A stretch of 64,000 nucleotides of DNA from Byssovorax sp. (GTDB taxonomy: Bacteria; Myxococcota_A; Polyangia; Polyangiales; Polyangiaceae), in contig JANYGI010000151.1 in assembly GCA_025362495.1 (NCBI GenBank), positions 1-64,000 of the forward strand. The letters are read 5' to 3'. The notes below the pieces were generated by a model. The model was not told the origin of the DNA. It did no database searches and worked only from the letters and a program-made list of their open reading frames with translations. This document shows, piece by piece, positions 1-64,000 of the stretch (position 1 is its first letter; the number at the start of each line of letters is the position of its first letter). The position numbers and the translations under genes were made by a program.

Positions 1-1151
1 CGCTTCTTCGGCCGCCGCCCTCGAATGGCCACCACGCCGGCCATCCGCGGCTCGGGATCCAGCGGCGGCAACGCCACCACCAGCCTCTCGATCGCCGGCA
101 AAGCCGCCAGCACCGCCCGCTTCGCCAGGAGCTCATCGAAGGGGTGATCGTAGACGACGACGAGCACGTAGATGGCGGCAAAGCTCCGCGCCACGTAGCC
201 GAATCCAGGCTCGTTCACCGTCACGTGGACGTGACCACCCTTGTGCAGCGTGGCAATCTCGGGCAGCGCGCGGATCGCCGTGACGGCCTTGCGCGAGGCG
301 AGGTGGCGAGTCCACGCGGCGGCGGCGGCGCGGGCGAACTCCTCGCGACGGTGGCGCTCTTCCCCGGGGATCGCGGCGATCACCTCATCGTACGTCCGGG
401 TGTCTTTGCCGTCGTTCCAGCGCGCGTAGAGGGCGATCATCGACGCTCCGGCGATCACCGGATCGACGTTGAGCCCCGTCACCAGGACCACGTCGTGGAC
501 CGCGGCGAGGTTCTGCGGATCGGCCATCCCGATCACCAGGGTCGAGCCGTGCTTGCCCACCGGGACGATGCGGTGGCGCTCGCACAGGGCCCGCGGGACG
601 AGCTCGGTCGCGCGCGGGTCCATCCACAGGCTCACGCCGCCGGCGAGGCCGTATTGCCGCGAGAGGCGGGCCACCTCGGTCTGCTCTTCCACCTCGCGCA
701 CGCCGCCGACGACCCGCAGGCGCTCGGCCGAGTCCGCCGCGGGGGCCAGCGACGGGGCGGCGCGCTCCTCGCCTGCCGTGCCCCAGACCACCGGCGAGCG
801 CGCGTCGATCACCACGGCGTCGACGGCGCCGGCCCGCTGCACCAGCGCCGCGAGCTCGTCGTGGAGCGACAGCGCCGGGTGCGGGCGCGCCGGCCGCGGG
901 CGGCCCTGGGTCTCGAGCATGGCGTGGAACGACGAGGCCAGCATCTCGAGCCGCTTGCCCCGGGCCTCGGCGTCGGGCGGCGCCTCGCTGAAGATCGCCA
1001 CGAGGCGGCGGTCGCCGGGGAGCTCGCATCCGAGCGCGAACCCCTCGCCGGGCGGCTCCTGCCCGGACGCGACGATGCACGCCTCGACCGCGCCGAGATC
1101 GCGCTTCACGATCGCCAGGAATTCTTCGACCGGGGTTCCACTCGTGGCCAC
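1..1151 (-). CDS. GspE N-terminal (MshEN-like) domain protein, partial
   Basis: The reading frame is open from a GTG at 1151 (alternative GTG at 1178) and runs off the left edge, so the C-terminus is missing. About residues 184-237 read like the MshEN/T2SS-E N-terminal domain: a VP-R-ALCERHRIVPVG start, then a MADPQNL core and a VTGLNVDPVIAG end. In type II secretion and type IV pilus ATPases this domain binds c-di-GMP or partner proteins. No Walker motifs are seen in the 383 visible residues. The first ~100 residues may form a separate alpha/beta domain; residues near LHDELAALVQRAGAVDAVVID are roadblock-like, which is only a suggestion. Myxobacteria carry many stand-alone proteins with this domain. 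Domain call is moderate; function is unknown. Confidence 0.65.
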   Translation of the reverse strand, partial: MATSGTPVEEFLAIVKRDLGAVEACIVASGQEPPGEGFALGCELPGDRRLVAIFSEAPPDAEARGKRLEMLASSFHAMLETQGRPRPARPHPALSLHDELAALVQRAGAVDAVVIDARSPVVWGTAGEERAAPSLAPAADSAERLRVVGGVREVEEQTEVARLSRQYGLAGGVSLWMDPRATELVPRALCERHRIVPVGKHGSTLVIGMADPQNLAAVHDVVLVTGLNVDPVIAGASMIALYARWNDGKDTRTYDEVIAAIPGEERHRREEFARAAAAAWTRHLASRKAVTAIRALPEIATLHKGGHVHVTVNEPGFGYVARSFAAIYVLVVVYDHPFDELLAKRAVLAALPAIERLVVALPPLDPEPRMAGVVAIRGRRPKK

Positions 1152-1306
1152 GGGCCCATTGTGCCTCGGGATGGCCACCGCGGGCCTGTTCTCGGCACAG
1201 GAAACCCGCCCGGGCCGCCCGGGCCGGATTCGACCTCGCGTTAAGTTGCGTGAATTCCACGGGCGCGCGGGGTTCCACCCTCTCCGGCCATGCTAGCTTC
1301 GGCGCC

Positions 1307-2614
1307 ATGGGGAGCGGATTTCGCCGAGAGACGTACGCCGTCGCCGCCGCGCTCGCGGCGCACGTCGCGCTGCTCCTCGTGTCGCCGCGCGCCCCGCTGT
1401 CGGCTCCGGCTCATCCCGGGTCCGGTCAGGCCGAGACGACGATCGATCTCGAGCCCGAGGCGCCGAAGCCCGCCCCCCCACCCCCTGTCGAGGCCCCGCT
1501 GCCAGCCTCCGCGCCCGAGGCCGAGGCCCCGGTCAAAGGCCCCTCGTCGCCGCGCGCCGCGAGCAACGCCAAGAGCGTCGCCGTCGTGAAAGAGGCGTCG
1601 CCCGAGCCGCTCGCCGCCGGATCGCCCACCGGCGTCATCGCCCCCGAAGCGCCGCCCGCGCCGGTCGCTCCACCTGCGGCCCCGGTCGCGGTCGCGCCGG
1701 CCCACCCCGGCGTCGACGAGTACGGCGGGCCGGCCGGTGGCAGCGACGTCGCGGCCTTGCCACCCGGCCTCGGCTCGAAGCCACTCTGGACGATCCCGGG
1801 GATGATCCCCAGCGCTGCGCCGGCAAAGCCTGCTTCCACCGTGGCCACCGTCCCTGCGCCGGTGGACGCCAACATCGCAGGTCAGATCCTCGAAGGCAGC
1901 CTTGGCCGCAAAGACAAGGTGATTGGCATCGATCTCCCGGCCGCGGGCACCGTCGCGACCCGCCTCGCTGACGCCGTGCGCACGACAGCGCCTCTCAATG
2001 CGCGCGCGACGTTCGAGGTCAAGCTGGGCGCAGGCGGTCAAGTCGAGGGGGTGCGCCTCGTCAGCGCCTCCGACGGCGACGCGGGGACGTGGGCCCGCGT
2101 GGTGGCCTCGGCCAGAGGGGCCATCGGCGCGACCGCCCTGACGATGAAGGGCGACGGCAAGGGCGCGACGGTGACCGTGAAGGTCGAGTCGAAGGTGCAG
2201 TATCCGGCCGGCAGCAAGGACAAGATCGACATGCAGCCGGTCTGCGCCGAGGAAGAGCTGGCCAAGATGGCCGACGCCCTCCAGAACCTGGGAAGCGGCC
2301 TCAATGGCGATCTCCAGCGCGGCCCGCGCCCCGAGCCCGGGATGGCCGCGCTCCCGCCGAGCGACGGTGACGAGGCGCCGAAGAAGCGGAAGTTCTGCAT
2401 CCCCATCGGCGTGCGCGCGACCTTCGACGCCTCGAACTTCGGCGCTCACGCCGTCAACGTGGTGAAGTCGACATTCAGCGTCGCGCGGCCGGGCGAGAAG
2501 GCCATGGACGCCGACGCGGTGCGGCCGATCGACACCCGGGTTCCGTGGGCGCCGGAGGATCCCACCAAGGTGCGTGTGCCCCCGCCGAAGAAAAAGAAGA
2601 AGAAGAAACCCTGA
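1307..2614 (+). CDS. TonB-like Pro-rich envelope-spanning protein
   Basis: A 435-residue protein. ATG 1307 is preferred over upstream in-frame ATG 1250 because an N-terminal membrane anchor (residues ~8-25, ETYAVAAALAAHVALLLV) then starts directly after a short charged head. Residues ~45-190 are a Pro/Ala/Glu-rich linker as in TonB/TolA-type proteins. The region around residues 225-270 (ATFEVKLGAGGQVEGVRLV) resembles a TonB C-terminal beta fold. The C-terminus ends in a run of seven lysines before the last proline. It probably sits in the inner membrane and spans the periplasm, but no ExbB/ExbD partners are adjacent. A 7-bp inverted repeat (2623-2629/2637-2643) follows the stop codon and may help end transcription. 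Confidence 0.6.
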   Translation: MGSGFRRETYAVAAALAAHVALLLVSPRAPLSAPAHPGSGQAETTIDLEPEAPKPAPPPPVEAPLPASAPEAEAPVKGPSSPRAASNAKSVAVVKEASPEPLAAGSPTGVIAPEAPPAPVAPPAAPVAVAPAHPGVDEYGGPAGGSDVAALPPGLGSKPLWTIPGMIPSAAPAKPASTVATVPAPVDANIAGQILEGSLGRKDKVIGIDLPAAGTVATRLADAVRTTAPLNARATFEVKLGAGGQVEGVRLVSASDGDAGTWARVVASARGAIGATALTMKGDGKGATVTVKVESKVQYPAGSKDKIDMQPVCAEEELAKMADALQNLGSGLNGDLQRGPRPEPGMAALPPSDGDEAPKKRKFCIPIGVRATFDASNFGAHAVNVVKSTFSVARPGEKAMDADAVRPIDTRVPWAPEDPTKVRVPPPKKKKKKKP

Positions 2615-2656
2615 TCACGCGGGTGACGTATTCAGAACGTCACAACTGCCAGCCAA

Positions 2657-2707
2657 CAAAAAGCCCGCGGGGGGCGTCCGATCGTCGTCGATCAGGCTCG
2701 CCCCCGC
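2657..2707 (-). terminator. Rho-independent terminator of the csbD-like gene
   Basis: On the minus strand a GC-rich stem (arms 2699-2707 and 2667-2676, one bulge, inner GATCG/CGATC stem) is followed by GGGCTTTTTGTT. It lies directly downstream of the CsbD-like gene, which is convergent with the TonB-like gene. Confidence 0.7.
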
Positions 2708-2730
2708 GCTCGGCGCGGCAAAACCGCGGC

Positions 2731-3030
2731 TCAGTGATTGGCCTTCTGGCGAGCCTCGCCCGTCATCTCCTTGGCCTTGCCCTCGACTTCCATCTGCTCG
2801 TTGCCGATGAGCTTGCCGATGCCCTTCTTGATCGCGCCGCCGGCCTCCTCGACGGCGCCCTTGGCGCGCTCGCCGGCCTTCGCCGCGGACTGCTTGGCCT
2901 CGCCCTTGAGCTCCGTCGCGCGGCCCTCCACTTCCATCTGCTCGTTGCCGATGGCGTGGCCGATGCCCGCCTTGATCTTACCGCCCAGCTCTTCCGCAGC
3001 ACCCTCGATACGCTTGCCCGTGTTGCTCAT
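2731..3030 (-). CDS. CsbD-like stress protein with two tandem repeats
   Basis: A 99-residue hydrophilic Gly/Ala/Glu/Lys protein with two near-identical CsbD-type units (about residues 12-50 and 60-97), each containing IGNEQMEVEGKA followed by GEA-Q. CsbD-family proteins (for example E. coli YjbJ and B. subtilis CsbD) are general-stress proteins of unknown biochemical role; this copy is a tandem duplication of the usual single domain. ATG 3030 was chosen because GGAGATCATC directly precedes it; the longer in-frame ATG at 3120 adds unrelated sequence. The gene is divergent from the metallophosphoesterase. The shared upstream region holds palindromes that could be stress-regulatory sites. Confidence 0.85.
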   Translation of the reverse strand: MSNTGKRIEGAAEELGGKIKAGIGHAIGNEQMEVEGRATELKGEAKQSAAKAGERAKGAVEEAGGAIKKGIGKLIGNEQMEVEGKAKEMTGEARQKANH

Positions 3031-3197
3031 GATGATCTCCGTTTTCTGGTGGGAGGGATGAAAGCGACTGCCGCGTTCATCGATGACTGACATCTTCGCA
3101 ACAGCCATGCCGCGCGTCAATTCGCGTCATTGCCGCAGGATTTCACGGGATCGACCGGAAGTGCGCGAGGCCAACGTGCGTGGTGAGGCGTTCTTGT

Positions 3198-3258
3198 CAG
3201 TCAGCTGACCACGGTCAGGGCGGATTATCCTGGTTAGCGCGCTTGGCAGGATAATTCC
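3198..3258. promoter_or_regulatory. Palindromic control region between csbD-like gene and phosphoesterase
   Basis: Contains a perfect 10-bp palindrome GTCAGCTGAC (3200-3209) and a 9-bp inverted repeat ATTATCCTG/CAGGATAAT (3224-3232, 3247-3255) in the 285-bp divergent intergenic region. The AT-rich arms stand out from the local GC-rich sequence. No regulator is identified, so operator function is inference from symmetry and position. Confidence 0.35.
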
Positions 3259-3315
3259 GTCGACGCGTCGTGGAATTGACCTCGCCCGCGTCGCCGTGCT
3301 CGCATTCGCGGGATC

Positions 3316-4662
3316 ATGGCTCCTCCTCTCACCGCGACGCCGCATCACCCCGCGCTCTCGCTCTGGCACTCACTCCTTCACCGGCGCCTCTCGCCGGACG
3401 AAGCCGGGCTGCACGCCACGGCCGACCACCCCGCGATGGTCGCCGCCACCGCCGCCGCGCGGGCCCTCGACGCCGAGACCACGCCGCGCGAGCCCGAGGG
3501 GAACCCGTTCCTCGCCGGGGCCTCGCTCTACGCGCGCCTCGTCGTCGCCAGGTTCGAGCGTGATCACGAGAAGATCGCCAAGATCGAAGACGAGCTCCGC
3601 TTCAGCGTCGTCGATCCGCTCTGGGCCGAGCTGCTGATCCAGTACGAGAAATCGCGGTTGTCCGGGGCCGTCGATTCCTACCCTCGCCACCGCAAGATGG
3701 ACGACTTCGTGCTCGCGCCGATGCCCGATGACGTGACCATCGCGCTCATCGCCGACTGGGCGACCGGCACGCCGAGCGCGCGGGCCATCCTGGAGCAGAT
3801 TGCCACTCTCCAGCCCGACCTCGTGATCCACGTCGGCGACGTGTACTTCTCCGGCCTCCCCGAGGAGGTCCGCGCTCACTTCTTCGACGTGTTCGCCTCG
3901 GTGTTCGGCGCCGACCGCCCGCGCGTCCTCAGCCTCGCGGGCAACCACGATCGCTACTCGGGAGGCCGCGGCTACGTCGAGCTGCTCCGGGGCCTCGAGC
4001 AGCCGGCCAGCTACTTTTGCCTGCAAAACAAGGACTGGCAGCTCCTCGCGATGGACACCGGCTACCACGATCGCGACCCCACGCGGCGCGGGATCGACGT
4101 CACCGAGCTCGAGCCGTCCGAGCTCGCGTGGCACCTCGACAAGATCGAGCGCTTCGGCGGCTCGCGCGGCACCATCCTGCTCTCGCATCACCAGCTCTTC
4201 TCCTCGGCGGGCACCGGCCGCGCGCCCGCCGGCGATCAGCTCGCCGTCAATCCCCGCCTCCACGACGGCTTCGGCGCCGTGCTCGACCGGGTGGCCTGGT
4301 GGTTCTGGGGGCACGAGCACAACCTCTCGATCTTCGGGCCCTATGCGGGGCTCGAGCGCGGGCGCGGCATCGGCTCGGGGGCGATACCCGTGCTCGTCCA
4401 GCAGCACCCGTACACCCCGGTCGCGAGGCTGATCCTCCCGGAAGGCGAGGCCGGGCCGCCGACGACGCTGCCGGGCACCCAGCTCGGCAACGATGGAGTC
4501 GTGTACAACCACGCCTTCGCCGTGCTGCGCCTCGAAGGGCGGCGCGCCACCGCGAGCTATTACGAGTCCGACACCACCGGCGTCGAGGCCGGGCACGCCC
4601 CGCCGGTCGGGGCGCCGCTGTTCACCGAGACTGTCACTCTGCCGGAGCCTGCGCGTCGCTGA
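3316..4662 (+). CDS. Calcineurin-type metallophosphoesterase
   Basis: A 448-residue probable cytosolic phosphoesterase. The metal-binding blocks of the family appear in order from about residue 140: ALIADWATG, HVGDVYFSG, LAGNHDRYSG, LLSHHQLFSS and WGHEHNLSIF. These ligate a dinuclear metal centre that hydrolyses phosphomono- or diesters. The first ~120 residues are a helical extension not typical of the core family, ending near PRHRKMDDF. No signal peptide is seen. The 3' end overlaps the convergent flavin monooxygenase gene by 29 bp. The substrate cannot be inferred. Confidence 0.85.
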   Translation: MAPPLTATPHHPALSLWHSLLHRRLSPDEAGLHATADHPAMVAATAAARALDAETTPREPEGNPFLAGASLYARLVVARFERDHEKIAKIEDELRFSVVDPLWAELLIQYEKSRLSGAVDSYPRHRKMDDFVLAPMPDDVTIALIADWATGTPSARAILEQIATLQPDLVIHVGDVYFSGLPEEVRAHFFDVFASVFGADRPRVLSLAGNHDRYSGGRGYVELLRGLEQPASYFCLQNKDWQLLAMDTGYHDRDPTRRGIDVTELEPSELAWHLDKIERFGGSRGTILLSHHQLFSSAGTGRAPAGDQLAVNPRLHDGFGAVLDRVAWWFWGHEHNLSIFGPYAGLERGRGIGSGAIPVLVQQHPYTPVARLILPEGEAGPPTTLPGTQLGNDGVVYNHAFAVLRLEGRRATASYYESDTTGVEAGHAPPVGAPLFTETVTLPEPARR

Positions 4663-5800
4663 GCCCGTGGCCCTGAAAGAAGGCGACCAGCCCGCGCGGG
4701 GCGTCCGGCGCGATGCACGTCTCGAGGCCCGCGGCGGATTGCCGGGCCGCCTCCTCGCTCCGCGGGAACAGCGCCGCTTCGTACTCGGCCAGCGCCGCCT
4801 CGACGTCCGCGCCGTGCGCCGCGAGGGCGAGGCCGAGCTCCGTGGCGTCGAGCATGGCGAGGTTCGCGCCTTCGCCGGCGAACGGCGACATCAGGTGCGC
4901 GGCGTCGCCGAGGAGCGTCACCCCCGGCACGCGCGGCCAGGAGTGCCCCGTCGGGAGAGCGTGAATGCGGCGAGCGACGATGGTGTCGTCGCAGTGCCGG
5001 ATCAAGTCCTGGAGCGCGGGGCTCCAGTCCTGGAAAATGTCGAGCAGCGCGGCGCGCGCGGCGCGAGCGTCGGTCCAGTCGACACCGCAGCTCACCGTCC
5101 AGTCCTCCGGCACGCGCAGGGCGACGTAGATCCCCGCCGAGCCGTCGCCGTGGCGATGACCCAGCAGGCCCTTGTCGTCGGAGAGCGCGAACAGCATCCC
5201 CGCGCCGACGAGGGCGGCGGACGCCGGGTGACGCCGCGCGAGGTCGGTGAGGTGGAGCTCCAGGAACGATACCCCGCAATACGCCGGCTTCGCGGCCGAC
5301 AGCAGCGGGCGCACCTTCGACCAGGCCCCGTCCGCCCCGACCAGGAGATCGACGGAGACGCGTTTGCCGCTCGTGAACGTCAGCTCGTGCCGGCCGCCGC
5401 CCCGCGCGGTGACGCCGGCGATCTTGTGATCCCAGACGATCGTGCCCGGATCGAGCGAAGAGACGAGCAGCTCGCGCAGGGCGCGGCGATCGATCTCGGG
5501 ACGGCCCCCGCCGCCTGCGTCCGCAGGCTGATCGATGTGCGCCGTGCCCGTCTTGTCGAGCACGCGCATGGCCTCGCCTTCCGGCTGCACGAGCTTCATG
5601 AACGCCTCGTGGAGGCCCATCTCGCGCAGCGCGCGCTGCCCGGACTCCTCGTGCAGATCGAGCATGCCGCCCTGTGGACGGGAGTCGATCGAGGCCTCGA
5701 GCTCGTAGATCGTCGACGCGATGTTGTGGCGCTGGAGGACGCCCGCGAGCACGGGCCCGCCGAGGCCCCCTCCGATGATGGCGATGGAGAGTTGCTTCAT
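4634..5800 (-). CDS. TetX-like FAD-dependent monooxygenase
   Basis: A 388-residue flavoprotein monooxygenase of the PHBH fold. The FAD Rossmann motif is IIGGGLGG near residue 8, the second FAD-binding motif is LLGDAAHLMSPFAGEGANLA near residue 295, and there is a VGADGAWSKVR block. Segments GGMLDLHEESGQ and PEIDRRALRELL match TetX-family tetracycline monooxygenases closely, so it hydroxylates an aromatic or polyketide-like substrate using NADPH and O2. The stretch equivalent to TetX GALHFG reads AGIYVA here, so tetracycline itself may not be the substrate. It overlaps the upstream TetR gene by 4 bp (ATGA), indicating one transcript under TetR control. The antibiotic-inactivation role is inferred, not shown. 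Confidence 0.8.
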   Translation of the reverse strand: MKQLSIAIIGGGLGGPVLAGVLQRHNIASTIYELEASIDSRPQGGMLDLHEESGQRALREMGLHEAFMKLVQPEGEAMRVLDKTGTAHIDQPADAGGGGRPEIDRRALRELLVSSLDPGTIVWDHKIAGVTARGGGRHELTFTSGKRVSVDLLVGADGAWSKVRPLLSAAKPAYCGVSFLELHLTDLARRHPASAALVGAGMLFALSDDKGLLGHRHGDGSAGIYVALRVPEDWTVSCGVDWTDARAARAALLDIFQDWSPALQDLIRHCDDTIVARRIHALPTGHSWPRVPGVTLLGDAAHLMSPFAGEGANLAMLDATELGLALAAHGADVEAALAEYEAALFPRSEEAARQSAAGLETCIAPDAPRGLVAFFQGHGLSDAQAPAE

Positions 5801-6513
5801 GATCGAGCCTTTTTCGTGGTGGAACGAGCGGTGGTGAGGATCCCCTGGAGGAGCACGTCGAGGGCCCAGTCGAAGCGATCGGGGCCCTTGCCCGAGAGCA
5901 GCTCACCGCCGAGGCGGGCGATGCTGGGATACCGCGCCTCGTCGACCGTGGAGATCGCCGTGGCCATGGCGGAGAAGTCGGCCGCGGCCCGTGACGAGGC
6001 GCGGTGATGGCTCTTCTCGGCGGCGAGCGCCGTGACGTAGAGCAGCAGGAGATCGACGGCCCACGCCGCCTCGCGGTCGGGGACAGAGCCCTCGCGCAGC
6101 AGGGCCAGGATCGCGTCGACCAGCGCGAGGTAGCGCGGCCCGCTCGGCTGGGTGGACATCGCCATGCGGGCCATCTCCGGGTGATCGAAGAGGACGCGGC
6201 CGTAGCGGGTGAGCAGCGCCTTCAAGCGATCGCGCCAGGTGCCACGGCCCGCCGCCGAAGCGCGGATCGGCGCGAGCAGCGCGTCGAGGATCTGGGCGTG
6301 CAAGTCCTCGGTGTCGCGGAGGTAGACGTAGAGCGTCGCAGGCCCGGTATCGAGCGCCGCGGCGATGCGGCGCATGGTCACCTTCTCGAGGCCTTCGGCC
6401 CGCACCATCGCCAGCGCGACATCGATGATCGCCTGCCGCGACAGCGCCGGCTTCGCGGGGCGCTCCCGCCGGCTCACGGGGGGAGCCACGACCTTCTTCT
6501 TGCTCGCTGCCAT
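5797..6513 (-). CDS. TetR-family transcriptional repressor
   Basis: A 238-residue regulator. The N-terminal helix-turn-helix (about residues 28-75; LSRQAIIDVALAMVRAEGL, then VTMRRIAAALDTGPATLYVYL) is the TetR DNA-binding domain; the rest is a helical ligand-binding and dimerisation domain. ATG 6513 (MAASKKK) is chosen over in-frame ATG 6549 because the longer start would place the operator palindromes inside the coding sequence. It is the first gene of a two-gene operon with the TetX-like enzyme, which it overlaps by 4 bp. Likely autoregulated through the doubled palindrome upstream. Confidence 0.85.
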   Translation of the reverse strand: MAASKKKVVAPPVSRRERPAKPALSRQAIIDVALAMVRAEGLEKVTMRRIAAALDTGPATLYVYLRDTEDLHAQILDALLAPIRASAAGRGTWRDRLKALLTRYGRVLFDHPEMARMAMSTQPSGPRYLALVDAILALLREGSVPDREAAWAVDLLLLYVTALAAEKSHHRASSRAAADFSAMATAISTVDEARYPSIARLGGELLSGKGPDRFDWALDVLLQGILTTARSTTKKARS

Positions 6514-6526
6514 GCCGTCAGTATAC

Positions 6527-6555
6527 ACGAACATGTTCTTGACGAACATGTTCGT
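6527..6555. promoter_or_regulatory. Tandem TetR operator
   Basis: Two copies of the perfect palindrome GAACATGTTC (6529-6538 and 6544-6553) lie 15 bp apart centre to centre. The second extends to the 14-bp palindrome ACGAACATGTTCGT. They sit 16-42 bp upstream of the TetR start, the expected place for an autoregulatory operator. Confidence 0.75.
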
Positions 6556-6627
6556 TCGCGAAGAAGCGTGTGGGCTCCCGCGCGGCTGCGCGGATCAGCG
6601 CCGCGATCGCTCTCGTCGCGCGCAGGG

Positions 6628-7461
6628 CTACGTCGGCGACTGGACCAGCCGCAGCAGCTCGCTCGCGAAGCGGTCGGGGTGCTCTCGATGCATGAAGTGG
6701 CCGCCGGGCATGGTCACGATCTCGTACGGCCCGGTGTACCAGGCGCGCGCCCGCTCGTACGCCGCGGGAGGCACGATGTCGGTGTCTCCGGCAAACGCCG
6801 CCGCAGGCACGGTGATCTTCCCTCGCAGCGCGGCGGGGAGCCACGGCCGCTGCGCCCGATAGTACCCCAGCGCGGCCTCGAGGCACCCCGGCTCGCGAAA
6901 GGCCTTCTTCACGGCGTCGGTCTCGCCGACTGGCACGCTCCAGCCCGGCGACCACCGCCGCACCAGCTCGTCGATGTACGCGAGGTGCTCGGCGCGGAGC
7001 CGCGCCGCCGCGCCCGGTCGCGAGAGCGTCACGAAATGGCGCACCATCCACAGCATCCGCGGCGTGGGCAGGATCGACGCAGGGTGGGGGATCGCCAGGG
7101 TGATCAGCTTCGTGACGCGCCGGGGACCGAGCGCCGCGGCCGCGAATGCCGCGCTCGCTCCCCAGTCGTGCCCGACGACGATCGCGCTCTCCTCGCCGAG
7201 CGCCTCGATCAGCGCGAGCGCGTCGCGGCCGAGCGTCTCGGAGTCGTACGCTTCGTGCGCGGGGATCTCGGTGGGCGCGTAGCCCCGCGTGAACGGGGAG
7301 ACGGCGCGAAACCCGGCCCCGGCGAGGGCGGGGCGCGCGTGATCCCACGTTTGCGGCGTGTCGGGGAAGCCGTGGAGCAGGAGAACGAGAGGGCCTTTCC
7401 CCTCCTCGACGCAGGTGAATCGGAGCCCGTTCGCCTGGACTTCACGGATGGTCGCGCTCAT
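6628..7461 (-). CDS. Epoxide-hydrolase-like alpha/beta hydrolase
   Basis: A 277-residue alpha/beta-hydrolase. The oxyanion-hole motif is LLLHGFPDTPQTW. The nucleophile elbow VVGHDWGASAA carries Asp rather than Ser, which is typical of epoxide hydrolases and haloalkane/fluoroacetate dehalogenases. The catalytic His is in PGGHFMHREHPDRF near the C-terminus. Two Tyr in the cap region (AYIDEL, GYYRAQR) are compatible with epoxide activation. Start ATG 7461 is preceded by GAGGAGCG; the longer in-frame ORF up to 7728 has no protein-like character. It is transcribed toward the TetR gene but the operator lies between them, so it is probably a separate unit. Confidence 0.82.
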   Translation of the reverse strand: MSATIREVQANGLRFTCVEEGKGPLVLLLHGFPDTPQTWDHARPALAGAGFRAVSPFTRGYAPTEIPAHEAYDSETLGRDALALIEALGEESAIVVGHDWGASAAFAAAALGPRRVTKLITLAIPHPASILPTPRMLWMVRHFVTLSRPGAAARLRAEHLAYIDELVRRWSPGWSVPVGETDAVKKAFREPGCLEAALGYYRAQRPWLPAALRGKITVPAAAFAGDTDIVPPAAYERARAWYTGPYEIVTMPGGHFMHREHPDRFASELLRLVQSPT

Positions 7462-7883
7462 CGTCGTTCGCTCCTCGCGGCGGAGACTACACGATGCGGG
7501 GTCGCCGCCCCTCTGTCGCTGCGGGAATTTGCGTCGTCGTCCGGCCGTTTCGCCGCGCTGCGCGCCCCGATCCGTCGTTGCCCCGATCCGTTCCAGGAGC
7601 TTCACGTTCCCCGAGGCGCGCCCCGCCGTCGAGCGCGGGCGCGGGCCCGACACCGTGAGCACCGACGTGCACCGGGCCAGGCGGGCGTGCGAGGGCGGAG
7701 CGGCGCTGAGTAGAGAGGGCGATTTCAATGGAATCGAGGCTCCACGGGCCGTCCGAGGCGAAGAGTGCTCGACAGAACCCTCGCGCTCCGGTTACGACCG
7801 GGAAGCCGCACGGGCCGCGCCGCGCCGACGTCGGGGTGGACCACGTCGATTCTTCACATCTCGCCCCGAGGGAGCCTCTCATC
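7462..7883. other. Divergent intergenic region without recognised gene
   Basis: This 422-bp gap separates the hydrolase start from the Cys-rich lipoprotein start. It should hold both promoters. No convincing gene, RNA or repeat was recognised; an in-frame upstream extension of the lipoprotein ORF to 7728 lacks a signal sequence and is rejected. Confidence 0.5.
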
Positions 7884-9419
7884 ATGTTCCGAAAAGCACC
7901 GGTGATCGTCGCCATTCTCGCCGCTGCCGCGCTCGGCCCCGTCGGGGCGGGCTGCGAGCTCGCGTCCACGGTCGATCGCAGCAAAGTCACCGGCTCGGGC
8001 GGCTCGGGCGGCGACGGCGCGACGAGCACGGCGTCGGTCACGGCTTCGGCGACGACCGGCGTCGGCGGGATGGGCGGCACCGGCGGCATGAGCGGCTGCA
8101 GCGCGGCCTCGGAGTGCGTGGACACGGTCGGCGACTGCAAGGCGCCCACGTGCAAGGCCACCGTCTGCGGCGAGGTCAACGAGGCCAAGGGCACGGCCTG
8201 CACGACCGACAGCGGCAAGGTCTGCGACGCCGCCGGCGCGTGCGTCGAGTGCAACGCCGGCTCCGAGTGCGCGAGCGGCATCTGCGCGAACGGGAAGTGC
8301 GCTCCCGCGAGCTGCGGTGACGGCATCAAGAACGGCGCCGAGTCCGACGTCGATTGCGGCGGCAAGGACTGCCCCGGCTGCCTCGACGCCAAGGTCTGCG
8401 GCGGCTCCACCGACTGCGCGAACAAGGTCTGCAGCAACAGCCTTTGCCAGCCGGCGAGCTGCACCGATCTGGTGAAGAACGGCGCCGAGGCCGACGTCGA
8501 TTGCGGCGGGCCGTGCGCGACGAAGTGCGTCGATGGCAAGGTGTGCGCGGTCGCGGGCGACTGCACGAGCGGTGTCTGCACGAACCTGCTCTGCGCGGCG
8601 CCGAGCTGCGCTGACGCGGTGAAGAACGGGACCGAGCCCGACGTGGACTGCGGCAGCGCGTGCGCGACGAAGTGCGCGACGGGCAAGGGGTGTGTCAGCG
8701 GCCTCGACTGCCTGGGTGGCATCTGCTCGGCGAACGTCTGCCAGCCGAGCTGCACCGACAGCGTGAAGGATGCCAGCGAGACCGACGTGGACTGCGGCGG
8801 CCCGACGTGCGCGAAATGCGCTCTGACCAAGGCCTGTCTCGTCGATGGAGACTGTTCCCCGAACGAGTGCGTCAACCTCGTTTGCGCCACGCCGACCTGC
8901 ATGAACCTCGCGAAGGACGGCGCCGAGACCGACGTGGACTGCGGCGGGACCAAGTGCGGCGGCTGCGTCGATGGCAAGGTGTGCATCGTCGGGCGGGATT
9001 GCAGCAGCGGCGGCTGCAACGGCGGGCTCTGCGGCCTGGCGGACAACGAGCCGGCGAACGACGCGTGCGCCGGAGCTTCCCCGGAGGCGTTGCCGGCGAC
9101 CATCGCGTCGCTCCAGCTGCCGACCCTCGCGGACGTGGACTGGTTCCTGTTCACGGCCACGGCGACCGACGTGGGCAAGAAGGTCCACGTGGTCACCACG
9201 GGGGCCGGCATGCCTCACCCGTGCGACACGATCGTCGAGGTGTTCACGGGCGCGAGCTGCGCGGCGCTGACCTCGCTCGGCGGCCCGAGCGACGACAGCA
9301 ACTACTCGGAAGACTGGCTCAGCGCGCCGATCACCGCGGCCGGCCCGTTCTGGGTGAAGGTCTCGTATTCGAACCCGTTCACCACCCCGGGTTACACGCT
9401 GACGGTCTCGACGCAGTAA
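7884..9419 (+). CDS. Secreted Cys-rich repeat lipoprotein with C-terminal PPC-like domain
   Basis: A 511-residue secreted protein. ATG 7884 gives a signal peptide with a lipobox (LGPVGAGC, Cys near residue 24), and GAGGGAG precedes the start. A Gly/Ser/Thr linker follows, then about seven ~45-residue repeats of the form C-D-VKNGAE-DVDCGG-C-KC-GK-C-DC-SG-C, a disulphide-rich architecture common in myxobacterial surface proteins. The last ~125 residues (from PANDACAG to SNPFTTPGYTLTVST) resemble a bacterial pre-peptidase C-terminal beta-sandwich. Probably anchored at the outer membrane or surface, with an adhesive or structural role; no catalytic motif is seen. A strong terminator follows. Confidence 0.75.
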   Translation: MFRKAPVIVAILAAAALGPVGAGCELASTVDRSKVTGSGGSGGDGATSTASVTASATTGVGGMGGTGGMSGCSAASECVDTVGDCKAPTCKATVCGEVNEAKGTACTTDSGKVCDAAGACVECNAGSECASGICANGKCAPASCGDGIKNGAESDVDCGGKDCPGCLDAKVCGGSTDCANKVCSNSLCQPASCTDLVKNGAEADVDCGGPCATKCVDGKVCAVAGDCTSGVCTNLLCAAPSCADAVKNGTEPDVDCGSACATKCATGKGCVSGLDCLGGICSANVCQPSCTDSVKDASETDVDCGGPTCAKCALTKACLVDGDCSPNECVNLVCATPTCMNLAKDGAETDVDCGGTKCGGCVDGKVCIVGRDCSSGGCNGGLCGLADNEPANDACAGASPEALPATIASLQLPTLADVDWFLFTATATDVGKKVHVVTTGAGMPHPCDTIVEVFTGASCAALTSLGGPSDDSNYSEDWLSAPITAAGPFWVKVSYSNPFTTPGYTLTVSTQ

Positions 9420-9483
9420 TCGCGGCCGTTCGGGGCTTCGGCATCACGGGTGGGCTTGCGGCCCACCCGGCGCTGGCAACAGA

Positions 9484-9527
9484 AACGAAAGAGGGCGCCC
9501 GGCCAGCCGGACGCCCTCTTCGTTTTT
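9484..9527 (+). terminator. Rho-independent terminator
   Basis: Arms AACGAAAGAGGGCG (9484-9497) and CGCCCTCTTCGTT (from 9512) form a long stem with one bulged A around a GC-rich loop, with TTTTTT at its 3' end (9522-9527). It ends the Cys-rich lipoprotein transcript facing the convergent M36 protease gene. Confidence 0.85.
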
Positions 9528-9543
9528 TCGATGCGGTGAGGAG

Positions 9544-12500
9544 TTAGCGGGCGGCGCGACGGCGACGCGCGAAGAAGAGCGCTGCGCCGAGGAGGCCGAC
9601 GCCGACGGCGCCGTTGCTCGGGCCGTCGCCCGTGTCGCTCGTGCTGCAAGCGCAGCCATCGCGCGTGAGCGGCACGTCGACCGAGCCGCCGCTGCCGCCT
9701 TCACCGGACGTCGTCGTCATCGCGCCTGAGGTCGTGCTCGCCGCGGTGGTCGACGAGGCCATACCACCGGTGCCGGTGCCGGTGGTGGCGCCGCCCGCAC
9801 CTCCAGCGCCCGCACCACCGGCGCCGCCCGCGCCGCTCGTCGTCGTCGTGGCCATGACGACCGGGATCGGATTGACCACGATGTCGACCGAGTCCTTCGT
9901 GGTCTGCGTGGCGTCGCTCACCGCGAGCTCGAAGGTCAGCTTCGTGTCGACGAGGACCGCCGGCGCGAGGAACGTCGTCTTCTGGCCCTGGGGGTTGATG
10001 ATCGGCACCAGCGGACCGGCCGTCTGCTTCCAGAGGAACGTCAGCGGATCGCCGTCGACGTCGGAGCTGGCGCTGCCGTCGAGGATGACGCCCGTCGCCG
10101 TGGGCACCATCTGATCGGGACCGGCGTTGGCCTTCGGCGCGTGCTCGCAGTTGGTCGTGTCGCCGACGATCGCCGTGAAGGGCGTGTTGGTGATGCCCTC
10201 GATCACCACGTCGTCGATGTCCCAGCCGAAGTCGCCCGATCCGAGATCGGTGCCAATCCGGAAGCGCAGCTTGATCTGCTTGCCAGCGAGCTGCGTACCG
10301 AGGTTGAGCGAGAGCGAATCGCTGCCGGGGTAAGCGGCGTTCTGGCCCACGAACGCCTGCCGGTTCATCAGCGGGTTGCTCGCGGCGTTGCCGATCACGC
10401 CGCCGTAGCCGGGCGCGGCGAAGGTGCTGATGTCCGCCCAGGATTGCCCGTTGTTGGTGGAGATCTCGAGGACGCCGCCGTCCCAGTTCGTCGTGGCGTC
10501 GGCCTCGAACGAGTAGGCGTGCGAGAAGCTCACGACGAGCGCGGCAGTCGCGCTGACGTTGAGCGTGGGCGACTCGAGCGAGGTGTCGGAGAGGCTCGAG
10601 AAGTCGATGCCATGCCACGAGTGATTGCCCGTGGTGCCCTTCTCGCGCGCCCACACCTGATCGCTGTTGGCGCCCTTCACCGTCCAGGCCGTGAGATCGC
10701 TCTCGACGTCGTCGATGTTCGCGGCGCTGGTGAGGTTGTCGTAGTTGACCGCGAACTGGTTCTCCACGCTGACGGTCGGCGTGCAGCCGGCAGCGTTGGT
10801 GACGTCGGCCTTGAGATCCATCTGCTGGATGCCAGTCACCGAGGCGGCGAGATCGATGTCAATCGTCGCCGTCGCCGTCGCGAAGGGCTCGATCTTGGGG
10901 AGCGTGATCATCGCCCCGTTCGGGAAGGTGACGCCGGCGAGCGTGCTGGAGACGCTCACCGTCGTGCCCGAGAGCGTGGTCACGCCGGTGTTCATCACCT
11001 TGACGGTGACCTTGCCGGACTCCTCGCCGTCGAGCACGCCGTCCTTGTCGCAGGAGCTGACGCTGTCGTCGACGTCGAGCGAGAGCACCGCGAAGTTGCC
11101 CTGCACCGCGAAGCTCTCGATGGCGCCGGTGTTGTCGGTGGTGTCCTTCGGCGGCGAGACCGCGCAGGTGCCGAGCCCGCGCTTGGCGAAGGCGTCGGCG
11201 AAGAGCGCCATGTCGCCCGGATCGCTGGCGTAGGCGGCGGCGAGGATCGCGTCGCGTTGCTCGGTGAAATCCGGCTCGATCGGCGTGATCTTCATGCCGG
11301 CGACGACGTAGTCGCTCATGGTGCGGCGGACCTGCTGGAAGGTGCGCGTGGGCGCGGGGCCCAGGGTCGTCTTCAGCATCGAGACGTAGCCCTCGAACAT
11401 CATCTGGGCCCAGATCTCGCCGGTGTTGTGCACCTCGGAGTTGGTCGCGCCGCCGCTCGCGAGCGGCGTGGCGGGGAGCGCGACCCCGTCGGAGATGTGC
11501 TTGAACGTGAAGCCGTTCTTCGTCATGTCGGTCGAGTACGGTGCGCGGCGGATGCCGAAGTACGCGTAGTTCGGCCCGAAGGTCGCCGCCGCGTACTGCG
11601 CCAGGGCGAACGTGCCGTCGAGGTTGTCGCCGGGGCGCAGCACCATCTGGATGGCGTCGAAGTCGCCCCAGCCCTCGCTCTGGCCGCGGCACTGGATGAG
11701 GCCGCACGAGACGAGGCGGTGATGGATGTAGTGGCCCCACTCGTGGGCGACGACGGTGTTGTCGATGCTGCCGTCGCGCTCGACGCCGCTCACGCGATCC
11801 ATCTTGACGGTGACGGCGCCCGCCTGCAGGGCAGTCTTGAAGGCGACGCCTTGCTCGAAGGTGACCGACAGCACGGGGATCGTGACGGTGGGATCGCCCC
11901 CGCCGAGCCCCGGCGGCGCCACGTTGGGCGCGTTGTTGGCGATGATCACGCCGATAGCACCCGCGGCCTGCGCGTTCGCCGCCTTGGCCGCGAAGGGGCA
12001 CAAGCCGCGGTCGATCAGCGCGATCTGGCCGCTGATGTTGTTGACGATGGCCTCGCAGCCGTTGTTGACGGGCGCGACGCCGTCGGCGGCGAGCGCGAGC
12101 GAGCCGGTGAGCGAGAAGTTCGTCGCGCCGAACGAGGCGGTGTTGGTCGGGATGTCGGCGTTGGTGACCGTGTCGGTCAGCTTCGAGGTGTTGATGCCCG
12201 TCCACAGGTACATCTGCATCCGCGGCGAGGTGCCGTCCGCGGGCGTCGACATGTTGGCGTTGCTGCGGCTCCCGGCGACGGCGCCGTCCTGGGACTCGGC
12301 GTGGAGGACGTCGCCGCCCAGCCCGCCGCGGCCGAAGTTGTTCTGCTGCGCGTTGCCGGCCGCCTCGTCGAAGCCCGAGTCGTAGAACCAGTCGTGGAGC
12401 CAGTTGGTGTTGTAGAAGAGCTGCGTGGTCGCGGCCATCGACTGTGACGTGCTGGCGAGGGGGCTCGCGCTGACGTCGTAGACGCGATCGAACACGTTCG

Positions 12501-13665
12501 CAGCCGTGGTGGTGGCGCGGAGATCACCGTTCGAGAAGCCATCCGGCGGAGCGTTCGGCGGCAGCTGGCCGTTCGCCAGCGTCGGCCCCGGGCCATCGTC
12601 GGTGTAGGCGTCGACGTTGTTGCCCAGCGTCTGCTTTGCGCCGCTCGGAAGCCACGAGTCGGGGTTGCCAAACGGGTTGGTGTTGAAGCCGTCGAACGAC
12701 TTCAAGATCGGCGCGATGAACGCCGGAGCCGCGCCGTCCGGGAGGCCGGTGGGGCTCGGCGAGAAGTCCGCGGTCGGCCCGTCGAGCGGGCGCCCGTCGG
12801 CCGCGTCGGCCCAGACACGATAGCTGTTCGAATCGCTCTCGGTGAGGTTGCTCCGGAGGAGCAGCCGGCCGTCGTCCGCGGCGATCACGTAGGTGAACAC
12901 CGCGTCGCCCGCGTTGCCGGCCTGCGTCCCGAGGATCTCGAACCAGTAGGCCGGCACCATCCCCGTCGGCATCGGGAAGAAGACCTTCTTGAGGCGGAAC
13001 GGCTCGGTGAGCCGCACGCCGGTGGCCTTCGCGCCCGGCGTCGTGCCGAGATCGTAGTAGCGATAGTCGGCGACCGTCTTCTTCAGCGCGACGAGATCTC
13101 CCGATTTCGCCGAGGTACCGAAGAGATCGTTGAAGCCGACGACGATTGCGTCGGTCGGGCCGAGCTTGAAGGCGCCCTTGCCCTTGGCGCTCGGCGACGG
13201 GCTCCCCGAGATGGCGATGAGCTCGAGGTTGCGCGCGAGGAGGACCTTGACCTCGCCGCGAAAGACCTCGATGCCGGCGGAGCGCTGGCGAAACGTGACG
13301 ATGATCCCGCCGCGACCCGTGTCGTGGACGTGGGCGATCTCGAGGCCGTCGGTGATCGTCGCGGGCAGGTTCCAGCGGTGCGCGTAGGCGCCGACGTAGA
13401 ACGTGGCGGCGCCCTGGGCCGAGCCGGCGAACCCGAGCGGGGGAGCGGGCTGCTGCTTGCCGGCCCAGAGGAACGTCGGCACGCCGCGCTTGGCATCGAA
13501 CGCCGATGCCACGCCGTCGGGGCTCGCCGGAGCGGGGCGCGCGGACCTGGCAGGCGCGGTCGCGGCGTCGAAGTACGCGTCGAAGTTGGGCTTCTCCTCC
13601 GCGCTGGCCGGAAGGGCTCCGAGCAGGATGGCGGGAAGGATCAGCAGGCGAATCGAACGTTTCAT
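9544..13665 (-). CDS. Secreted M36 (fungalysin-type) metalloprotease with MYXO-CTERM
   Basis: A 1373-residue exoprotease. The signal peptide (MKRSIRLLILPAILLGALPASA) is followed by an FTP propeptide-like region (~residues 95-160), the catalytic domain with the zinc motif AHEWGHYIHH near residue 640, and a PA domain inserted before it (~residues 525-610, ALIDRGLCPFAAKA and GVIIANNAPN). C-terminal to the protease are beta-sandwich domains, a PKD-like segment (NAGPDQMVPTATGVILDGS), a Gly/Ala/Thr-rich linker and a MYXO-CTERM tail: GCACS, hydrophobic helix, RRRRAAR. The tail predicts surface retention and processing. Such proteases fit a predatory lifestyle by degrading prey protein. Confidence 0.9.
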   Translation of the reverse strand: MKRSIRLLILPAILLGALPASAEEKPNFDAYFDAATAPARSARPAPASPDGVASAFDAKRGVPTFLWAGKQQPAPPLGFAGSAQGAATFYVGAYAHRWNLPATITDGLEIAHVHDTGRGGIIVTFRQRSAGIEVFRGEVKVLLARNLELIAISGSPSPSAKGKGAFKLGPTDAIVVGFNDLFGTSAKSGDLVALKKTVADYRYYDLGTTPGAKATGVRLTEPFRLKKVFFPMPTGMVPAYWFEILGTQAGNAGDAVFTYVIAADDGRLLLRSNLTESDSNSYRVWADAADGRPLDGPTADFSPSPTGLPDGAAPAFIAPILKSFDGFNTNPFGNPDSWLPSGAKQTLGNNVDAYTDDGPGPTLANGQLPPNAPPDGFSNGDLRATTTAANVFDRVYDVSASPLASTSQSMAATTQLFYNTNWLHDWFYDSGFDEAAGNAQQNNFGRGGLGGDVLHAESQDGAVAGSRSNANMSTPADGTSPRMQMYLWTGINTSKLTDTVTNADIPTNTASFGATNFSLTGSLALAADGVAPVNNGCEAIVNNISGQIALIDRGLCPFAAKAANAQAAGAIGVIIANNAPNVAPPGLGGGDPTVTIPVLSVTFEQGVAFKTALQAGAVTVKMDRVSGVERDGSIDNTVVAHEWGHYIHHRLVSCGLIQCRGQSEGWGDFDAIQMVLRPGDNLDGTFALAQYAAATFGPNYAYFGIRRAPYSTDMTKNGFTFKHISDGVALPATPLASGGATNSEVHNTGEIWAQMMFEGYVSMLKTTLGPAPTRTFQQVRRTMSDYVVAGMKITPIEPDFTEQRDAILAAAYASDPGDMALFADAFAKRGLGTCAVSPPKDTTDNTGAIESFAVQGNFAVLSLDVDDSVSSCDKDGVLDGEESGKVTVKVMNTGVTTLSGTTVSVSSTLAGVTFPNGAMITLPKIEPFATATATIDIDLAASVTGIQQMDLKADVTNAAGCTPTVSVENQFAVNYDNLTSAANIDDVESDLTAWTVKGANSDQVWAREKGTTGNHSWHGIDFSSLSDTSLESPTLNVSATAALVVSFSHAYSFEADATTNWDGGVLEISTNNGQSWADISTFAAPGYGGVIGNAASNPLMNRQAFVGQNAAYPGSDSLSLNLGTQLAGKQIKLRFRIGTDLGSGDFGWDIDDVVIEGITNTPFTAIVGDTTNCEHAPKANAGPDQMVPTATGVILDGSASSDVDGDPLTFLWKQTAGPLVPIINPQGQKTTFLAPAVLVDTKLTFELAVSDATQTTKDSVDIVVNPIPVVMATTTTSGAGGAGGAGAGGAGGATTGTGTGGMASSTTAASTTSGAMTTTSGEGGSGGSVDVPLTRDGCACSTSDTGDGPSNGAVGVGLLGAALFFARRRRAAR

Positions 13666-13863
13666 GGCTCCTCCAGGGGGCGTCGACAGACATCGCGGGC
13701 GTCGGCACGGCGAGTCGCAACGCGGCGTCCACCAACCCGGCGCGCTACGCTAACTTGTTCCGTCCAACCCCCGCAACCGTGAGTTGACGAACGCCGGCCC
13801 GCGGGAGCCGATTGCCCGACGCGGGCGCCGACGTCGCGGCGCGGACCGTCGACGCGCGCCGAC

Positions 13864-15279
13864 TCACCGCAGCTCGTAGATCTGCACTGGCTCGTCGCGG
13901 CCGCGTACCGTCAGCGCCGGCTTCGCCAGCCACGCGGCGTCCGGCATCCCGCTCGCTTCGCGCACCTGCGCCGTCACGAGGAGCTGCGAGCCAAACTGCT
14001 TGTTGAGCGCCTCGACGCGAGAGGCCAGGTTCACCACGTCGCCGATGACCGTGTACTCTTTGCGCATCGCCGAGCCCACGTTGCCGACGACGGCGCGCCC
14101 CGCGTGGAGGCCAATCCCCACCCGCGTCGCGGGGATCTTGCCGGCCACCACGAGCTCGTCCACCCTGGCGAGGATGGCCAGGGACGCCTCGACTCCATGG
14201 CGGCAGTGCTCGTCGTCGCGCAGCGGCGCGCCGAAGATGGCCATGAAGCCGTCGCCGAGGAACTTGTTCACGATCCCGTGGTGGGCATTGACACTCTCGA
14301 TCATGAACTCGAACACCGAGTTCAGATAACCAACGACCTCCTCCGGCGTCCGCTTCTCGGCGAAGGCGGTGAAGCCACGGATGTCGAGGAACATCACGCA
14401 GACCTCGCGCACCTCGCTCTTCACCTCGGCGTTCTGGGCGAGGAGCTGCTCGGCCACGGCGGGCGATACGTGCTGTCCAAAGACGTTGAGCACCCGGTTG
14501 CGGTCCTCGATCGACTCGAGCGTGTTGACGAAGCTCTTCCGCAGGCGCCGCGCCACGAAGCCCGCCGCGAACCCGCTCACCAGCAGGATGCAGGCTTTGC
14601 CGAGGTGATGAGGGAGCGAGCCAGTCCCGTCCTCGGCCTCGGTCCGTGTCCCGACGGCGATGAGCGAGAGCCCCGCGTACTCCAGCGCCGCGACGAGCCC
14701 TGTGAACGACGAGAGCGCGAAATCGAGCCGCAGCGTGGAGAGCAGGATGAAGATGAAGTAGACGAACGACGGCGGGAGCAGCAGCGCGTGGACCGGCTCG
14801 ATGATCGTCATGTAATAGACAATCACGAAGCTCGGCAAGCTCACCTCGATCAGCGCGTTGACGTACCGCCGGAGCGCGGGCGGCTTCTGCTGGCTGCGAA
14901 TGAGGCGCTCGATCGAGTAGAGCGCATAGAACTCGTAGGTGGCCACGACGCCGAGGAAGAGGCCGATCGGGAGGCGATCCACCGGCCCGCGGAAGATCGT
15001 GGCGAGGAGGGTGGGATCGAGCGCGCTGCCCGCGAGCACGACGAACATCGCGATCCCCGGCACGATCGCGAGGAGCGTGGCGCGGAGCCGCTCGGCCACG
15101 AGGATTTCGCGGGTGAGGCGGCGTTCGAGCGCGCTCCGCTCGTCGTTCAGCGGGGCGAGGGTGGCCGCCGCGGGCGCCGGGAGAGCGACCGGAGAAGGGG
15201 CCGGAGCCGCCTCGTCGTCGAGCGGCGATCCTCCGGGATCGATCCGAAATTCAGCGACGGGCGGGGGGGCGAGGGACAT
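13864..15279 (-). CDS. Membrane-bound class III adenylate cyclase
   Basis: A 471-residue protein. A short cytosolic head is followed by about six membrane helices (residues ~65-245), then a class III cyclase domain (~290-440) converting ATP to cAMP. Metal-binding Asp are D299 (FLDIRGFTAF) and D343 (FLGDGFMAIFG). The substrate-specifying pair is K407 (RKEYT) and D414 (VIGD), and transition-state residues N417 and R421 are in VVNLASR. Lys/Asp at the specificity positions supports ATP over GTP. The helical region resembles the integral-membrane sensor of other bacterial cyclases, so cAMP output is probably tuned by a membrane signal. It lies upstream of the M36 protease with a 198-bp gap. Confidence 0.88.
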   Translation of the reverse strand: MSLAPPPVAEFRIDPGGSPLDDEAAPAPSPVALPAPAAATLAPLNDERSALERRLTREILVAERLRATLLAIVPGIAMFVVLAGSALDPTLLATIFRGPVDRLPIGLFLGVVATYEFYALYSIERLIRSQQKPPALRRYVNALIEVSLPSFVIVYYMTIIEPVHALLLPPSFVYFIFILLSTLRLDFALSSFTGLVAALEYAGLSLIAVGTRTEAEDGTGSLPHHLGKACILLVSGFAAGFVARRLRKSFVNTLESIEDRNRVLNVFGQHVSPAVAEQLLAQNAEVKSEVREVCVMFLDIRGFTAFAEKRTPEEVVGYLNSVFEFMIESVNAHHGIVNKFLGDGFMAIFGAPLRDDEHCRHGVEASLAILARVDELVVAGKIPATRVGIGLHAGRAVVGNVGSAMRKEYTVIGDVVNLASRVEALNKQFGSQLLVTAQVREASGMPDAAWLAKPALTVRGRDEPVQIYELR

Positions 15280-15449
15280 GCGCGCGCGGGTCTCGGCGCG
15301 ATGCTACGCGATGTGCGCCGGGCCGTCCGCTGTCTCGCGGCCGCGGCGCGGAGGAGCGCGAGCGCAGGAATGTCCGCGTCGCATGGAAGATCGTCGACGC
15401 CGGTGACCCACGTTGACCCGAGAGCCCTGGTTTCCTACCCTCCCGCGGG

Positions 15450-16889
15450 GTGAACCTGCGCCCGCTCGCCGTCGTCCTCGTCTCGTGGTTGCTCGGCTGC
15501 TCCGGCGAGGCGCCACCGGCGATCGACGTCACCGCGTGCAGCATCACCCGCCCGGTCCCGTCGACCTCGCGCCTCCACGCTGAAGGGACCGAGCTCCGCG
15601 ACGCCCTCGGCCGCGTCGTCGTGCTCCGCGGCGTCGACGCCGGCGGACGGAGCAAGCTCCCGCCGTTCGCGCCCTTCGATTTTGCGGACGGCGGCCACGA
15701 CGCGGCGCTCGGCGCCTACCTCGATCGGGCCGCGTCGTGGGGCATCGACACCCTGCGCGTGCCGTTCACGTGGGAGGCCGTCGAGCCGACCGAAGGCGTC
15801 GACGACGAGGCGTTCTTGCAGCGCTACGACGCGCTCCTCGACGCGGCGTGGAAGCGGGGGATGCGCACCATCGTCGACTTTCATCAGGACATCTATGCGG
15901 CCTTCCTCTGCGGCGACGGCTTCCCCGCGTGGACCGTGCCTGGCCCGCACCCCGCGCCGCACCACGATTGCCCCGGCTGGGGCACGCGCTACCTCACCGA
16001 CGCCGACGTGCGCGCCGCCTTCGACGCCTTCTGGGCCGACGGATCGCCCGCGCGCGCCGCGTACCTGAAGCTCTGGGATCGCCTCGCGACGCGCTACCGC
16101 GACCGCCCCGGCGTCATCGGCTTCGAACCCTTCAACGAGCCCGCCCCGGGGACGGCCGATCCCGACGCCTGGGCGGCGACGACGTTGACGACGTTCTACA
16201 CCGTGGTCGGCGCGCGGATCCACACGGCGGCGCCCGAGGCCCTGGTGTTCGTCGACGCGTCCGGGGTCGACTCGGTCACCGTCGCCACGAGCCTGCAGCG
16301 TCCGCAAGGGGAGGGGTTCGTGTTCGCGCCACACTATTACCAGCCGGGCGCGCTCACGGGGCAGACGGCGGATGCGAGCCTGGTCCGCGCCGGCCTGCAG
16401 CGCTGGGCCAACGTCGGGAAGAAATGGAACGTCCCCGTGCTGGTCGGCGAGTTCGGTGCGGTCAACGCCACGCCGAACGCGACACCCTATCTCGCGGCGC
16501 ACTTCGACGCCCTCGACGCGCTCGGCCTCGGCGGGACCCAGTGGGAATACAGCGTCTCCAAGGAGCTCTGGAACGGCGAAGACCTCAGCCTCGTCGACGG
16601 CGCCGGGCAAGAGAACCCCATGGCGACGGCGATCATTCGCCCGTTTCCGCGCGCGGTGGCCGGCGATGGCGCGGTGTTCTCGTACGAGGCGGGATCGCGC
16701 GCGATGGATCTTCGCTATGCCCCCGCGGCCTCGGGCGTGACCGAGATTGCCATTCCCGAGCGGGCTTATCCGTCGGGGTATTCGGTGTCGATCACCGGCG
16801 GCTGCGTCGATCGGTCCGTCGCCGGGACTCTGCTGGTACAGGCGAACGTCGGCGCCGGATCGGTCGAGGTGAAGGTCACCGCGCCGTGA
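15450..16889 (+). CDS. GH5-family glycoside hydrolase lipoprotein (endoglycoceramidase-like)
   Basis: A 479-residue secreted enzyme starting at GTG 15450, which leaves a short signal peptide with lipobox WLLGC (Cys near residue 17). The TIM-barrel has the GH5 landmarks: LRGVDAGG, VPFTWEAVEP, DFHQDIYAAF, the acid/base GFEPFNEP and the nucleophile LVGEFGAV. The order DFHQD then FEPFNEP and a C-terminal beta-sandwich (RAYPSGYSVSITGGC) match the endoglycosylceramidase branch of GH5, which cleaves the glycan from glycosphingolipids. Substrate is inferred from this resemblance only. It is divergent from the adenylate cyclase and has no coding neighbour in operon. Confidence 0.82.
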   Translation: MNLRPLAVVLVSWLLGCSGEAPPAIDVTACSITRPVPSTSRLHAEGTELRDALGRVVVLRGVDAGGRSKLPPFAPFDFADGGHDAALGAYLDRAASWGIDTLRVPFTWEAVEPTEGVDDEAFLQRYDALLDAAWKRGMRTIVDFHQDIYAAFLCGDGFPAWTVPGPHPAPHHDCPGWGTRYLTDADVRAAFDAFWADGSPARAAYLKLWDRLATRYRDRPGVIGFEPFNEPAPGTADPDAWAATTLTTFYTVVGARIHTAAPEALVFVDASGVDSVTVATSLQRPQGEGFVFAPHYYQPGALTGQTADASLVRAGLQRWANVGKKWNVPVLVGEFGAVNATPNATPYLAAHFDALDALGLGGTQWEYSVSKELWNGEDLSLVDGAGQENPMATAIIRPFPRAVAGDGAVFSYEAGSRAMDLRYAPAASGVTEIAIPERAYPSGYSVSITGGCVDRSVAGTLLVQANVGAGSVEVKVTAP

Positions 16890-16986
16890 TCCACGGCGAG
16901 CGACTCAAGAGAAGTTGAGGGGGAGAGGGGGAGATCGGGGGAGCGGCCTTTGCCGTCCCCGCGATCGGATCAGGTGGAGTCGAGGC

Positions 16987-18453
16987 TCAGCGACGCGAGC
17001 GACGCCGCCGGATCAGCAGCGCCGGCGCCGCGAGCATCAACAGCTCGAGCCAGCCCGCGTCGCGCCCGCCGGCGACCTCGCAGCCACAGCCGCTGCCGCT
17101 TCCGGCGATCGTGCTCCCGCCGGTGCCGCCCGCGCCCGCACCTCCGCCGGCACCGCTTCCGCCGGCGCCCGAGGTCGTGGTGGTGCTGCCGGTGGCCGCG
17201 CTCTCGGTCTTGCACGCGGCCGAGCAGCCGTCGCCGTCGACGGTGTTGCCGTCGTCGCAGTCCTCGCCGGTGGAGACCACGCCGTTGCCGCAGCCGCTCT
17301 TCGTGCAGTTCGAGTCGCAGCCGTCACCGTCGACCTTGTTGCCGTCGTCGCAGTCCTCGCCCGTGGAGACGACGCCGTTGCCGCAGCCGCTCTTCGTGCA
17401 GTTCGAATCGCAGCCGTCGCGGTCGACCTTGTTGCCGTCGTCGCAGTCCTCGCCCGTGGAGACGACGCCGTTGCCGCAGGCCGTCGCCGTGCAGTTCGAA
17501 TCGCAGCCGTCGCCGTCGACTTTGTTGCCGTCGTCGCAGCCTTCACCCATGCTCGCGATGCCGTTGCCGCACGCCGTGACGGTGCAGTTGCTGTCGCAGC
17601 CGTCGCCGTTGATCGCGTTGCCGTCGTCGCAGATCTCGCCGATCGTCACGATGCCGTTGCCTCAGGCGGTGAGCGTGCAGTTGCTGTCGCAGCCGTCACC
17701 CTCGGTAACGTTGCCGTCGTCGCAGGCTTCGCCCGGGCTGACGATCCCGTTGCCGCAGGCGCTGACGGTGCAGTTGACGTCGCAGCCGTCGCCGTTGACG
17801 GTGTTGCCGTCGTCGCAGACCTCGCCCGCCGTGACGACGCCGTTGCCGCAGGCCGTCGACGAGCAGTTGGAGTCGCAGCCGTCGCCGTCGGTGAGGTTAC
17901 CGTCGTCGCAGACTTCGCCGGTGCTGACGATGCCATTGCCGCACGCGGTCAGGGTGCAGTTGCTGTTGCAGCCGTCGCCGTTGACGGTGTTGCCATCGTC
18001 GCAGACCTCGCCGAACACGACGCCGTCGCCGCAGACGCCCGCGCTCGACCCGGTCACGTTGAAGGGGAAATCCTGCGCCACGTCGGGTGCTGTCGCCGGG
18101 TTGCCCGCGTCGATCGCGCCCGCCCAGGTGCTGGTGGACACGGTGAGCTGCTGCGCGTTCCACCCGACCTGAGTGCGGCTGCCAACCACCGTGACCGCGG
18201 GATCGAAATGGCCGGTGGCGCCGCTGTCCGCCGAGCCCCAGTCGAGCCAGTACGTGCCCGCGGGCAGCACCAGCGCCGGCGAGAACACGAGGGTGTTCTT
18301 CCAGATCTTCCGCGTGGTCGTCGGCGTCGTCCCGGGGGCGGGGACGGTGGTGTCGAAGGTGCGATAGAGCAGGGCGTCGACCGACGTGGTGAGCCGGTTC
18401 GTCGTCGTGTCGCCGAAGACGACGGTGCTCGCGCCCGCGCTGGGGTTACCGTT
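16987..18453 (-). pseudogene. Decayed Cys-rich repeat surface protein with MYXO-CTERM
   Basis: Two same-frame pieces (18453-17662 and 17661-16987) read as one protein interrupted by TGA at 17664-17662, exactly where every neighbouring repeat has the TGC of CGNG. The N-terminal part (KIWKNTLVFSPALVLPAGTY, then YWLDWGSADSG) is a beta-domain common in secreted myxobacterial proteins. Nine 31-residue repeats of type CGNGIVSTGE-CDDGN-V-GDGCDSNCT follow (myxococcal Cys-rich/DUF4215-like), then a Gly/Ala/Thr linker and a MYXO-CTERM tail (GCGCE, hydrophobic helix, RRRRSRR). No start codon or signal peptide exists upstream: the frame closes at TGA 18456-18454 in the middle of the N-terminal domain. 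Both lesions indicate a pseudogene, unless one reflects a sequencing error. Confidence 0.75.
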
Positions 18454-18481
18454 TCAGACCCGGCGCCGCTACCGCGCCCGG

Positions 18482-18898
18482 TCAGCCCTTCACGGTCGTG
18501 AGCGGCCAGAGCCGAGCGACCCGCCGCGCGACGCCCGCGTCCTCGACCGACTGCACCACCGGCATGATCGGCTTAGAGCCTATCCCGGTAGGGCTTCCGT
18601 CGCCGGCCGGCAGAGCCGCGGCGCTCGCCTGCGTTGGTCGGGTTCGACGTGCATTCGCATGCCTTCACCCTCCCGCCTTGGCGAGCTTGCGTCTCTTTGG
18701 CCGGCTCGGTCCGCCCTACCGGGATAGGCTCTTCGGCATACGGCCCTCTTCCTTCATGCGCTGGTGATACTTGACCAGGATGTCCCGGCGACAGCGCACC
18801 TGGGGCGAGTCGGGATCGATGGGAGTCACTCCGCAGCAGCAGGGCGCGACAATGATCGCCAGACCGAATCTGTCAATCACGTCCTCGCGGAGTGACAC
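18482..18898 (-). pseudogene. Small gene of unknown function split by a MITE-like insertion
   Basis: The 5' part (GTG 18898 to 18734) encodes 55 residues beginning VSLREDVIDRFGLAIIVAP, then CCC, and ending KYHQRMKEEGRMP. The 3' part (18568-18482) encodes IMPVVQSVEDAGVARRVARL followed by WPLTTVKG and a stop. Between them lies a 158-bp element with perfect 20-bp inverted ends. Removing the element together with one copy of its ~7-bp imperfect flanking duplication joins the two parts in frame into an 83-residue protein. As it stands, translation from the 5' part ends at TAG 18718-18716 inside the element. No family is recognised; codon choice looks coding. Confidence 0.55.
18575..18732. mobile_element. 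158-bp MITE-like element with 20-bp terminal inverted repeats
   Basis: The ends AGAGCCTATCCCGGTAGGGC (18575-18594) and its exact reverse complement (18713-18732) enclose 118 bp with no transposase ORF. Imperfect direct repeats TCGGCTT (18568-18574) and TCGGCAT (18733-18739), 6 of 7 identical, look like a target-site duplication. The interior has further short complementary stretches (GGCCGGC/GCCGG). It is best read as a non-autonomous element mobilised by an IS elsewhere; the parent family is not identified. Confidence 0.7.
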
Positions 18899-19084
18899 TC
18901 CCCACGACGCCCTTCGCGTCCTCCTCCGCGGCGGCGGATCGACACTTCCTCGTCCGGTCGGCCGTCGGTGGGCCGGCCAACGGCGGCAGGCAATCGCGCG
19001 CATTCTCGCGTGCGATCGCTGGCGCGATGGGATACCGGTAATGTGCGCCGATCCGGGATCCACCCGGGAAAGAGACCGCGTCGG

Positions 19085-19549
19085 ATGCACATCGTCGAAA
19101 AGCACACGGGGCGCCTGATCGAGGCCCGGCTGGGAACGCCGCTCAGCCGCGTCGACATCGAGAACGTGATCCAGCAGGTCCGGATGAACATCGTCGCTTC
19201 GCCCGCGAAGGTGGTCTGCTGCGTCGACCTGACCCAGCTCTCCGCGCTGCCGCCCGACGCGATCGAGCTCTTTCTCGCGATGTTCACCCGCGACAATCCC
19301 CGGATCGAGCGCTCGGGGTTCCTGCTCAACCGGGTCGGGACGGCGCTCGGGATGCAAGTCGCACGGATGATCCGTCAGGCCGGCAGCGTCGCGCGGATGA
19401 CCTTCGAGGACCCTCCCGCGCTCGCTGCCTGGCTCGCCGAGGTCCTGAGCCCGGCCGAGCGAGCGCGCTTGACCGAGTTTCTTGGATCGATCGACGGGGC
19501 CGTCGACTCGGGTCGTCCGAAGAGCAGCCGCCGCTTCCCGGGCACGTGA
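19085..19549 (+). CDS. Conserved-looking small cytosolic protein, possibly STAS-like
   Basis: A 154-residue protein starting MHIVEKHTGRLIEARLGTPL. The pattern of alternating hydrophobic strands and helices (AKVVCCVDLTQLSALPPDAI, then a helix, then RSGFLLNRVGTALGMQVARM) resembles SpoIIAA/STAS-like proteins that work as small regulatory partners. No catalytic motif or membrane segment is visible. ATG 19085 is used because the in-frame upstream extension to 18968 is Arg-rich and non-protein-like. It stands alone, convergent with the lysyl-oxidase-like gene. Function is unknown. Confidence 0.65.
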   Translation: MHIVEKHTGRLIEARLGTPLSRVDIENVIQQVRMNIVASPAKVVCCVDLTQLSALPPDAIELFLAMFTRDNPRIERSGFLLNRVGTALGMQVARMIRQAGSVARMTFEDPPALAAWLAEVLSPAERARLTEFLGSIDGAVDSGRPKSSRRFPGT

Positions 19550-19571
19550 GAGCGGCGGCGGCTGTTCGTCG

Positions 19572-21521
19572 CTAGGGCACCACGGCGCAGGTCACGGTCT
19601 GGGCGGCGTCCTCGTCCACGAGCGGCGAGCTGTAGATCGAGTACGCGCCGCCCGGCTCGGCCGCGCTGCGGGCCGCGGGGCAGGTGATGGCCAGATCGAC
19701 GCCGGCCTCGGGGACGACAGCGTTGCCGATGGCGAAGCCCTGCGTGCACGCCGTGCCGGATTTCAGCGCCTGGCTGCTCTCGCAGAGACGCACGGTCTGC
19801 GGCGCGGCGCCCGCGGGGATAGTGCAGTGCAGGTTCACCTTGGCGCCCGGCGTGCACGCCTCGAGGTCGCTCTGCTTCTTGAAGCCGCAGTTGCGCAGCG
19901 GCCCGATCTGCCCGCGCGTGCAGGGCTCGGTGACGAAGCTCTCGCCGAGGGCGGGCAGCGTCACGTCCTCGGAGCGCTTGTTGTTGGCGTCCCAGCTCGT
20001 CATGAAGTCGCACTTGGGCCGGTCGACGGGCTCGCCCTTCGCGGTCATGAAGGTGGTGTGCTCGTACTCCTGCTTGCCCATGGAATCGAGCACCGGGGTG
20101 CCTTCGCAGAGGAAGCCGTCGGGGTTGAAGTCCTCGTGAATGGCATTCTTGACGGGGCCTTGCGAGACGTCGTAGCCCGTCACGTCGATCCACTGGCAGT
20201 CGATACCCGCGTTGTAGTTGTCGCCCCAGCCGGCCTCGATCCCCTGGTAGCTGCAGTCGGAGTAGGGGTTGTGGAGCGGCGAGTCCTCGTTGTTGCTGAG
20301 GCGATCGGTGCTCTGCAGGCAGAAGCCGCGCTTGCTGTTCGACGGCTGCTGATCGCCGAAGGTGAACGAGCCATAGTGCATGAAGTGATAGTGCTGGTGG
20401 CACTCGCTGAACTCGTAGATGTGGTGCGCCGCGAGATCCCCGCCGCCCATGCCGGTGAGCGCGGTGTCGACGGCGCCGATGTCGAGCGTCTGCTTGCCAA
20501 TGTTCCAGTTGATGCTCGAGAACTGGAGGAGCCGCCGCCAGCCCGGGGCGCCGACGCATTTCTCGGCGAGCGTGCAGTCGCCCTCGGGGATGTAACGATA
20601 GATGACCTTCGGCGCCGGGAAGAGCGTGGAGGCCACGCCGGCGCGGATGTCGGCCCCGGTCTTGTTCGTGACGTCGCCGAAGCGCGCCGCGTCCGCGACG
20701 GCGCTGTCCCAGGGGAGGCGCTCGAAGTGGACCTTGACCGCGATCTTGCCGACGCTCTCGTCGAGCGCGTCGACGCACGACAGCGGCGGCAGCGCGGTCT
20801 GATGACAGGCGTCCTTGGAGGCCTGGCCCTGCGCCACGCACTCTTGATCGTAGAAGACGGCCGTCTCCTCGCTGTCGACGCTGTTGGGCGGGAAGCTCCC
20901 CTCGTCCATGCAGGCGTAGCCGGTGCGCTGGAAGAGTAGCTCGGGATCGATGGGAAAGATGAACGGCTCGTCCCAGGAGCCGCCCACCTTGGCGAGCTCG
21001 GGCTCGGCGATCCCGGGGGAATCGGCGGACGTGAGCAGGGTCGAGTCGAACGTGTAGTCGACGACGACAGCGTCGTGAGTGCCAATCATCGTCCGGCGTG
21101 GCTTGGTGGCGCCCATCGCGTCGGGCTTCAGGGCCACGTTCCACTTCACGTCCGGCGGGAGCGGGAGCTGCATCCGGTTGCCATCGACGTAGTAATAGCT
21201 GCGGAACGCGAGGCGATACTTGGTCATGTTGATCTGCGCGCGGGCGCGGTCGATCCAGAATTTCGCGTCCTTGGCGACCAGGCCGGCGGCGACCTTGTCG
21301 CGCATCGCGGGAGGGATCTCGTCGAGCACGACGCCGACCTGGCTGGCCGTGGAGACCTTGACGAGCGCGCCGGGATCACCCGCGCCCCCGCCAGTACCCG
21401 ACGAGGTCGTCCCGCCCGGATCGCTGCTGCACCCCGGCGCGGCCAGCGCGGTGGCGGCGACGAGACCCGACGCGACGAGGGAGAGGCCGAGCGCCGTGTG
21501 GCGAGGAGAAGAGCTTTTCAT
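19572..21521 (-). CDS. Lysyl-oxidase-like secreted copper amine oxidase (lipoprotein)
   Basis: A 649-residue lipoprotein: signal peptide with lipobox LAAPGC (Cys31), then a Gly/Ser/Thr linker. Residues ~335-450 carry the lysyl oxidase core: copper site CHQHYHFMHY (374-383), NSKRGFCLQ (395-403) and GWGDNYNAGIDCQWIDVTG (431-449). In animal lysyl oxidases the equivalent Lys and Tyr form the LTQ cofactor; here they align with K397 and Y436. The enzyme would oxidise lysine or other primary amines to aldehydes, cross-linking extracellular protein. The N-terminal ~300 residues are unlike animal propeptides. It sits alone, with TPR lipoprotein and PEPCK genes upstream. Confidence 0.82.
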   Translation of the reverse strand: MKSSSPRHTALGLSLVASGLVAATALAAPGCSSDPGGTTSSGTGGGAGDPGALVKVSTASQVGVVLDEIPPAMRDKVAAGLVAKDAKFWIDRARAQINMTKYRLAFRSYYYVDGNRMQLPLPPDVKWNVALKPDAMGATKPRRTMIGTHDAVVVDYTFDSTLLTSADSPGIAEPELAKVGGSWDEPFIFPIDPELLFQRTGYACMDEGSFPPNSVDSEETAVFYDQECVAQGQASKDACHQTALPPLSCVDALDESVGKIAVKVHFERLPWDSAVADAARFGDVTNKTGADIRAGVASTLFPAPKVIYRYIPEGDCTLAEKCVGAPGWRRLLQFSSINWNIGKQTLDIGAVDTALTGMGGGDLAAHHIYEFSECHQHYHFMHYGSFTFGDQQPSNSKRGFCLQSTDRLSNNEDSPLHNPYSDCSYQGIEAGWGDNYNAGIDCQWIDVTGYDVSQGPVKNAIHEDFNPDGFLCEGTPVLDSMGKQEYEHTTFMTAKGEPVDRPKCDFMTSWDANNKRSEDVTLPALGESFVTEPCTRGQIGPLRNCGFKKQSDLEACTPGAKVNLHCTIPAGAAPQTVRLCESSQALKSGTACTQGFAIGNAVVPEAGVDLAITCPAARSAAEPGGAYSIYSSPLVDEDAAQTVTCAVVP

Positions 21522-21677
21522 GCCGGGACATCCTTTTCTGGAAACAGCGCCATCGCGTTCGATGAACAGGAATCAAGGGCGATTCGGCGCGCGCGCGAAG
21601 CGGGGTGACTCGGTGTCTGCGCGAGCGCTCTGGACACCTGGATGCGACCGCGCCGCGTCAACGCTCCGCCGCGGTCG

Positions 21678-22313
21678 TCACGCGCGCCTCGGGAACACAG
21701 GATGAGCGCCGACGTACTCGGCCACGCCCACCATCGCCGGGCGGTGCGCGTTCGACCAGAGCTCGGAGCACAGGAGCCCCGCGCGAGGGTGACGGGCAAC
21801 CGCGGCGCGGAGGACCGCCGCGGCCTCCTCGGGCCGGCCCGCGTCGTCGAGCGCGCTCGCGAGGCTGGCCGGCGTCTCGACGGGCAGCCGATCGCCGAAG
21901 GGCGCGAGCACGCCGATGGCCTTCTCGGGCTGCTTCGAGAGGCGGTACGCGAGCGCGAGCTCGTGGAGCACCATCGCGTTGTTCGGGTGAGCGTGCCGGA
22001 GCTCTTCGAACGCGACGATGGCCTCGAGGAACCGGCCCGCGTCGGTCTCGGCCACGCCCGCCTGGAGGCGCTCGAAATCCAGGCCTTTCGGGGGCGTTTC
22101 ATCGATCGCGCGGTCGGCTGCCGCGGGTGACGCCGCGGCCACCGGCGCCGGCGTCGACGTCGGCGCGGCGGCCTCCGTGACGGCCGGTGTCGCGGCGATA
22201 GGCGCGGCGCCGCACCCGATCGCGCCGAGCCCCACGAGGCCGCCGAACACGAGACGGGCGCCGAGCGCGACCGCGCCCGCTGTGGAGGAGCGCGATCCCC
22301 GGCAAATCCTCAT
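21678..22313 (-). CDS. TPR-containing lipoprotein
   Basis: A 211-residue protein. ATG 22313 gives a signal peptide and lipobox LGAIGC (Cys near residue 33). An Ala/Pro/Thr-rich linker follows, then a helical region with TPR-like units: ETDAGRFLEAIVAFEELRHA, NNAMVLHELALAYRLSKQPE and PASLASALDDAGRPEEAAAV. It is probably a periplasmic or outer-membrane scaffold. It is divergent from pckA and lies upstream of the lysyl-oxidase-like gene on the same strand, but a 156-bp gap argues against tight coupling. Confidence 0.7.
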   Translation of the reverse strand: MRICRGSRSSTAGAVALGARLVFGGLVGLGAIGCGAAPIAATPAVTEAAAPTSTPAPVAAASPAAADRAIDETPPKGLDFERLQAGVAETDAGRFLEAIVAFEELRHAHPNNAMVLHELALAYRLSKQPEKAIGVLAPFGDRLPVETPASLASALDDAGRPEEAAAVLRAAVARHPRAGLLCSELWSNAHRPAMVGVAEYVGAHPVFPRRA

Positions 22314-22471
22314 TCGCGCATGACAGCGCACGGACGCGCGCTTGACAAGCCGAAGCCCCGATCGGCCGAGGTCGCGCGCGTCATCGCTTTCTGGCGCAGT
22401 GCGTCTGTCCGACGCGTCGGCGAGCGACAGCGACTTTCTGACGTTTCGTGACCGCAAAAACTCCTCCCGAG

Positions 22472-22488
22472 GTCAACGAGGGGTTGAC
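22472..22488. promoter_or_regulatory. Dyad in the pckA upstream region
   Basis: GTCAAC and GTTGAC are perfect inverted half-sites around a 5-bp GAGGG spacer, 67 bp upstream of the pckA start. The right half also contains TTGACG, a -35-like hexamer. Could be an operator for pckA or the divergent lipoprotein; function is inferred from position. Confidence 0.35.
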
Positions 22489-22554
22489 GAACCCGCCTCT
22501 CCCGGGTGAAACCGGGGGCCCGCGCCTCGAGGGCGCGCCCCGGAGGAGACGATC

Positions 22555-24137
<1,583 letters not shown>

Positions 24138-24141
<4 letters not shown>

Positions 24142-25691
24142 TCTTCTCGCGTCTCCGGCTCTCTCCCTCGTTCGAGGGGGGGAGAGCCGGGCTCCGCCTT
24201 CAAAGGCTCCATCGCGTAGCTCGCGGGATCGATCTCGCGCAGCAATCGGCGCATCGTCAGCGTGCTCCACGGGAAGCCGATGCTGTTGCGGCCATTGGCG
24301 TCCAGATAATAGCTGGAGCAGCCTCCGGTGTTCCACACCGTGCCCTGCAGATCGCGCTGCACCTCGGCGTTGTAGGCCGCCTGGGCCCGGGGGAGCACCT
24401 CGACGCGGCCGAGCGAGAGGCGACGCATGGTGGTCAGGGCGCTGATCACGTAGTCGAGCTGGGCCTCGATCACGATGAACGCCGAGTTGTGGCCGATGGC
24501 GAGGTTCGGCCCGAGGACGAAGAACAGGTTGGGAAAGCCGGTGATCGTCGTGCCGCGGTAGGCCTCGGGGCTGCCCGCCCAGATCGACGCCAGCGAGCGG
24601 CCAACCGTGCCGCGGAACGCCCTGGCGATGGGCGGATCCGACACGTGAAACCCCGTGCTGAGGATGATGGTGTCGACCTCGCGCTCGCGCCCGTCGTGGC
24701 CGATCACCACGTTGCCGCGGAGCGCGCGCACGCCCGTCGCGAGCACCTCGACGTTGGGCTGCGTCAGCGCAGGATAGTAATCGTTGGAGAGGAGCACGCG
24801 CTTGCAACCGAGCACGTAGTCCGGCGTCAGCGCCGCTCGCAGCTCCGGATCGAGCACCGATCGGCGCAGGTGGCGCAACGCGAGCCGCTGCACGGCCTGG
24901 AGCAGGCGAGGACGACGGAAGCCGACGCCGAACGTCTCGAGGGCGCCGTAGAGCGTCGCGCGCCACCCGTGCAGCGTCGCGGGCCGCGCAAACAAGCCCT
25001 TTTCGAGATCGGTCAGCGTGTGATCCGGCTTCGGGAGGATCCACTGCGGGGTGCGCTGGAAGACGTGGAGTCGGGCGACGCTGGGCTGGATCTGCGGGAC
25101 GAACTGGATGGCCGAGGCGCCGGTGCCGATCACCGCCACGCGCTGCCCGGTGAGATCGTGATCCGTGCGCCAGCGCGACGAGTGGAAGATGGTCCCGCTG
25201 AACTCCGCGAGGCCGGGCAGATCGGGTATCGACGGCTCGTGCAGGTAACCCGCGCACGAGATGACGGCGCGCGCGTGGTAGACGCCGAGCCTGGTCGTCA
25301 CGATCCAGCGCTGCAGTGGCTCGCTCCAGAGCGCGTCGTCCACGCCCTCGTCGAAGCGCAGATAGGGAGTCACCCCGAAGCGCTCGGCCGTGTCGCGCAC
25401 GTAGGCGAGGATCTCGGGCTGCCCGGCGAAGGCCCGGCTCCAGTCCGGCTTCTGCGCGAACGAGTACGAGTAGAGGGCCGAGGGCACGTCACAGGCGCAC
25501 CCGGGATAGACGTTGTCGCGCCAGGTCCCGCCGAGCGAGGTAGCCTTTTCCAGGACGACGAAATCGGTGATCCCCTCGCGCAGGAGGCGGATGGCGGCGC
25601 CGACGCCGCTGATGCCAGCGCCGATGATCAGGACCTCGAGGCGTCGCGGAGGAGCGGAGTCGTCGCGCGGCAAGGCGGTGGTGGAGGTCAT
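24138..25691 (-). CDS. Flavin-containing (Baeyer-Villiger-type) monooxygenase
   Basis: A 517-residue FAD/NADPH monooxygenase. The FAD Rossmann motif GAGISG is at 24-29, [20 protein letters not shown] at 52-71, the class-B signature [16 protein letters not shown] at 164-179, and the NADPH Rossmann motif VIGTGASA at 187-194. This order is that of Baeyer-Villiger monooxygenases, which insert oxygen beside a ketone to give esters or lactones. It overlaps the upstream SDR gene by 4 bp (ATGA), so the SDR may supply the ketone by oxidising an alcohol. The 3' end meets pckA tail to tail. Substrate unknown. Confidence 0.88.
24155..24190 (+). terminator. Hairpin downstream of pckA inside the opposing gene
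   Basis: CCGGCTCTC (24155-24163) pairs with GAGAGCCGG (24182-24190); inner CCCTCG/CGAGGG stems close a 2-nt loop. It lies 13 bp after the pckA stop and within the last codons of the monooxygenase. No U-tract follows, so factor-independent termination is uncertain. Confidence 0.4.
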
Positions 25692-26551
25692 CGATCGGTC
25701 TCCCGGGCGGGCGTGGGGCGGCCGCTCTTCGCCAGGGACTCGATGCGCGCTTCGATGACGGTGCGCGCCGAGCGATCGAGGTGCGTGAGAACGCGGTGAT
25801 CGCGCACGAGCTTGCGGAACCCGCGCACCAGCCAGCCGGGCGCGGCGCCGTAGATCGCCGGAGCCGCCGCGAGATAGCGAGGGACCGTGACCTCGGGGAG
25901 GTGGTGAATCAGGGCGTCGATCACCGCGTCGGCGACGTCGTCGGGAGATGCGGTGGGGATGCCGCCGCCCGCCTCGGTGCCCGACGAGATCTCGGTCGAG
26001 ACGCGCGACGGGAGCACGACGCTGAAGTGAACCCCGCGCCCGCGCAGCTCTTCGCGCACCGTCTCGGTGAGGCCGATGACGGCGAATTTGGTGCCGCAGT
26101 AGACGGCCGCGCCGGGGATCGGGACGCGGCCGGCGAGCGAGGCGACGTTGACGATATGGCCGCTGCCGCGCGCGAGCATCTCGGGCAGCGCGAGCTTCAT
26201 GCCCAGGATCACGCCGCGGAGGTTGACGTCGATCTGCGCGTCGCTCACGGCGTCGGTCTCGTCGAGGAACGAGCCCAGCGGCATGATCCCGGCGTTGTTG
26301 ACGAGCACGTCGAGGCGGCCGAACGCGGCGCGCGAGCCGTTCAAGAAAGCGTCGAACGAGGCTCGATCGCGCACGTCGAGGGCCGCGGCGTGCGCGCCGA
26401 GGGGACGCGCCGCCTCGTGGGCGAGGCCTCCGTCGATGTCGCCGAGGCTCACGCGCGCGCCTTTCGCGACGAGCGCTCGCGCGATGGCGAGGCCGATGCC
26501 CCGCGCGCCGCCAGTCACCGCGATCACGGCCCCGCGCAGATCTGCTTTCAT
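25688..26551 (-). CDS. Short-chain dehydrogenase/reductase
   Basis: A 287-residue classical SDR. The cofactor motif TGGARGIG is at 13-20, NNAG at 85-88, and the catalytic triad is Ser138 (NVAS), Tyr151 and Lys155 (YCGTK). Acidic residues after the second strand (SLGDID) favour NAD(H). It reduces or oxidises an alcohol/ketone pair. It overlaps the monooxygenase gene downstream by 4 bp and is 43 bp below the TspO-like gene, suggesting a three-gene unit. A C-terminal extension of ~50 residues follows the SDR core (GWLVRGFRKLVRDHRVLT), as in some membrane-associated SDRs paired with Baeyer-Villiger enzymes. Confidence 0.88.
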   Translation of the reverse strand: MKADLRGAVIAVTGGARGIGLAIARALVAKGARVSLGDIDGGLAHEAARPLGAHAAALDVRDRASFDAFLNGSRAAFGRLDVLVNNAGIMPLGSFLDETDAVSDAQIDVNLRGVILGMKLALPEMLARGSGHIVNVASLAGRVPIPGAAVYCGTKFAVIGLTETVREELRGRGVHFSVVLPSRVSTEISSGTEAGGGIPTASPDDVADAVIDALIHHLPEVTVPRYLAAAPAIYGAAPGWLVRGFRKLVRDHRVLTHLDRSARTVIEARIESLAKSGRPTPARETDR

Positions 26552-26594
26552 CGCCGCGACCGTAACCTGGCAGCTCCGGCGCGTCAGCAGGCCT

Positions 26595-27071
26595 CTACGC
26601 GTTCTTGCGGACGATCTCCGCGTTGAGCAGCGCGGCGAACGACACCCAGGTTCGATAGGGCGCCATCATCCATTTCGCCGACGGATCGACCTTCACGGCA
26701 GCGTGGGTATAAGCGTCGATCGAGATCCGGAGCAGGCCAATGTCGATCAGCGCCGCGCGGGGATCCTGCTTGCCGAAGAACAGCAGCGACCAGGCCGCGT
26801 TGAGACCGAGCTGCGCGCCCCAGAAGCCGAGCGCCCTCGTGCGCTCCGGGGACGCGGGCGCGCTCCAGACGCGGTATCCCGACACCGCGATGAGGGCATA
26901 GAGCCCCGTCCACACCGGCGCGAAGACCCACGACGGCGGCTGAAACCAGGGCTTCTGCAGCGAATTGTACCAGGCGCCCGGCCGCGCCTGGGCGCCCAGC
27001 GCCGCGGCGCCCGCAGTCACCGCCCCGAAGCCGGCCATCGCGAGAAGCTTTTCGACGTTCTTGATTTCCAT
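26595..27071 (-). CDS. TspO/MBR-family tryptophan-rich sensory protein
   Basis: A 158-residue five-helix membrane protein of usual family length. Signature segments are YNSLQKPWFQPPSWVFAPVW, LYALIAVSGYRVW, LNAAWSLLFFGKQDPRAALI, and the C-terminal MAPYRTWVSFAALLNAEIV. TspO proteins bind porphyrins and lipids and act in stress and tetrapyrrole-related regulation. ATG 27071 was chosen because the upstream extension is not protein-like. Its place above the SDR-monooxygenase pair is suggestive but the link is unproven. Confidence 0.88.
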   Translation of the reverse strand: MEIKNVEKLLAMAGFGAVTAGAAALGAQARPGAWYNSLQKPWFQPPSWVFAPVWTGLYALIAVSGYRVWSAPASPERTRALGFWGAQLGLNAAWSLLFFGKQDPRAALIDIGLLRISIDAYTHAAVKVDPSAKWMMAPYRTWVSFAALLNAEIVRKNA

Positions 27072-27202
27072 GGGATGAGCCGATGCAGAGCAAGAAGGAG
27101 TCCACGGACCGAGAGTGCCTGTTGAAGCAGGGAATCGACGCATTGACCGCGCGCACCGGGGCAAGTTGCCTCAGCGCGGCGCGCTGGCGTCGTCGGCCCG
27201 GA

Positions 27203-28978
27203 TCACCGCCGCTTGTCGCACTCCTGGGCTTCCCAGGCCACGACGTGGCGCTTCGTCCACGGGCGATACCGGATCTTCCTGCCGCCGCCGCGCCCCGCGA
27301 GGGTCAGCACCACCTCGGGCTTCTTTCCGCTCTTCGGCGCGATCGCGTCGTCGGCGGGCAGCTTGGCCGAGAGCACCAGGGCGCCGTCGCGCAGGCCGGC
27401 GATCTCGGCCGCGGAGCCTCGCACGACCCCGGTGACGACCGCGGGAGTCCGCGCGAGGCTGCGCCGATCGAAGCCGAGATCGAGGACGTTGTCGTCGCGG
27501 GAGACACGGTGAAAGCAGGGGCCAAAGGCGCTGTCGGGGAGCTCGACCGCCTCACCATGGGTGATGACGCGATCGAACGTCGCACCGCCGCTGTCGCCGA
27601 GCTCGCGCTGCACCGCCTCGCGCCAGGCCGAGAGCGGGTAGGCGCGGTGCCCTTCGATCCGGCCCCGGGCGAGGAGCTCCCGCACCAGATCCTCGATCCC
27701 GCGCTGGCCGGAAGAGGCCTTTTGAATGGCCGCGTCGGTGAGGGCGGCATACCGCGCTCCCCGGCGATACTCCTCCTGCGAGCGGCCGCCGGCCGAGGTC
27801 GCGCACGCCGCGGCGCGCTCGGGAGAGGCCCTGTCGTCCATGGTGCGGCGGAGATCGCCGAGCACGTCGCGCGGCGTGACCATGCCGCTCTCGAGGAGCC
27901 AGCGGCGGGCGAGGTGGACCGTGAAGCCCTCGGAGAACCACACGGCCTCTCGGCCACTCTCGTCCTCGAGCCGCAGGGCGCCGCCGAGATACCGGTGGGT
28001 GAGCTCGTGCGCGACCACGCTCTTGAGGCCGGCGTCGAAGGCTCGCGCCTGATCGAACCACAGCGCGAACGAGCTCGTGAGGGCGGCGCCGTCGTGAGCT
28101 CCGCCGAGGCCCGGCGCCGCGACGAGGAGAAAGGCGAAGGGATCCGCAGGCGCTTTCGCGGCGCTGGCGGGATCCTCGAAGAAGCGATCGAGCGTCACGA
28201 GCGCGGCCGTGGACCAGTAAAACGCGGCGCGGGTGTCGAACCCGGGCGAGCCCAGGACGACGAGGCGGGCCGGGGCGAGCGGGCGGGGCGGGGCGCCGGC
28301 GTCGTCGCCGTCGATCGGCGAGGGCAGGGAAGGCAGCGCCTCTTCGACGTGGGTCGGCCCGGCGAGGTACGCGGCCTGACCGAGCTGCTCGCTCGACGCG
28401 CGGGCGGTCTCGACGAGGCCGACACCGAACGACGACGCAGCCGAGGCCCCGACCGCGAGCGCGTCGAGGTGCCAGCGGATCCGTACGGGGATCACCGACT
28501 CGATCCGCGGCAGCAGCAGGAATGCGTGGCCGACGCCGCTGGCGTGATCGCGCGTCAAATGGAGCCCGAAGCGCGAGGTGTCGCCGTTGGCGCGGGCCCG
28601 GTAGCGGACGACGAGCTCGCCGCCGCGGGGCGCGCGGGCAGGAAGGTAGGTGCGGTCGGGCGCGTCGTCGGGGCCGTCGTGGAGCGGGAGATCGCCGTCG
28701 CCGTCGCGGGCCTCGACGCGCCCGATCGCACTCGCGCCGCGGGTGTCGGCCCAGAGGCGCGCCACGTCGAGCGCCGCCACCTTCGCGGCCGCGTCGCCGG
28801 AGAGGCGGAGCGCGACAGAGACCTCGCCCGCGGCGGGATCGGGGGTGAGATCGATCGTCAGCCCCGGCCAGGCGGGCTCGGCCAGGGCGGGATCGACCTT
28901 CACGTCGGCGCGCGATCGGCAGCCGGCGAGCGCGAGGATCGCGGCGATCCCGAGGAGGCGAAGCGAGAGGCCCAGCAC
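27203..28978 (-). CDS. M61-like metallopeptidase lipoprotein with C-terminal PDZ-like domain
   Basis: A 591-residue exported protein. GTG 28978 gives a signal peptide and lipobox ILALAGC; the ORF extends upstream to 29533 only as an antisense shadow of mutH. An N-terminal beta domain precedes the gluzincin motif VVAHELTHRYL near residue 320 and the third zinc ligand in WFSEGFTVHLARRW. The C-terminal region (RTPAVVTGVVRGSAAEIAGL, then RDGALVLS) looks like a PDZ repeat. The order matches glycyl-aminopeptidase-like M61 enzymes. It likely trims peptides in the periplasm or at the surface. It is divergent from mutH with only 70 bp between the starts. Confidence 0.75.
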   Translation of the reverse strand: MLGLSLRLLGIAAILALAGCRSRADVKVDPALAEPAWPGLTIDLTPDPAAGEVSVALRLSGDAAAKVAALDVARLWADTRGASAIGRVEARDGDGDLPLHDGPDDAPDRTYLPARAPRGGELVVRYRARANGDTSRFGLHLTRDHASGVGHAFLLLPRIESVIPVRIRWHLDALAVGASAASSFGVGLVETARASSEQLGQAAYLAGPTHVEEALPSLPSPIDGDDAGAPPRPLAPARLVVLGSPGFDTRAAFYWSTAALVTLDRFFEDPASAAKAPADPFAFLLVAAPGLGGAHDGAALTSSFALWFDQARAFDAGLKSVVAHELTHRYLGGALRLEDESGREAVWFSEGFTVHLARRWLLESGMVTPRDVLGDLRRTMDDRASPERAAACATSAGGRSQEEYRRGARYAALTDAAIQKASSGQRGIEDLVRELLARGRIEGHRAYPLSAWREAVQRELGDSGGATFDRVITHGEAVELPDSAFGPCFHRVSRDDNVLDLGFDRRSLARTPAVVTGVVRGSAAEIAGLRDGALVLSAKLPADDAIAPKSGKKPEVVLTLAGRGGGRKIRYRPWTKRHVVAWEAQECDKRR

Positions 28979-29035
28979 GCGGCCCCGATCTAGCGCACTT
29001 CTCGGGCAGAATGGGCTCGAACCGCCGACCCTGAC

Positions 29036-29067
29036 GTTGACACCGTTGATGAAGTTGACACCGTTGA
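29036..29067. repeat. Direct repeat GTTGACACCGTTGA at the mutH start
   Basis: Two identical 14-bp copies at 29036-29049 and 29054-29067, 18 bp apart, flank and include the mutH start codon. Each is internally repetitive (GTTGA twice). Just upstream, 28999-29032 read on the minus strand resembles a tRNA T-arm (GGCGGTTCGAGCC). May be a regulatory pair or a scar of integration. Confidence 0.55.
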
Positions 29068-29756
29068 CACCCGCGTCGCCACGCAGCGAGGAGGAGCTCC
29101 TCGGTCGCGCGCGCGAGCTCGCCGGCCGCCGCATGGTCGACCTCGCCGCGGCGCTCGGCGTCTCGCTCGCGGGCGACGGCGTGAGCACCAAGGGCAAGAT
29201 GGGCGCGCTGATCGAGCGGGCCCTCGGCGCCACCGGCGGCTCGGCGGCGGTGCCGGATTTCCCGCACCTCGGGATCGAGCTGAAGACGATCCCCATCGAC
29301 CGCGAAGGCCGCCCGCGCGAGTCGACGTTCGTGTGCACGCTGTCGCTCGCCGACGCCGATCGCGCCGAGTGGAGCGCGTCGTGGGTGCGCCGCAAGCTGG
29401 CCCGCGTGCTCTGGATCCCGATCGTGATCCCGCCCGATCGCGCTCTCGGCGAGCGGATCATCGGCGCGCCGGTGCTGTGGCGGCCGACGCCCGCCGAGGA
29501 CGCCGTCCTGCGCGACGACTTCGACGAGATCATGGGCCTGATCGGGCTAGGCGGCGTCGATCACCTGACGGCGCGCACCGGCCGCGCGCTCCAGGCGCGC
29601 CCGAAGGCGGCCCACGGGCGGGTGCGGACGGCGGCGTTCGGCCCGGACGACGAGCCGACGACCGCGCTGCCGCGGGGCTTCTACCTGAGGGTGGGGTTCA
29701 CCGAGGCCATCCTCCGCGGCGCGGGGGCGGCCGGATCGTTTGAGCTCAAACGATGA
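29049..29756 (+). CDS. mutH: DNA mismatch repair endonuclease MutH
   Basis: A 235-residue endonuclease matching E. coli MutH along its length. With ATG 29049 the catalytic residues fall at the same numbers as in E. coli: Glu56, Asp70, Glu77 and Lys79 (DFPHLGIELK, 70-79). Other shared blocks are ELKTIPIDREGRPRESTFVC, KLARVLWIP, RPKAAHGRV and LPRGFYLR. MutH nicks the unmethylated strand at hemimethylated GATC after activation by MutS/MutL. Canonical MutH belongs to Dam-containing gammaproteobacteria, so its presence here suggests lateral transfer or an unusual repair set. No dam, mutS or mutL is in the window. No clear ribosome-binding site precedes the ATG; direct repeats overlap the start. 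Confidence 0.93.
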   Translation: MKLTPLTPASPRSEEELLGRARELAGRRMVDLAAALGVSLAGDGVSTKGKMGALIERALGATGGSAAVPDFPHLGIELKTIPIDREGRPRESTFVCTLSLADADRAEWSASWVRRKLARVLWIPIVIPPDRALGERIIGAPVLWRPTPAEDAVLRDDFDEIMGLIGLGGVDHLTARTGRALQARPKAAHGRVRTAAFGPDDEPTTALPRGFYLRVGFTEAILRGAGAAGSFELKR

Positions 29757-29772
29757 TGGTTTGAGCTCAAAC
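29736..29772. repeat. Two perfect palindromes at the 3' end of mutH
   Basis: TCGTTTGAGCTCAAACGA (29736-29753) is an 18-bp perfect palindrome encoding the last codons of mutH. GTTTGAGCTCAAAC (29759-29772) repeats its 14-bp core 22 bp further on, centre to centre. The neighbouring genes converge here, so promoter control is unlikely. Each copy can form a hairpin, without a U-tract. Confidence 0.75.
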
Positions 29773-29819
29773 TATCGAAGGCGGGCGCTGAGGGGGTAGG
29801 GGGCGCAGCCCCATCGCGA

Positions 29820-31679
29820 CTACACCGTCGCGAACGAGTCGTCGCTGATGTCGAGGGGCGAGCTGTCCTCGCGGCCCATGATCTCGGCGTCGAGCTTGAC
29901 GGCGGGCAGGACGCTGCGGGCGAAGTACGCCGCCGCGTGGAGCTTGCCCTGGTAGAAGGCGCGATCCTTGGCGCCGGCGTCGCCCTCGGGGAGCGCCGCG
30001 GTCTTGTCGAGGGCGATCTTCGCGCCCTCGAGGAGCAGCCACGCCACGGCGACCTCGCTCATCATTTCGAGGAAGCGGTTGGCCGCGAGCGGGATCAGGC
30101 CGCCCTTGCCCATGTGCGACCACGAGAGCAGGCGCATCGCCGAGCCGCCGACGGCCTCGTGCGCGGCCTCGAGCTCCTTCACGAGCGGCCCGAGGATGGC
30201 GTGCTTCTCGTTGGCCTTGCAGAAGCCGGCGACGTCGGAGAGGAAGGCCTGGAGGTTCTTCCCGCCGGCCTGGCCGAGCTTGCGCCCGACGAGATCCATG
30301 GCCTGGATGTGGTTCGTGCCCTCGTAGATCGAGAAGATCTTCGCGTCGCGGCAGTACTGCTCGACGGGGTAATCCTTGGTGTAGCCGGCGCCGCCATAGG
30401 TCTGGATCGCCGTCTCGCAGACGCGGAACGATTGATCCGAGCCGTAGGCCTTCACCAGCGGGACGAGCAGATCGACCTGGCCCTGGTGGTACGAGACCTT
30501 CGCGTCGTCCTTGCCGGTGAAGGCGCGGACGGCGTCCTGGTGGCGGGCGAGCTTGACGATCAGGGCGCGGATGCCTTCGACGCGCGACTTCATGTCGAGG
30601 AGCATGCGACGCACGTCGGGGTGCTGGATGATCGACACGCGCGGCGCCGTCGGATCCTTCCACTGCGTGAAGTTCGGGCCCTGCTTGCGATCCTTGGCGT
30701 AGTCGAGCGCGTTGAGGTACGCGGCCGAGGCCACCGCGACGCCCTGCACGCCGACCGAGATGCGCGCGCCGTTCATCATGCGGAACATCTGCGGCATGCC
30801 CTGGTTCTCGACGGTGCCGACCAGCTCGCCGATGCAGGCGTCGCTCTCGCCGAAGTTGAGCACGCACGTCGACGAGCCGTTGATGCCCATCTTGTGCTCG
30901 ATCGAGCCGACGTTGACGTCGTTGCGCTCGCCCACGCTCGCGTCGGCGTTGATACGGAGCTTGGGGATGATGAAGAGCGACAGGCCCTTCGTGCCCGGGG
31001 GCGCGCCCTCGACGCGGGCGAGCGCGAGGTGGACGATGTTCTGCGCGAGATCGTGATCGCCGCCGGAGATGAAGATCTTCGTGCCGCGGATGATGTAGCG
31101 GCCGTCGGCCTGCTTGGTCGCGGTGGTGGTCGAGGCGCCGACGTCGGAGCCGGCGTGGGGCTCGGTGAGGCACATCGTGCCGCCCCAGGTGCCGTTGGAC
31201 ATCGGCCCGAGGTAGAGCGCCTTCTGCGCTTCGGTGCCGAAATGCTCGATGACCTCGGCCGCGCCGAACGCGAGCCCGGGGTACATGTTGAACGCGGCGT
31301 TGGCGCCCGAGAGGAACTCTTCGACGATCGCCGTGAGGCTGTGCGGAGCGCCCTGGCCGCCGTGATCCGGCGAGACGGAGAGCGTCTTCCAGCCGGCCTC
31401 GTAGAGCTTGTCCCAGGCGCCCTTGAAGCCGGGCGGCGTCTTCACGTTGCCGTCTTCGAGGCGGCAGCCGACGCGATCGCCGACGCTGTTGAGCGGCCCG
31501 AGCACCTCGCAGCAGAACTTGTACGACTCGTCGAGCACCATCGCGATCTCGTCCGGGCCCCAGGCCTCGAACGGCGCCTGGCTCAGGATCTCGTCGAGGT
31601 GAAACTGCTCGAAGAGGAGGAAGCGCATCTCGCGAAGGTCGGCTTTGTAGCGGTTCTGGGCGGGGTGGGCGTTCGACAC
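29820..31679 (-). CDS. Acyl-CoA dehydrogenase (DmdC/AcdH-like long form)
   Basis: A 619-residue FAD enzyme, longer than the usual ~380-residue short forms. GTG 31679 is chosen because AGGAGGATCCA directly precedes it; an in-frame ATG exists at 31760. Features include an N-terminal helical extension, the FAD/substrate segment MCLTEPHAGSDVG, KIFISGGDHDL, the catalytic region TYGGAGYTKDYPVEQYCRDA and YEGTNHIQAMDLVGRK. It dehydrogenates acyl-CoA thioesters at the alpha-beta bond. The long form with C-terminal helical domain resembles 3-methylmercaptopropionyl-CoA dehydrogenases and related enzymes; chain-length preference is not predictable. A sigma-70-like promoter lies 79 bp upstream. Confidence 0.9.
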   Translation of the reverse strand: MSNAHPAQNRYKADLREMRFLLFEQFHLDEILSQAPFEAWGPDEIAMVLDESYKFCCEVLGPLNSVGDRVGCRLEDGNVKTPPGFKGAWDKLYEAGWKTLSVSPDHGGQGAPHSLTAIVEEFLSGANAAFNMYPGLAFGAAEVIEHFGTEAQKALYLGPMSNGTWGGTMCLTEPHAGSDVGASTTTATKQADGRYIIRGTKIFISGGDHDLAQNIVHLALARVEGAPPGTKGLSLFIIPKLRINADASVGERNDVNVGSIEHKMGINGSSTCVLNFGESDACIGELVGTVENQGMPQMFRMMNGARISVGVQGVAVASAAYLNALDYAKDRKQGPNFTQWKDPTAPRVSIIQHPDVRRMLLDMKSRVEGIRALIVKLARHQDAVRAFTGKDDAKVSYHQGQVDLLVPLVKAYGSDQSFRVCETAIQTYGGAGYTKDYPVEQYCRDAKIFSIYEGTNHIQAMDLVGRKLGQAGGKNLQAFLSDVAGFCKANEKHAILGPLVKELEAAHEAVGGSAMRLLSWSHMGKGGLIPLAANRFLEMMSEVAVAWLLLEGAKIALDKTAALPEGDAGAKDRAFYQGKLHAAAYFARSVLPAVKLDAEIMGREDSSPLDISDDSFATV

Positions 31680-31757
31680 TGGATCCTCCTGCTGCGGTGT
31701 GCTGGTAGCCGGGGCTATTCCTCGGTCTTCCGCTCGTGACGCAGTAATTCGGGGATC

Positions 31758-31785
31758 CACATAGCATGCCGCCGCATCGCGTCAA
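31758..31785 (-). promoter_or_regulatory. Sigma-70-like promoter of the acyl-CoA dehydrogenase
   Basis: On the minus strand TTGACG (31785-31780), a 16-bp spacer and TATGTG (31763-31758) precede the GTG start. The region above is unusually AT-rich and contains a 10-bp palindrome CAACTAGTTG (31799-31808) that could be an operator. Confidence 0.5.
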
Positions 31786-31885
31786 GATAGACTTGATGCA
31801 ACTAGTTGAAATTAAAACGAAATTTGACGATGAAAATCGGCGTCCGCCATGGAGTGCAACTACATAGCGGGCGCGCGAGGGGCGC

Positions 31886-34072
31886 TCAGCCAGGATCGAG
31901 AACGAGCGCGCCGAAGGCCTCGGGGACGTGAAAGTTCGGCTTGGGCGTACGAGGCGGGCTCCAGGCGAGGAAGTGGCGATCGCCGGTGCCTTCCATGCGG
32001 TACAGGCCGAGCGGGAGGCGCGCGCCTGCCGTGAGCGCAGCGACGATGTCCGGCGCCGTCAGCAGCGCCTCGATCACCGCGGTGTGCGCGGCGGCGTTGC
32101 GCGTCGTCGCGATCTTCGCGCCGCTCGACCACGCCGTGCTCTGCTTGCCGCTGTCGCGATCGATCTCGATGTCGAAGAAGTGACCGAAGGGGCCGAGCTC
32201 GATCTCGAAATAGTGCTTCGGATGCGCGGGATCCGGCGTGAAGAAGATCTCGGCGCAGTCCTCGTTGTAGAGGCCCTTGCGCTCGATCTCGACCGGGCGC
32301 GACGTGTCGACGTGGAGGCCAGCGCCCGAGAGCTCGAGCAGCGCGTGGAGGCCGGCCTTGCTCCAGATGAAGCGGGCGCGCGTGGTGATCCCGCTCGCGA
32401 CGCCGGCGTAGTCGGTCTGCCAGGAGACGGGTGCGGCGCGCGTCCACGCGGCGTCGTCGGACTTGCCGTCGAGGGTGATCGTATCGGTGCCGAGCGGCGC
32501 GGCGTGGGCTTCGGGTTTGCCCGAAGATGCGTGCGAAAGGGCAGGGGGCGCGACCACCGGAGGCGCGGGCGCCGCTGTCGCGGTCGGCGGCGCGAGCACC
32601 TCGGGCGCGGGGACTTGATCGTGATCGTGATCGTGATCGTGATCGGCCGCGGGCGCGGCGCCGGGCGGCGATCCATGGCCGAGCGCGTCCCAATCGGGGC
32701 CGGCGGGCGTCTTCGTCCCCGGGGGATCGAAGTCGATCGTGAAGGGCGCCATCGCCTTGAAATGCACGGGGCGCGGCGAGTCGAGGAGGCTCGCTCCATC
32801 GCCGACGATCGACGTGGCCTTGAGGTCGAGCTTGTAGCGCTTCGCGGCGACCTCGATCAGCGGCGACGTGGTGTGGCCGCCGAGCTCGCGGCCGAGCGTC
32901 GGGTTGTTGTAGAGGCCGAGGAACGCCGAGCCGACGCGATCGACGAGCACCGGGTTCGTGCCGCCGATCGCGACGTGCTCCGCGGTGGGTCGCAGCGATT
33001 GAAACCCGTCGCCGGCCATGCCCGGCGCGCCCTCGGCGAGGACGGCGTCGGGCGTGGAGATCTCGAGCGTGTCGACCATGCGATCGGCGAACGCGAGGAG
33101 CGTGGCGACGTAGAGCGCGCGGTCCTCGGGGAGCTTCTCCTTGCGCTGATCGAGGTACTCGCCGAGCTCCTTGTGCATGCGCCACTTCTGCTTGTAACCA
33201 GGCGCTTTGTCCGAGAGCATCACCGTGCCCTGCATGCCCTTGATCGCCAGCGAGACGACGGCGTAGCGGTGCGCCTTGATCTTCGGGAGCGAGACGAAGA
33301 GGCCGTGATCGAGGGTCTCGGCGAGGATCTTCGGGAGGAGCAGCGTGGGCACGTGCGTCGCGCCGATCCCGGTGATCGCCAGGGGTTTTCCCGGCTGATC
33401 GCCCTCGACGTCGAAGACGCCGTCGTCGTCCATCGCGACGAGATGGACGCCTTCTTCCTTCGCCATCGCGTCGTAGCCGGTGAGGTGCGTAACCGTCTCC
33501 CAGTGCTTGTGCGAGATGCCGCAGCCCTCGGCGATGGTGATCGTTTTGTGGCCGCGGGCCTTGAGGCACTGGACCACGCCGCGGGTGAAGTCGACGTCGG
33601 TGCCGCGCCCATGGACGCCGTCGTCGCCATGGAATTTCTGGGGATCCTTGATGCTGTCGAAGCCGCAGAGGTTGGGCTTCAGCAGCACCGGCGTGTCGGG
33701 CCCGCGCTTCGGAACCACGGCCTCGCAGATGCGTTTTCCGAGCTCGAGCGGTGTGGTGCCCCGGAGCATCGTGACCGGCGAGGTGTCGCTCTTGAGGCGC
33801 TCGATGTGGCGCTTGCGGAGCGCCGCGCCGTCGACGGAGCCCGAGGCGAGGACGCTGGGCCCAGCCTGGTACGGCGCAGAGGCCTGCGTGACGGTGTCGG
33901 CCGAAGCGCTGGCCGCGGGCGCCGAGGCCGACGACGCGGCCGTGGGCGCGATGCTGGCCGGGAGCTCGGCGCCGGCGTCGGCGGCGGCGTCGGGCGGCGG
34001 TGATTTGCCGCAGCCAGCGAGGAGCCCGGCAGCAGCGACGAGGAAGAGCGAGGTTCGAGCGATGAGCGTCAA
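31886..34072 (-). CDS. DUF362 lipoprotein with C-terminal CBM9-like domain
   Basis: A 728-residue exported protein. The signal peptide has lipobox GLLAGC (Cys near residue 21). Residues ~125-420 form a DUF362 domain (VLLKPNLCGFDSIKDP, TITIAEGCG, SLPKIKAHRYAVVSLAIKGM). A low-complexity linker holds DHDHDHDHD (near residue 480). The last ~200 residues (LDGKSDDAAWTRAAPVSWQT, EDCAEIFFTPDPAHPKHYFE) look like a family 9-type carbohydrate-binding beta-sandwich. Many DUF362 proteins carry Fe-S clusters; none is seen here. The fusion suggests a surface protein binding a glycan, with DUF362 of unknown catalytic role. Confidence 0.75.
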   Translation of the reverse strand: MTLIARTSLFLVAAAGLLAGCGKSPPPDAAADAGAELPASIAPTAASSASAPAASASADTVTQASAPYQAGPSVLASGSVDGAALRKRHIERLKSDTSPVTMLRGTTPLELGKRICEAVVPKRGPDTPVLLKPNLCGFDSIKDPQKFHGDDGVHGRGTDVDFTRGVVQCLKARGHKTITIAEGCGISHKHWETVTHLTGYDAMAKEEGVHLVAMDDDGVFDVEGDQPGKPLAITGIGATHVPTLLLPKILAETLDHGLFVSLPKIKAHRYAVVSLAIKGMQGTVMLSDKAPGYKQKWRMHKELGEYLDQRKEKLPEDRALYVATLLAFADRMVDTLEISTPDAVLAEGAPGMAGDGFQSLRPTAEHVAIGGTNPVLVDRVGSAFLGLYNNPTLGRELGGHTTSPLIEVAAKRYKLDLKATSIVGDGASLLDSPRPVHFKAMAPFTIDFDPPGTKTPAGPDWDALGHGSPPGAAPAADHDHDHDHDQVPAPEVLAPPTATAAPAPPVVAPPALSHASSGKPEAHAAPLGTDTITLDGKSDDAAWTRAAPVSWQTDYAGVASGITTRARFIWSKAGLHALLELSGAGLHVDTSRPVEIERKGLYNEDCAEIFFTPDPAHPKHYFEIELGPFGHFFDIEIDRDSGKQSTAWSSGAKIATTRNAAAHTAVIEALLTAPDIVAALTAGARLPLGLYRMEGTGDRHFLAWSPPRTPKPNFHVPEAFGALVLDPG
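32617..32644. repeat. GATCGT microsatellite coding for Asp-His repeats
   Basis: Four and two-thirds copies of the 6-bp unit GATCGT within the DUF362 gene encode alternating His and Asp on the minus strand. The unit number could vary by slippage without frame change. The His/Asp run could bind metal. Confidence 0.8.
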
Positions 34073-34237
34073 GGGAGCGCCTCCAGTCCAGGGGAACGCC
34101 GCCGGGACGCCGCGGATTCTCGCCGATCGACAGGGGCCGCGATAGCAGCTCGCTCGGCCGGCTCAGGCGATGCGTGCGATCGTCATCGGCCGGGCACGAG
34201 CGGCATCCGGTTCCGAGTGGTCGCTCATCCACCACCC

Positions 34238-34295
34238 AAACATTATGTCAACTCGCCGCCGGCCCCCGGCCGGACGGTGAGTTGACATAATGTTT
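34238..34295. repeat. Long hairpin with 17-bp perfect arms
   Basis: Arms AAACATTATGTCAACTC (34238-34254) and GAGTTGACATAATGTTT (34279-34295) are exact inverse copies. The interior adds CCG/CGG and CCGGCC/GGCCGG pairs (34259-34264 with 34268-34273), leaving a 3-nt loop. The whole forms a nearly continuous stem of about 27 bp. No U-tract follows on the minus strand. Confidence 0.85.
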
Positions 34296-34307
34296 CTTAT
34301 GCGAATT
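34280..34307 (+). other. dif-like XerC/XerD recombination site (candidate)
   Basis: The core CATAA-TGTTTC-TTATG (34286-34301) has the layout of a Xer site: two 5-bp inner half-sites around a 6-bp centre. Compared with E. coli dif (from memory), the left arm matches about 7 of 11 and the right arm about 8 of 11. The left arm of the hairpin holds a second, inverted half-site. Could be the chromosomal dif, an element attachment site, or coincidence. Confidence 0.35.
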
Positions 34308-34328
34308 ACGTTAGGCGACAAACGAAGG

Positions 34329-34358
34329 GGAGACGGCGTCCCCCCGGCCGCCGTCTCC
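34329..34358 (-). terminator. Terminator of the BamB-like gene
   Basis: A 10-bp perfect stem GGAGACGGCG/CGCCGTCTCC with a 10-nt loop lies 24 bp downstream of the stop codon; on the minus strand it is followed by CCTTCGTTTGT, a weak U-rich run. Confidence 0.5.
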
Positions 34359-34381
34359 GCCATCCCCCCGCGTCGCCGAGC

Positions 34382-35656
34382 TCAGCCTTTCGGCTTCGGC
34401 GTCTGCAGACCCAGGCCGAGGAGCTGGCCGCCGTTCGTCATCACGAAGGCGCGCTTCCCGTACGCCGCCGGCGTCATCGCGAAGCCGTTGCCCGTCTCGA
34501 TCCCGTCGATCATCGCGCCGTCCAGCGGCGAGAACAGGAAGATCCCGTAGCGCGTCGTCCCGACGAGCACGGCGCCCTCGATCGGCACCGGCGCCGTGAT
34601 GCCGCCCTCCGGCAAATTGCATCGCCAGAGCGTGCGGCCGTCGTTCGGATCGAGGCCCCAGAGGCCGTTCAGACCCGAGGATGCCAGCAAGATCTTGCGC
34701 GCCGGCACGTCGGGGCCGACGCCGGTGCGCGACGGGTACGAGGGCTGCTCCCAGAGCACGAGCTCCGTCACGCCGGTCGCCTTGTCGTTGACCCAGGCGC
34801 GCGTGCCGTTCTCGGCGTCGAGCGCGTACACGCCGCCCGCGTACGAGCCGACGAAGATCACCGTTCCCGAGGCGATTTTGTCGTAAATCGGCGTCGTGTC
34901 GACGTCGAGGTAGCGCGGCACGTCGCCGTTCGACGAGGCGGCCTCGGCCTCGACGCCGAGGTCGACCGAGGGCCACTGCTCGGAGCCGTCTTCGATCGAG
35001 TACGCCGAGACGACGCCGTCCGAGAACGCGGCGTAGACCTTGTCGCGGCCGAGGGCCGGGCCCGCGTAGCCCGCGACCTCCATGCCCGCGGCCGGCGTGC
35101 GGTGCTGGTGCCAGCGCAGCGCGCCCGTCCCGGCGTTGATCGCGATGAGGGTGTCGTTGGCGTTGACGATGTAGACGACGCCGTCGCGGAGCACCGGGCG
35201 GCGCGAGACCTCGGCGTTGGTCGCGAAGCGCCAGAGCAGCGCGCCAGAGGCGGCGCGGACCTTGTAAAGCGCGCCGTCGTTGCCGCCGAAATACACGACG
35301 TCTTCGGCGAGGTCGTAGAGCGGCTCGCTCTGCACGGCGGCCAGGGTTTCGAAGCGCCAGATCGTCGAGCCGTCATCGGCGCGGAGCGCGTAGAACCCGT
35401 GATCGCTCGCGCCGACGAAGACGCGGCGGTGGACGTGATCGATCTCGGGGCGCCCGCGCTCGTACTTCTCGCCGAGCTGCCGCGTCTCGCCGGTGAGCGT
35501 GCGGCGAAACTCGACCGAGAGCGCGCTGCCCGGGTGATGAAGCCACAGCGGCGCGTCGGGCGCGCCCGCGGCGCGGAGCGTGTCGCAGCCCGCGGACGCG
35601 AGCGACAGCACGGCGACGACGGCGGCCCCGAGGCCGCCCCAGCGAGTGAGCCGCAT
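34382..35656 (-). CDS. BamB-like PQQ-repeat beta-propeller lipoprotein
   Basis: A 424-residue lipoprotein with lipobox SLASAGC (Cys24). Repeated blades of the form G-YALRADDGSTIWRF, GALYKVRAASGALLWRF, LIAINAGTGALRWHQH, GVYALDAENGTRAWV and GLWGLDPNDGRTLWRC form a PQQ-type beta-propeller. Such proteins act with BamA in outer-membrane protein assembly. The gene starts at the stop codon of the TPR gene upstream (TGATG), reproducing the YfgM-BamB pairing of gammaproteobacteria. BamB assignment rests on architecture and this neighbour; it could be another propeller scaffold. Confidence 0.75.
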   Translation of the reverse strand: MRLTRWGGLGAAVVAVLSLASAGCDTLRAAGAPDAPLWLHHPGSALSVEFRRTLTGETRQLGEKYERGRPEIDHVHRRVFVGASDHGFYALRADDGSTIWRFETLAAVQSEPLYDLAEDVVYFGGNDGALYKVRAASGALLWRFATNAEVSRRPVLRDGVVYIVNANDTLIAINAGTGALRWHQHRTPAAGMEVAGYAGPALGRDKVYAAFSDGVVSAYSIEDGSEQWPSVDLGVEAEAASSNGDVPRYLDVDTTPIYDKIASGTVIFVGSYAGGVYALDAENGTRAWVNDKATGVTELVLWEQPSYPSRTGVGPDVPARKILLASSGLNGLWGLDPNDGRTLWRCNLPEGGITAPVPIEGAVLVGTTRYGIFLFSPLDGAMIDGIETGNGFAMTPAAYGKRAFVMTNGGQLLGLGLQTPKPKG

Positions 35657-36972
35657 CAGTGCTCCGGAGGCGCTTCCGCCTTCTTCTTGGCGGCGTCCTG
35701 GAGCATCTTCTGGATCTTCGCCATCTGGTCGGCCGACATGGCGTTGCCCTTTGCGTCGCCGCCGATCACCGGCGGCTTGTTGGGCAGCGCGGTGGGATCG
35801 AGGCGGCGGAGGGCGTCGTCGACGACGGTCTCGAGGTAGTGGTACGGCTTGCCCTCGGGCGTGGGGACGGCGAGCTTGTCGTGGATCTGCTTGAGCAAGT
35901 CCTTCGCCTTGTCCTTGTCGCCCTTGGCGAGGAGCATCCGCGCCTCGTGGTACATGCCGAGCTCCTTGAAGCCGCGCTCGTCAATGGCTTGGAGCTCCTT
36001 GAACGTGACGATCGCCGCGTCGAGGTCGCCCTTGCCCTCCTTCGCGAGACCGACGCCCTCGATCGCGCGGCCACGCACGTCAGCGTCGGCCGTCGCCAGC
36101 TTCGAGGCGAGGACCGCGTTGTAGGCGTCGATCGCGCCGGCCCAGTCGCGCTTGTCGAGGAGGACGCCGGCTTCGCCGAGCTTGGCCAGCAGCGCCGCCG
36201 CCGTGCCCGCGTGCTCGGCCTGCGCCTTGCGGAACGCCGCGAGCGCCGCGTCGGCGCGCTCGTCCAGCGTCTTGTAGACCTTGGAGGGATCGGCCTCTTT
36301 CTCCTCGTCGGAGCGCTTGTCCTCGGCCATCACCTTGCCGTGCTCGACGGCGATGCCGGCCACGAGCGCGTCGGTCGCGGCGGCGGCCGTCTTCTCGGTT
36401 TGCGACGCGTAGATCGCGAAGCCCGCAGCGGCGGCGATGCCCGCGAGGACGACCCACTGGATCTTCCCGAAGTTGGTGCGGATCCACTTGCCCGCGGCCG
36501 AGGTCGAGCGCGCGAACGCGTCGTCGACCATCTCGCCGGGCAGGAGGTTGATCGGGCGCGTCGGCTCGCTCGCCTGCTCGCGGCGGCGCTTCAGCAGCTC
36601 CTTGGCGCGGGCGTTCTTGTCGCGCGGCAGCGGCGCTTCGTCGGCGGGCGCAGCGGCGGCCTTGTTGCGGCGCTTGCGGCGGCGATCGACGGCCTCGTCG
36701 CGGCGGCGGGCGGCGCGGTTCGCCACGGTCTCGGCCTCGGCCTCGACCGCGCCTTCTCCTTCGGGGCGCACTCCGGCGCGCTGGAGGGCCTCGTCGAGCG
36801 GCGCTCCGATCTCTCCGAGATCGTTGCTCTCGTCGACGCCGAGCGCGTCCGCGATGCGATGCGCAGCGGCTTCTCCGTCGCCGCCGTCGCCTTCGTCCTC
36901 GCGGTCTTCGGCGTCGTCCTCGGCGTCGCGGTCCTGGTCCTCGGCGTCGTCCTTGCTATCCTTGTCAGCCAC
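35656..36972 (-). CDS. YfgM-like membrane-anchored TPR protein
   Basis: A 438-residue protein from GTG 36972 (VADKDSKDD). The first ~65 residues are Asp/Glu-rich, then a Lys/Arg-rich cytosolic part, one membrane helix (residues ~168-185, IQWVVLAGIAAAAGFAIY) and a periplasmic TPR region (LDERADAALAAFRKAQAEHA, LLDKRDWAGAIDAYNAVLAS, GDLDAAIVTFKELQAI). It matches the layout of YfgM, which links the Sec translocon to periplasmic chaperones, though the acidic head is much longer. The gene is translationally coupled to the BamB-like gene. The sulfatase gene ends 68 bp upstream. Confidence 0.7.
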   Translation of the reverse strand: MADKDSKDDAEDQDRDAEDDAEDREDEGDGGDGEAAAHRIADALGVDESNDLGEIGAPLDEALQRAGVRPEGEGAVEAEAETVANRAARRRDEAVDRRRKRRNKAAAAPADEAPLPRDKNARAKELLKRRREQASEPTRPINLLPGEMVDDAFARSTSAAGKWIRTNFGKIQWVVLAGIAAAAGFAIYASQTEKTAAAATDALVAGIAVEHGKVMAEDKRSDEEKEADPSKVYKTLDERADAALAAFRKAQAEHAGTAAALLAKLGEAGVLLDKRDWAGAIDAYNAVLASKLATADADVRGRAIEGVGLAKEGKGDLDAAIVTFKELQAIDERGFKELGMYHEARMLLAKGDKDKAKDLLKQIHDKLAVPTPEGKPYHYLETVVDDALRRLDPTALPNKPPVIGGDAKGNAMSADQMAKIQKMLQDAAKKKAEAPPEH

Positions 36973-37040
36973 GGCGGCGACTCTAGTCGCCTGGTTTGCG
37001 GCGTCAATGACGCGGCGTGGCCGGGCGTTCAGGACTCGCG

Positions 37041-40000
37041 CTACGGGGTCTCCGGGGTCGGCGTCGGATCGGGCGAAGGCACCCACGGCTCGGGCGCCGG
37101 CGGAGGCAGCTCGTCACTCAGCGGGACCACGGCGCAGGCCGAGAGCTCCACGTTCTGGGTCGCGTAAACGACGAAATCGCCGAACTCGCCGGGGCGAACC
37201 GCGACCGTTCGGGGCAGGGTCGCGAAGGCCTCCGTCGGCGCGTCGCCCGCGGGGATGACGAGGGTCGCGGTCCGTGCGGTGTCGAGGGCGGGCGCGTCGG
37301 CGGGGACGAGCGAGTCGTGATCGCTCTTGGCCGGCGGCGGCCCGGCGCGGAGCCCGACGCGGACCTCGCCGGCGCGCCCGTCCGTGGCGCGAGCTCGACA
37401 CAGCACGCGGAGGCCGCTGCCGTTGCCGCCCTTCGGGACGACCATGCCGATGGCGACGCCGCTCGTCGCGAAGCGCTTGAGCCGGCCGCGATCCTTGTCG
37501 CGGGGGCCGCCGACGAGCTCGAGCACGCCGGCGTCGAGCGCGAAGCCGAGGCCGCCCGGCAGCGGATCCGGCGTGCCGAGGAAGCGCACGAGCGGCAGCC
37601 GCAGCTCGGGGCCGCCGCCGAGCTTCACCAGCGCCGCCGCGATCGCGATCCGCGCGACCTGGTAGCGCTCGTTCGCGAGCTGCTCGGCGAGGGCGGGGCG
37701 CGCCGCCTCCTCGCCGATCGCCGCGAGCGAGCGCGCGAGGTACGGCCGCAGCCGCACGTCGCCGAGCGCCGACAGCAGCGGCCCGACGGCGGCGCGCGCC
37801 TTGATCTTGCCGAGCGCTGCGGCGATCTCCCGGGCGCGCTCGAACGGGATCGGCGCCTTCGATCGGGGCGGCGCGAGAGCGCCCTTTTCCTTCGCGGGGA
37901 AGCCTTCGCGCCACCAGGCGATCAGGATGTCGGCGCCGCGATCGTCACCCGACTCGGCCAGCGCCAGCGCCGCGAGGCGCCGCCAGCGCGGATCGGGATC
38001 CTCGAGCAGATCGCGCGCGCGCGGGGCGCCCTCCCCGAGCCGCGTCAACGCCAGCGCGCACCAGCGCTTCACCTCGTCGTCGTCGTCGCGGCCGAGCGCG
38101 AGGCGGAGCGGCGCCGCGGCGTCGGGGCGATTGAGCTCGAACAGCACCTCGGCCGACTTGCGGCGGATGGCCACGTCGGCGTCGTCGAGCAGCGCGCCGA
38201 CGTCGATCGCGGCGTCGCCGTCGCCGGAGAGGCCGCGCCGCAGCGCCTCGGGCCACCCCTTCCCTTCGCTGCGCAGGCCCTGCTGTTCGTAGCGCCCGTG
38301 CGACGCTTCCATCGCGCGGAGCTCGGCCCGCATCGTCGACACCTCGGCGGGCCGCGCCGGCGCGAGATCGACGGTCTCGCCCGGATCTCTGGCGACATCG
38401 TAGAGAGCGCACGCCGCGATCTTCCGCGCGCAGAGCAAGCGCAGCGGGCCCTTCGCGAGCATCGTCTGCGCGTCGGTCTCGGCGAAGGCGAGGCCCGGCG
38501 CGCCGGGGGGCGCGGTGCCCGCGAGGAACGCCCCGAGGTCGGCCCCGCGAATGCGCGCCGGCCTCGGTATTTCAAGCCCCGCGAGCACCGTCGGCAGGAG
38601 ATCGACGAGCTCGACCGGCGCGGCCACGCGGTGCGGTTTGAAGAGCCCCGGCGCGTCGATCACCAGCGGCACGCGCACCTGCTCTTCGTACACGGTGGTG
38701 CCGTGGTAGCGGCCGCCGTGCTCCGAGAACTCTTCGCCGTGATCGGCCGTGACGATCGCCGTCGCCTGCGGCCGGAGGGCGCGCACCGCGGCGAGCACGG
38801 CGCCGATCCCCGCGTCGGCCGCGGCGATCTCCGCGTCGTAGCGATCGATGTCGCGATCACCGAACGGGTATTCTGGGTGCGCCTCGTACGGCTCGTGCGG
38901 CTCGAAGAGGTGCACCCACACGAACACGCGCCGATCGGCCGGCACGGTGCGGAGGTAGGCCTCGACCTGCGCGGCGCGCGCCGACGCCGGCGCGAACTCG
39001 ACCTTGCGGTACTCGAAATCGAGGCCTCGATCGCGGAAATGCTCGAAGCGCTCGGCGTCGATGAAGAACACGGCGGGCGGGTAGAACGCGGCCGTGCGGA
39101 AGCCATACCGGCGGAGGTGATCGGCCCATGTCTCCGAGTCGCCGCCCATGGATTGGAGCACCAGCGGGCGCATGTACTTGCCCGTCATCAGCGAGGTCAC
39201 GGCGTACGACGTGTGGGGCGTCGGCGAGTAGGCCGCGTCGAAGACCACGCCGCTCTCCGCCAGGCGATCGAGGTTCGGCGTCGTCTTGCGCGCGTAGCCG
39301 TAGGCGCCGACGTGATCGGCGCGCAGCGCGTCGACGGTGATCAGCACCAGATCGCGCCCGCGCAGATCGATCGCGTGCCCGCTGGCGAGCGGCGTCGCAC
39401 CGGCGGCGGCGTCGAGCGGCTCCGGCGGCGCGAGCTCGGCGGCGAGCTCCACGACGCGGCCGAGCAGCGGCGCGTGCTCGAGGTAAATCAAGCGGATGTT
39501 GTCGAGCCGCGCGAGCCTGCGCGCGGAGCCGGGCGCCATCGCCGCGCCGAGCGCGAAGAGACCGAGCGCGAAGGCGGCGCGGATCAGGCGTGCGTCGCGC
39601 AGCGAGCGCGACGGCGCGCGGCGACGGAGGGCCGCGTCGAGCGCCGGATCGACGGCGAGCCACCCGAGCGCGCCGAGCGCCGCGACGAGCACCGTGAGCG
39701 CGCCGAGGCCGAGGTGAAACGTCGGGTAGAGCCGCGGCAGCACGCGCGCGTCGGCGAGCTCGAGCGCGATCACCAGGAGGGCGACGACCGCGCCGAGGCG
39801 GGCCGCGCCACGCGCGCCGGGCCGCGGCGCGACGGCGCGCGAGAGCCGAGGCGCGATCGCCGCGGCCGCGAGCGCACACAGGATCGCGAGCGCCACCGCG
39901 AAAGGGATCCGCCGCCCGCCCTCGAAATGACGACCCGCCGCGACGCCGTAGCCGACCACGCCGGCGAAGAGCCCCGCGATCACCGCGAGCGCGAGGCGAG

Positions 40001-40352
40001 CCCCGCGGCGCTCCCCGACGCGCACCAGCTCGACCACGATCGCCGCGAGGATCGCGCACGGCGCGGCCGCCGCGAGCGCCACGGGGAGCAGCCCGCGCCC
40101 CGCGATGCTGATCTCGAACACGCCCGCGAAATGGCCGAACCAGAGCGCCGCGACCGCGTAGAGCTCGACGACAGCGAGCAGCGAGAGCGCGAGGTAGACG
40201 TCGGCGAAGCGCCAGCCGAGGGGGATCGAGGCAACGAGCGGGCGACCCCGCGACGCGCTCGGTCCGGCCTTCGGCTTCGGCGGGGCGGGCGCGGCGGCCC
40301 GCGTCGCGAGGGGACGCGGGGCGGACGGCGCGACGACGCGACGATCGCTCAA
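37041..40352 (-). CDS. Membrane sulfatase-family protein with C-terminal HEAT-like repeats
   Basis: A 1103-residue protein. Residues ~45-270 hold six or more membrane helices. A sulfatase/alkaline-phosphatase-superfamily domain follows, with the metal motif LVLITVDALRADHVGAYGYA near residue 335, the nucleophile region YSPTPHTSYAVTSLMTGKY near 375, and the metal/His motif AIVTADHGEEFSEHGGRYHG. The usual C/S-x-P-x-R formylglycine signature is replaced by SPTPHT, so a Thr/Ser nucleophile as in LtaS-like phosphotransferases is possible. The C-terminal ~400 residues contain HEAT/PBS-lyase-like helical repeats (DVAIRRKSAEVLFELNRPD, RWRRLAALALAESGDDRGAD). Its start is 7 bp after greA, indicating one transcript. 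Confidence 0.8.
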   Translation of the reverse strand: MSDRRVVAPSAPRPLATRAAAPAPPKPKAGPSASRGRPLVASIPLGWRFADVYLALSLLAVVELYAVAALWFGHFAGVFEISIAGRGLLPVALAAAAPCAILAAIVVELVRVGERRGARLALAVIAGLFAGVVGYGVAAGRHFEGGRRIPFAVALAILCALAAAAIAPRLSRAVAPRPGARGAARLGAVVALLVIALELADARVLPRLYPTFHLGLGALTVLVAALGALGWLAVDPALDAALRRRAPSRSLRDARLIRAAFALGLFALGAAMAPGSARRLARLDNIRLIYLEHAPLLGRVVELAAELAPPEPLDAAAGATPLASGHAIDLRGRDLVLITVDALRADHVGAYGYARKTTPNLDRLAESGVVFDAAYSPTPHTSYAVTSLMTGKYMRPLVLQSMGGDSETWADHLRRYGFRTAAFYPPAVFFIDAERFEHFRDRGLDFEYRKVEFAPASARAAQVEAYLRTVPADRRVFVWVHLFEPHEPYEAHPEYPFGDRDIDRYDAEIAAADAGIGAVLAAVRALRPQATAIVTADHGEEFSEHGGRYHGTTVYEEQVRVPLVIDAPGLFKPHRVAAPVELVDLLPTVLAGLEIPRPARIRGADLGAFLAGTAPPGAPGLAFAETDAQTMLAKGPLRLLCARKIAACALYDVARDPGETVDLAPARPAEVSTMRAELRAMEASHGRYEQQGLRSEGKGWPEALRRGLSGDGDAAIDVGALLDDADVAIRRKSAEVLFELNRPDAAAPLRLALGRDDDDEVKRWCALALTRLGEGAPRARDLLEDPDPRWRRLAALALAESGDDRGADILIAWWREGFPAKEKGALAPPRSKAPIPFERAREIAAALGKIKARAAVGPLLSALGDVRLRPYLARSLAAIGEEAARPALAEQLANERYQVARIAIAAALVKLGGGPELRLPLVRFLGTPDPLPGGLGFALDAGVLELVGGPRDKDRGRLKRFATSGVAIGMVVPKGGNGSGLRVLCRARATDGRAGEVRVGLRAGPPPAKSDHDSLVPADAPALDTARTATLVIPAGDAPTEAFATLPRTVAVRPGEFGDFVVYATQNVELSACAVVPLSDELPPPAPEPWVPSPDPTPTPETP

Positions 40353-40359
40353 GGGTCGC

Positions 40360-40836
40360 TCAGGTGAAGCTCACCGCGAGGATCTCGTAGGTGCGCGGGC
40401 CGGCGGGCATCACGACCTTCACCTCTTCGCCGACCTCGTGGCCGAGGAGCCCGCGCGCGAGCGGCGAGGCCACCGAAATGCGGCCGAGCTTGATGTCGGC
40501 CTCGTCGGGGCCGACGATCTGGAAGTTCGCCTCCTCGTCGGTGTCGAGGTTCATGAGCTTGATCGTCGCGCCGAACTGGATCTTGCTCCCGCTGAGCTTC
40601 GAGGGATCGATGACCTCGGCGCGCGACAGCGACTGCTCGAGCTGCGTGATCCGGGCCATGATCATGCCCTGCTTGTCCTTCGCGGCGTGGTACTCGGCGT
40701 TCTCTTTCAGATCGCCGTGCTCGCGCGCTACGCCGATTTCCTTGCTCACTCGCGGTGCCTCGACCTCTTTGAGGCGCTTGAGCTCCTCGCGGAGCCGGAT
40801 CTGTCCCCCGGGTGTCATCGGAACTTTGTCGGCCAT
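40360..40836 (-). CDS. greA: Transcription elongation factor GreA
   Basis: A 158-residue protein of standard length. The N-terminal coiled coil carries the catalytic tip acidic residues (AREHGDLKENAEYHAAKDKQ, 38-57) that stimulate transcript cleavage by backtracked RNA polymerase. The C-terminal FKBP-like domain (FGATIKLMNLDTDEEANFQI, SPLARGLLGHEVGEEVKV) docks on the polymerase. The longer in-frame ORF to 41640 is an artefact; ATG 40836 fits the family start M-x-x-VPMTPGG. It leads a minus-strand run with the sulfatase, YfgM-like and BamB-like genes. Confidence 0.96.
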   Translation of the reverse strand: MADKVPMTPGGQIRLREELKRLKEVEAPRVSKEIGVAREHGDLKENAEYHAAKDKQGMIMARITQLEQSLSRAEVIDPSKLSGSKIQFGATIKLMNLDTDEEANFQIVGPDEADIKLGRISVASPLARGLLGHEVGEEVKVVMPAGPRTYEILAVSFT

Positions 40837-41012
40837 GGCCGAGGTCTTAGCAGGGTTGGGGCTGCGCGCGGAAGGGGTAGCGCGCACCCGGCGCCGCGCG
40901 GCAGAGCTCGCCGCGTCCTCGGCTCGGCGGCCCGGGGCCGCGGCGGCTCGGGTCGCGAATCGCTCGGTGCCGAGGATCGCCGCGTAGTAGCGTTCTCCTG
41001 GAGGGGGGTTGC

Positions 41013-41111
41013 ATGTCGCGCTGGACGACCTTGAGCCTGGGCCTGATGCTCGCGACGAAGGGCTGCGGCTCGTCGGGACTCCGAGCGCAACGCACCCTCC
41101 ATCACGGGTGA
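41013..41111 (+). CDS. Possible 32-residue lipoprotein
   Basis: ATG 41013 follows GGAGGGGGG and opens a 32-codon frame: MSRWTTLSLGLMLATKGC, then GSSGLRAQRTLHHG and stop. The start looks like a signal peptide with a lipobox (LATKGC), although the Lys before Gly-Cys is unusual. It lies 31 bp before the next lipoprotein gene on the same strand. It may be a real micro-lipoprotein, a lysis-type peptide, or the 5' remnant of a longer gene. Confidence 0.35.
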   Translation: MSRWTTLSLGLMLATKGCGSSGLRAQRTLHHG

Positions 41112-41142
41112 TCCACCGGCCGGCGTGTGCTTTCATCGCCGC

Positions 41143-41601
41143 ATGCGCTCTCTTGCTTTGTTCGCGCTCGCGGCTTCCCTCGCCTTTGCCACCGGCTGCG
41201 CGGGCTCCCCGCCGGCCGCAGCTTCGCCCGACGACTACGCGCAGAACGGCCCGCCCGTCGGCTGGCGCGACCCACGCGTCGGCAAGGAGACGCGCAGCGG
41301 CGCCATGGTCGTGACGGGCGTGGTGATGACGTCGATCGCGGGGACGATGCTGCCGATCGGCTCGGTGATGGCGGCCTCTTCGTCGCAGGATTGCGTCACC
41401 GATCCCAGCGGCGCGAGCTTCACGTGCACGCCGGCGGCCGCGCGCACGACCGGCCTCGGCGTCCTCGTCGCGGCGGCGGGCGGCCTCGCGATCGGCATCC
41501 CGCTCATGGTGCTGGGCGCGCAGAAGGTCCCGGTGGAAATCCCGCGTCGCGCCTCGCTCACCGTCGGCCCGACCGGCGCCGGCCTGCGCTACGACTTCTG
41601 A
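41143..41601 (+). CDS. Small membrane lipoprotein of unknown function
   Basis: A 152-residue protein from ATG 41143, with signal peptide and lipobox AFATGC (Cys19). Two further hydrophobic stretches (GAMVVTGVVMTSIAGTMLPI and GLGVLVAAAGGLAIGIPLMV) flank a short loop with two Cys (DCVTDPSGASFTC). This two-helix lipoprotein layout recurs in myxobacteria without assigned role. The in-frame ATG 41125 adds only six residues and weakens the signal peptide. Confidence 0.7.
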   Translation: MRSLALFALAASLAFATGCAGSPPAAASPDDYAQNGPPVGWRDPRVGKETRSGAMVVTGVVMTSIAGTMLPIGSVMAASSSQDCVTDPSGASFTCTPAAARTTGLGVLVAAAGGLAIGIPLMVLGAQKVPVEIPRRASLTVGPTGAGLRYDF

Positions 41602-41638
41602 AATCAGAGCGCCGCGAACGCCCCCGCAACGGAGACGC

Positions 41639-42985
41639 ATGGCCCTCGATCCGCTCAGAGAGCTCCTCTCGCCCCTCGAGCCAGCGACGTTTTTCGAGCG
41701 CTACTACGAGCGCGAGCCGCTGCACGTGAAGGCCGCCGCCGCTCCCGCGGTCCCGCTGCTGACGCCCGAGGCGCTGCTCGCGGCGCTCCTGGCGCAGGCG
41801 ACGCCGCCCCACGGGTTGATGGCGTTTCCGGAGCACCTCGATCGTGATCTCGAGGTCGCGGGGCTGCTCGCGGACCCGGCGCTCCTCCGCGCCTACGTCG
41901 ACGCGGGGCATCCGATCGTGTGGAACCGCGCGCGCGGCGTGTCGCCCGCGATCGACGCGCTCGCCGCGGCGCTCGGCGACACCTTCGGCGCCCAGGTGTG
42001 GCCCAACGTGTACGCCACCGGCGCCGCGGGCACGCCCTTCGAGATGCACTTCGACGCGCACGAGGTCCTCGCCGTCCACTGCGCAGGCGAGAAGACCTGG
42101 CAAATCTCCGCGGTGCGCGTCGATCGTCCGCTCGACGCCGCCGAGATGGAGCCCTCCGTCGCGGCCGCGCTCGCAGCCCGCCGCGACGAGGCCATGGCGC
42201 GCCCGCTGCTCGCGATCGAGGCCGCCCCGGGCGACGTGATCTACATCCCGCGCGGCCAGTTCCACAACGCGTCGACGCCGCGCGGGCACTCGCTCCACGT
42301 GACCTTCGGCATCCGCCAGCTCGCGGGCTTCGACGTGATCAAGCTCCTCGCGACGATGGCCCTCGGCGAGCCGCTCTTTCGCGAGTACCTGCCCGCGGCC
42401 GCCGCCGATCCCGACGGCACCCGCGCCGAGGCGCTGCTCGACGAAATCCTCGGCCGCCTCCGCGAGCTCAGCCGCGGCCCGGCGCTCGCGGCGGAGCTCC
42501 GCGCCGCTCGCGCCCACCTCATCCACCGGGGAAGATCGCCGCGCGGGCAGGATCGCGCGGGAAGTGTTGAGCGCGGGGCGCGGGTGCTGCTAGCGTCACG
42601 CCCGAGCCGGCCGGCCCGACGCCGCGCCGCCGATGGAGCCATGGCCGGACCGATTGATAGCACCGGGGACTTCGAGGTCTTCGCCCACGTCGCAGGCGCG
42701 GCCAACAGCCGCAGCAGCGTCCCTTCCTACGACTCCATCGGAGTCGGTGACCGGGTCGCATTGCTGTTCCTGCCCGGCGAGGGATCCTCGCCGCCGTACA
42801 CGCTGAAGATCTTCTCGCCCACGGGCGTGAACATCATCGACACCATCGTGCGCGATCTGCCGACGGGCGCTCCGCAGAGCCCGCCGCCGTTCGAGTTCGT
42901 CGTCTCGGCGAAGGGCAACTACCGCATCGAGATCCGCGAGATGCGCGGCCGGCAGCGGGGCGAGGCCACGCTCCGCGTCGGCTAG
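41639..42985 (+). CDS. JmjC/cupin-type oxygenase, fused in frame to a small C-terminal protein
   Basis: A 448-residue ORF. Residues ~1-300 form a JmjC-like cupin of the bacterial 2-oxoglutarate ribosomal-oxygenase type (FFERYYEREPLHVK start, metal motif MHFDAHEVLAVHCAGEKTW, and the second His in PGDVIYIPRGQFHNASTPRG). Such enzymes hydroxylate protein side chains using Fe(II) and 2-oxoglutarate. Residues ~301-334 are Arg-rich and look like translated intergenic DNA. From residue 335 a separate domain begins (MAGPIDSTGDFEVFAHVAGA). No in-frame stop separates them, so either the stop was lost or the second part has its own start at 42641. Confidence 0.7.
   Translation: MALDPLRELLSPLEPATFFERYYEREPLHVKAAAAPAVPLLTPEALLAALLAQATPPHGLMAFPEHLDRDLEVAGLLADPALLRAYVDAGHPIVWNRARGVSPAIDALAAALGDTFGAQVWPNVYATGAAGTPFEMHFDAHEVLAVHCAGEKTWQISAVRVDRPLDAAEMEPSVAAALAARRDEAMARPLLAIEAAPGDVIYIPRGQFHNASTPRGHSLHVTFGIRQLAGFDVIKLLATMALGEPLFREYLPAAAADPDGTRAEALLDEILGRLRELSRGPALAAELRAARAHLIHRGRSPRGQDRAGSVERGARVLLASRPSRPARRRAADGAMAGPIDSTGDFEVFAHVAGAANSRSSVPSYDSIGVGDRVALLFLPGEGSSPPYTLKIFSPTGVNIIDTIVRDLPTGAPQSPPPFEFVVSAKGNYRIEIREMRGRQRGEATLRVG
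42641..42985 (+). CDS. Possible independent small protein nested in the cupin ORF
   Basis: ATG 42641, in frame with the cupin ORF and preceded by GGAG at short spacing, would give 114 residues: MAGPIDSTGDFEVFAHVAGA, a Ser/Tyr stretch, then beta-rich sequence (RVALLFLPG, TLKIFSPTGVNIIDTIV, FEFVVSAKGNYRIEIREMRG). The preceding 100 bp resembles intergenic DNA with a TGCTAGC element often seen near starts in this window. The beta pattern suggests a compact PPC-like sandwich. Listed as an alternative to the fused product above. Confidence 0.45.
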   Translation: MAGPIDSTGDFEVFAHVAGAANSRSSVPSYDSIGVGDRVALLFLPGEGSSPPYTLKIFSPTGVNIIDTIVRDLPTGAPQSPPPFEFVVSAKGNYRIEIREMRGRQRGEATLRVG

Positions 42986-42998
42986 CGCGAGGGGCCGT

Positions 42999-45230
42999 TC
43001 ACCGCGCGGCGATCGCTCGTCGCAGGATGCGGACGGCGATGCGCGCGTCGTCCGAGCGGCGCACGAGCGGCGCCTCGCTCCCCTCCCCGCGCTCGGCGAT
43101 CGCCACGCGCTGCTCGGCCGCGGCGACGAGCTTCGCCGCGCGCGCCTCGTCGCCGTCGGCGCGGGCCTCGGCGAGATCGAGGTGCCCGCGATGCACCGCG
43201 ATCACCTGGCCGAAGTACGCGTTGTTCGCGAGCAGCTCGTTCGACAGAGCGAAGGCCGCGCGCGCCTCGTCGACGAGATCGACCGACGCCAGCACCGCGC
43301 CGCGCATCCCCTCGAAGATCCCCTCGACGCGCAGATCGCCCACGGCGCGCGAGCGATCGACCGCGCGATCGAGCCAGCGCTCGGCCTCGTGGAGGCGACC
43401 GGCGTCGAGGTGCGTCACACCGAGGTAGCCCATGGTGATCCGCGCCGCGCGCTGGAGCCCGAGGCGCCGCGCGATCAAGAGGGCGCGCTCGTAGTCGCCC
43501 TCCGCGCGATCGAGGCGCCCCGTCTCGAGGTGGTACGAGCCGAGGCCCATCGCCGCGCGCGCCTCGGCGGCCTCGTCGCCGAGCGCGACCGCGAGATCGA
43601 GCGCGGCCTCGTAGTGCGCGCGGGCACCGGCGAGCTCGCCCATCGCCTGGAGCACGCCGCCGATCTGCTGGAGCGCGACGGGCTCGGCGCGGCGATCGCC
43701 GTCAGCGCGCGCCTGGAGCAGCGCGGCCTTGCCGTGCGCGAGCGCCCACTCGAGATCGCCGAGCTGGAACCGCGCCGCGCCGACGGCCAGGCACATCGCG
43801 GTGATCTGCCGCCCGTTCTTCGCCTCGCGCGCCAGGCCGAGCGCCGTGAACGCGTCGCGGTCCGCCTCGACCAGGCGACCCACCGCGCGGAGCGCCCCGG
43901 CGCGGAGCGCGAGCGCGCGCCCCATCATCGCCGGGTCGAGCCCGGGCAACATCGTCAACGCGGCGTCCACGTGGGCGATCTGTGCGCGCGAGAGCCCCGA
44001 TCCCCCGGCGATCACCTCGAGGGCGATCGCCGCGCGGATCACGAAATCCGCGCGGCCCGCGGACGCGCCGAGGTCGAGGATCGCCTCGATGTTCTCGCGA
44101 TCGGCCGCCAGCTCTTCGCGCGTCGGCGCCGACACCGGCGTGATCGGAAAATCCGTGAGCGGGCCGGCCGATCGATCGAGGAAATACTGCGCGTGCCGGA
44201 GCCGCGTCGCCCCGGCGTCGACGCCCTGCTCGAGCAGCGCGGCGGCCTCGGCGCGGATGCCCTCGCAGAGCGCGTACCGGACGCCGCTCTCGGCGCGCGC
44301 CGTCTGGAGCAGGCTCTTGTGCAGCAGCACGCTCAGCACGTCGGCGACGGCGCGCTCCTCGCTGCCCAGGTTCACGACGCGCCTCGCCGCCTCGGGCGTG
44401 AAGCCGCCGTGGAACACCGAGCACTGCGCCAGCGTCTCGCGCTCCCACGGGAGCAGCCGCGCGAAGCTCCACGCCACCGACGGCGTCGCGCCCCGCGCTT
44501 CGCCGGCGCCGAGCACCGATCGCACGTCGCCCGAGCCGAGGCGCGACGCGCAGATCTCGATCGCCAGCGGCACGCCGCCGAGCTGCCGCACCAGATCTCC
44601 TATCGCCGCCGGCTCATCGCCGCTCGGCGTGTACGTGTCCCGCAGCGCCCGGACTCGCTCGACGAAGAGCCGCACCGCGTCGCCGTCGGGCGCCGAGCCT
44701 TCCGGGAGCGAGAGCGCTCGGACCTCCACGACCTCTTCACCGAGCAGGTAGAGCGGCGCGCGGCTCGTCACGAGGAAGCGCGCTTCCCGCGCGAGATCGA
44801 GCCACCGCAGCACCACGCCGGCGCCCCCCGGAAGGAGCTGCTCCACGTTGTCGAGGATCACCAGCGCGCGCCCTCGCGTGGCCAGCGCGCGCCCGATCGC
44901 CGTCACCGCGCCCTCGCCCTCGGTCGTCACCTCGTCGCCGATCTGGAGCGCCCGCGCCAGCGTCGAGCACATCGCGTCCGGATCGCGCGCCTCGCGCAGA
45001 TCGCAGAACCAGACGCCGCCCGCCGTCTCGTAGGCCGAGCGCTGCTCGACGGCAAAGTGGGCCGCGAGCCGCGTCTTGCCGATGCCCGCCTCGCCGCTCA
45101 GCGTGACGAGGCGGCTCTCGGCCACGGCGCGGCGGACGACGCCGAGCTCACGCAGGCGACCGACGAACGGCGAGGCTTCCAGCGAGAGCAAGCTCCGCCG
45201 CCGCTGTCTGGGCAGGAGATCCGCATCCAC
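42999..45230 (-). CDS. STAND-type ATPase with TPR-like repeats
   Basis: A 743-residue protein starting at GTG 45230. The NB-ARC-like ATPase core has Walker A SGEAGIGKTRLAAHF (~44-58), Walker B RALVILDNVE (~120), a sensor SRAPLYLLGEE, and PLAIEICASRLGSGD in the helical domain. The C-terminal half is helical TPR-like repeats (GDRRAEPVALQQIGGVLQAM, LDLAVALGDEAAEARAAMGL). Such proteins act as signal-gated switches in the LuxR/AfsR class, but no winged-helix or LuxR DNA-binding domain is present at either end. It ends 12 bp from the convergent cupin ORF. Role unknown: signalling scaffold or defence-type STAND protein are both possible. Confidence 0.75.
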   Translation of the reverse strand: MDADLLPRQRRRSLLSLEASPFVGRLRELGVVRRAVAESRLVTLSGEAGIGKTRLAAHFAVEQRSAYETAGGVWFCDLREARDPDAMCSTLARALQIGDEVTTEGEGAVTAIGRALATRGRALVILDNVEQLLPGGAGVVLRWLDLAREARFLVTSRAPLYLLGEEVVEVRALSLPEGSAPDGDAVRLFVERVRALRDTYTPSGDEPAAIGDLVRQLGGVPLAIEICASRLGSGDVRSVLGAGEARGATPSVAWSFARLLPWERETLAQCSVFHGGFTPEAARRVVNLGSEERAVADVLSVLLHKSLLQTARAESGVRYALCEGIRAEAAALLEQGVDAGATRLRHAQYFLDRSAGPLTDFPITPVSAPTREELAADRENIEAILDLGASAGRADFVIRAAIALEVIAGGSGLSRAQIAHVDAALTMLPGLDPAMMGRALALRAGALRAVGRLVEADRDAFTALGLAREAKNGRQITAMCLAVGAARFQLGDLEWALAHGKAALLQARADGDRRAEPVALQQIGGVLQAMGELAGARAHYEAALDLAVALGDEAAEARAAMGLGSYHLETGRLDRAEGDYERALLIARRLGLQRAARITMGYLGVTHLDAGRLHEAERWLDRAVDRSRAVGDLRVEGIFEGMRGAVLASVDLVDEARAAFALSNELLANNAYFGQVIAVHRGHLDLAEARADGDEARAAKLVAAAEQRVAIAERGEGSEAPLVRRSDDARIAVRILRRAIAAR

Positions 45231-45389
45231 CGGGGATCGACACTATCACGTGGTCCCGAGCACAGCCCCTGAAAGCATGACAATCGTCAGTGAGCCTTTC
45301 TGGGCTCATGTGCGCAAAGGCCTTTGCGAGAGGCCCAGCGCAGCTTCGAGGTTCGATTGAGGACGGTGATTGGCCGCCTCGACGGACGA

Positions 45390-45674
45390 TCAGCCGCGCC
45401 AGCGCTCGACCTTGCGCGGCAGCTCTTCGCCCGAGGCCACAGCGCTCTTCGTCGCCGCGCGGATCAGCGCCGCCGCCGTCTTCTCGTGCTCGGGCGAGCC
45501 GCCCTCCACGGTCGCGCGGGTCGCGCCGCCCGGCAAGGTGATCGTCGCTTCGAGCGCGAGATCGGCGTCGGGGAGCCGCACGAGACCGCGGTAGATCACC
45601 GTCCCCTGCCCTGCTTCGACGCGCTCTGCGATGTAGCGCGCCCCGCTCGCCGGGCGCCCGATCGGCTGGCTCAT
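45390..45674 (-). CDS. Small conserved-looking protein downstream of bamD
   Basis: A 94-residue cytosolic-type protein (MSQPIGRPASGARYIAERVE, then GTVIYRGLVRLPDADLALEA). A beta-rich middle is followed by a helix (HEKTAAALIRAATKSAVASG) and a basic end. Its start overlaps the bamD stop by 4 bp, so it is translated after bamD. No family is recognised. Confidence 0.7.
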   Translation of the reverse strand: MSQPIGRPASGARYIAERVEAGQGTVIYRGLVRLPDADLALEATITLPGGATRATVEGGSPEHEKTAAALIRAATKSAVASGEELPRKVERWRG

Positions 45675-46516
45675 TGCTTTGCGGCGGGCGCCGAGGGGCG
45701 CTGTCGGGCCTCGAGATCCTTGATCTCGTCGAGGAAGCGCCGCGCCGTGGGCAGGAAAGGCCCGGTGAACTCCTTCACGACGCGCTCGAAGACCGCCCGC
45801 GCGTCGGCGAGCCGCTTCTGCTTCATCAGCGTCTCGCCCTTGAGGACCAGCGCCTCGGGCGTCAGGCTCGAGCCGGGATACGTCTTGAGGGCGAAATCGA
45901 TCCGCGCCACCGCAGCATCGAAGTTGTCGTTCTTCAGGTAATAGCGCGCGACATAGAGCTCGTGGCGCGCCATGCGGCCGGTGACGACGTCGAGCATGTA
46001 CGCGACGTCGCTGCGATACCGACTCTTCGAGAACTCGCGCAGGAACGACCGGAGCTCCTTGTAGGCCTCGGCCGTGGTGGCCTGATCGCGCTCCTCGGCG
46101 GGCGGGAGGAGGATCGTATCGTCGATGTCCGCGAACAGGGCCTTCGTCAGGCGATAGCGCGAGTACTCGACGTCGGGATCGTTCTTGTGGTTCTGGGCGA
46201 ACTCGCGATACCCGCTGATGGCGTCGGAAAACTTTTCCTGCTCGAAGTCGACGTCGGCGAGGCGGAGCTCGGCGAGGCGGGCGTAGCGGGTGTACGGGAA
46301 CAGGCGGCGCACCTCGGCGAGGAGGGCGCGGGCGTCTTCCCAGTTGCGATCGCGGAAGGCCGTCATCGCCTCTTCGTAGCCCGCGCGGGCGTCGTCCGTG
46401 TACGTCAGCGTGGCGTGGCGGGCGCCGATCTCGAAGCTGTCGCAGCCGAGCGAGCCCGCGCCGATCCCGAGGACGAGCGCGGCGACGACGAGCGACGGAG
46501 CGGAACGCAAGCGCAT
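45671..46516 (-). CDS. bamD: Outer membrane assembly lipoprotein BamD
   Basis: A 281-residue lipoprotein, normal for the family. The signal peptide has lipobox AGSLGC (Cys25). About five TPR units follow: YEEAMTAFRDRNWEDARALL, FPYTRYARLAELRLADVDFE, YREFAQNHKNDPDVEYSRYR, RMARHELYVARYYLKNDNFD and GETLMKQKRLADARAVFERV. The HKNDPDVEYSRYRLTKALF stretch is typical. BamD is the essential TPR partner of BamA. The gene is divergent from a sigma-54 regulator with 96 bp between starts. Confidence 0.9.
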   Translation of the reverse strand: MRLRSAPSLVVAALVLGIGAGSLGCDSFEIGARHATLTYTDDARAGYEEAMTAFRDRNWEDARALLAEVRRLFPYTRYARLAELRLADVDFEQEKFSDAISGYREFAQNHKNDPDVEYSRYRLTKALFADIDDTILLPPAEERDQATTAEAYKELRSFLREFSKSRYRSDVAYMLDVVTGRMARHELYVARYYLKNDNFDAAVARIDFALKTYPGSSLTPEALVLKGETLMKQKRLADARAVFERVVKEFTGPFLPTARRFLDEIKDLEARQRPSAPAAKQ

Positions 46517-46612
46517 GACAGCGCCGTCAGTAGTCAAAAAATGTCCCGCGCGCCAGCCCTTCCCACCAAACGAGCAGATCGGTGCCGCGGGGGTGCTGGT
46601 AACCTCGCGGGC

Positions 46613-48193
<1,581 letters not shown>

Positions 48194-48251
48194 GGCGGGC
48201 AGCCGCGGAGCGAGGGAGATCGGTTGATGTCCCCCTCGCTCGAACGCGGCT

Positions 48252-48641
48252 TCAGGGGGCCAGGAGCAGGACCTTGAGCTGACTCGGCACGAGGCGGATC
48301 CCCGGGCAATTCGTGGAGTTTTGCAGGGCGACGCTGGTGAGGCGCGTCGCGGGCAAGCCGCCGACGAGGACGGTGAACGCCGCGGTGAGGTGCCGTGAAG
48401 GCCCCATCACGGTGCCCGAGGCGACGCCGAGCGCGACTCCGGTGTTGTCCCCGTTCGTCATCACGATGACCGTCCCGAGGTTGTGCGCCGGAGCGCACAT
48501 GAAGAGGACGTTGTACACCGCGGGGACGCCCATCGGCCCGAGCGCGAGGTTGGGATACGGGATCGGCAGCGGCACCGGCGGCGTCAGGCACACGTCGGGG
48601 AAGCCGAGGTCGAGCCCCATCATCTGCGTGTCTGCGAACAT
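48252..48641 (-). CDS. DUF4150 PAAR-like type VI spike tip protein
   Basis: A 129-residue protein with the DUF4150 opening LDLGFPDVCLTPPVPLPIPY-PN and a beta-rich body (GTVIVMTNGDNTGVALGVAS, TVLVGGLPATRLTSVALQNS). DUF4150 proteins are PAAR-like caps that sharpen the VgrG spike of type VI secretion systems. Many carry C-terminal toxins; this one ends with the cap domain. AAGGAGGACGC precedes the ATG. It is the last gene of the vgrG operon, so effector delivery may be non-covalent. Confidence 0.85.
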   Translation of the reverse strand: MFADTQMMGLDLGFPDVCLTPPVPLPIPYPNLALGPMGVPAVYNVLFMCAPAHNLGTVIVMTNGDNTGVALGVASGTVMGPSRHLTAAFTVLVGGLPATRLTSVALQNSTNCPGIRLVPSQLKVLLLAP

Positions 48642-48651
48642 GCGTCCTCCT

Positions 48652-49305
48652 TCAACCGACGTGGATTTGCTCGCCGTCGACCTTCACCAGCTCTTCGGCG
48701 GTGATCAGGGCGTTCTCGGCGTGGAGGCTCATCGACGACTTCGCGCTGTAGTCGATGTGCTCGGCCTTGACCTGATCGAGCTCGTCGACGTGGCGGAACG
48801 AGCGCTTGACCCGCTGCGAGAAGCGATCGAGCACCTGATCGAGGCTCCCGGCGACGACCTTGATCTTGTCGACCTCGGCCCGGGCGAAGGCGCCGAGGAA
48901 CGAGAGGCGCTCGAGGACGACGTTGCCCTCGCGCGCGTTGACGCGGAGAGCGCCGGCCGAGATGGCCACCTCGTTCGAGGAGAGCAGGTGGACGCCCTCC
49001 TGCGCGGCGACGCTGAAATGCCCCGCGCGGAGCTGGATCTCGAGATCCCCGTCGGCGACGATCCGGCCCGTGGCGCCGGCCTCGCGCTCCAGCACCGCCG
49101 TGACGTAGCAGGTGCCCGTCGGCGTCGTCAGCAGAGCGACGGTGTCGCCGTCCTCCGGCTCGATCAGGCAGCTCACCGCTCGCTTGGCGCGGTACTCGCC
49201 GCCTCCGGCGCGCACGGCGAACAGGCCCCCTTCGCGGGTGCCGGTGATCAAGCCGATCTCGTGGGAGAGTGCCTCGTCGTCGAGCCGGCGCAACAGGTTG
49301 TTCAT
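48652..49305 (-). CDS. DUF3540 type VI secretion accessory protein
   Basis: A 217-residue protein from ATG 49305 (MNNLLRRLDDEALSHEIGLI). An N-terminal OB-like segment (VSCLIEPEDGDTVALLTTPT) precedes repetitive beta-strands (DGDLEIQLRAGHFSVAAQEG, SNEVAISAGALRVNAREGNV) and a helical C-terminus (IKVVAGSLDQVLDRFSQRVK). DUF3540 proteins occur with VgrG, DUF2169 and PAAR-like genes; the strand repeats resemble the VgrG spike extension, so it may extend or cap the spike. It lies 10 bp from the DUF4150 gene and 11 bp from the pentapeptide gene. Confidence 0.8.
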   Translation of the reverse strand: MNNLLRRLDDEALSHEIGLITGTREGGLFAVRAGGGEYRAKRAVSCLIEPEDGDTVALLTTPTGTCYVTAVLEREAGATGRIVADGDLEIQLRAGHFSVAAQEGVHLLSSNEVAISAGALRVNAREGNVVLERLSFLGAFARAEVDKIKVVAGSLDQVLDRFSQRVKRSFRHVDELDQVKAEHIDYSAKSSMSLHAENALITAEELVKVDGEQIHVG

Positions 49306-49316
49306 GGGGATGGCCT

Positions 49317-50381
49317 CTATCGTCCTTCGGGTTGCGCAGCGGGGCGCCAGTCTTCGGCTCGCGCCAGCTCTTCGTCGTTGCCGAGCGCCATGGCCCGGCT
49401 CGACCACACGGTATCTTGCTCTTTGACGCGGTGAAATCGCGCGCGAAGCAGCGTCGCCCGCGAGAAATCAGCCGCCGACACGTCGGCGTGGGTGAAGTCG
49501 GCGTAGGTGAGCTCGGCGCCGTTGAAGCGGGTGCCCACGCAGAGGGCGCGATGGAACGCGCACTGGTAGAGATCGGCGCCCGCGGCGTCGGCGCCCGAGA
49601 GGTTGGCGTCGACGAAGAGCGCCTGCCGGAGCCGCGCCCGCTTCAGGCTCGCTCGGCTCAAGCGGGCCTCGACGAAGAGGGCATTGTCGGCGACGGCGTC
49701 GTCGAGCTTGGCGTCGGTGAGATTGGCACCCTTGAACCCCGCCCGCGAGAGCTCCGCGCCCGTGAGATCCGCGCCCGTGAGATCGCACCCGCCAAACTGC
49801 GTCATCGCGGCCGAGAGGCCCGCGAAGGCCACGCCCGCGAGGTTAGAGTCGGTGAGCACCGCCATCTCGAGCCTGGCGCCGACGAACGAGGTCCTGGTGA
49901 GATCCGCGCCGAGGAGCACCGTTTGCTTCAGGCTCGCTCCGGCGAGGCTCATCCCCAGGGTGCGGGCCTTGAAGAACGTGGTGCGGTCGAGGTTGGCGCC
50001 GTCGAGGCTCGCGCCGGCGAGGCCGGCCTTCGTCAGCGCCGCGACGGTGAGATCGGCGCCGGTGAGATCGGCCGCCGAGAAATCCGACTCGGCGAGCTTC
50101 GCCGCGACCATCCGCGCCTGGCGCAGGCTCGCGCCGACGAAGCTCGTCTTGTGGGTGCTGACGGCGTGGAGCACGGCGCGGTCGAGGTTCGCGCCCGAGA
50201 GATCGCAGCTCAAGAGGGCCGACTCTTTGAGGTTGGCGCCCTCCAAATTGGCGCCCACCAGACTGACCTCTTCGAAGATGCCTCCGGAGAGATCGGCCCC
50301 CGAAAGATCGATCCCCACGAGGCTCACCCTGGTGATCATCTCGCCGGCGCGGACCCGGGCGACGAGGTCATCCCGGTGCAT
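49317..50381 (-). CDS. Pentapeptide-repeat protein of the T6SS operon
   Basis: A 354-residue protein almost entirely of A(D/N)L-type pentapeptides (LSGADLSGG, LVGANLEGANL, LTGADLTGAEL), predicting one long right-handed quadrilateral beta-helix. About 330 residues in repeats correspond to some 16 coils. It has no signal peptide. It starts within the last 14 bp of the DUF2169 gene. As a cytosolic partner it may be an adaptor between VgrG and cargo or itself cargo; DNA-mimic activity known for MfpA/Qnr relatives is a further possibility. Confidence 0.82.
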   Translation of the reverse strand: MHRDDLVARVRAGEMITRVSLVGIDLSGADLSGGIFEEVSLVGANLEGANLKESALLSCDLSGANLDRAVLHAVSTHKTSFVGASLRQARMVAAKLAESDFSAADLTGADLTVAALTKAGLAGASLDGANLDRTTFFKARTLGMSLAGASLKQTVLLGADLTRTSFVGARLEMAVLTDSNLAGVAFAGLSAAMTQFGGCDLTGADLTGAELSRAGFKGANLTDAKLDDAVADNALFVEARLSRASLKRARLRQALFVDANLSGADAAGADLYQCAFHRALCVGTRFNGAELTYADFTHADVSAADFSRATLLRARFHRVKEQDTVWSSRAMALGNDEELARAEDWRPAAQPEGR

Positions 50382-53013
50382 GGTCGGTCCTCGGCGCGAT
50401 GAAGCGGATCTGGGTCAGATAGGCGTCCTTCATGATCGTGCCGCCGTCGACGACGACGTCGAGCAGATCGGCGCGGAACAGGTTGGCCCCGGCAAAGCTT
50501 GCTCCAGAGAGGGTGGCGCGCTGAAGCACCGTTTGCATCAGGTTGGCCGAAGCGAGGCTGGCGCCGGTGAGGTTGGCCTTCATGAACATGGCGTCGCGCG
50601 CGACGGCGCGGCTGAGATCGGCGCCGGTGAGGTCGCACTCGCTGAGGTCGGCCCCGAGGAGCGACGCGTCCAGGAACGAGGAGCCCGCGAGCCGCGTCCC
50701 GCGGAAATTGGCGCGATTGAGGCTTGCATTGCTGAAGTCGGCGCCCTCGAACGAGCAGCCCTTGACGACGCGCAGGTTGTCGAGCTTCGCGCCGTGGAAG
50801 ACGGCGCCCTCGCCGGTCGAGCCGAGGAACACCGCCGAGACGAGCGCCGCGCCCGTGAAATCGACGCCGTTCACGTTCGCCATGAGGAAATTGCACTTCG
50901 TCAGATCGGCGCCGGTGAGGCGGAGCCCGGTCAGATCCGACTTGAGGAACGTCACCCCGGCGGCGGAGGCGCCGGCGAAGCTCGTCTCGGCGAACAGCGC
51001 TCCTCCGAGATCGGCGCCGACGAGGCGCGCGCCGGCGAGATCGGCCTCCTGGAGCTCGGCCCGGGTGAGCACGGCGAACGACAGATCGGCGTTCTGGCCC
51101 TTGAGCTCGCCGAGCCTGGCGAAGCCGAGGTTGGCCCCGCGGAGCTTGGCGCCGGAGATATCCGCCCGGGTGAGGTTGGCGCGGGCCATCATCGCCGAGG
51201 TCAGATCCGCGTTGCGCAGGCTGCTCCCGGAGAGATTGACACTCTCCAGAAAGCAGAGCTGGAGCTTCGCGCCCGAGAGATCGAGGTTCGAGAGATCGAG
51301 GCCGGTGAAGTCGCGCCCGGCGAGGCTCTCACCCGCGGCGACGGCGGCGACGATCTCGGCGCGCGCGGCGGCCGAGGCCTCGGCGTCGCGCGGGGCCGCC
51401 GGATCCTGGTAGTGGCCGAAGAGGCGATAGGCCTCCTTCAAAGCATCCTCCGCCTTCTGCAAGCGCCCGAGCAAGGTGGGATCCGCGAGCTGGGCCTCGA
51501 CGTGCGGCAGCGGGACTCCGGCGTTGGCGCCGAGCTCGGCCTGCGCGCGCAGCTTGGCGAGCTCGCCCTCGGCGGTGAACGTCGGCGGCCCGCCCTGGCC
51601 CTTCTTCTGATCGCGGACGATCGTGTCGTAGTCGAGCCCGTTGGCGATGCAGGCCGCGCGGGCCTTCTGCTCGGCCTCGGCGCGCTGCTTGTGCGCGTCG
51701 GCGAGCTTGACCTCGAAATCGGCCTCGAGCCCGGCGGCGAGCTCGGCCACCTGATCGATATCGAACGGGGCGGCCGGCGGCGGCATCGGGGGGATCACGC
51801 TCGGATCGAGGCCCTGCGCGCGCAGCTCGTCGCGGGACTTTTCGAGGGCGAGATCGACGCGGCGGCGCTGGTTCTTCTCCAGCAGATCCTCGTCGTCGAG
51901 GAGGGTCTTGCGCGCGGAAGGCCGGGCGAGCCCCTCTTGATCCGCGAGCCCCGGCGGGAGGAGATCTTGATCGCGGAGCAAGTGCAGATAGCCAGTCTTC
52001 CGGTCCAGCCGCTGGGCCAGCACCGTCCGGTAGTGCTCGACCGGCCGCGGATCCTCGGGCTGCTCGATCCCGCCGATGATCTGGAGCACGTCGGCCGCGT
52101 CGGCCTCGGCCACCGAGGCCACGCCGCGAAAGATGAGGATCCCGCGCTCTTCGTGCGGAAAGAGGTGCACGGTGTCGAGCCGCATCTTCACCTCGCGCAG
52201 GCCCTGCCCCTCGGACTCGGAGCCACGCTGGCGGATGAACGCCCGCACGCCCAGGCCAGGCAGCTTCCCCACGATGGTGCCCTTCGAAGGGTGCATGTTC
52301 TCGATGGTGAAGGCCTCGTCGCCCTGGAAGAACCCCGGGATGCGCTGATCCTCGAGCGCGGCGCTGAAATAGGCCACGTCGAAGTCGGCGGCGAAGCCGG
52401 GATACCGCTGCTCCAGCCAGGCTTGATCGTAGGTACCGAGCTTGCTCGCGCGCTGCGGCCAAGCGATGTCGAGCGGGCCGAAGCCCGAGGGCGCGGGGCG
52501 ATCTTTCGGAGAGCGGACGAGGTGCTTCGGGTGCTCGACGTTGGGCAGCGGGTGAACCTCGCCCGTGGGGCCGATGACCGCGCTCAGGCCCTTGCCCACG
52601 GGGTTGTCAGGGAAGCCCGGCCCGCCAAAGGCGTTTTGCCAGGAGACGGGCATCTCGGTGAAGGGCTCGGGTTCGGTGGCGACGCCGAGCTTCCAGCGGC
52701 GATTGCCCACGATCCAGAGCGTCTTGTCGACAGTGCCAATCTGGACGCGCACCGAGCAGGCCGGGCGCGGCCCGCCGCGGGTGTAGCCCTTGCCCGTGAC
52801 GAGGACCTCGCCCTGGGCCTTCGGGAGCAGCAGATCGAGCGGCGCCGCGCCGAGCTCGCGGCCAGCGAGCTGCCACAGGCTCGTCTCCTTGTCGAGGCGC
52901 GTGGGCGACTCGAAAGGGAAGATCAAGAGCCCGGTCACCACCAGGTGATTCGAGCCTTTGGTCTCGAACACCCGCGTGAGCAGGCCGAGCTTCTGCGGCT
53001 TGACCGTCTTCAC
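50368..53013 (-). CDS. DUF2169 adaptor fused to a pentapeptide-repeat domain
   Basis: An 881-residue protein starting at GTG 53013, which shares GTGA with the vgrG stop. Residues ~1-310 form a DUF2169 domain (WQLAGRELGAAPLDLLLPKA, PVSWQNAFGGPGFPDNPVGK, RLDTVHLFPHEERGILIFRG). A charged helical region (~370-530) follows, including a coiled-coil-like stretch (AELAAGLEADFEVKLADAHK). Residues ~545-870 are pentapeptide repeats (LDLSNLDLSGAKL, ARANLTRADISGAKLRGANL). DUF2169 proteins accompany VgrG genes and are thought to be effector-loading adaptors; the fused beta-helix suggests it binds the following pentapeptide protein or the spike. Confidence 0.87.
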   Translation of the reverse strand: MKTVKPQKLGLLTRVFETKGSNHLVVTGLLIFPFESPTRLDKETSLWQLAGRELGAAPLDLLLPKAQGEVLVTGKGYTRGGPRPACSVRVQIGTVDKTLWIVGNRRWKLGVATEPEPFTEMPVSWQNAFGGPGFPDNPVGKGLSAVIGPTGEVHPLPNVEHPKHLVRSPKDRPAPSGFGPLDIAWPQRASKLGTYDQAWLEQRYPGFAADFDVAYFSAALEDQRIPGFFQGDEAFTIENMHPSKGTIVGKLPGLGVRAFIRQRGSESEGQGLREVKMRLDTVHLFPHEERGILIFRGVASVAEADAADVLQIIGGIEQPEDPRPVEHYRTVLAQRLDRKTGYLHLLRDQDLLPPGLADQEGLARPSARKTLLDDEDLLEKNQRRRVDLALEKSRDELRAQGLDPSVIPPMPPPAAPFDIDQVAELAAGLEADFEVKLADAHKQRAEAEQKARAACIANGLDYDTIVRDQKKGQGGPPTFTAEGELAKLRAQAELGANAGVPLPHVEAQLADPTLLGRLQKAEDALKEAYRLFGHYQDPAAPRDAEASAAARAEIVAAVAAGESLAGRDFTGLDLSNLDLSGAKLQLCFLESVNLSGSSLRNADLTSAMMARANLTRADISGAKLRGANLGFARLGELKGQNADLSFAVLTRAELQEADLAGARLVGADLGGALFAETSFAGASAAGVTFLKSDLTGLRLTGADLTKCNFLMANVNGVDFTGAALVSAVFLGSTGEGAVFHGAKLDNLRVVKGCSFEGADFSNASLNRANFRGTRLAGSSFLDASLLGADLSECDLTGADLSRAVARDAMFMKANLTGASLASANLMQTVLQRATLSGASFAGANLFRADLLDVVVDGGTIMKDAYLTQIRFIAPRTDHAPG

Positions 53014-55352
53014 AGGATGACGACGATGGCGGCGACGAGGAGGTACGCCTCGCGGTGCGCGAGCTCGGCCTCGATCGTGCTCAGCTTGGCCTCCATGGCC
53101 TCCATCTTCACGTCCTTCTTCTCGATGTTCAGGAACTCGAATTCGAAGTGCGGACCGACCTTGACCTCGAGCGTGACGGAGACGTCGATATCGGCCTTGG
53201 CGCCGACGAAGACCTCGAGCGCGCCGCCGACCTTGATGTCGCTGGTGAGGCCGATGGTGATGTCGCTCTTGCCGCCGATGAAGAGCTCGCTCTTGAGGCC
53301 GACCGTCATCTCGTGGGATTTCGTCAGCTTGACGTGGAGGAAGTCGCCGAGCGTCTTCCAGAGCACCTGGCTCCGCTGGGTGACCTCCCAGGCGTTGCAC
53401 TCGATGGTGACGTCGTTGTCGATCTCCCACTTCACCTCTTTTGCGTGGAGGTGATAGAGGTCCGCGACGTCGATATCGTACGTCGGATCGACCGTCAGGG
53501 TGTACCCCGCCCCGCCGTCGATGTGCTCGGTCTTCCCGGCGTGGACCGTCTTCAAGTACCCGGTGTTGAGGGTCTGATCGTAGAGGCCGGTGATCGTCTC
53601 GAGGCGCCCTTGCGAGCCGACCGTGATGGTGTGCTTCTGGTCGTACGTCTGCGAGACGGTGTTGTGGTACTTCTCCGTCACCGCCAGGGCGATGTCGGTC
53701 GTCTTGATGTTGTGGTAGGTCTCGGTGACGGCCAGCGTCACCTCCGTCGTCATCGCGCCTTGCACGGTGATGTCGAGGTTGTTGCCCGTGAAGATCTGCC
53801 CGAGCCCCTTGGTGCTCAGGATCAGGTTGTGGGCCTGGAACGTGGCGCCCATGTAGAAGAAGGTGTCGAGGGGCGGAGTGTTCTGCCAGATGTACTGGGA
53901 GCCCTCTTGATCTTCCATCTCGAAGCGGTTGCGCCCGCCCGTCTGGATCACGTTCCTCGTGCTGTTGGCGACGGTGACGGCGCTCGGGTTGTGCGAGTTG
54001 TGCGCGACGCCGGTGATCACCGGGCGATCGGGATCGCCGCCCATGAACACCAGCAGCACCTCGGTCCCCTTGCGGAGGGGGAAATGGAAGCCCTCGACAT
54101 CGCCGCCGTGCGGCTGGAGCATGCGGACCCACATCGAGGCTCCGCCGCTGTCGAGATCGCTCTCGTCGAACTTGATCTTGACCTTGTAGCGACCGTGGCT
54201 GTCGATCTCGGCGTACGGGTGCCCGTCGTTGGCGTCGATCACCGCCTCTTCGACGCCGTAGATCCGCGGGATCATCGTGGTGCGGAGGGCGCGGAACTGC
54301 GTCTCGCCGGGGATGCACGCGACGTGGCAGCGATAGACGTCGTCGAACGGCAGATCCATCAGCTTGCGCAGATCGGCCAAGTTGCCGCTCTGGTTACCGA
54401 AGTGCTCGATCGACGTGACGAGGTACTCGGCGTTGAAGCTCGCCCGCGGGTGATCGTCGAGGGTGAACAGGTAGCCGGAGCGGAGGTTATAGACCCGGCC
54501 ATCGGCGTGAAAGACCTTCTCGCGCGAGGTCAGCTCCTGCGATCGCACCGTCGCGAGGCGCTTGCCCTCGCCCGGCGTGAGGAAGTTCTCCCCGTAGTGG
54601 TGGATCTCGCCGAGGCCGGTGCTCGAGATCGGGTGCGTCCCCGAGACGTCGAGGCTCGGCTTCGTGTAGTCGTAGTCCCTGAGGTGAACCGCCGAGGGCA
54701 GGCGCGCCTGCTTGCAGGTGAACGATTCGAACGAGGCGCCGGCGCTCGAGTCCCCGCCGGTCTGCGCGTGATACCGCACGGGCTTGGGCGAGCTCGGGTG
54801 GTGGCTCTGGAGATAGTCGGTGATGACGAGGACCTCGCGGTCGTCGCCCTGCTCGAAGAAGTAATACATGCCCTCGCGCTCCATCCACCGAGAGATGAAG
54901 TCGAGGTTGCTCTCCTGGTACTGGCACACGTGATCGAGCGTCTTGTAGCTGGCCTGGACGTCAATCTTGAAGTCCGCCGCGAGCAGCCCAGAGGCCTTGA
55001 GCACCTTGGCGATGATCTGGGGGATGGTCTCGTCGACGAAGATCCGGCTGTGTCGCGTCAGTGACAGTTGCCAGAGCTCGGGAACGAGCGTCGCGCGGAA
55101 GAGGCCCGATTTCGCGTAGTCGTTGAGCAGCTCGACGTCGGCGAGGATCCCGTGGATTGCCTGCTCGCCCGGGAGGATGTCGAGCGTGGCGCGCGCGCCG
55201 AGCGCGTCGGCCATGTCGAACTCTTCGTCGTTGGCGATGTGGAGGAAGACCGAGATGCGGTAGACGCTCGACAGAGCCTCGGTGCCGTGAAAGCCGGCGA
55301 CCCGCGTCCCCGCGGGCAGCGCCTTGGACTTGAGCGTGAAGAGGTCTTTCAT
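53010..55352 (-). CDS. vgrG: VgrG/TssI type VI secretion spike protein
   Basis: A 780-residue spike protein. Residues ~1-390 are the gp27-like base (YRISVFLHIANDEEFDMADA, ESNLDFISRWMEREGMYYFF, EYLVTSIEHFG). The gp5-like OB-fold follows (MIPRIYGVEEAVIDANDGHP, RYKVKIKFDESDLDSGGASM, WVRMLQPHGG, GTEVLLVFMGGDPDRPVITG). From ~490 on the spike helix is repetitive (VTETYHNIKTTDIALAVTEK). The C-terminus is unusual: a helix KLSTIEAELAHREAYLL ending in the hydrophobic VAAIVVIL. It is the first gene of a five-gene operon; no core T6SS genes (tssB/C, clpV) are in the window. Confidence 0.93.
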   Translation of the reverse strand: MKDLFTLKSKALPAGTRVAGFHGTEALSSVYRISVFLHIANDEEFDMADALGARATLDILPGEQAIHGILADVELLNDYAKSGLFRATLVPELWQLSLTRHSRIFVDETIPQIIAKVLKASGLLAADFKIDVQASYKTLDHVCQYQESNLDFISRWMEREGMYYFFEQGDDREVLVITDYLQSHHPSSPKPVRYHAQTGGDSSAGASFESFTCKQARLPSAVHLRDYDYTKPSLDVSGTHPISSTGLGEIHHYGENFLTPGEGKRLATVRSQELTSREKVFHADGRVYNLRSGYLFTLDDHPRASFNAEYLVTSIEHFGNQSGNLADLRKLMDLPFDDVYRCHVACIPGETQFRALRTTMIPRIYGVEEAVIDANDGHPYAEIDSHGRYKVKIKFDESDLDSGGASMWVRMLQPHGGDVEGFHFPLRKGTEVLLVFMGGDPDRPVITGVAHNSHNPSAVTVANSTRNVIQTGGRNRFEMEDQEGSQYIWQNTPPLDTFFYMGATFQAHNLILSTKGLGQIFTGNNLDITVQGAMTTEVTLAVTETYHNIKTTDIALAVTEKYHNTVSQTYDQKHTITVGSQGRLETITGLYDQTLNTGYLKTVHAGKTEHIDGGAGYTLTVDPTYDIDVADLYHLHAKEVKWEIDNDVTIECNAWEVTQRSQVLWKTLGDFLHVKLTKSHEMTVGLKSELFIGGKSDITIGLTSDIKVGGALEVFVGAKADIDVSVTLEVKVGPHFEFEFLNIEKKDVKMEAMEAKLSTIEAELAHREAYLLVAAIVVIL

Positions 55353-55814
55353 GGCGAGCCTTCCGTGCTTCGGGCCGGCGTCGGATGGCGATCCGCCGCG
55401 TGATCCTGGGTTCGTCAGCGCCGCGCGGAGGGCTCCACGCGGTCGTGATGTACGATCCGACGACTATATCCAGATCGTCGTGAAACGGAACTCCACTGCG
55501 GGCTCCCGGGCGACGTTGATCGACCGCGCGCTGTAACTTTCCAGGGTCATTCCTCGGGCTCTGGATCGGCGCGGGCGGCGAGCGTGCTGTCGCCTACCAT
55601 CCCCGTCTCGCTGACTCGGGTTGGTAGGCTCGTGCGCCCGCGGCTCGGCGTGGCGCCGATCGACGCTGGTTGGAGCTGCAACCATTGGAGCTGCGATAGT
55701 TGGAGCTGCAACCGTTGGACCTGCAACCGTTGGACCTGCAATAGTTTGAGCCGCAATAGTTTGAGCCACAATAGTTTGAGCTGCAACTATCATGGGCGGC
55801 ATCGCACACGCGCG
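55353..55814. other. Intergenic region upstream of vgrG with a 15-bp tandem repeat
   Basis: A 462-bp gap between vgrG and the alpha/beta hydrolase, both on the minus strand. It must hold the vgrG operon promoter. The part nearest vgrG is plain GC-rich sequence; the distal part is an eight-copy tandem repeat. A minus ORF across the repeat (55802-55464) has no ribosome-binding site or protein-like second half and is not called. Confidence 0.6.
55669..55788. repeat. Tandem array of eight 15-bp dyad units
   Basis: Units such as GTTGGAGCTGCAACC, ATTGGAGCTGCGATA, GTTGGACCTGCAACC and GTTTGAGCCGCAATA follow each other without gaps from 55669. Each holds a near-dyad TTGGAGCTGCAA centred on AGCT. Variation is graded: GG-type units at one end, TTTGAG-type at the other. 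The 15-bp period makes five-residue repeats in every frame. The last unit resembles the GTTTGAGCTCAAAC palindromes at mutH. Confidence 0.8.
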
Positions 55815-56714
55815 TCAGCCGCCGCCGTACCAGCGCGGATCGCCCTCGAAAATCCAGGGGAGAGAGCGGGTGACCGCGTCGGCGACCGCGCCGCCGTAGG
55901 TGTGCCCCGCGCCGACGGCATGAACCACGCGGCCCTCGAGCCCCGCCTTGCGGAGGTACGTGAGCGAGCGCTGCGCGGCCGTGAAGCAGGTCGGGCGACC
56001 GCACGCGAAGAGGACGCGCTCGGCACCTCCCTCGTGGAAGGCGCGCGCGCCGTCGATCGTCCACTCGTCGGACTCGCCCACGCCACCCTCGATCAGGACG
56101 AGCCGCGCGAACGCGGCGGGGCGCTTGACGAAGGCCAGCGCGCCCATCGTCGCGCCCTGCGAGAAGCCGACATAGATCGGCGCGCGATCGTCGAGCTCGG
56201 CCCCGAAGCGGGCCCGCAGCGCGGCGATCGCGGCCACGACCTCGCGCTCGAGGGCGTGATGATCCGGGTAGAAATAGCCTTGATCCGCCGGCGCGGCGTA
56301 CGCGCCGAGCAGCACGCCGCGCGGGCAGAGGACGAAGCCCTTGGCGCCGACGAGCTCGCGCCAGAAGGCGCAGTGAGGCTCGGGCCGCCCCCCTGCCCCG
56401 TGGGCGACGACGAGGAGCGGGCGCGGCGACGTCGCCGCCGGCGGGACCGAGACGACCGCAGCGCGATGCCCTTCGACGGGCAAGTCGATCAGCGTCGCGC
56501 TGACGGAAGTCGCCGGGAGCGGCGGCGAAGGGGCTCCGGGCGGCGCGGAGGCGACGGTCGCGGCGACAGGGGCGGCGATCGGCTCCGCCGGCCGCGGGAC
56601 CGAGCGCGCCGGAAGCTCGACGGGGAGCCCGCGCGCGCACCCGGCGATCGACGCGAGCAACGCGAGCCCGCGCGGGATCGCCCGCACGCTGGAGAGCGGC
56701 CGCTCGGAGATCAT
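55815..56714 (-). CDS. Secreted alpha/beta hydrolase (esterase/phospholipase-like)
   Basis: A 299-residue protein from ATG 56714. The N-terminal hydrophobic stretch (RGLALLASIAGC) with Cys near residue 26 suggests a lipoprotein, followed by a Pro/Ala-rich linker. The hydrolase core has LLVVAHGAGGRPEPHCAFW, the nucleophile elbow VGFSQGATMGAL (Ser), and the catalytic His in AVGAGHTYGG. The pattern fits the carboxylesterase/dienelactone-hydrolase group. The upstream in-frame extension to 57335 runs through a different gene's antisense and is not used. Substrate unknown. Confidence 0.78.
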   Translation of the reverse strand: MISERPLSSVRAIPRGLALLASIAGCARGLPVELPARSVPRPAEPIAAPVAATVASAPPGAPSPPLPATSVSATLIDLPVEGHRAAVVSVPPAATSPRPLLVVAHGAGGRPEPHCAFWRELVGAKGFVLCPRGVLLGAYAAPADQGYFYPDHHALEREVVAAIAALRARFGAELDDRAPIYVGFSQGATMGALAFVKRPAAFARLVLIEGGVGESDEWTIDGARAFHEGGAERVLFACGRPTCFTAAQRSLTYLRKAGLEGRVVHAVGAGHTYGGAVADAVTRSLPWIFEGDPRWYGGG

Positions 56715-56824
56715 CGAGAGCGCCGATAGCGCCGATAGCGCGCGACCGGGAGCCACGTCGGCGCCACCCGGTGAAAAAAAATAGCTCGAAGGTCGCCGAG
56801 GCGACACCAGCGTTGCCCGGCGCC

Positions 56825-57187
56825 TCACCGGCCAGCGTCGACGGGCACCACGCTGCATCGGCGCACGACCGGCGCGATCGCGACGCAGCGGAGCCCTGGA
56901 TCGCAGTCCTCGTCGCGATCGCAGCCGCCTCGCGCGGCGCAGATGTCGACGCACACGCGCTGGAAGCGGAGCGCGCCGGCAGCAGCGCACGAGGCCTCGC
57001 AGGCGTGCACGCGGCACGCGTCGATCGCGAAGGCGGCGGCGGGCGCGGCCGTTCCGTCGTCGCGCGGGCAGGCGCTCTGGATGTCGCGACGCGCCTCCCG
57101 GCCGAGGCCGCGGGCGCGCTGATCGTAGTCCTGGCAGCCGGCGGCGCTCACCAGCAGGAAGATCGCCGCCACGGTGCTCGCTCGCAT
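56825..57187 (-). CDS. Small Cys-rich lipoprotein
   Basis: A 120-residue lipoprotein: MRASTVAAIFLLVSAAGC is a clear signal peptide and lipobox. The mature part has ten further Cys, including ACRVHACEASCAAAG and GGCDRDEDCDPGLRCVAI, which predicts disulphide cross-linking outside the cytoplasm. No family is recognised; the CDRDEDCDPGLRC segment resembles short Cys-rich motifs of other myxobacterial surface proteins. Confidence 0.72.
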   Translation of the reverse strand: MRASTVAAIFLLVSAAGCQDYDQRARGLGREARRDIQSACPRDDGTAAPAAAFAIDACRVHACEASCAAAGALRFQRVCVDICAARGGCDRDEDCDPGLRCVAIAPVVRRCSVVPVDAGR

Positions 57188-57644
57188 GCGCCGACCCTAC
57201 GCGGTCCAGCGCAGATCTGCCAGGAGAAGCCAGGATCCGCGCGCCGGACGAGCCCGCAGACTGGCACTCTCGATCTGGAGGGTCCTTGATGACGGCAGTG
57301 GTCTTTGGCATCTCGCCGTCGTTATCCTCCTTCACTCCGCGGTCTCGCTGGTAGATCGATCCGGGATCCGTGGACGGCGCCGTGAGCGCGCCGGCGAACG
57401 TGGCCCCGGAGCCGCGCGCCGTGATCGTGCTCTCCGGCGTCGAGGAGCGAGTGGGCGAAGCCGGAGCCGGCGTTGTCGGTATCAGCGCGGGCTCACGGTG
57501 GCGTGACGGCCCCGCGGCGCGGCGTGTTGAGGTGTCCCGGGGCGCGCGCCCGGCGTCGGCGTCGCGCCCGGTTGACGGTCCAATTCGATGTCGCTACGGT
57601 CCCCGCCCTGATGGCCGCAAACCGCTTGGCGCACTGATTGATCG
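57188..57644. other. Intergenic region upstream of the hybrid kinase
   Basis: A 457-bp divergent gap between the small lipoprotein start and the kinase start. It contains one good sigma-70-like promoter for the kinase and no supported coding sequence. Several GC-rich inverted repeats are present but none stands out. Confidence 0.5.
57572..57600 (+). promoter_or_regulatory. Sigma-70-like promoter of the hybrid kinase gene
   Basis: TTGACG (57572-57577), a 17-bp spacer and TACGGT (57595-57600) lie 45 bp upstream of the ATG. Confidence 0.45.
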
Positions 57645-61502
<3,858 letters not shown>

Positions 61503-61639
61503 CCTCCTCGCGCTCCGGCGCGGCCCGGCGCGGTTCGCGCGGGCGTGATCGTTCCTCAAGATCGCCTGATGGCGGTCGTTGAACTGACGCACGCAACGCG
61601 ACCCACCCCGGCCGGCATCGGTCGCCTGGAGGACCTTTC

Positions 61640-62470
61640 ATGAATCGACTCTTCTTGTTCGCCAGCGCGACGACGATCCTCGTCATCGGCTCTGCCTGTG
61701 GACCGACAGCCCAGGGCGGAGGCGGAGGCAGCGCGTCGGCGAGCACCTCGGCCGCGGCCACCGGCGGCTCCAGCGCGCTCGGCGCGGGCGGTGACGCAAC
61801 CGACGGAGGCCCGGGCAGCGCCGGTGGAGAGTCTCTCCCCGGCAGCGGTGGAGGCCGCGCCTGGTCCTCGCCGCCCGGCGGGCCCGTGGGCGAGCCCGCG
61901 GCGGCCTGCGACGTTTGCAGCGCGGCGCTCGGCGACAGCGCCACGAACCCGCTGTGCGGCCCTTCGCAGACCGAGTTCGACAGCTTCCTCGCCTGCGCAT
62001 GCACGGCGGCGTGCGCCTCGGCCTGCGGGGACGGCTCGCCGGGTAACTGCCTCGCTGCCTGGCAGGGGAACCCGCCTCTGGCATGCAAGACATGCCTCGT
62101 TTCGGCGACCGGCTGCGGCGGCGCCTGGAACACCTGTGTCGCCGATGACGGCGTCACGCCGCCTCCGGGCAGCTCGTCGAGCACGGGTGGCGGGCCGAGC
62201 CCGTGCGTCTGCGAGGCGGGAGCACCGCTGTGCGCCGGCGGCGGCTCCTGCGCCACGCCCGGGCCCTTCGACGGAGCGGGGAACGCGGCCTGCGGCTCGG
62301 CGGAGTACTGCGCTCCGTGCTGCGATCCCGGGAACGCCTGCGCCGTCCAGGGCTCGTGCCAGCTGACGAAGATCGATCAAACGCCTTGCGCCGCCGACTA
62401 CGAGTGCTGCTCCGGCGTGTGCACGGCCGGCAAATGCGACGGCGGCTGCGGTATCATCCTGAGCTTCTAG
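61640..62470 (+). CDS. Secreted Cys-rich lipoprotein
   Basis: A 276-residue protein. The signal peptide ends in a lipobox (VIGSAC, Cys20). A long Gly/Ser/Ala linker (~22-85) follows, then about 190 residues with more than 30 Cys in clusters such as CDVCSAALG, FLACACTAACASACGDG, YCAPCCDPGNAC and CCSGVCTAGKCDGGC. The Cys spacing suggests several disulphide-knotted subdomains. Surface-exposed, function unknown; similar proteins are frequent in Polyangiales. Confidence 0.72.
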   Translation: MNRLFLFASATTILVIGSACGPTAQGGGGGSASASTSAAATGGSSALGAGGDATDGGPGSAGGESLPGSGGGRAWSSPPGGPVGEPAAACDVCSAALGDSATNPLCGPSQTEFDSFLACACTAACASACGDGSPGNCLAAWQGNPPLACKTCLVSATGCGGAWNTCVADDGVTPPPGSSSSTGGGPSPCVCEAGAPLCAGGGSCATPGPFDGAGNAACGSAEYCAPCCDPGNACAVQGSCQLTKIDQTPCAADYECCSGVCTAGKCDGGCGIILSF

Positions 62471-62558
62471 CCTTCCGCCGCGGCGGCCGAGGCACCTCCG
62501 CCGCCGCGGCGCAATTGCCGGAGCCGCGCGGCGCCGATCGTGCCATGTTGGCGCGAGC

Positions 62559-63323
62559 ATGACCGCGGACGGACCGATGATCGCCTTCGAAGGCGTGAGC
62601 AAACGCCTCGGCGGCAAGCTCGTCCTCGCGCCCACCACATTCTCCATCGCCGCGCGGACGACGGTCGCGCTCCTCGGCCCGAGCGGCTGCGGGAAATCGA
62701 CGCTGCTCCGCCTCATCGTCGGTCTGATCACCCCGGATGTCGGGACCGTCCGCGTGACGGGCGAGGCCGTCACCGCGACGTCGGCGCCCTCGATCCGTCG
62801 GCGGATTGGCTACGTGATCCAGGACGGCGGCCTCTTCCCTCACCTCACGGCGGGCGACAACGCCACGCTGATGGCGCGCCACCTCGGCTGGGAAAAAGAG
62901 CGAATGCGCGCCCGGCTGCGCGATCTTGCCGAGCTCGTCCGCCTCGATCCCGCGCTGCTCGCCCGCTATCCGGCCGAGCTGTCCGGCGGCCAGCGCCAGC
63001 GGGTCGGGCTGATGCGCGGGCTGCTCCTCGATCCCGATCTGCTCCTGCTCGACGAGCCGATGGGGGCGCTCGATCCCATCGTCCGTGGTCGCCTCCAGGA
63101 AGATCTCAAGGTGATCTTCGCCGCCCTGAAGAAGACGGTGGTCCTGGTGACTCACGATCTCGGGGAGGCGGCGTATCTGGCGGAAGAGGTGGTGTTGATG
63201 CGCGAGGGCCACATCCTCCAGCGCGGCGCCCTCAAAGACCTGGTGACGCGCCCGGCCGATCCCTTCGTCCAGGCCTTCCTGGAGGCCCAGCGCGCGCCCT
63301 GGTGGAGCGAGTGGTCCGCGTAG
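62559..63323 (+). CDS. QAT-type osmoprotectant ABC transporter ATP-binding protein
   Basis: A 254-residue ATPase. Walker A is GPSGCGKST (44-52), the Q-loop is in YVIQDGGLFPHLT, the signature is LSGGQRQRVGL, Walker B is DLLLLDEPMGALDP and the H-loop is VLVTHDLGEA. The QDGGLFPHLT and EPMGALDPIVRGRLQEDL segments are characteristic of OpuA/OpuB/ProV-type importers of glycine betaine, choline or related solutes. No CBS domains follow, unlike OpuAA/ProV. The binding-protein gene begins inside its 3' end (22-bp overlap). Confidence 0.9.
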   Translation: MTADGPMIAFEGVSKRLGGKLVLAPTTFSIAARTTVALLGPSGCGKSTLLRLIVGLITPDVGTVRVTGEAVTATSAPSIRRRIGYVIQDGGLFPHLTAGDNATLMARHLGWEKERMRARLRDLAELVRLDPALLARYPAELSGGQRQRVGLMRGLLLDPDLLLLDEPMGALDPIVRGRLQEDLKVIFAALKKTVVLVTHDLGEAAYLAEEVVLMREGHILQRGALKDLVTRPADPFVQAFLEAQRAPWWSEWSA

Positions 63324-64000
63324 CGGCCGTCGGCCTGCTGGCCGCTGCCGCGCTGCTCGCGTCGCCCGCTCCGGCGCGCGCCGACGAGGCGCGCCCTCCG
63401 CTCCGCATCGGCTCGAAGCGGTTCACCGAATCCCTGATCCTGGGGGAGATCGCCGTCGCCGTGGCCCGCGCCGCCGGCGACGCCGAGGTCACCCATCAAG
63501 AGGGCCTGGGCGGAACGGCGGTGGTCTATCGCGCCCTGGAAGAAGGCTCGATCGACGCCTATCCCGAGTATACAGGCACCATCGCCGAGGCCATCCTCCA
63601 CGACACGGGGCGGCCCGATCTGGCCGCGATCCGCGAGGCGCTGGCCCCGAAAGGCATCCTCGTGGGCGAGCCGCTCGGGTTCGATAACACCTACGCTCTC
63701 GCCGTCCCCGCCGCGATCGCCCGATCCAGGCACCTCGCCCGGATCTCGGATCTGGCGTCCGCCCCGGATCTCCGCTTTGGCCTCAGCCCGGAGTTCCTCG
63801 GCCGCGCCGACGGGTTTCCTGGCCTCTCCCGCGCTTACGGGATCACTCCTTCTCACGTCGAGGCGCTCGATCACGGGCTGGCCTACGAGGCCATCAAGGT
63901 CGGCTCGACCGACGTGACCGACGTGTACTCCACCGACGCCAAGATCGGCCGCTACGACTTGACCGTCCTGAAGGACGACAGGCGCTTTTTTCCCTCGTAC
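63302..64000 (+). CDS. Osmoprotectant-binding component (OpuBC/OsmF-like), partial
   Basis: The frame from GTG 63302 (alternative GTG 63311) stays open to the window end: 233 codons visible. The signal peptide is VRVAAVGLLAAAALLASPAP-ARA. The mature start PPLRIGSKRFTESLILGEIA is diagnostic of QAT-family binding proteins, followed by HQEGLGGTAVVYRALEEGSI, DAYPEYTGTIAEAIL and LGFDNTYALAVP. In the periplasm it would bind a quaternary amine and deliver it to the transporter. Some relatives continue into a fused permease; the window ends too early to tell. Overlap with the ABC gene shows one operon. Confidence 0.88.
   Translation, partial: MERVVRVAAVGLLAAAALLASPAPARADEARPPLRIGSKRFTESLILGEIAVAVARAAGDAEVTHQEGLGGTAVVYRALEEGSIDAYPEYTGTIAEAILHDTGRPDLAAIREALAPKGILVGEPLGFDNTYALAVPAAIARSRHLARISDLASAPDLRFGLSPEFLGRADGFPGLSRAYGITPSHVEALDHGLAYEAIKVGSTDVTDVYSTDAKIGRYDLTVLKDDRRFFPSY

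What the first reader, a model, noticed from the sequence alone, without database searches (positions are those of the whole stretch)
34238..34307. Long perfect hairpin overlapping a dif-like Xer site
A 58-nt hairpin has one arm inside CATAATGTTTCTTATG, which has the CATAA-6-TTATG layout of Xer recombination cores. An inverted half-site in the other arm suggests duplication by an integrating element or a specialised cruciform. The stretch is AT-rich in an otherwise GC-rich region.
Basis: partly seen in the sequence, partly recalled or inferred. Interest (0 to 1): 0.5.

Follow-up and report, generated by a model that had tools for sequence, protein, structure and literature searches.

The report
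Chromosome dif site with copied half-site
The spot is very probably the place where this bacterium's XerC and XerD enzymes separate joined chromosomes, and half of that site has been copied backwards right beside it, possibly as the scar of a broken and repaired chromosome end.

Summary
The hairpin is real, and the dif-like core is almost certainly the chromosome's own dif: on the minus strand 34307-34280 reads AATTCGCATAA-GAAACA-TTATGTCAACT. The layout occurs in 43 of 59 genomes (own included), in 40 of them once, with no hits for the reversed pattern. A BamB-like gene lies nearby in 35 of 57 dif loci, and KOPS-like motifs switch polarity there.

The other arm is a backward copy of the XerD half (11 bp) plus 5 of the 6 crossover bases, found nowhere else in the genome. 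Such copies sit beside dif-like sites in four other genomes of the phylum. In all five the copy enters that genome's own crossover segment by 3-5 nt and stops before the XerC arm.

Within about 200 bp on the XerD side the genome is rearranged: three relatives' neighbours lie on another contig.

Best reading: a fold-back (template-switch) scar from DNA stalled or broken at dif. A selected second XerD site is the main rival. An integrated element is not supported: one dif, and no phage-function families in seven proteins tested. Function is untested.

The parts
34280..34307 (-). chromosomal dif, 28 bp: XerC arm 34307-34297 (AATTCGCATAA), central hexamer 34296-34291 (GAAACA), XerD arm 34290-34280 (TTATGTCAACT)
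   Evidence: pattern in 43 of 59 genomes, one match in own genome, reversed-pattern controls 0; nearby BamB-like gene in 35 of 57 loci; KOPS-like polarity switch
34238..34254 (+). inverted second XerD half-site: XerD arm (34243-34253) plus 5 of 6 central bases (34238-34242) plus one outer base; no XerC arm
34255..34278 (.). GC-rich imperfect inner stem and loop between the two XerD arms
34238..34295 (.). 58-nt hairpin as a whole
   Evidence: fold z -8.2
34327..34345 (-). terminator-like stem-loop 3' of the BamB-like gene, between that gene and dif
   Evidence: pattern scan only
34382..35656 (-). PQQ/BamB-like lipoprotein gene, the conserved XerC-side neighbour of dif
   Evidence: Pfam PQQ_2 3e-39; synteny
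31886..34072 (-). DUF362 + CBM9-like lipoprotein gene, first gene on the XerD side; this side matches none of the six relatives compared
34073..34279 (.). interval that holds the XerD-side rearrangement breakpoint (not resolved further); includes the inverted half-site
   Evidence: no similarity of this interval to the relatives' dif flanks beyond chance-level pieces

Best explanation
This is the chromosome's dif (XerC/XerD dimer-resolution site). Next to its XerD arm lies a short fold-back scar. At some point DNA at dif stalled or broke just beyond the XerD arm. The 3' end folded back on a short GC-rich palindrome and copied the XerD arm and 5 bases of the crossover segment in reverse, and was then joined to other DNA. 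Shown: dif identity by sequence, synteny and motif polarity; the inverted copy; its endpoint in the crossover segment; a synteny break within the 207 bp that hold it. Inferred: the stall or break, the fold-back synthesis, that copy and rearrangement arose together, and that Xer proteins or an Xer nick set the endpoint.
For: dif: 43 of 59 genomes (own included) have the site at up to 3 mismatches, 40 of them once and 3 twice, 0 in reversed-pattern controls. BamB-like gene in 35 of 57 distinct dif loci. GGGNAGGG is 4 forward/0 reverse left of dif and 3/21 right on the 157-kb contig, Fisher p 0.002; twenty sampled 20-kb pieces of a one-contig 11.4-Mb relative give 60/17 before and 14/41 after its dif. 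XerD-like and XerC-like recombinases are present. Copy: exact inverted XerD pairs with gap 0-30 occur in 4 of 377 genomes of the phylum sample, each beside a dif-like site, controls 0; gap 31-60 in 0 of 377. A fifth, G489, outside that sample, was met in a search of 38 relatives of G462. In these five the copy runs 5, 3, 4, 3, 5 nt into the genome's own hexamer, then stops; XerC match 4, 0, 1, 4, 3 of 11. In 81 dif-like loci the inverted XerD arm on the XerD side reaches 11/11 four times; the seven other arrangements reach at most 10. Breakpoint: the PQQ side is shared with six relatives, the XerD side with none (no ORF of 150 aa or more at E 1e-25). The XerD-side genes of three relatives have their own-genome counterparts on contig C205. 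Published parallels: fold-back model for inverted repeats holding two dif sites at the Lactobacillus bulgaricus terminus (PMC5345009, passages); mostly 5-34 bp inverted duplications at yeast breaks by fold-back (PMC11724301, start of abstract in a listing); template switching promoted by drugs that induce DNA-protein crosslinks (PMC7202029, abstract and opening).
Against: No genome shows the step before the event in this lineage; own was the only genome of its genus in the samples. The breakpoint is placed only to 34073-34279, so hairpin and rearrangement need not be one event. In three gammaproteobacteria the hairpin is kept while aligned flanks are 76-85% identical, which hints at selection. 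In the seven non-Myxococcota sites the copy does not run on contiguously into the centre. The search pattern required the whole XerD arm, so shorter copies were missed and endpoints are biased to 11 or more. GC skew is weak: in 10-kb steps it stays mixed to about 80 kb on the contig, and it is erratic in the sampled relative.
Confidence: 0.52

Rival explanations
1. The inverted half-site is a selected second XerD-binding site beside dif, working like the XerD-only sites (XDS) said to unload SMC complexes in Bacillus subtilis, or tuning XerD loading on dif.
For: The XerD arm is copied without mutation in five genomes. G489 carries three tandem copies of the inverted XerD arm (sequence printed). 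Two genomes of one genus (G462, G489) have different XerD arms but match within each genome. Three gammaproteobacteria keep the hairpin. XerD unloading of SMC is mentioned in PMC10945525 (passages); the original paper was not read.
Against: Rare: 4 of 81 dif-like loci. No further site close to GTTGACATAATGT in the 64-kb window. The copy includes 3-5 crossover bases matching the same genome's dif, which points to copying rather than an independent binding site.
Confidence: 0.23
2. Scar or attachment site of an integrative element that exploits Xer (IMEX), such as a filamentous phage with two inverted att sites.
For: Of 11 stretches of viral contigs with an inverted XerD pair, two have, by eye, a dif-like XerC arm next to it (L131, L138). 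A Moraxella genome has two whole dif-like sites inverted. The XerD side of own dif matches no relative compared.
Against: One dif in own genome at up to 3 mismatches. Of seven XerD-side proteins tested, five have ordinary Pfam families and two none; one, a guanylate-cyclase protein, matches PHROG families of unknown function, the other six none. The second copy has no XerC arm. 0 of 122 dif-like sites in the 120 held viral loci (a capped list) have a full inverted XerD arm within 150 nt.
Confidence: 0.1
3. A transcription terminator or RNA hairpin that happens to take in the XerD arm and shields dif from transcription.
For: Strong stem, intergenic, near a gene end; several of the hairpins have further pairs inside the arm.
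Against: The scan reports no terminator at the hairpin on either strand and instead a terminator-like stem between the BamB-like gene and dif. Does not explain why the copy includes the crossover bases.
Confidence: 0.08
4. Assembly or amplification artefact (fold-back chimera).
For: Fold-back chimeras are a known library artefact (recalled); reads are not available here.
Against: The sequence after the copy is not the reverse complement of the rest of dif but other DNA; motif polarity fits both sides; other genomes show the same architecture.
Confidence: 0.05

Closest known systems
dif/XerCD of Proteobacteria and myxobacteria (e.g. Myxococcus xanthus dif in PMC2731167)
   Same: 11-6-11 layout, conserved XerD arm, low G+C, intergenic, near terminus
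   Different: carries an inverted copy of its XerD half next to it; the passages shown of PMC2731167 do not mention such a copy, and 'hairpin' and 'inverted' do not occur in the held main text of PMC3025954
Large inverted repeat with two dif sites at the L. bulgaricus terminus (PMC5345009, passages)
   Same: inverted duplication of dif at the terminus, explained by fold-back after a break
   Different: 38-76 kb there; 17 nt and only the XerD half here
CTX-type attP1/attP2 (PMC5357621, passages)
   Same: inverted Xer sites that can pair on one strand
   Different: there two sites 90 nt apart that resemble the XerC side of dif; here only the XerD half is repeated and no phage is seen
XerD-only sites (XDS) of B. 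subtilis (mentioned in PMC10945525, passages)
   Same: XerD arm without XerC arm in the terminus
   Different: one copy, inverted, directly beside dif; no binding data

Membership tests
chromosomal dif | 28 bp, 11-6-11, with conserved XerD arm | tested here: met
   43 of 59 genomes, own included, at up to 3 mismatches to the pattern built from this site; 16 of 59 had no match at that limit
chromosomal dif | one per chromosome | tested here: met
   one match in own genome at up to 3 mismatches; genome 96.6% complete, 240 contigs
chromosomal dif | intergenic and low G+C | tested here: met
chromosomal dif | at the switch of polar motifs | tested here: met
   KOPS-like GGGNAGGG switches on the contig (motif letters recalled)
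chromosomal dif | at the GC-skew switch | tested here: inconclusive
   means +0.026 left and -0.020 right, but mixed in 10-kb steps; whole-chromosome skew not computable
chromosomal dif | XerC and XerD in the genome | tested here: met
   C166 XerC-like and C163 XerD-like, E 3e-97 and 2e-98 to those models, both just under the curated cut-offs
chromosomal dif | recombines in vivo, FtsK dependent | not testable with these tools
   needs experiment
IMEX / phage att site | element between two dif-like sites | tested here: inconclusive
   no second dif, no phage-function family in 7 XerD-side proteins; contig ends 34 kb away
CTX-type attP pair | second inverted site with a XerC side | tested here: not met
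   second site has no XerC arm, 4 of 11 matches
MITE or dispersed repeat | many copies in the genome | tested here: not met
   no other copy found
fold-back / template-switch inverted duplication | short inverted copy across a small loop | tested here: met
fold-back / template-switch inverted duplication | copy lies at the junction itself | tested here: inconclusive
   breakpoint only placed within 34073-34279
XDS-type XerD site | XerD bound without XerC; SMC unloading | not testable with these tools
   needs ChIP or Hi-C

The most novel reading that the evidence does not exclude
dif is a recurrent break or stall point where fold-back synthesis copies the XerD half-site, and the copying ends inside the six-base crossover segment because an Xer nick or bound XerC stops it. 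Such hairpins would then be readable fossils of failed chromosome dimer resolution, and could seed rearrangements and flips of dif.
Probability: 0.28. Interest if true: 0.72.

Novelty: new variant of a known kind. Interest (0 to 1): 0.5.

Why it matters
It gives a sequence signature (XerD arm plus 3-5 crossover bases, inverted, mostly across a short loop) seen beside dif-like sites in five genomes of the phylum; related hairpins without the contiguous extension occur in other lineages. If it is a scar, failures of chromosome dimer resolution could be read from genomes. If it is selected, it is an extra XerD-binding site at dif. Either can be tested in a laboratory strain.

Tried and rejected
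Chance and dispersed repeat: rejected. Integron attC or insertion-sequence end (a first guess from the flank GTTAGGC): dropped because the hairpin has no other copy and the site is dif; not tested further. Plasmid similarity: one weak hit, E 0.4. Rfam: only matches below the gathering scores. An exact 34-bp search of genome contigs found none; the own genome may be left out there. Tandem repeats as a general feature of the XerD side: not supported, 16 of 75 XerD sides against 14 of 75 XerC sides; starting within 80 nt 8 against 6, p 0.78. A repeat starts within 80 nt in 3 of 4 hairpin loci against 5 of 71 others, p 0.003, post hoc. Link between hairpin and flipped dif: 2 of 3 hairpin loci (G003 and the imperfect G051 flipped, own not) against 4 of 32, p 0.07, not established. 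Remains of dif on the C205 stretch: none of eight short patterns. Placing the breakpoint by similarity: failed. Dropped rows: and one search left out loci with short flanks and G386 (its XerC arm did not fit the filter); of the 35 loci with a BamB-like hit, six hits are weak (24-37% identity). Reversed-pattern controls were not always empty in the looser searches: one hit each in G134 and G142 and in G356 and G438. Confidence went from 0.55 to 0.52 and the novel case from 0.30 to 0.28 for the first of these; the rival of a selected XerD site went from 0.22 to 0.23.

Full report
OBSERVATION. The stretch 34238-34307 is as described. Two 17-bp perfect inverted arms (34238-34254, 34279-34295) enclose a GC-rich imperfect stem. 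The single strand folds far better than shuffles, z -8.2. A 13-mer of the arm with up to two mismatches occurs only at these two places in 64 kb, and no further copy was found in the 10.84-Mb genome.

WHERE IT COMES FROM. One of the same family, G003, holds a contig of the same length and the same dif region as WQZB01000051.1, titled Polyangiaceae; Polyangiaceae is in Myxococcota. So the window is taken to be from Polyangiaceae, by inference.

IT IS DIF. Read on the minus strand, 34307-34280 is AATTCGCATAA-GAAACA-TTATGTCAACT. With a free centre and up to 3 mismatches this is found in 43 of 59 genomes (own included), 40 once and 3 twice, with no hit for the reversed pattern. The central GAAACA is also seen in G018, G029 and G032. 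A PQQ/BamB-like gene lies in the held stretch (mostly 1.5-3 kb to each side) in 35 of 57 distinct dif loci, six of them by weak hits; dif points the same way relative to it in 29 and the other way in 6 (counted by hand). On the 157-kb contig the KOPS-like GGGNAGGG (letters recalled) is 4 forward/0 reverse before dif and 3/21 after it (p 0.002). Mean GC skew is +0.026 and -0.020, but in 10-kb steps it is mixed to about 80 kb. In an 11.4-Mb one-contig relative, eleven sampled pieces before dif give 60/17 and nine after it 14/41; the piece just before dif (2/3) and two of the last three (5/2, 3/1) go against the trend, and its origin was not located. XerC-like and XerD-like recombinases are present, just under the curated cut-offs. 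Published dif features (non-coding, low G+C, near terminus, conserved XerD site) agree (PMC2731167, passages).

THE SECOND HALF-SITE. The left arm is an inverted copy of the XerD arm plus five of six central bases, with no XerC arm. Exact inverted XerD pairs with gap 0-30 occur in 2 of 183 genomes of the order and in 4 of 377 of the phylum sample, each beside a dif-like site, controls 0. With gap 31-60 there are 0 of 377. A fifth genome, G489, outside that sample, has the copy after 52 nt and then twice more in tandem; it also has a second dif-like site. The five copies run 5 (own), 3 (G003), 4 (G386), 3 (G462) and 5 (G489) nt into the same genome's hexamer and then stop; XerC matches are 4, 0, 1, 4, 3 of 11, near chance. 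In G003's genus 11 of 12 genomes have a dif match and by eye only G003 shows the hairpin. An imperfect case is G051 (L064). Over 81 dif-like loci the inverted XerD arm on the XerD side is complete in 4, next best 9 of 11; the seven other arrangements reach at most 10.

ELSEWHERE. A scan of genome contigs (one genome for each of 84,980 species) for dif with a CGCATAA XerC arm and an inverted XerD arm found 8 loci: one Methylomirabilota (second arm with one mismatch), two contigs of one Desulfuromonadales genome, one Moraxella with two whole inverted dif-like sites, three gammaproteobacteria, and the Polyangiaceae contig above. Other XerC arms were not covered. In the seven non-Myxococcota sites the copy does not run on contiguously into the centre, which speaks against a universal endpoint rule. 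In the gammaproteobacteria the hairpin is kept though long aligned flanks are 76-85% identical, and the L084-L085 alignment stops at the hairpin's far end.

REARRANGEMENT. On the PQQ side the window shares genes with G029, G018, G013, G032, G003 and G016 (in G032 and G003 that side is next to the XerD arm, dif being flipped); on its XerD side it shares no ORF of 150 aa or more at E 1e-25 with any (some of the stretches compared were short, down to 1.5 kb). G029, G018 and G013 share their XerD sides with each other. The own counterparts of those genes (a GNAT acetyltransferase, 51% identity, and a GCS2 ligase, 78%) lie on contig C205. Past the GNAT gene, C205 shows no further match to the relatives' dif flanks and none of eight dif-derived patterns. 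So a breakpoint lies between the XerD arm and the first XerD-side gene, 34073-34279; similarity does not place it more closely. That the hairpin marks it exactly is inferred.

MECHANISM. I favour fold-back copying at a stalled or broken end beside dif: a GC-rich tip primes synthesis, the XerD arm and part of the crossover segment are copied in reverse, and the end is joined to other DNA. Parallels: the dif-containing inverted repeats at the L. bulgaricus terminus (PMC5345009, passages), template switching that makes perfect hairpins (PMC8794818, abstract), its promotion by drugs that induce DNA-protein crosslinks (PMC7202029, abstract and opening), and short inverted duplications at yeast breaks (PMC11724301, start of abstract in a listing). 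That an Xer nick or bound XerC sets the endpoint is a proposal. The main rival is a selected XerD site; G489's array, the within-genome match of the arms and the gammaproteobacterial conservation speak for it. An integrated element is less consistent with the data, though two viral contigs with similar sites keep it alive.

NOVELTY. Five searches bear on this (15 of 2,502, 12 of 81, 5 of 5, 8 of 163 and 8 of 13 papers listed). No title or abstract start in those listings names an inverted XerD half-site at dif. Most subscription papers are not in that library. I call it a new variant of a known kind.

Noticed in passing
L303 (G489:C187), about 1495-1700: dif-like site followed by three inverted XerD arms in tandem, each with the same neighbouring central bases; TRF period 42
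   Followed up: partly
L083 (Moraxella), 7244-7294: two whole dif-like sites in inverted orientation, 3 nt apart, with different centres
   Followed up: partly
L082 and L086 (one Desulfuromonadales genome): two contigs with the same dif-plus-hairpin but different flanks; possible element ends or a mixed bin
   Followed up: no
G028:C434, G005:C427, G051:C63, G142:C84, G489:C17: second dif-like sites in genomes that have another one; candidate sites of Xer-using elements
   Followed up: no
dif loci of G032, G003, G024, G017, G002, G051: dif points the other way relative to the BamB-like gene in 6 of 35 loci; in G032 and G003 it seems to have flipped in place
   Followed up: partly
L051 (G003) and L276 (G462), directly after the hairpin: tandem repeats of period about 34 and 40 start at the end of the hairpin
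   Followed up: partly
window 34382-35656: BamB-like gene is a recurrent neighbour of dif in the relatives examined, useful as a terminus marker
   Followed up: yes
window 13864-15279 (-): guanylate-cyclase-domain protein that also matches four PHROG families of unknown function
   Followed up: no
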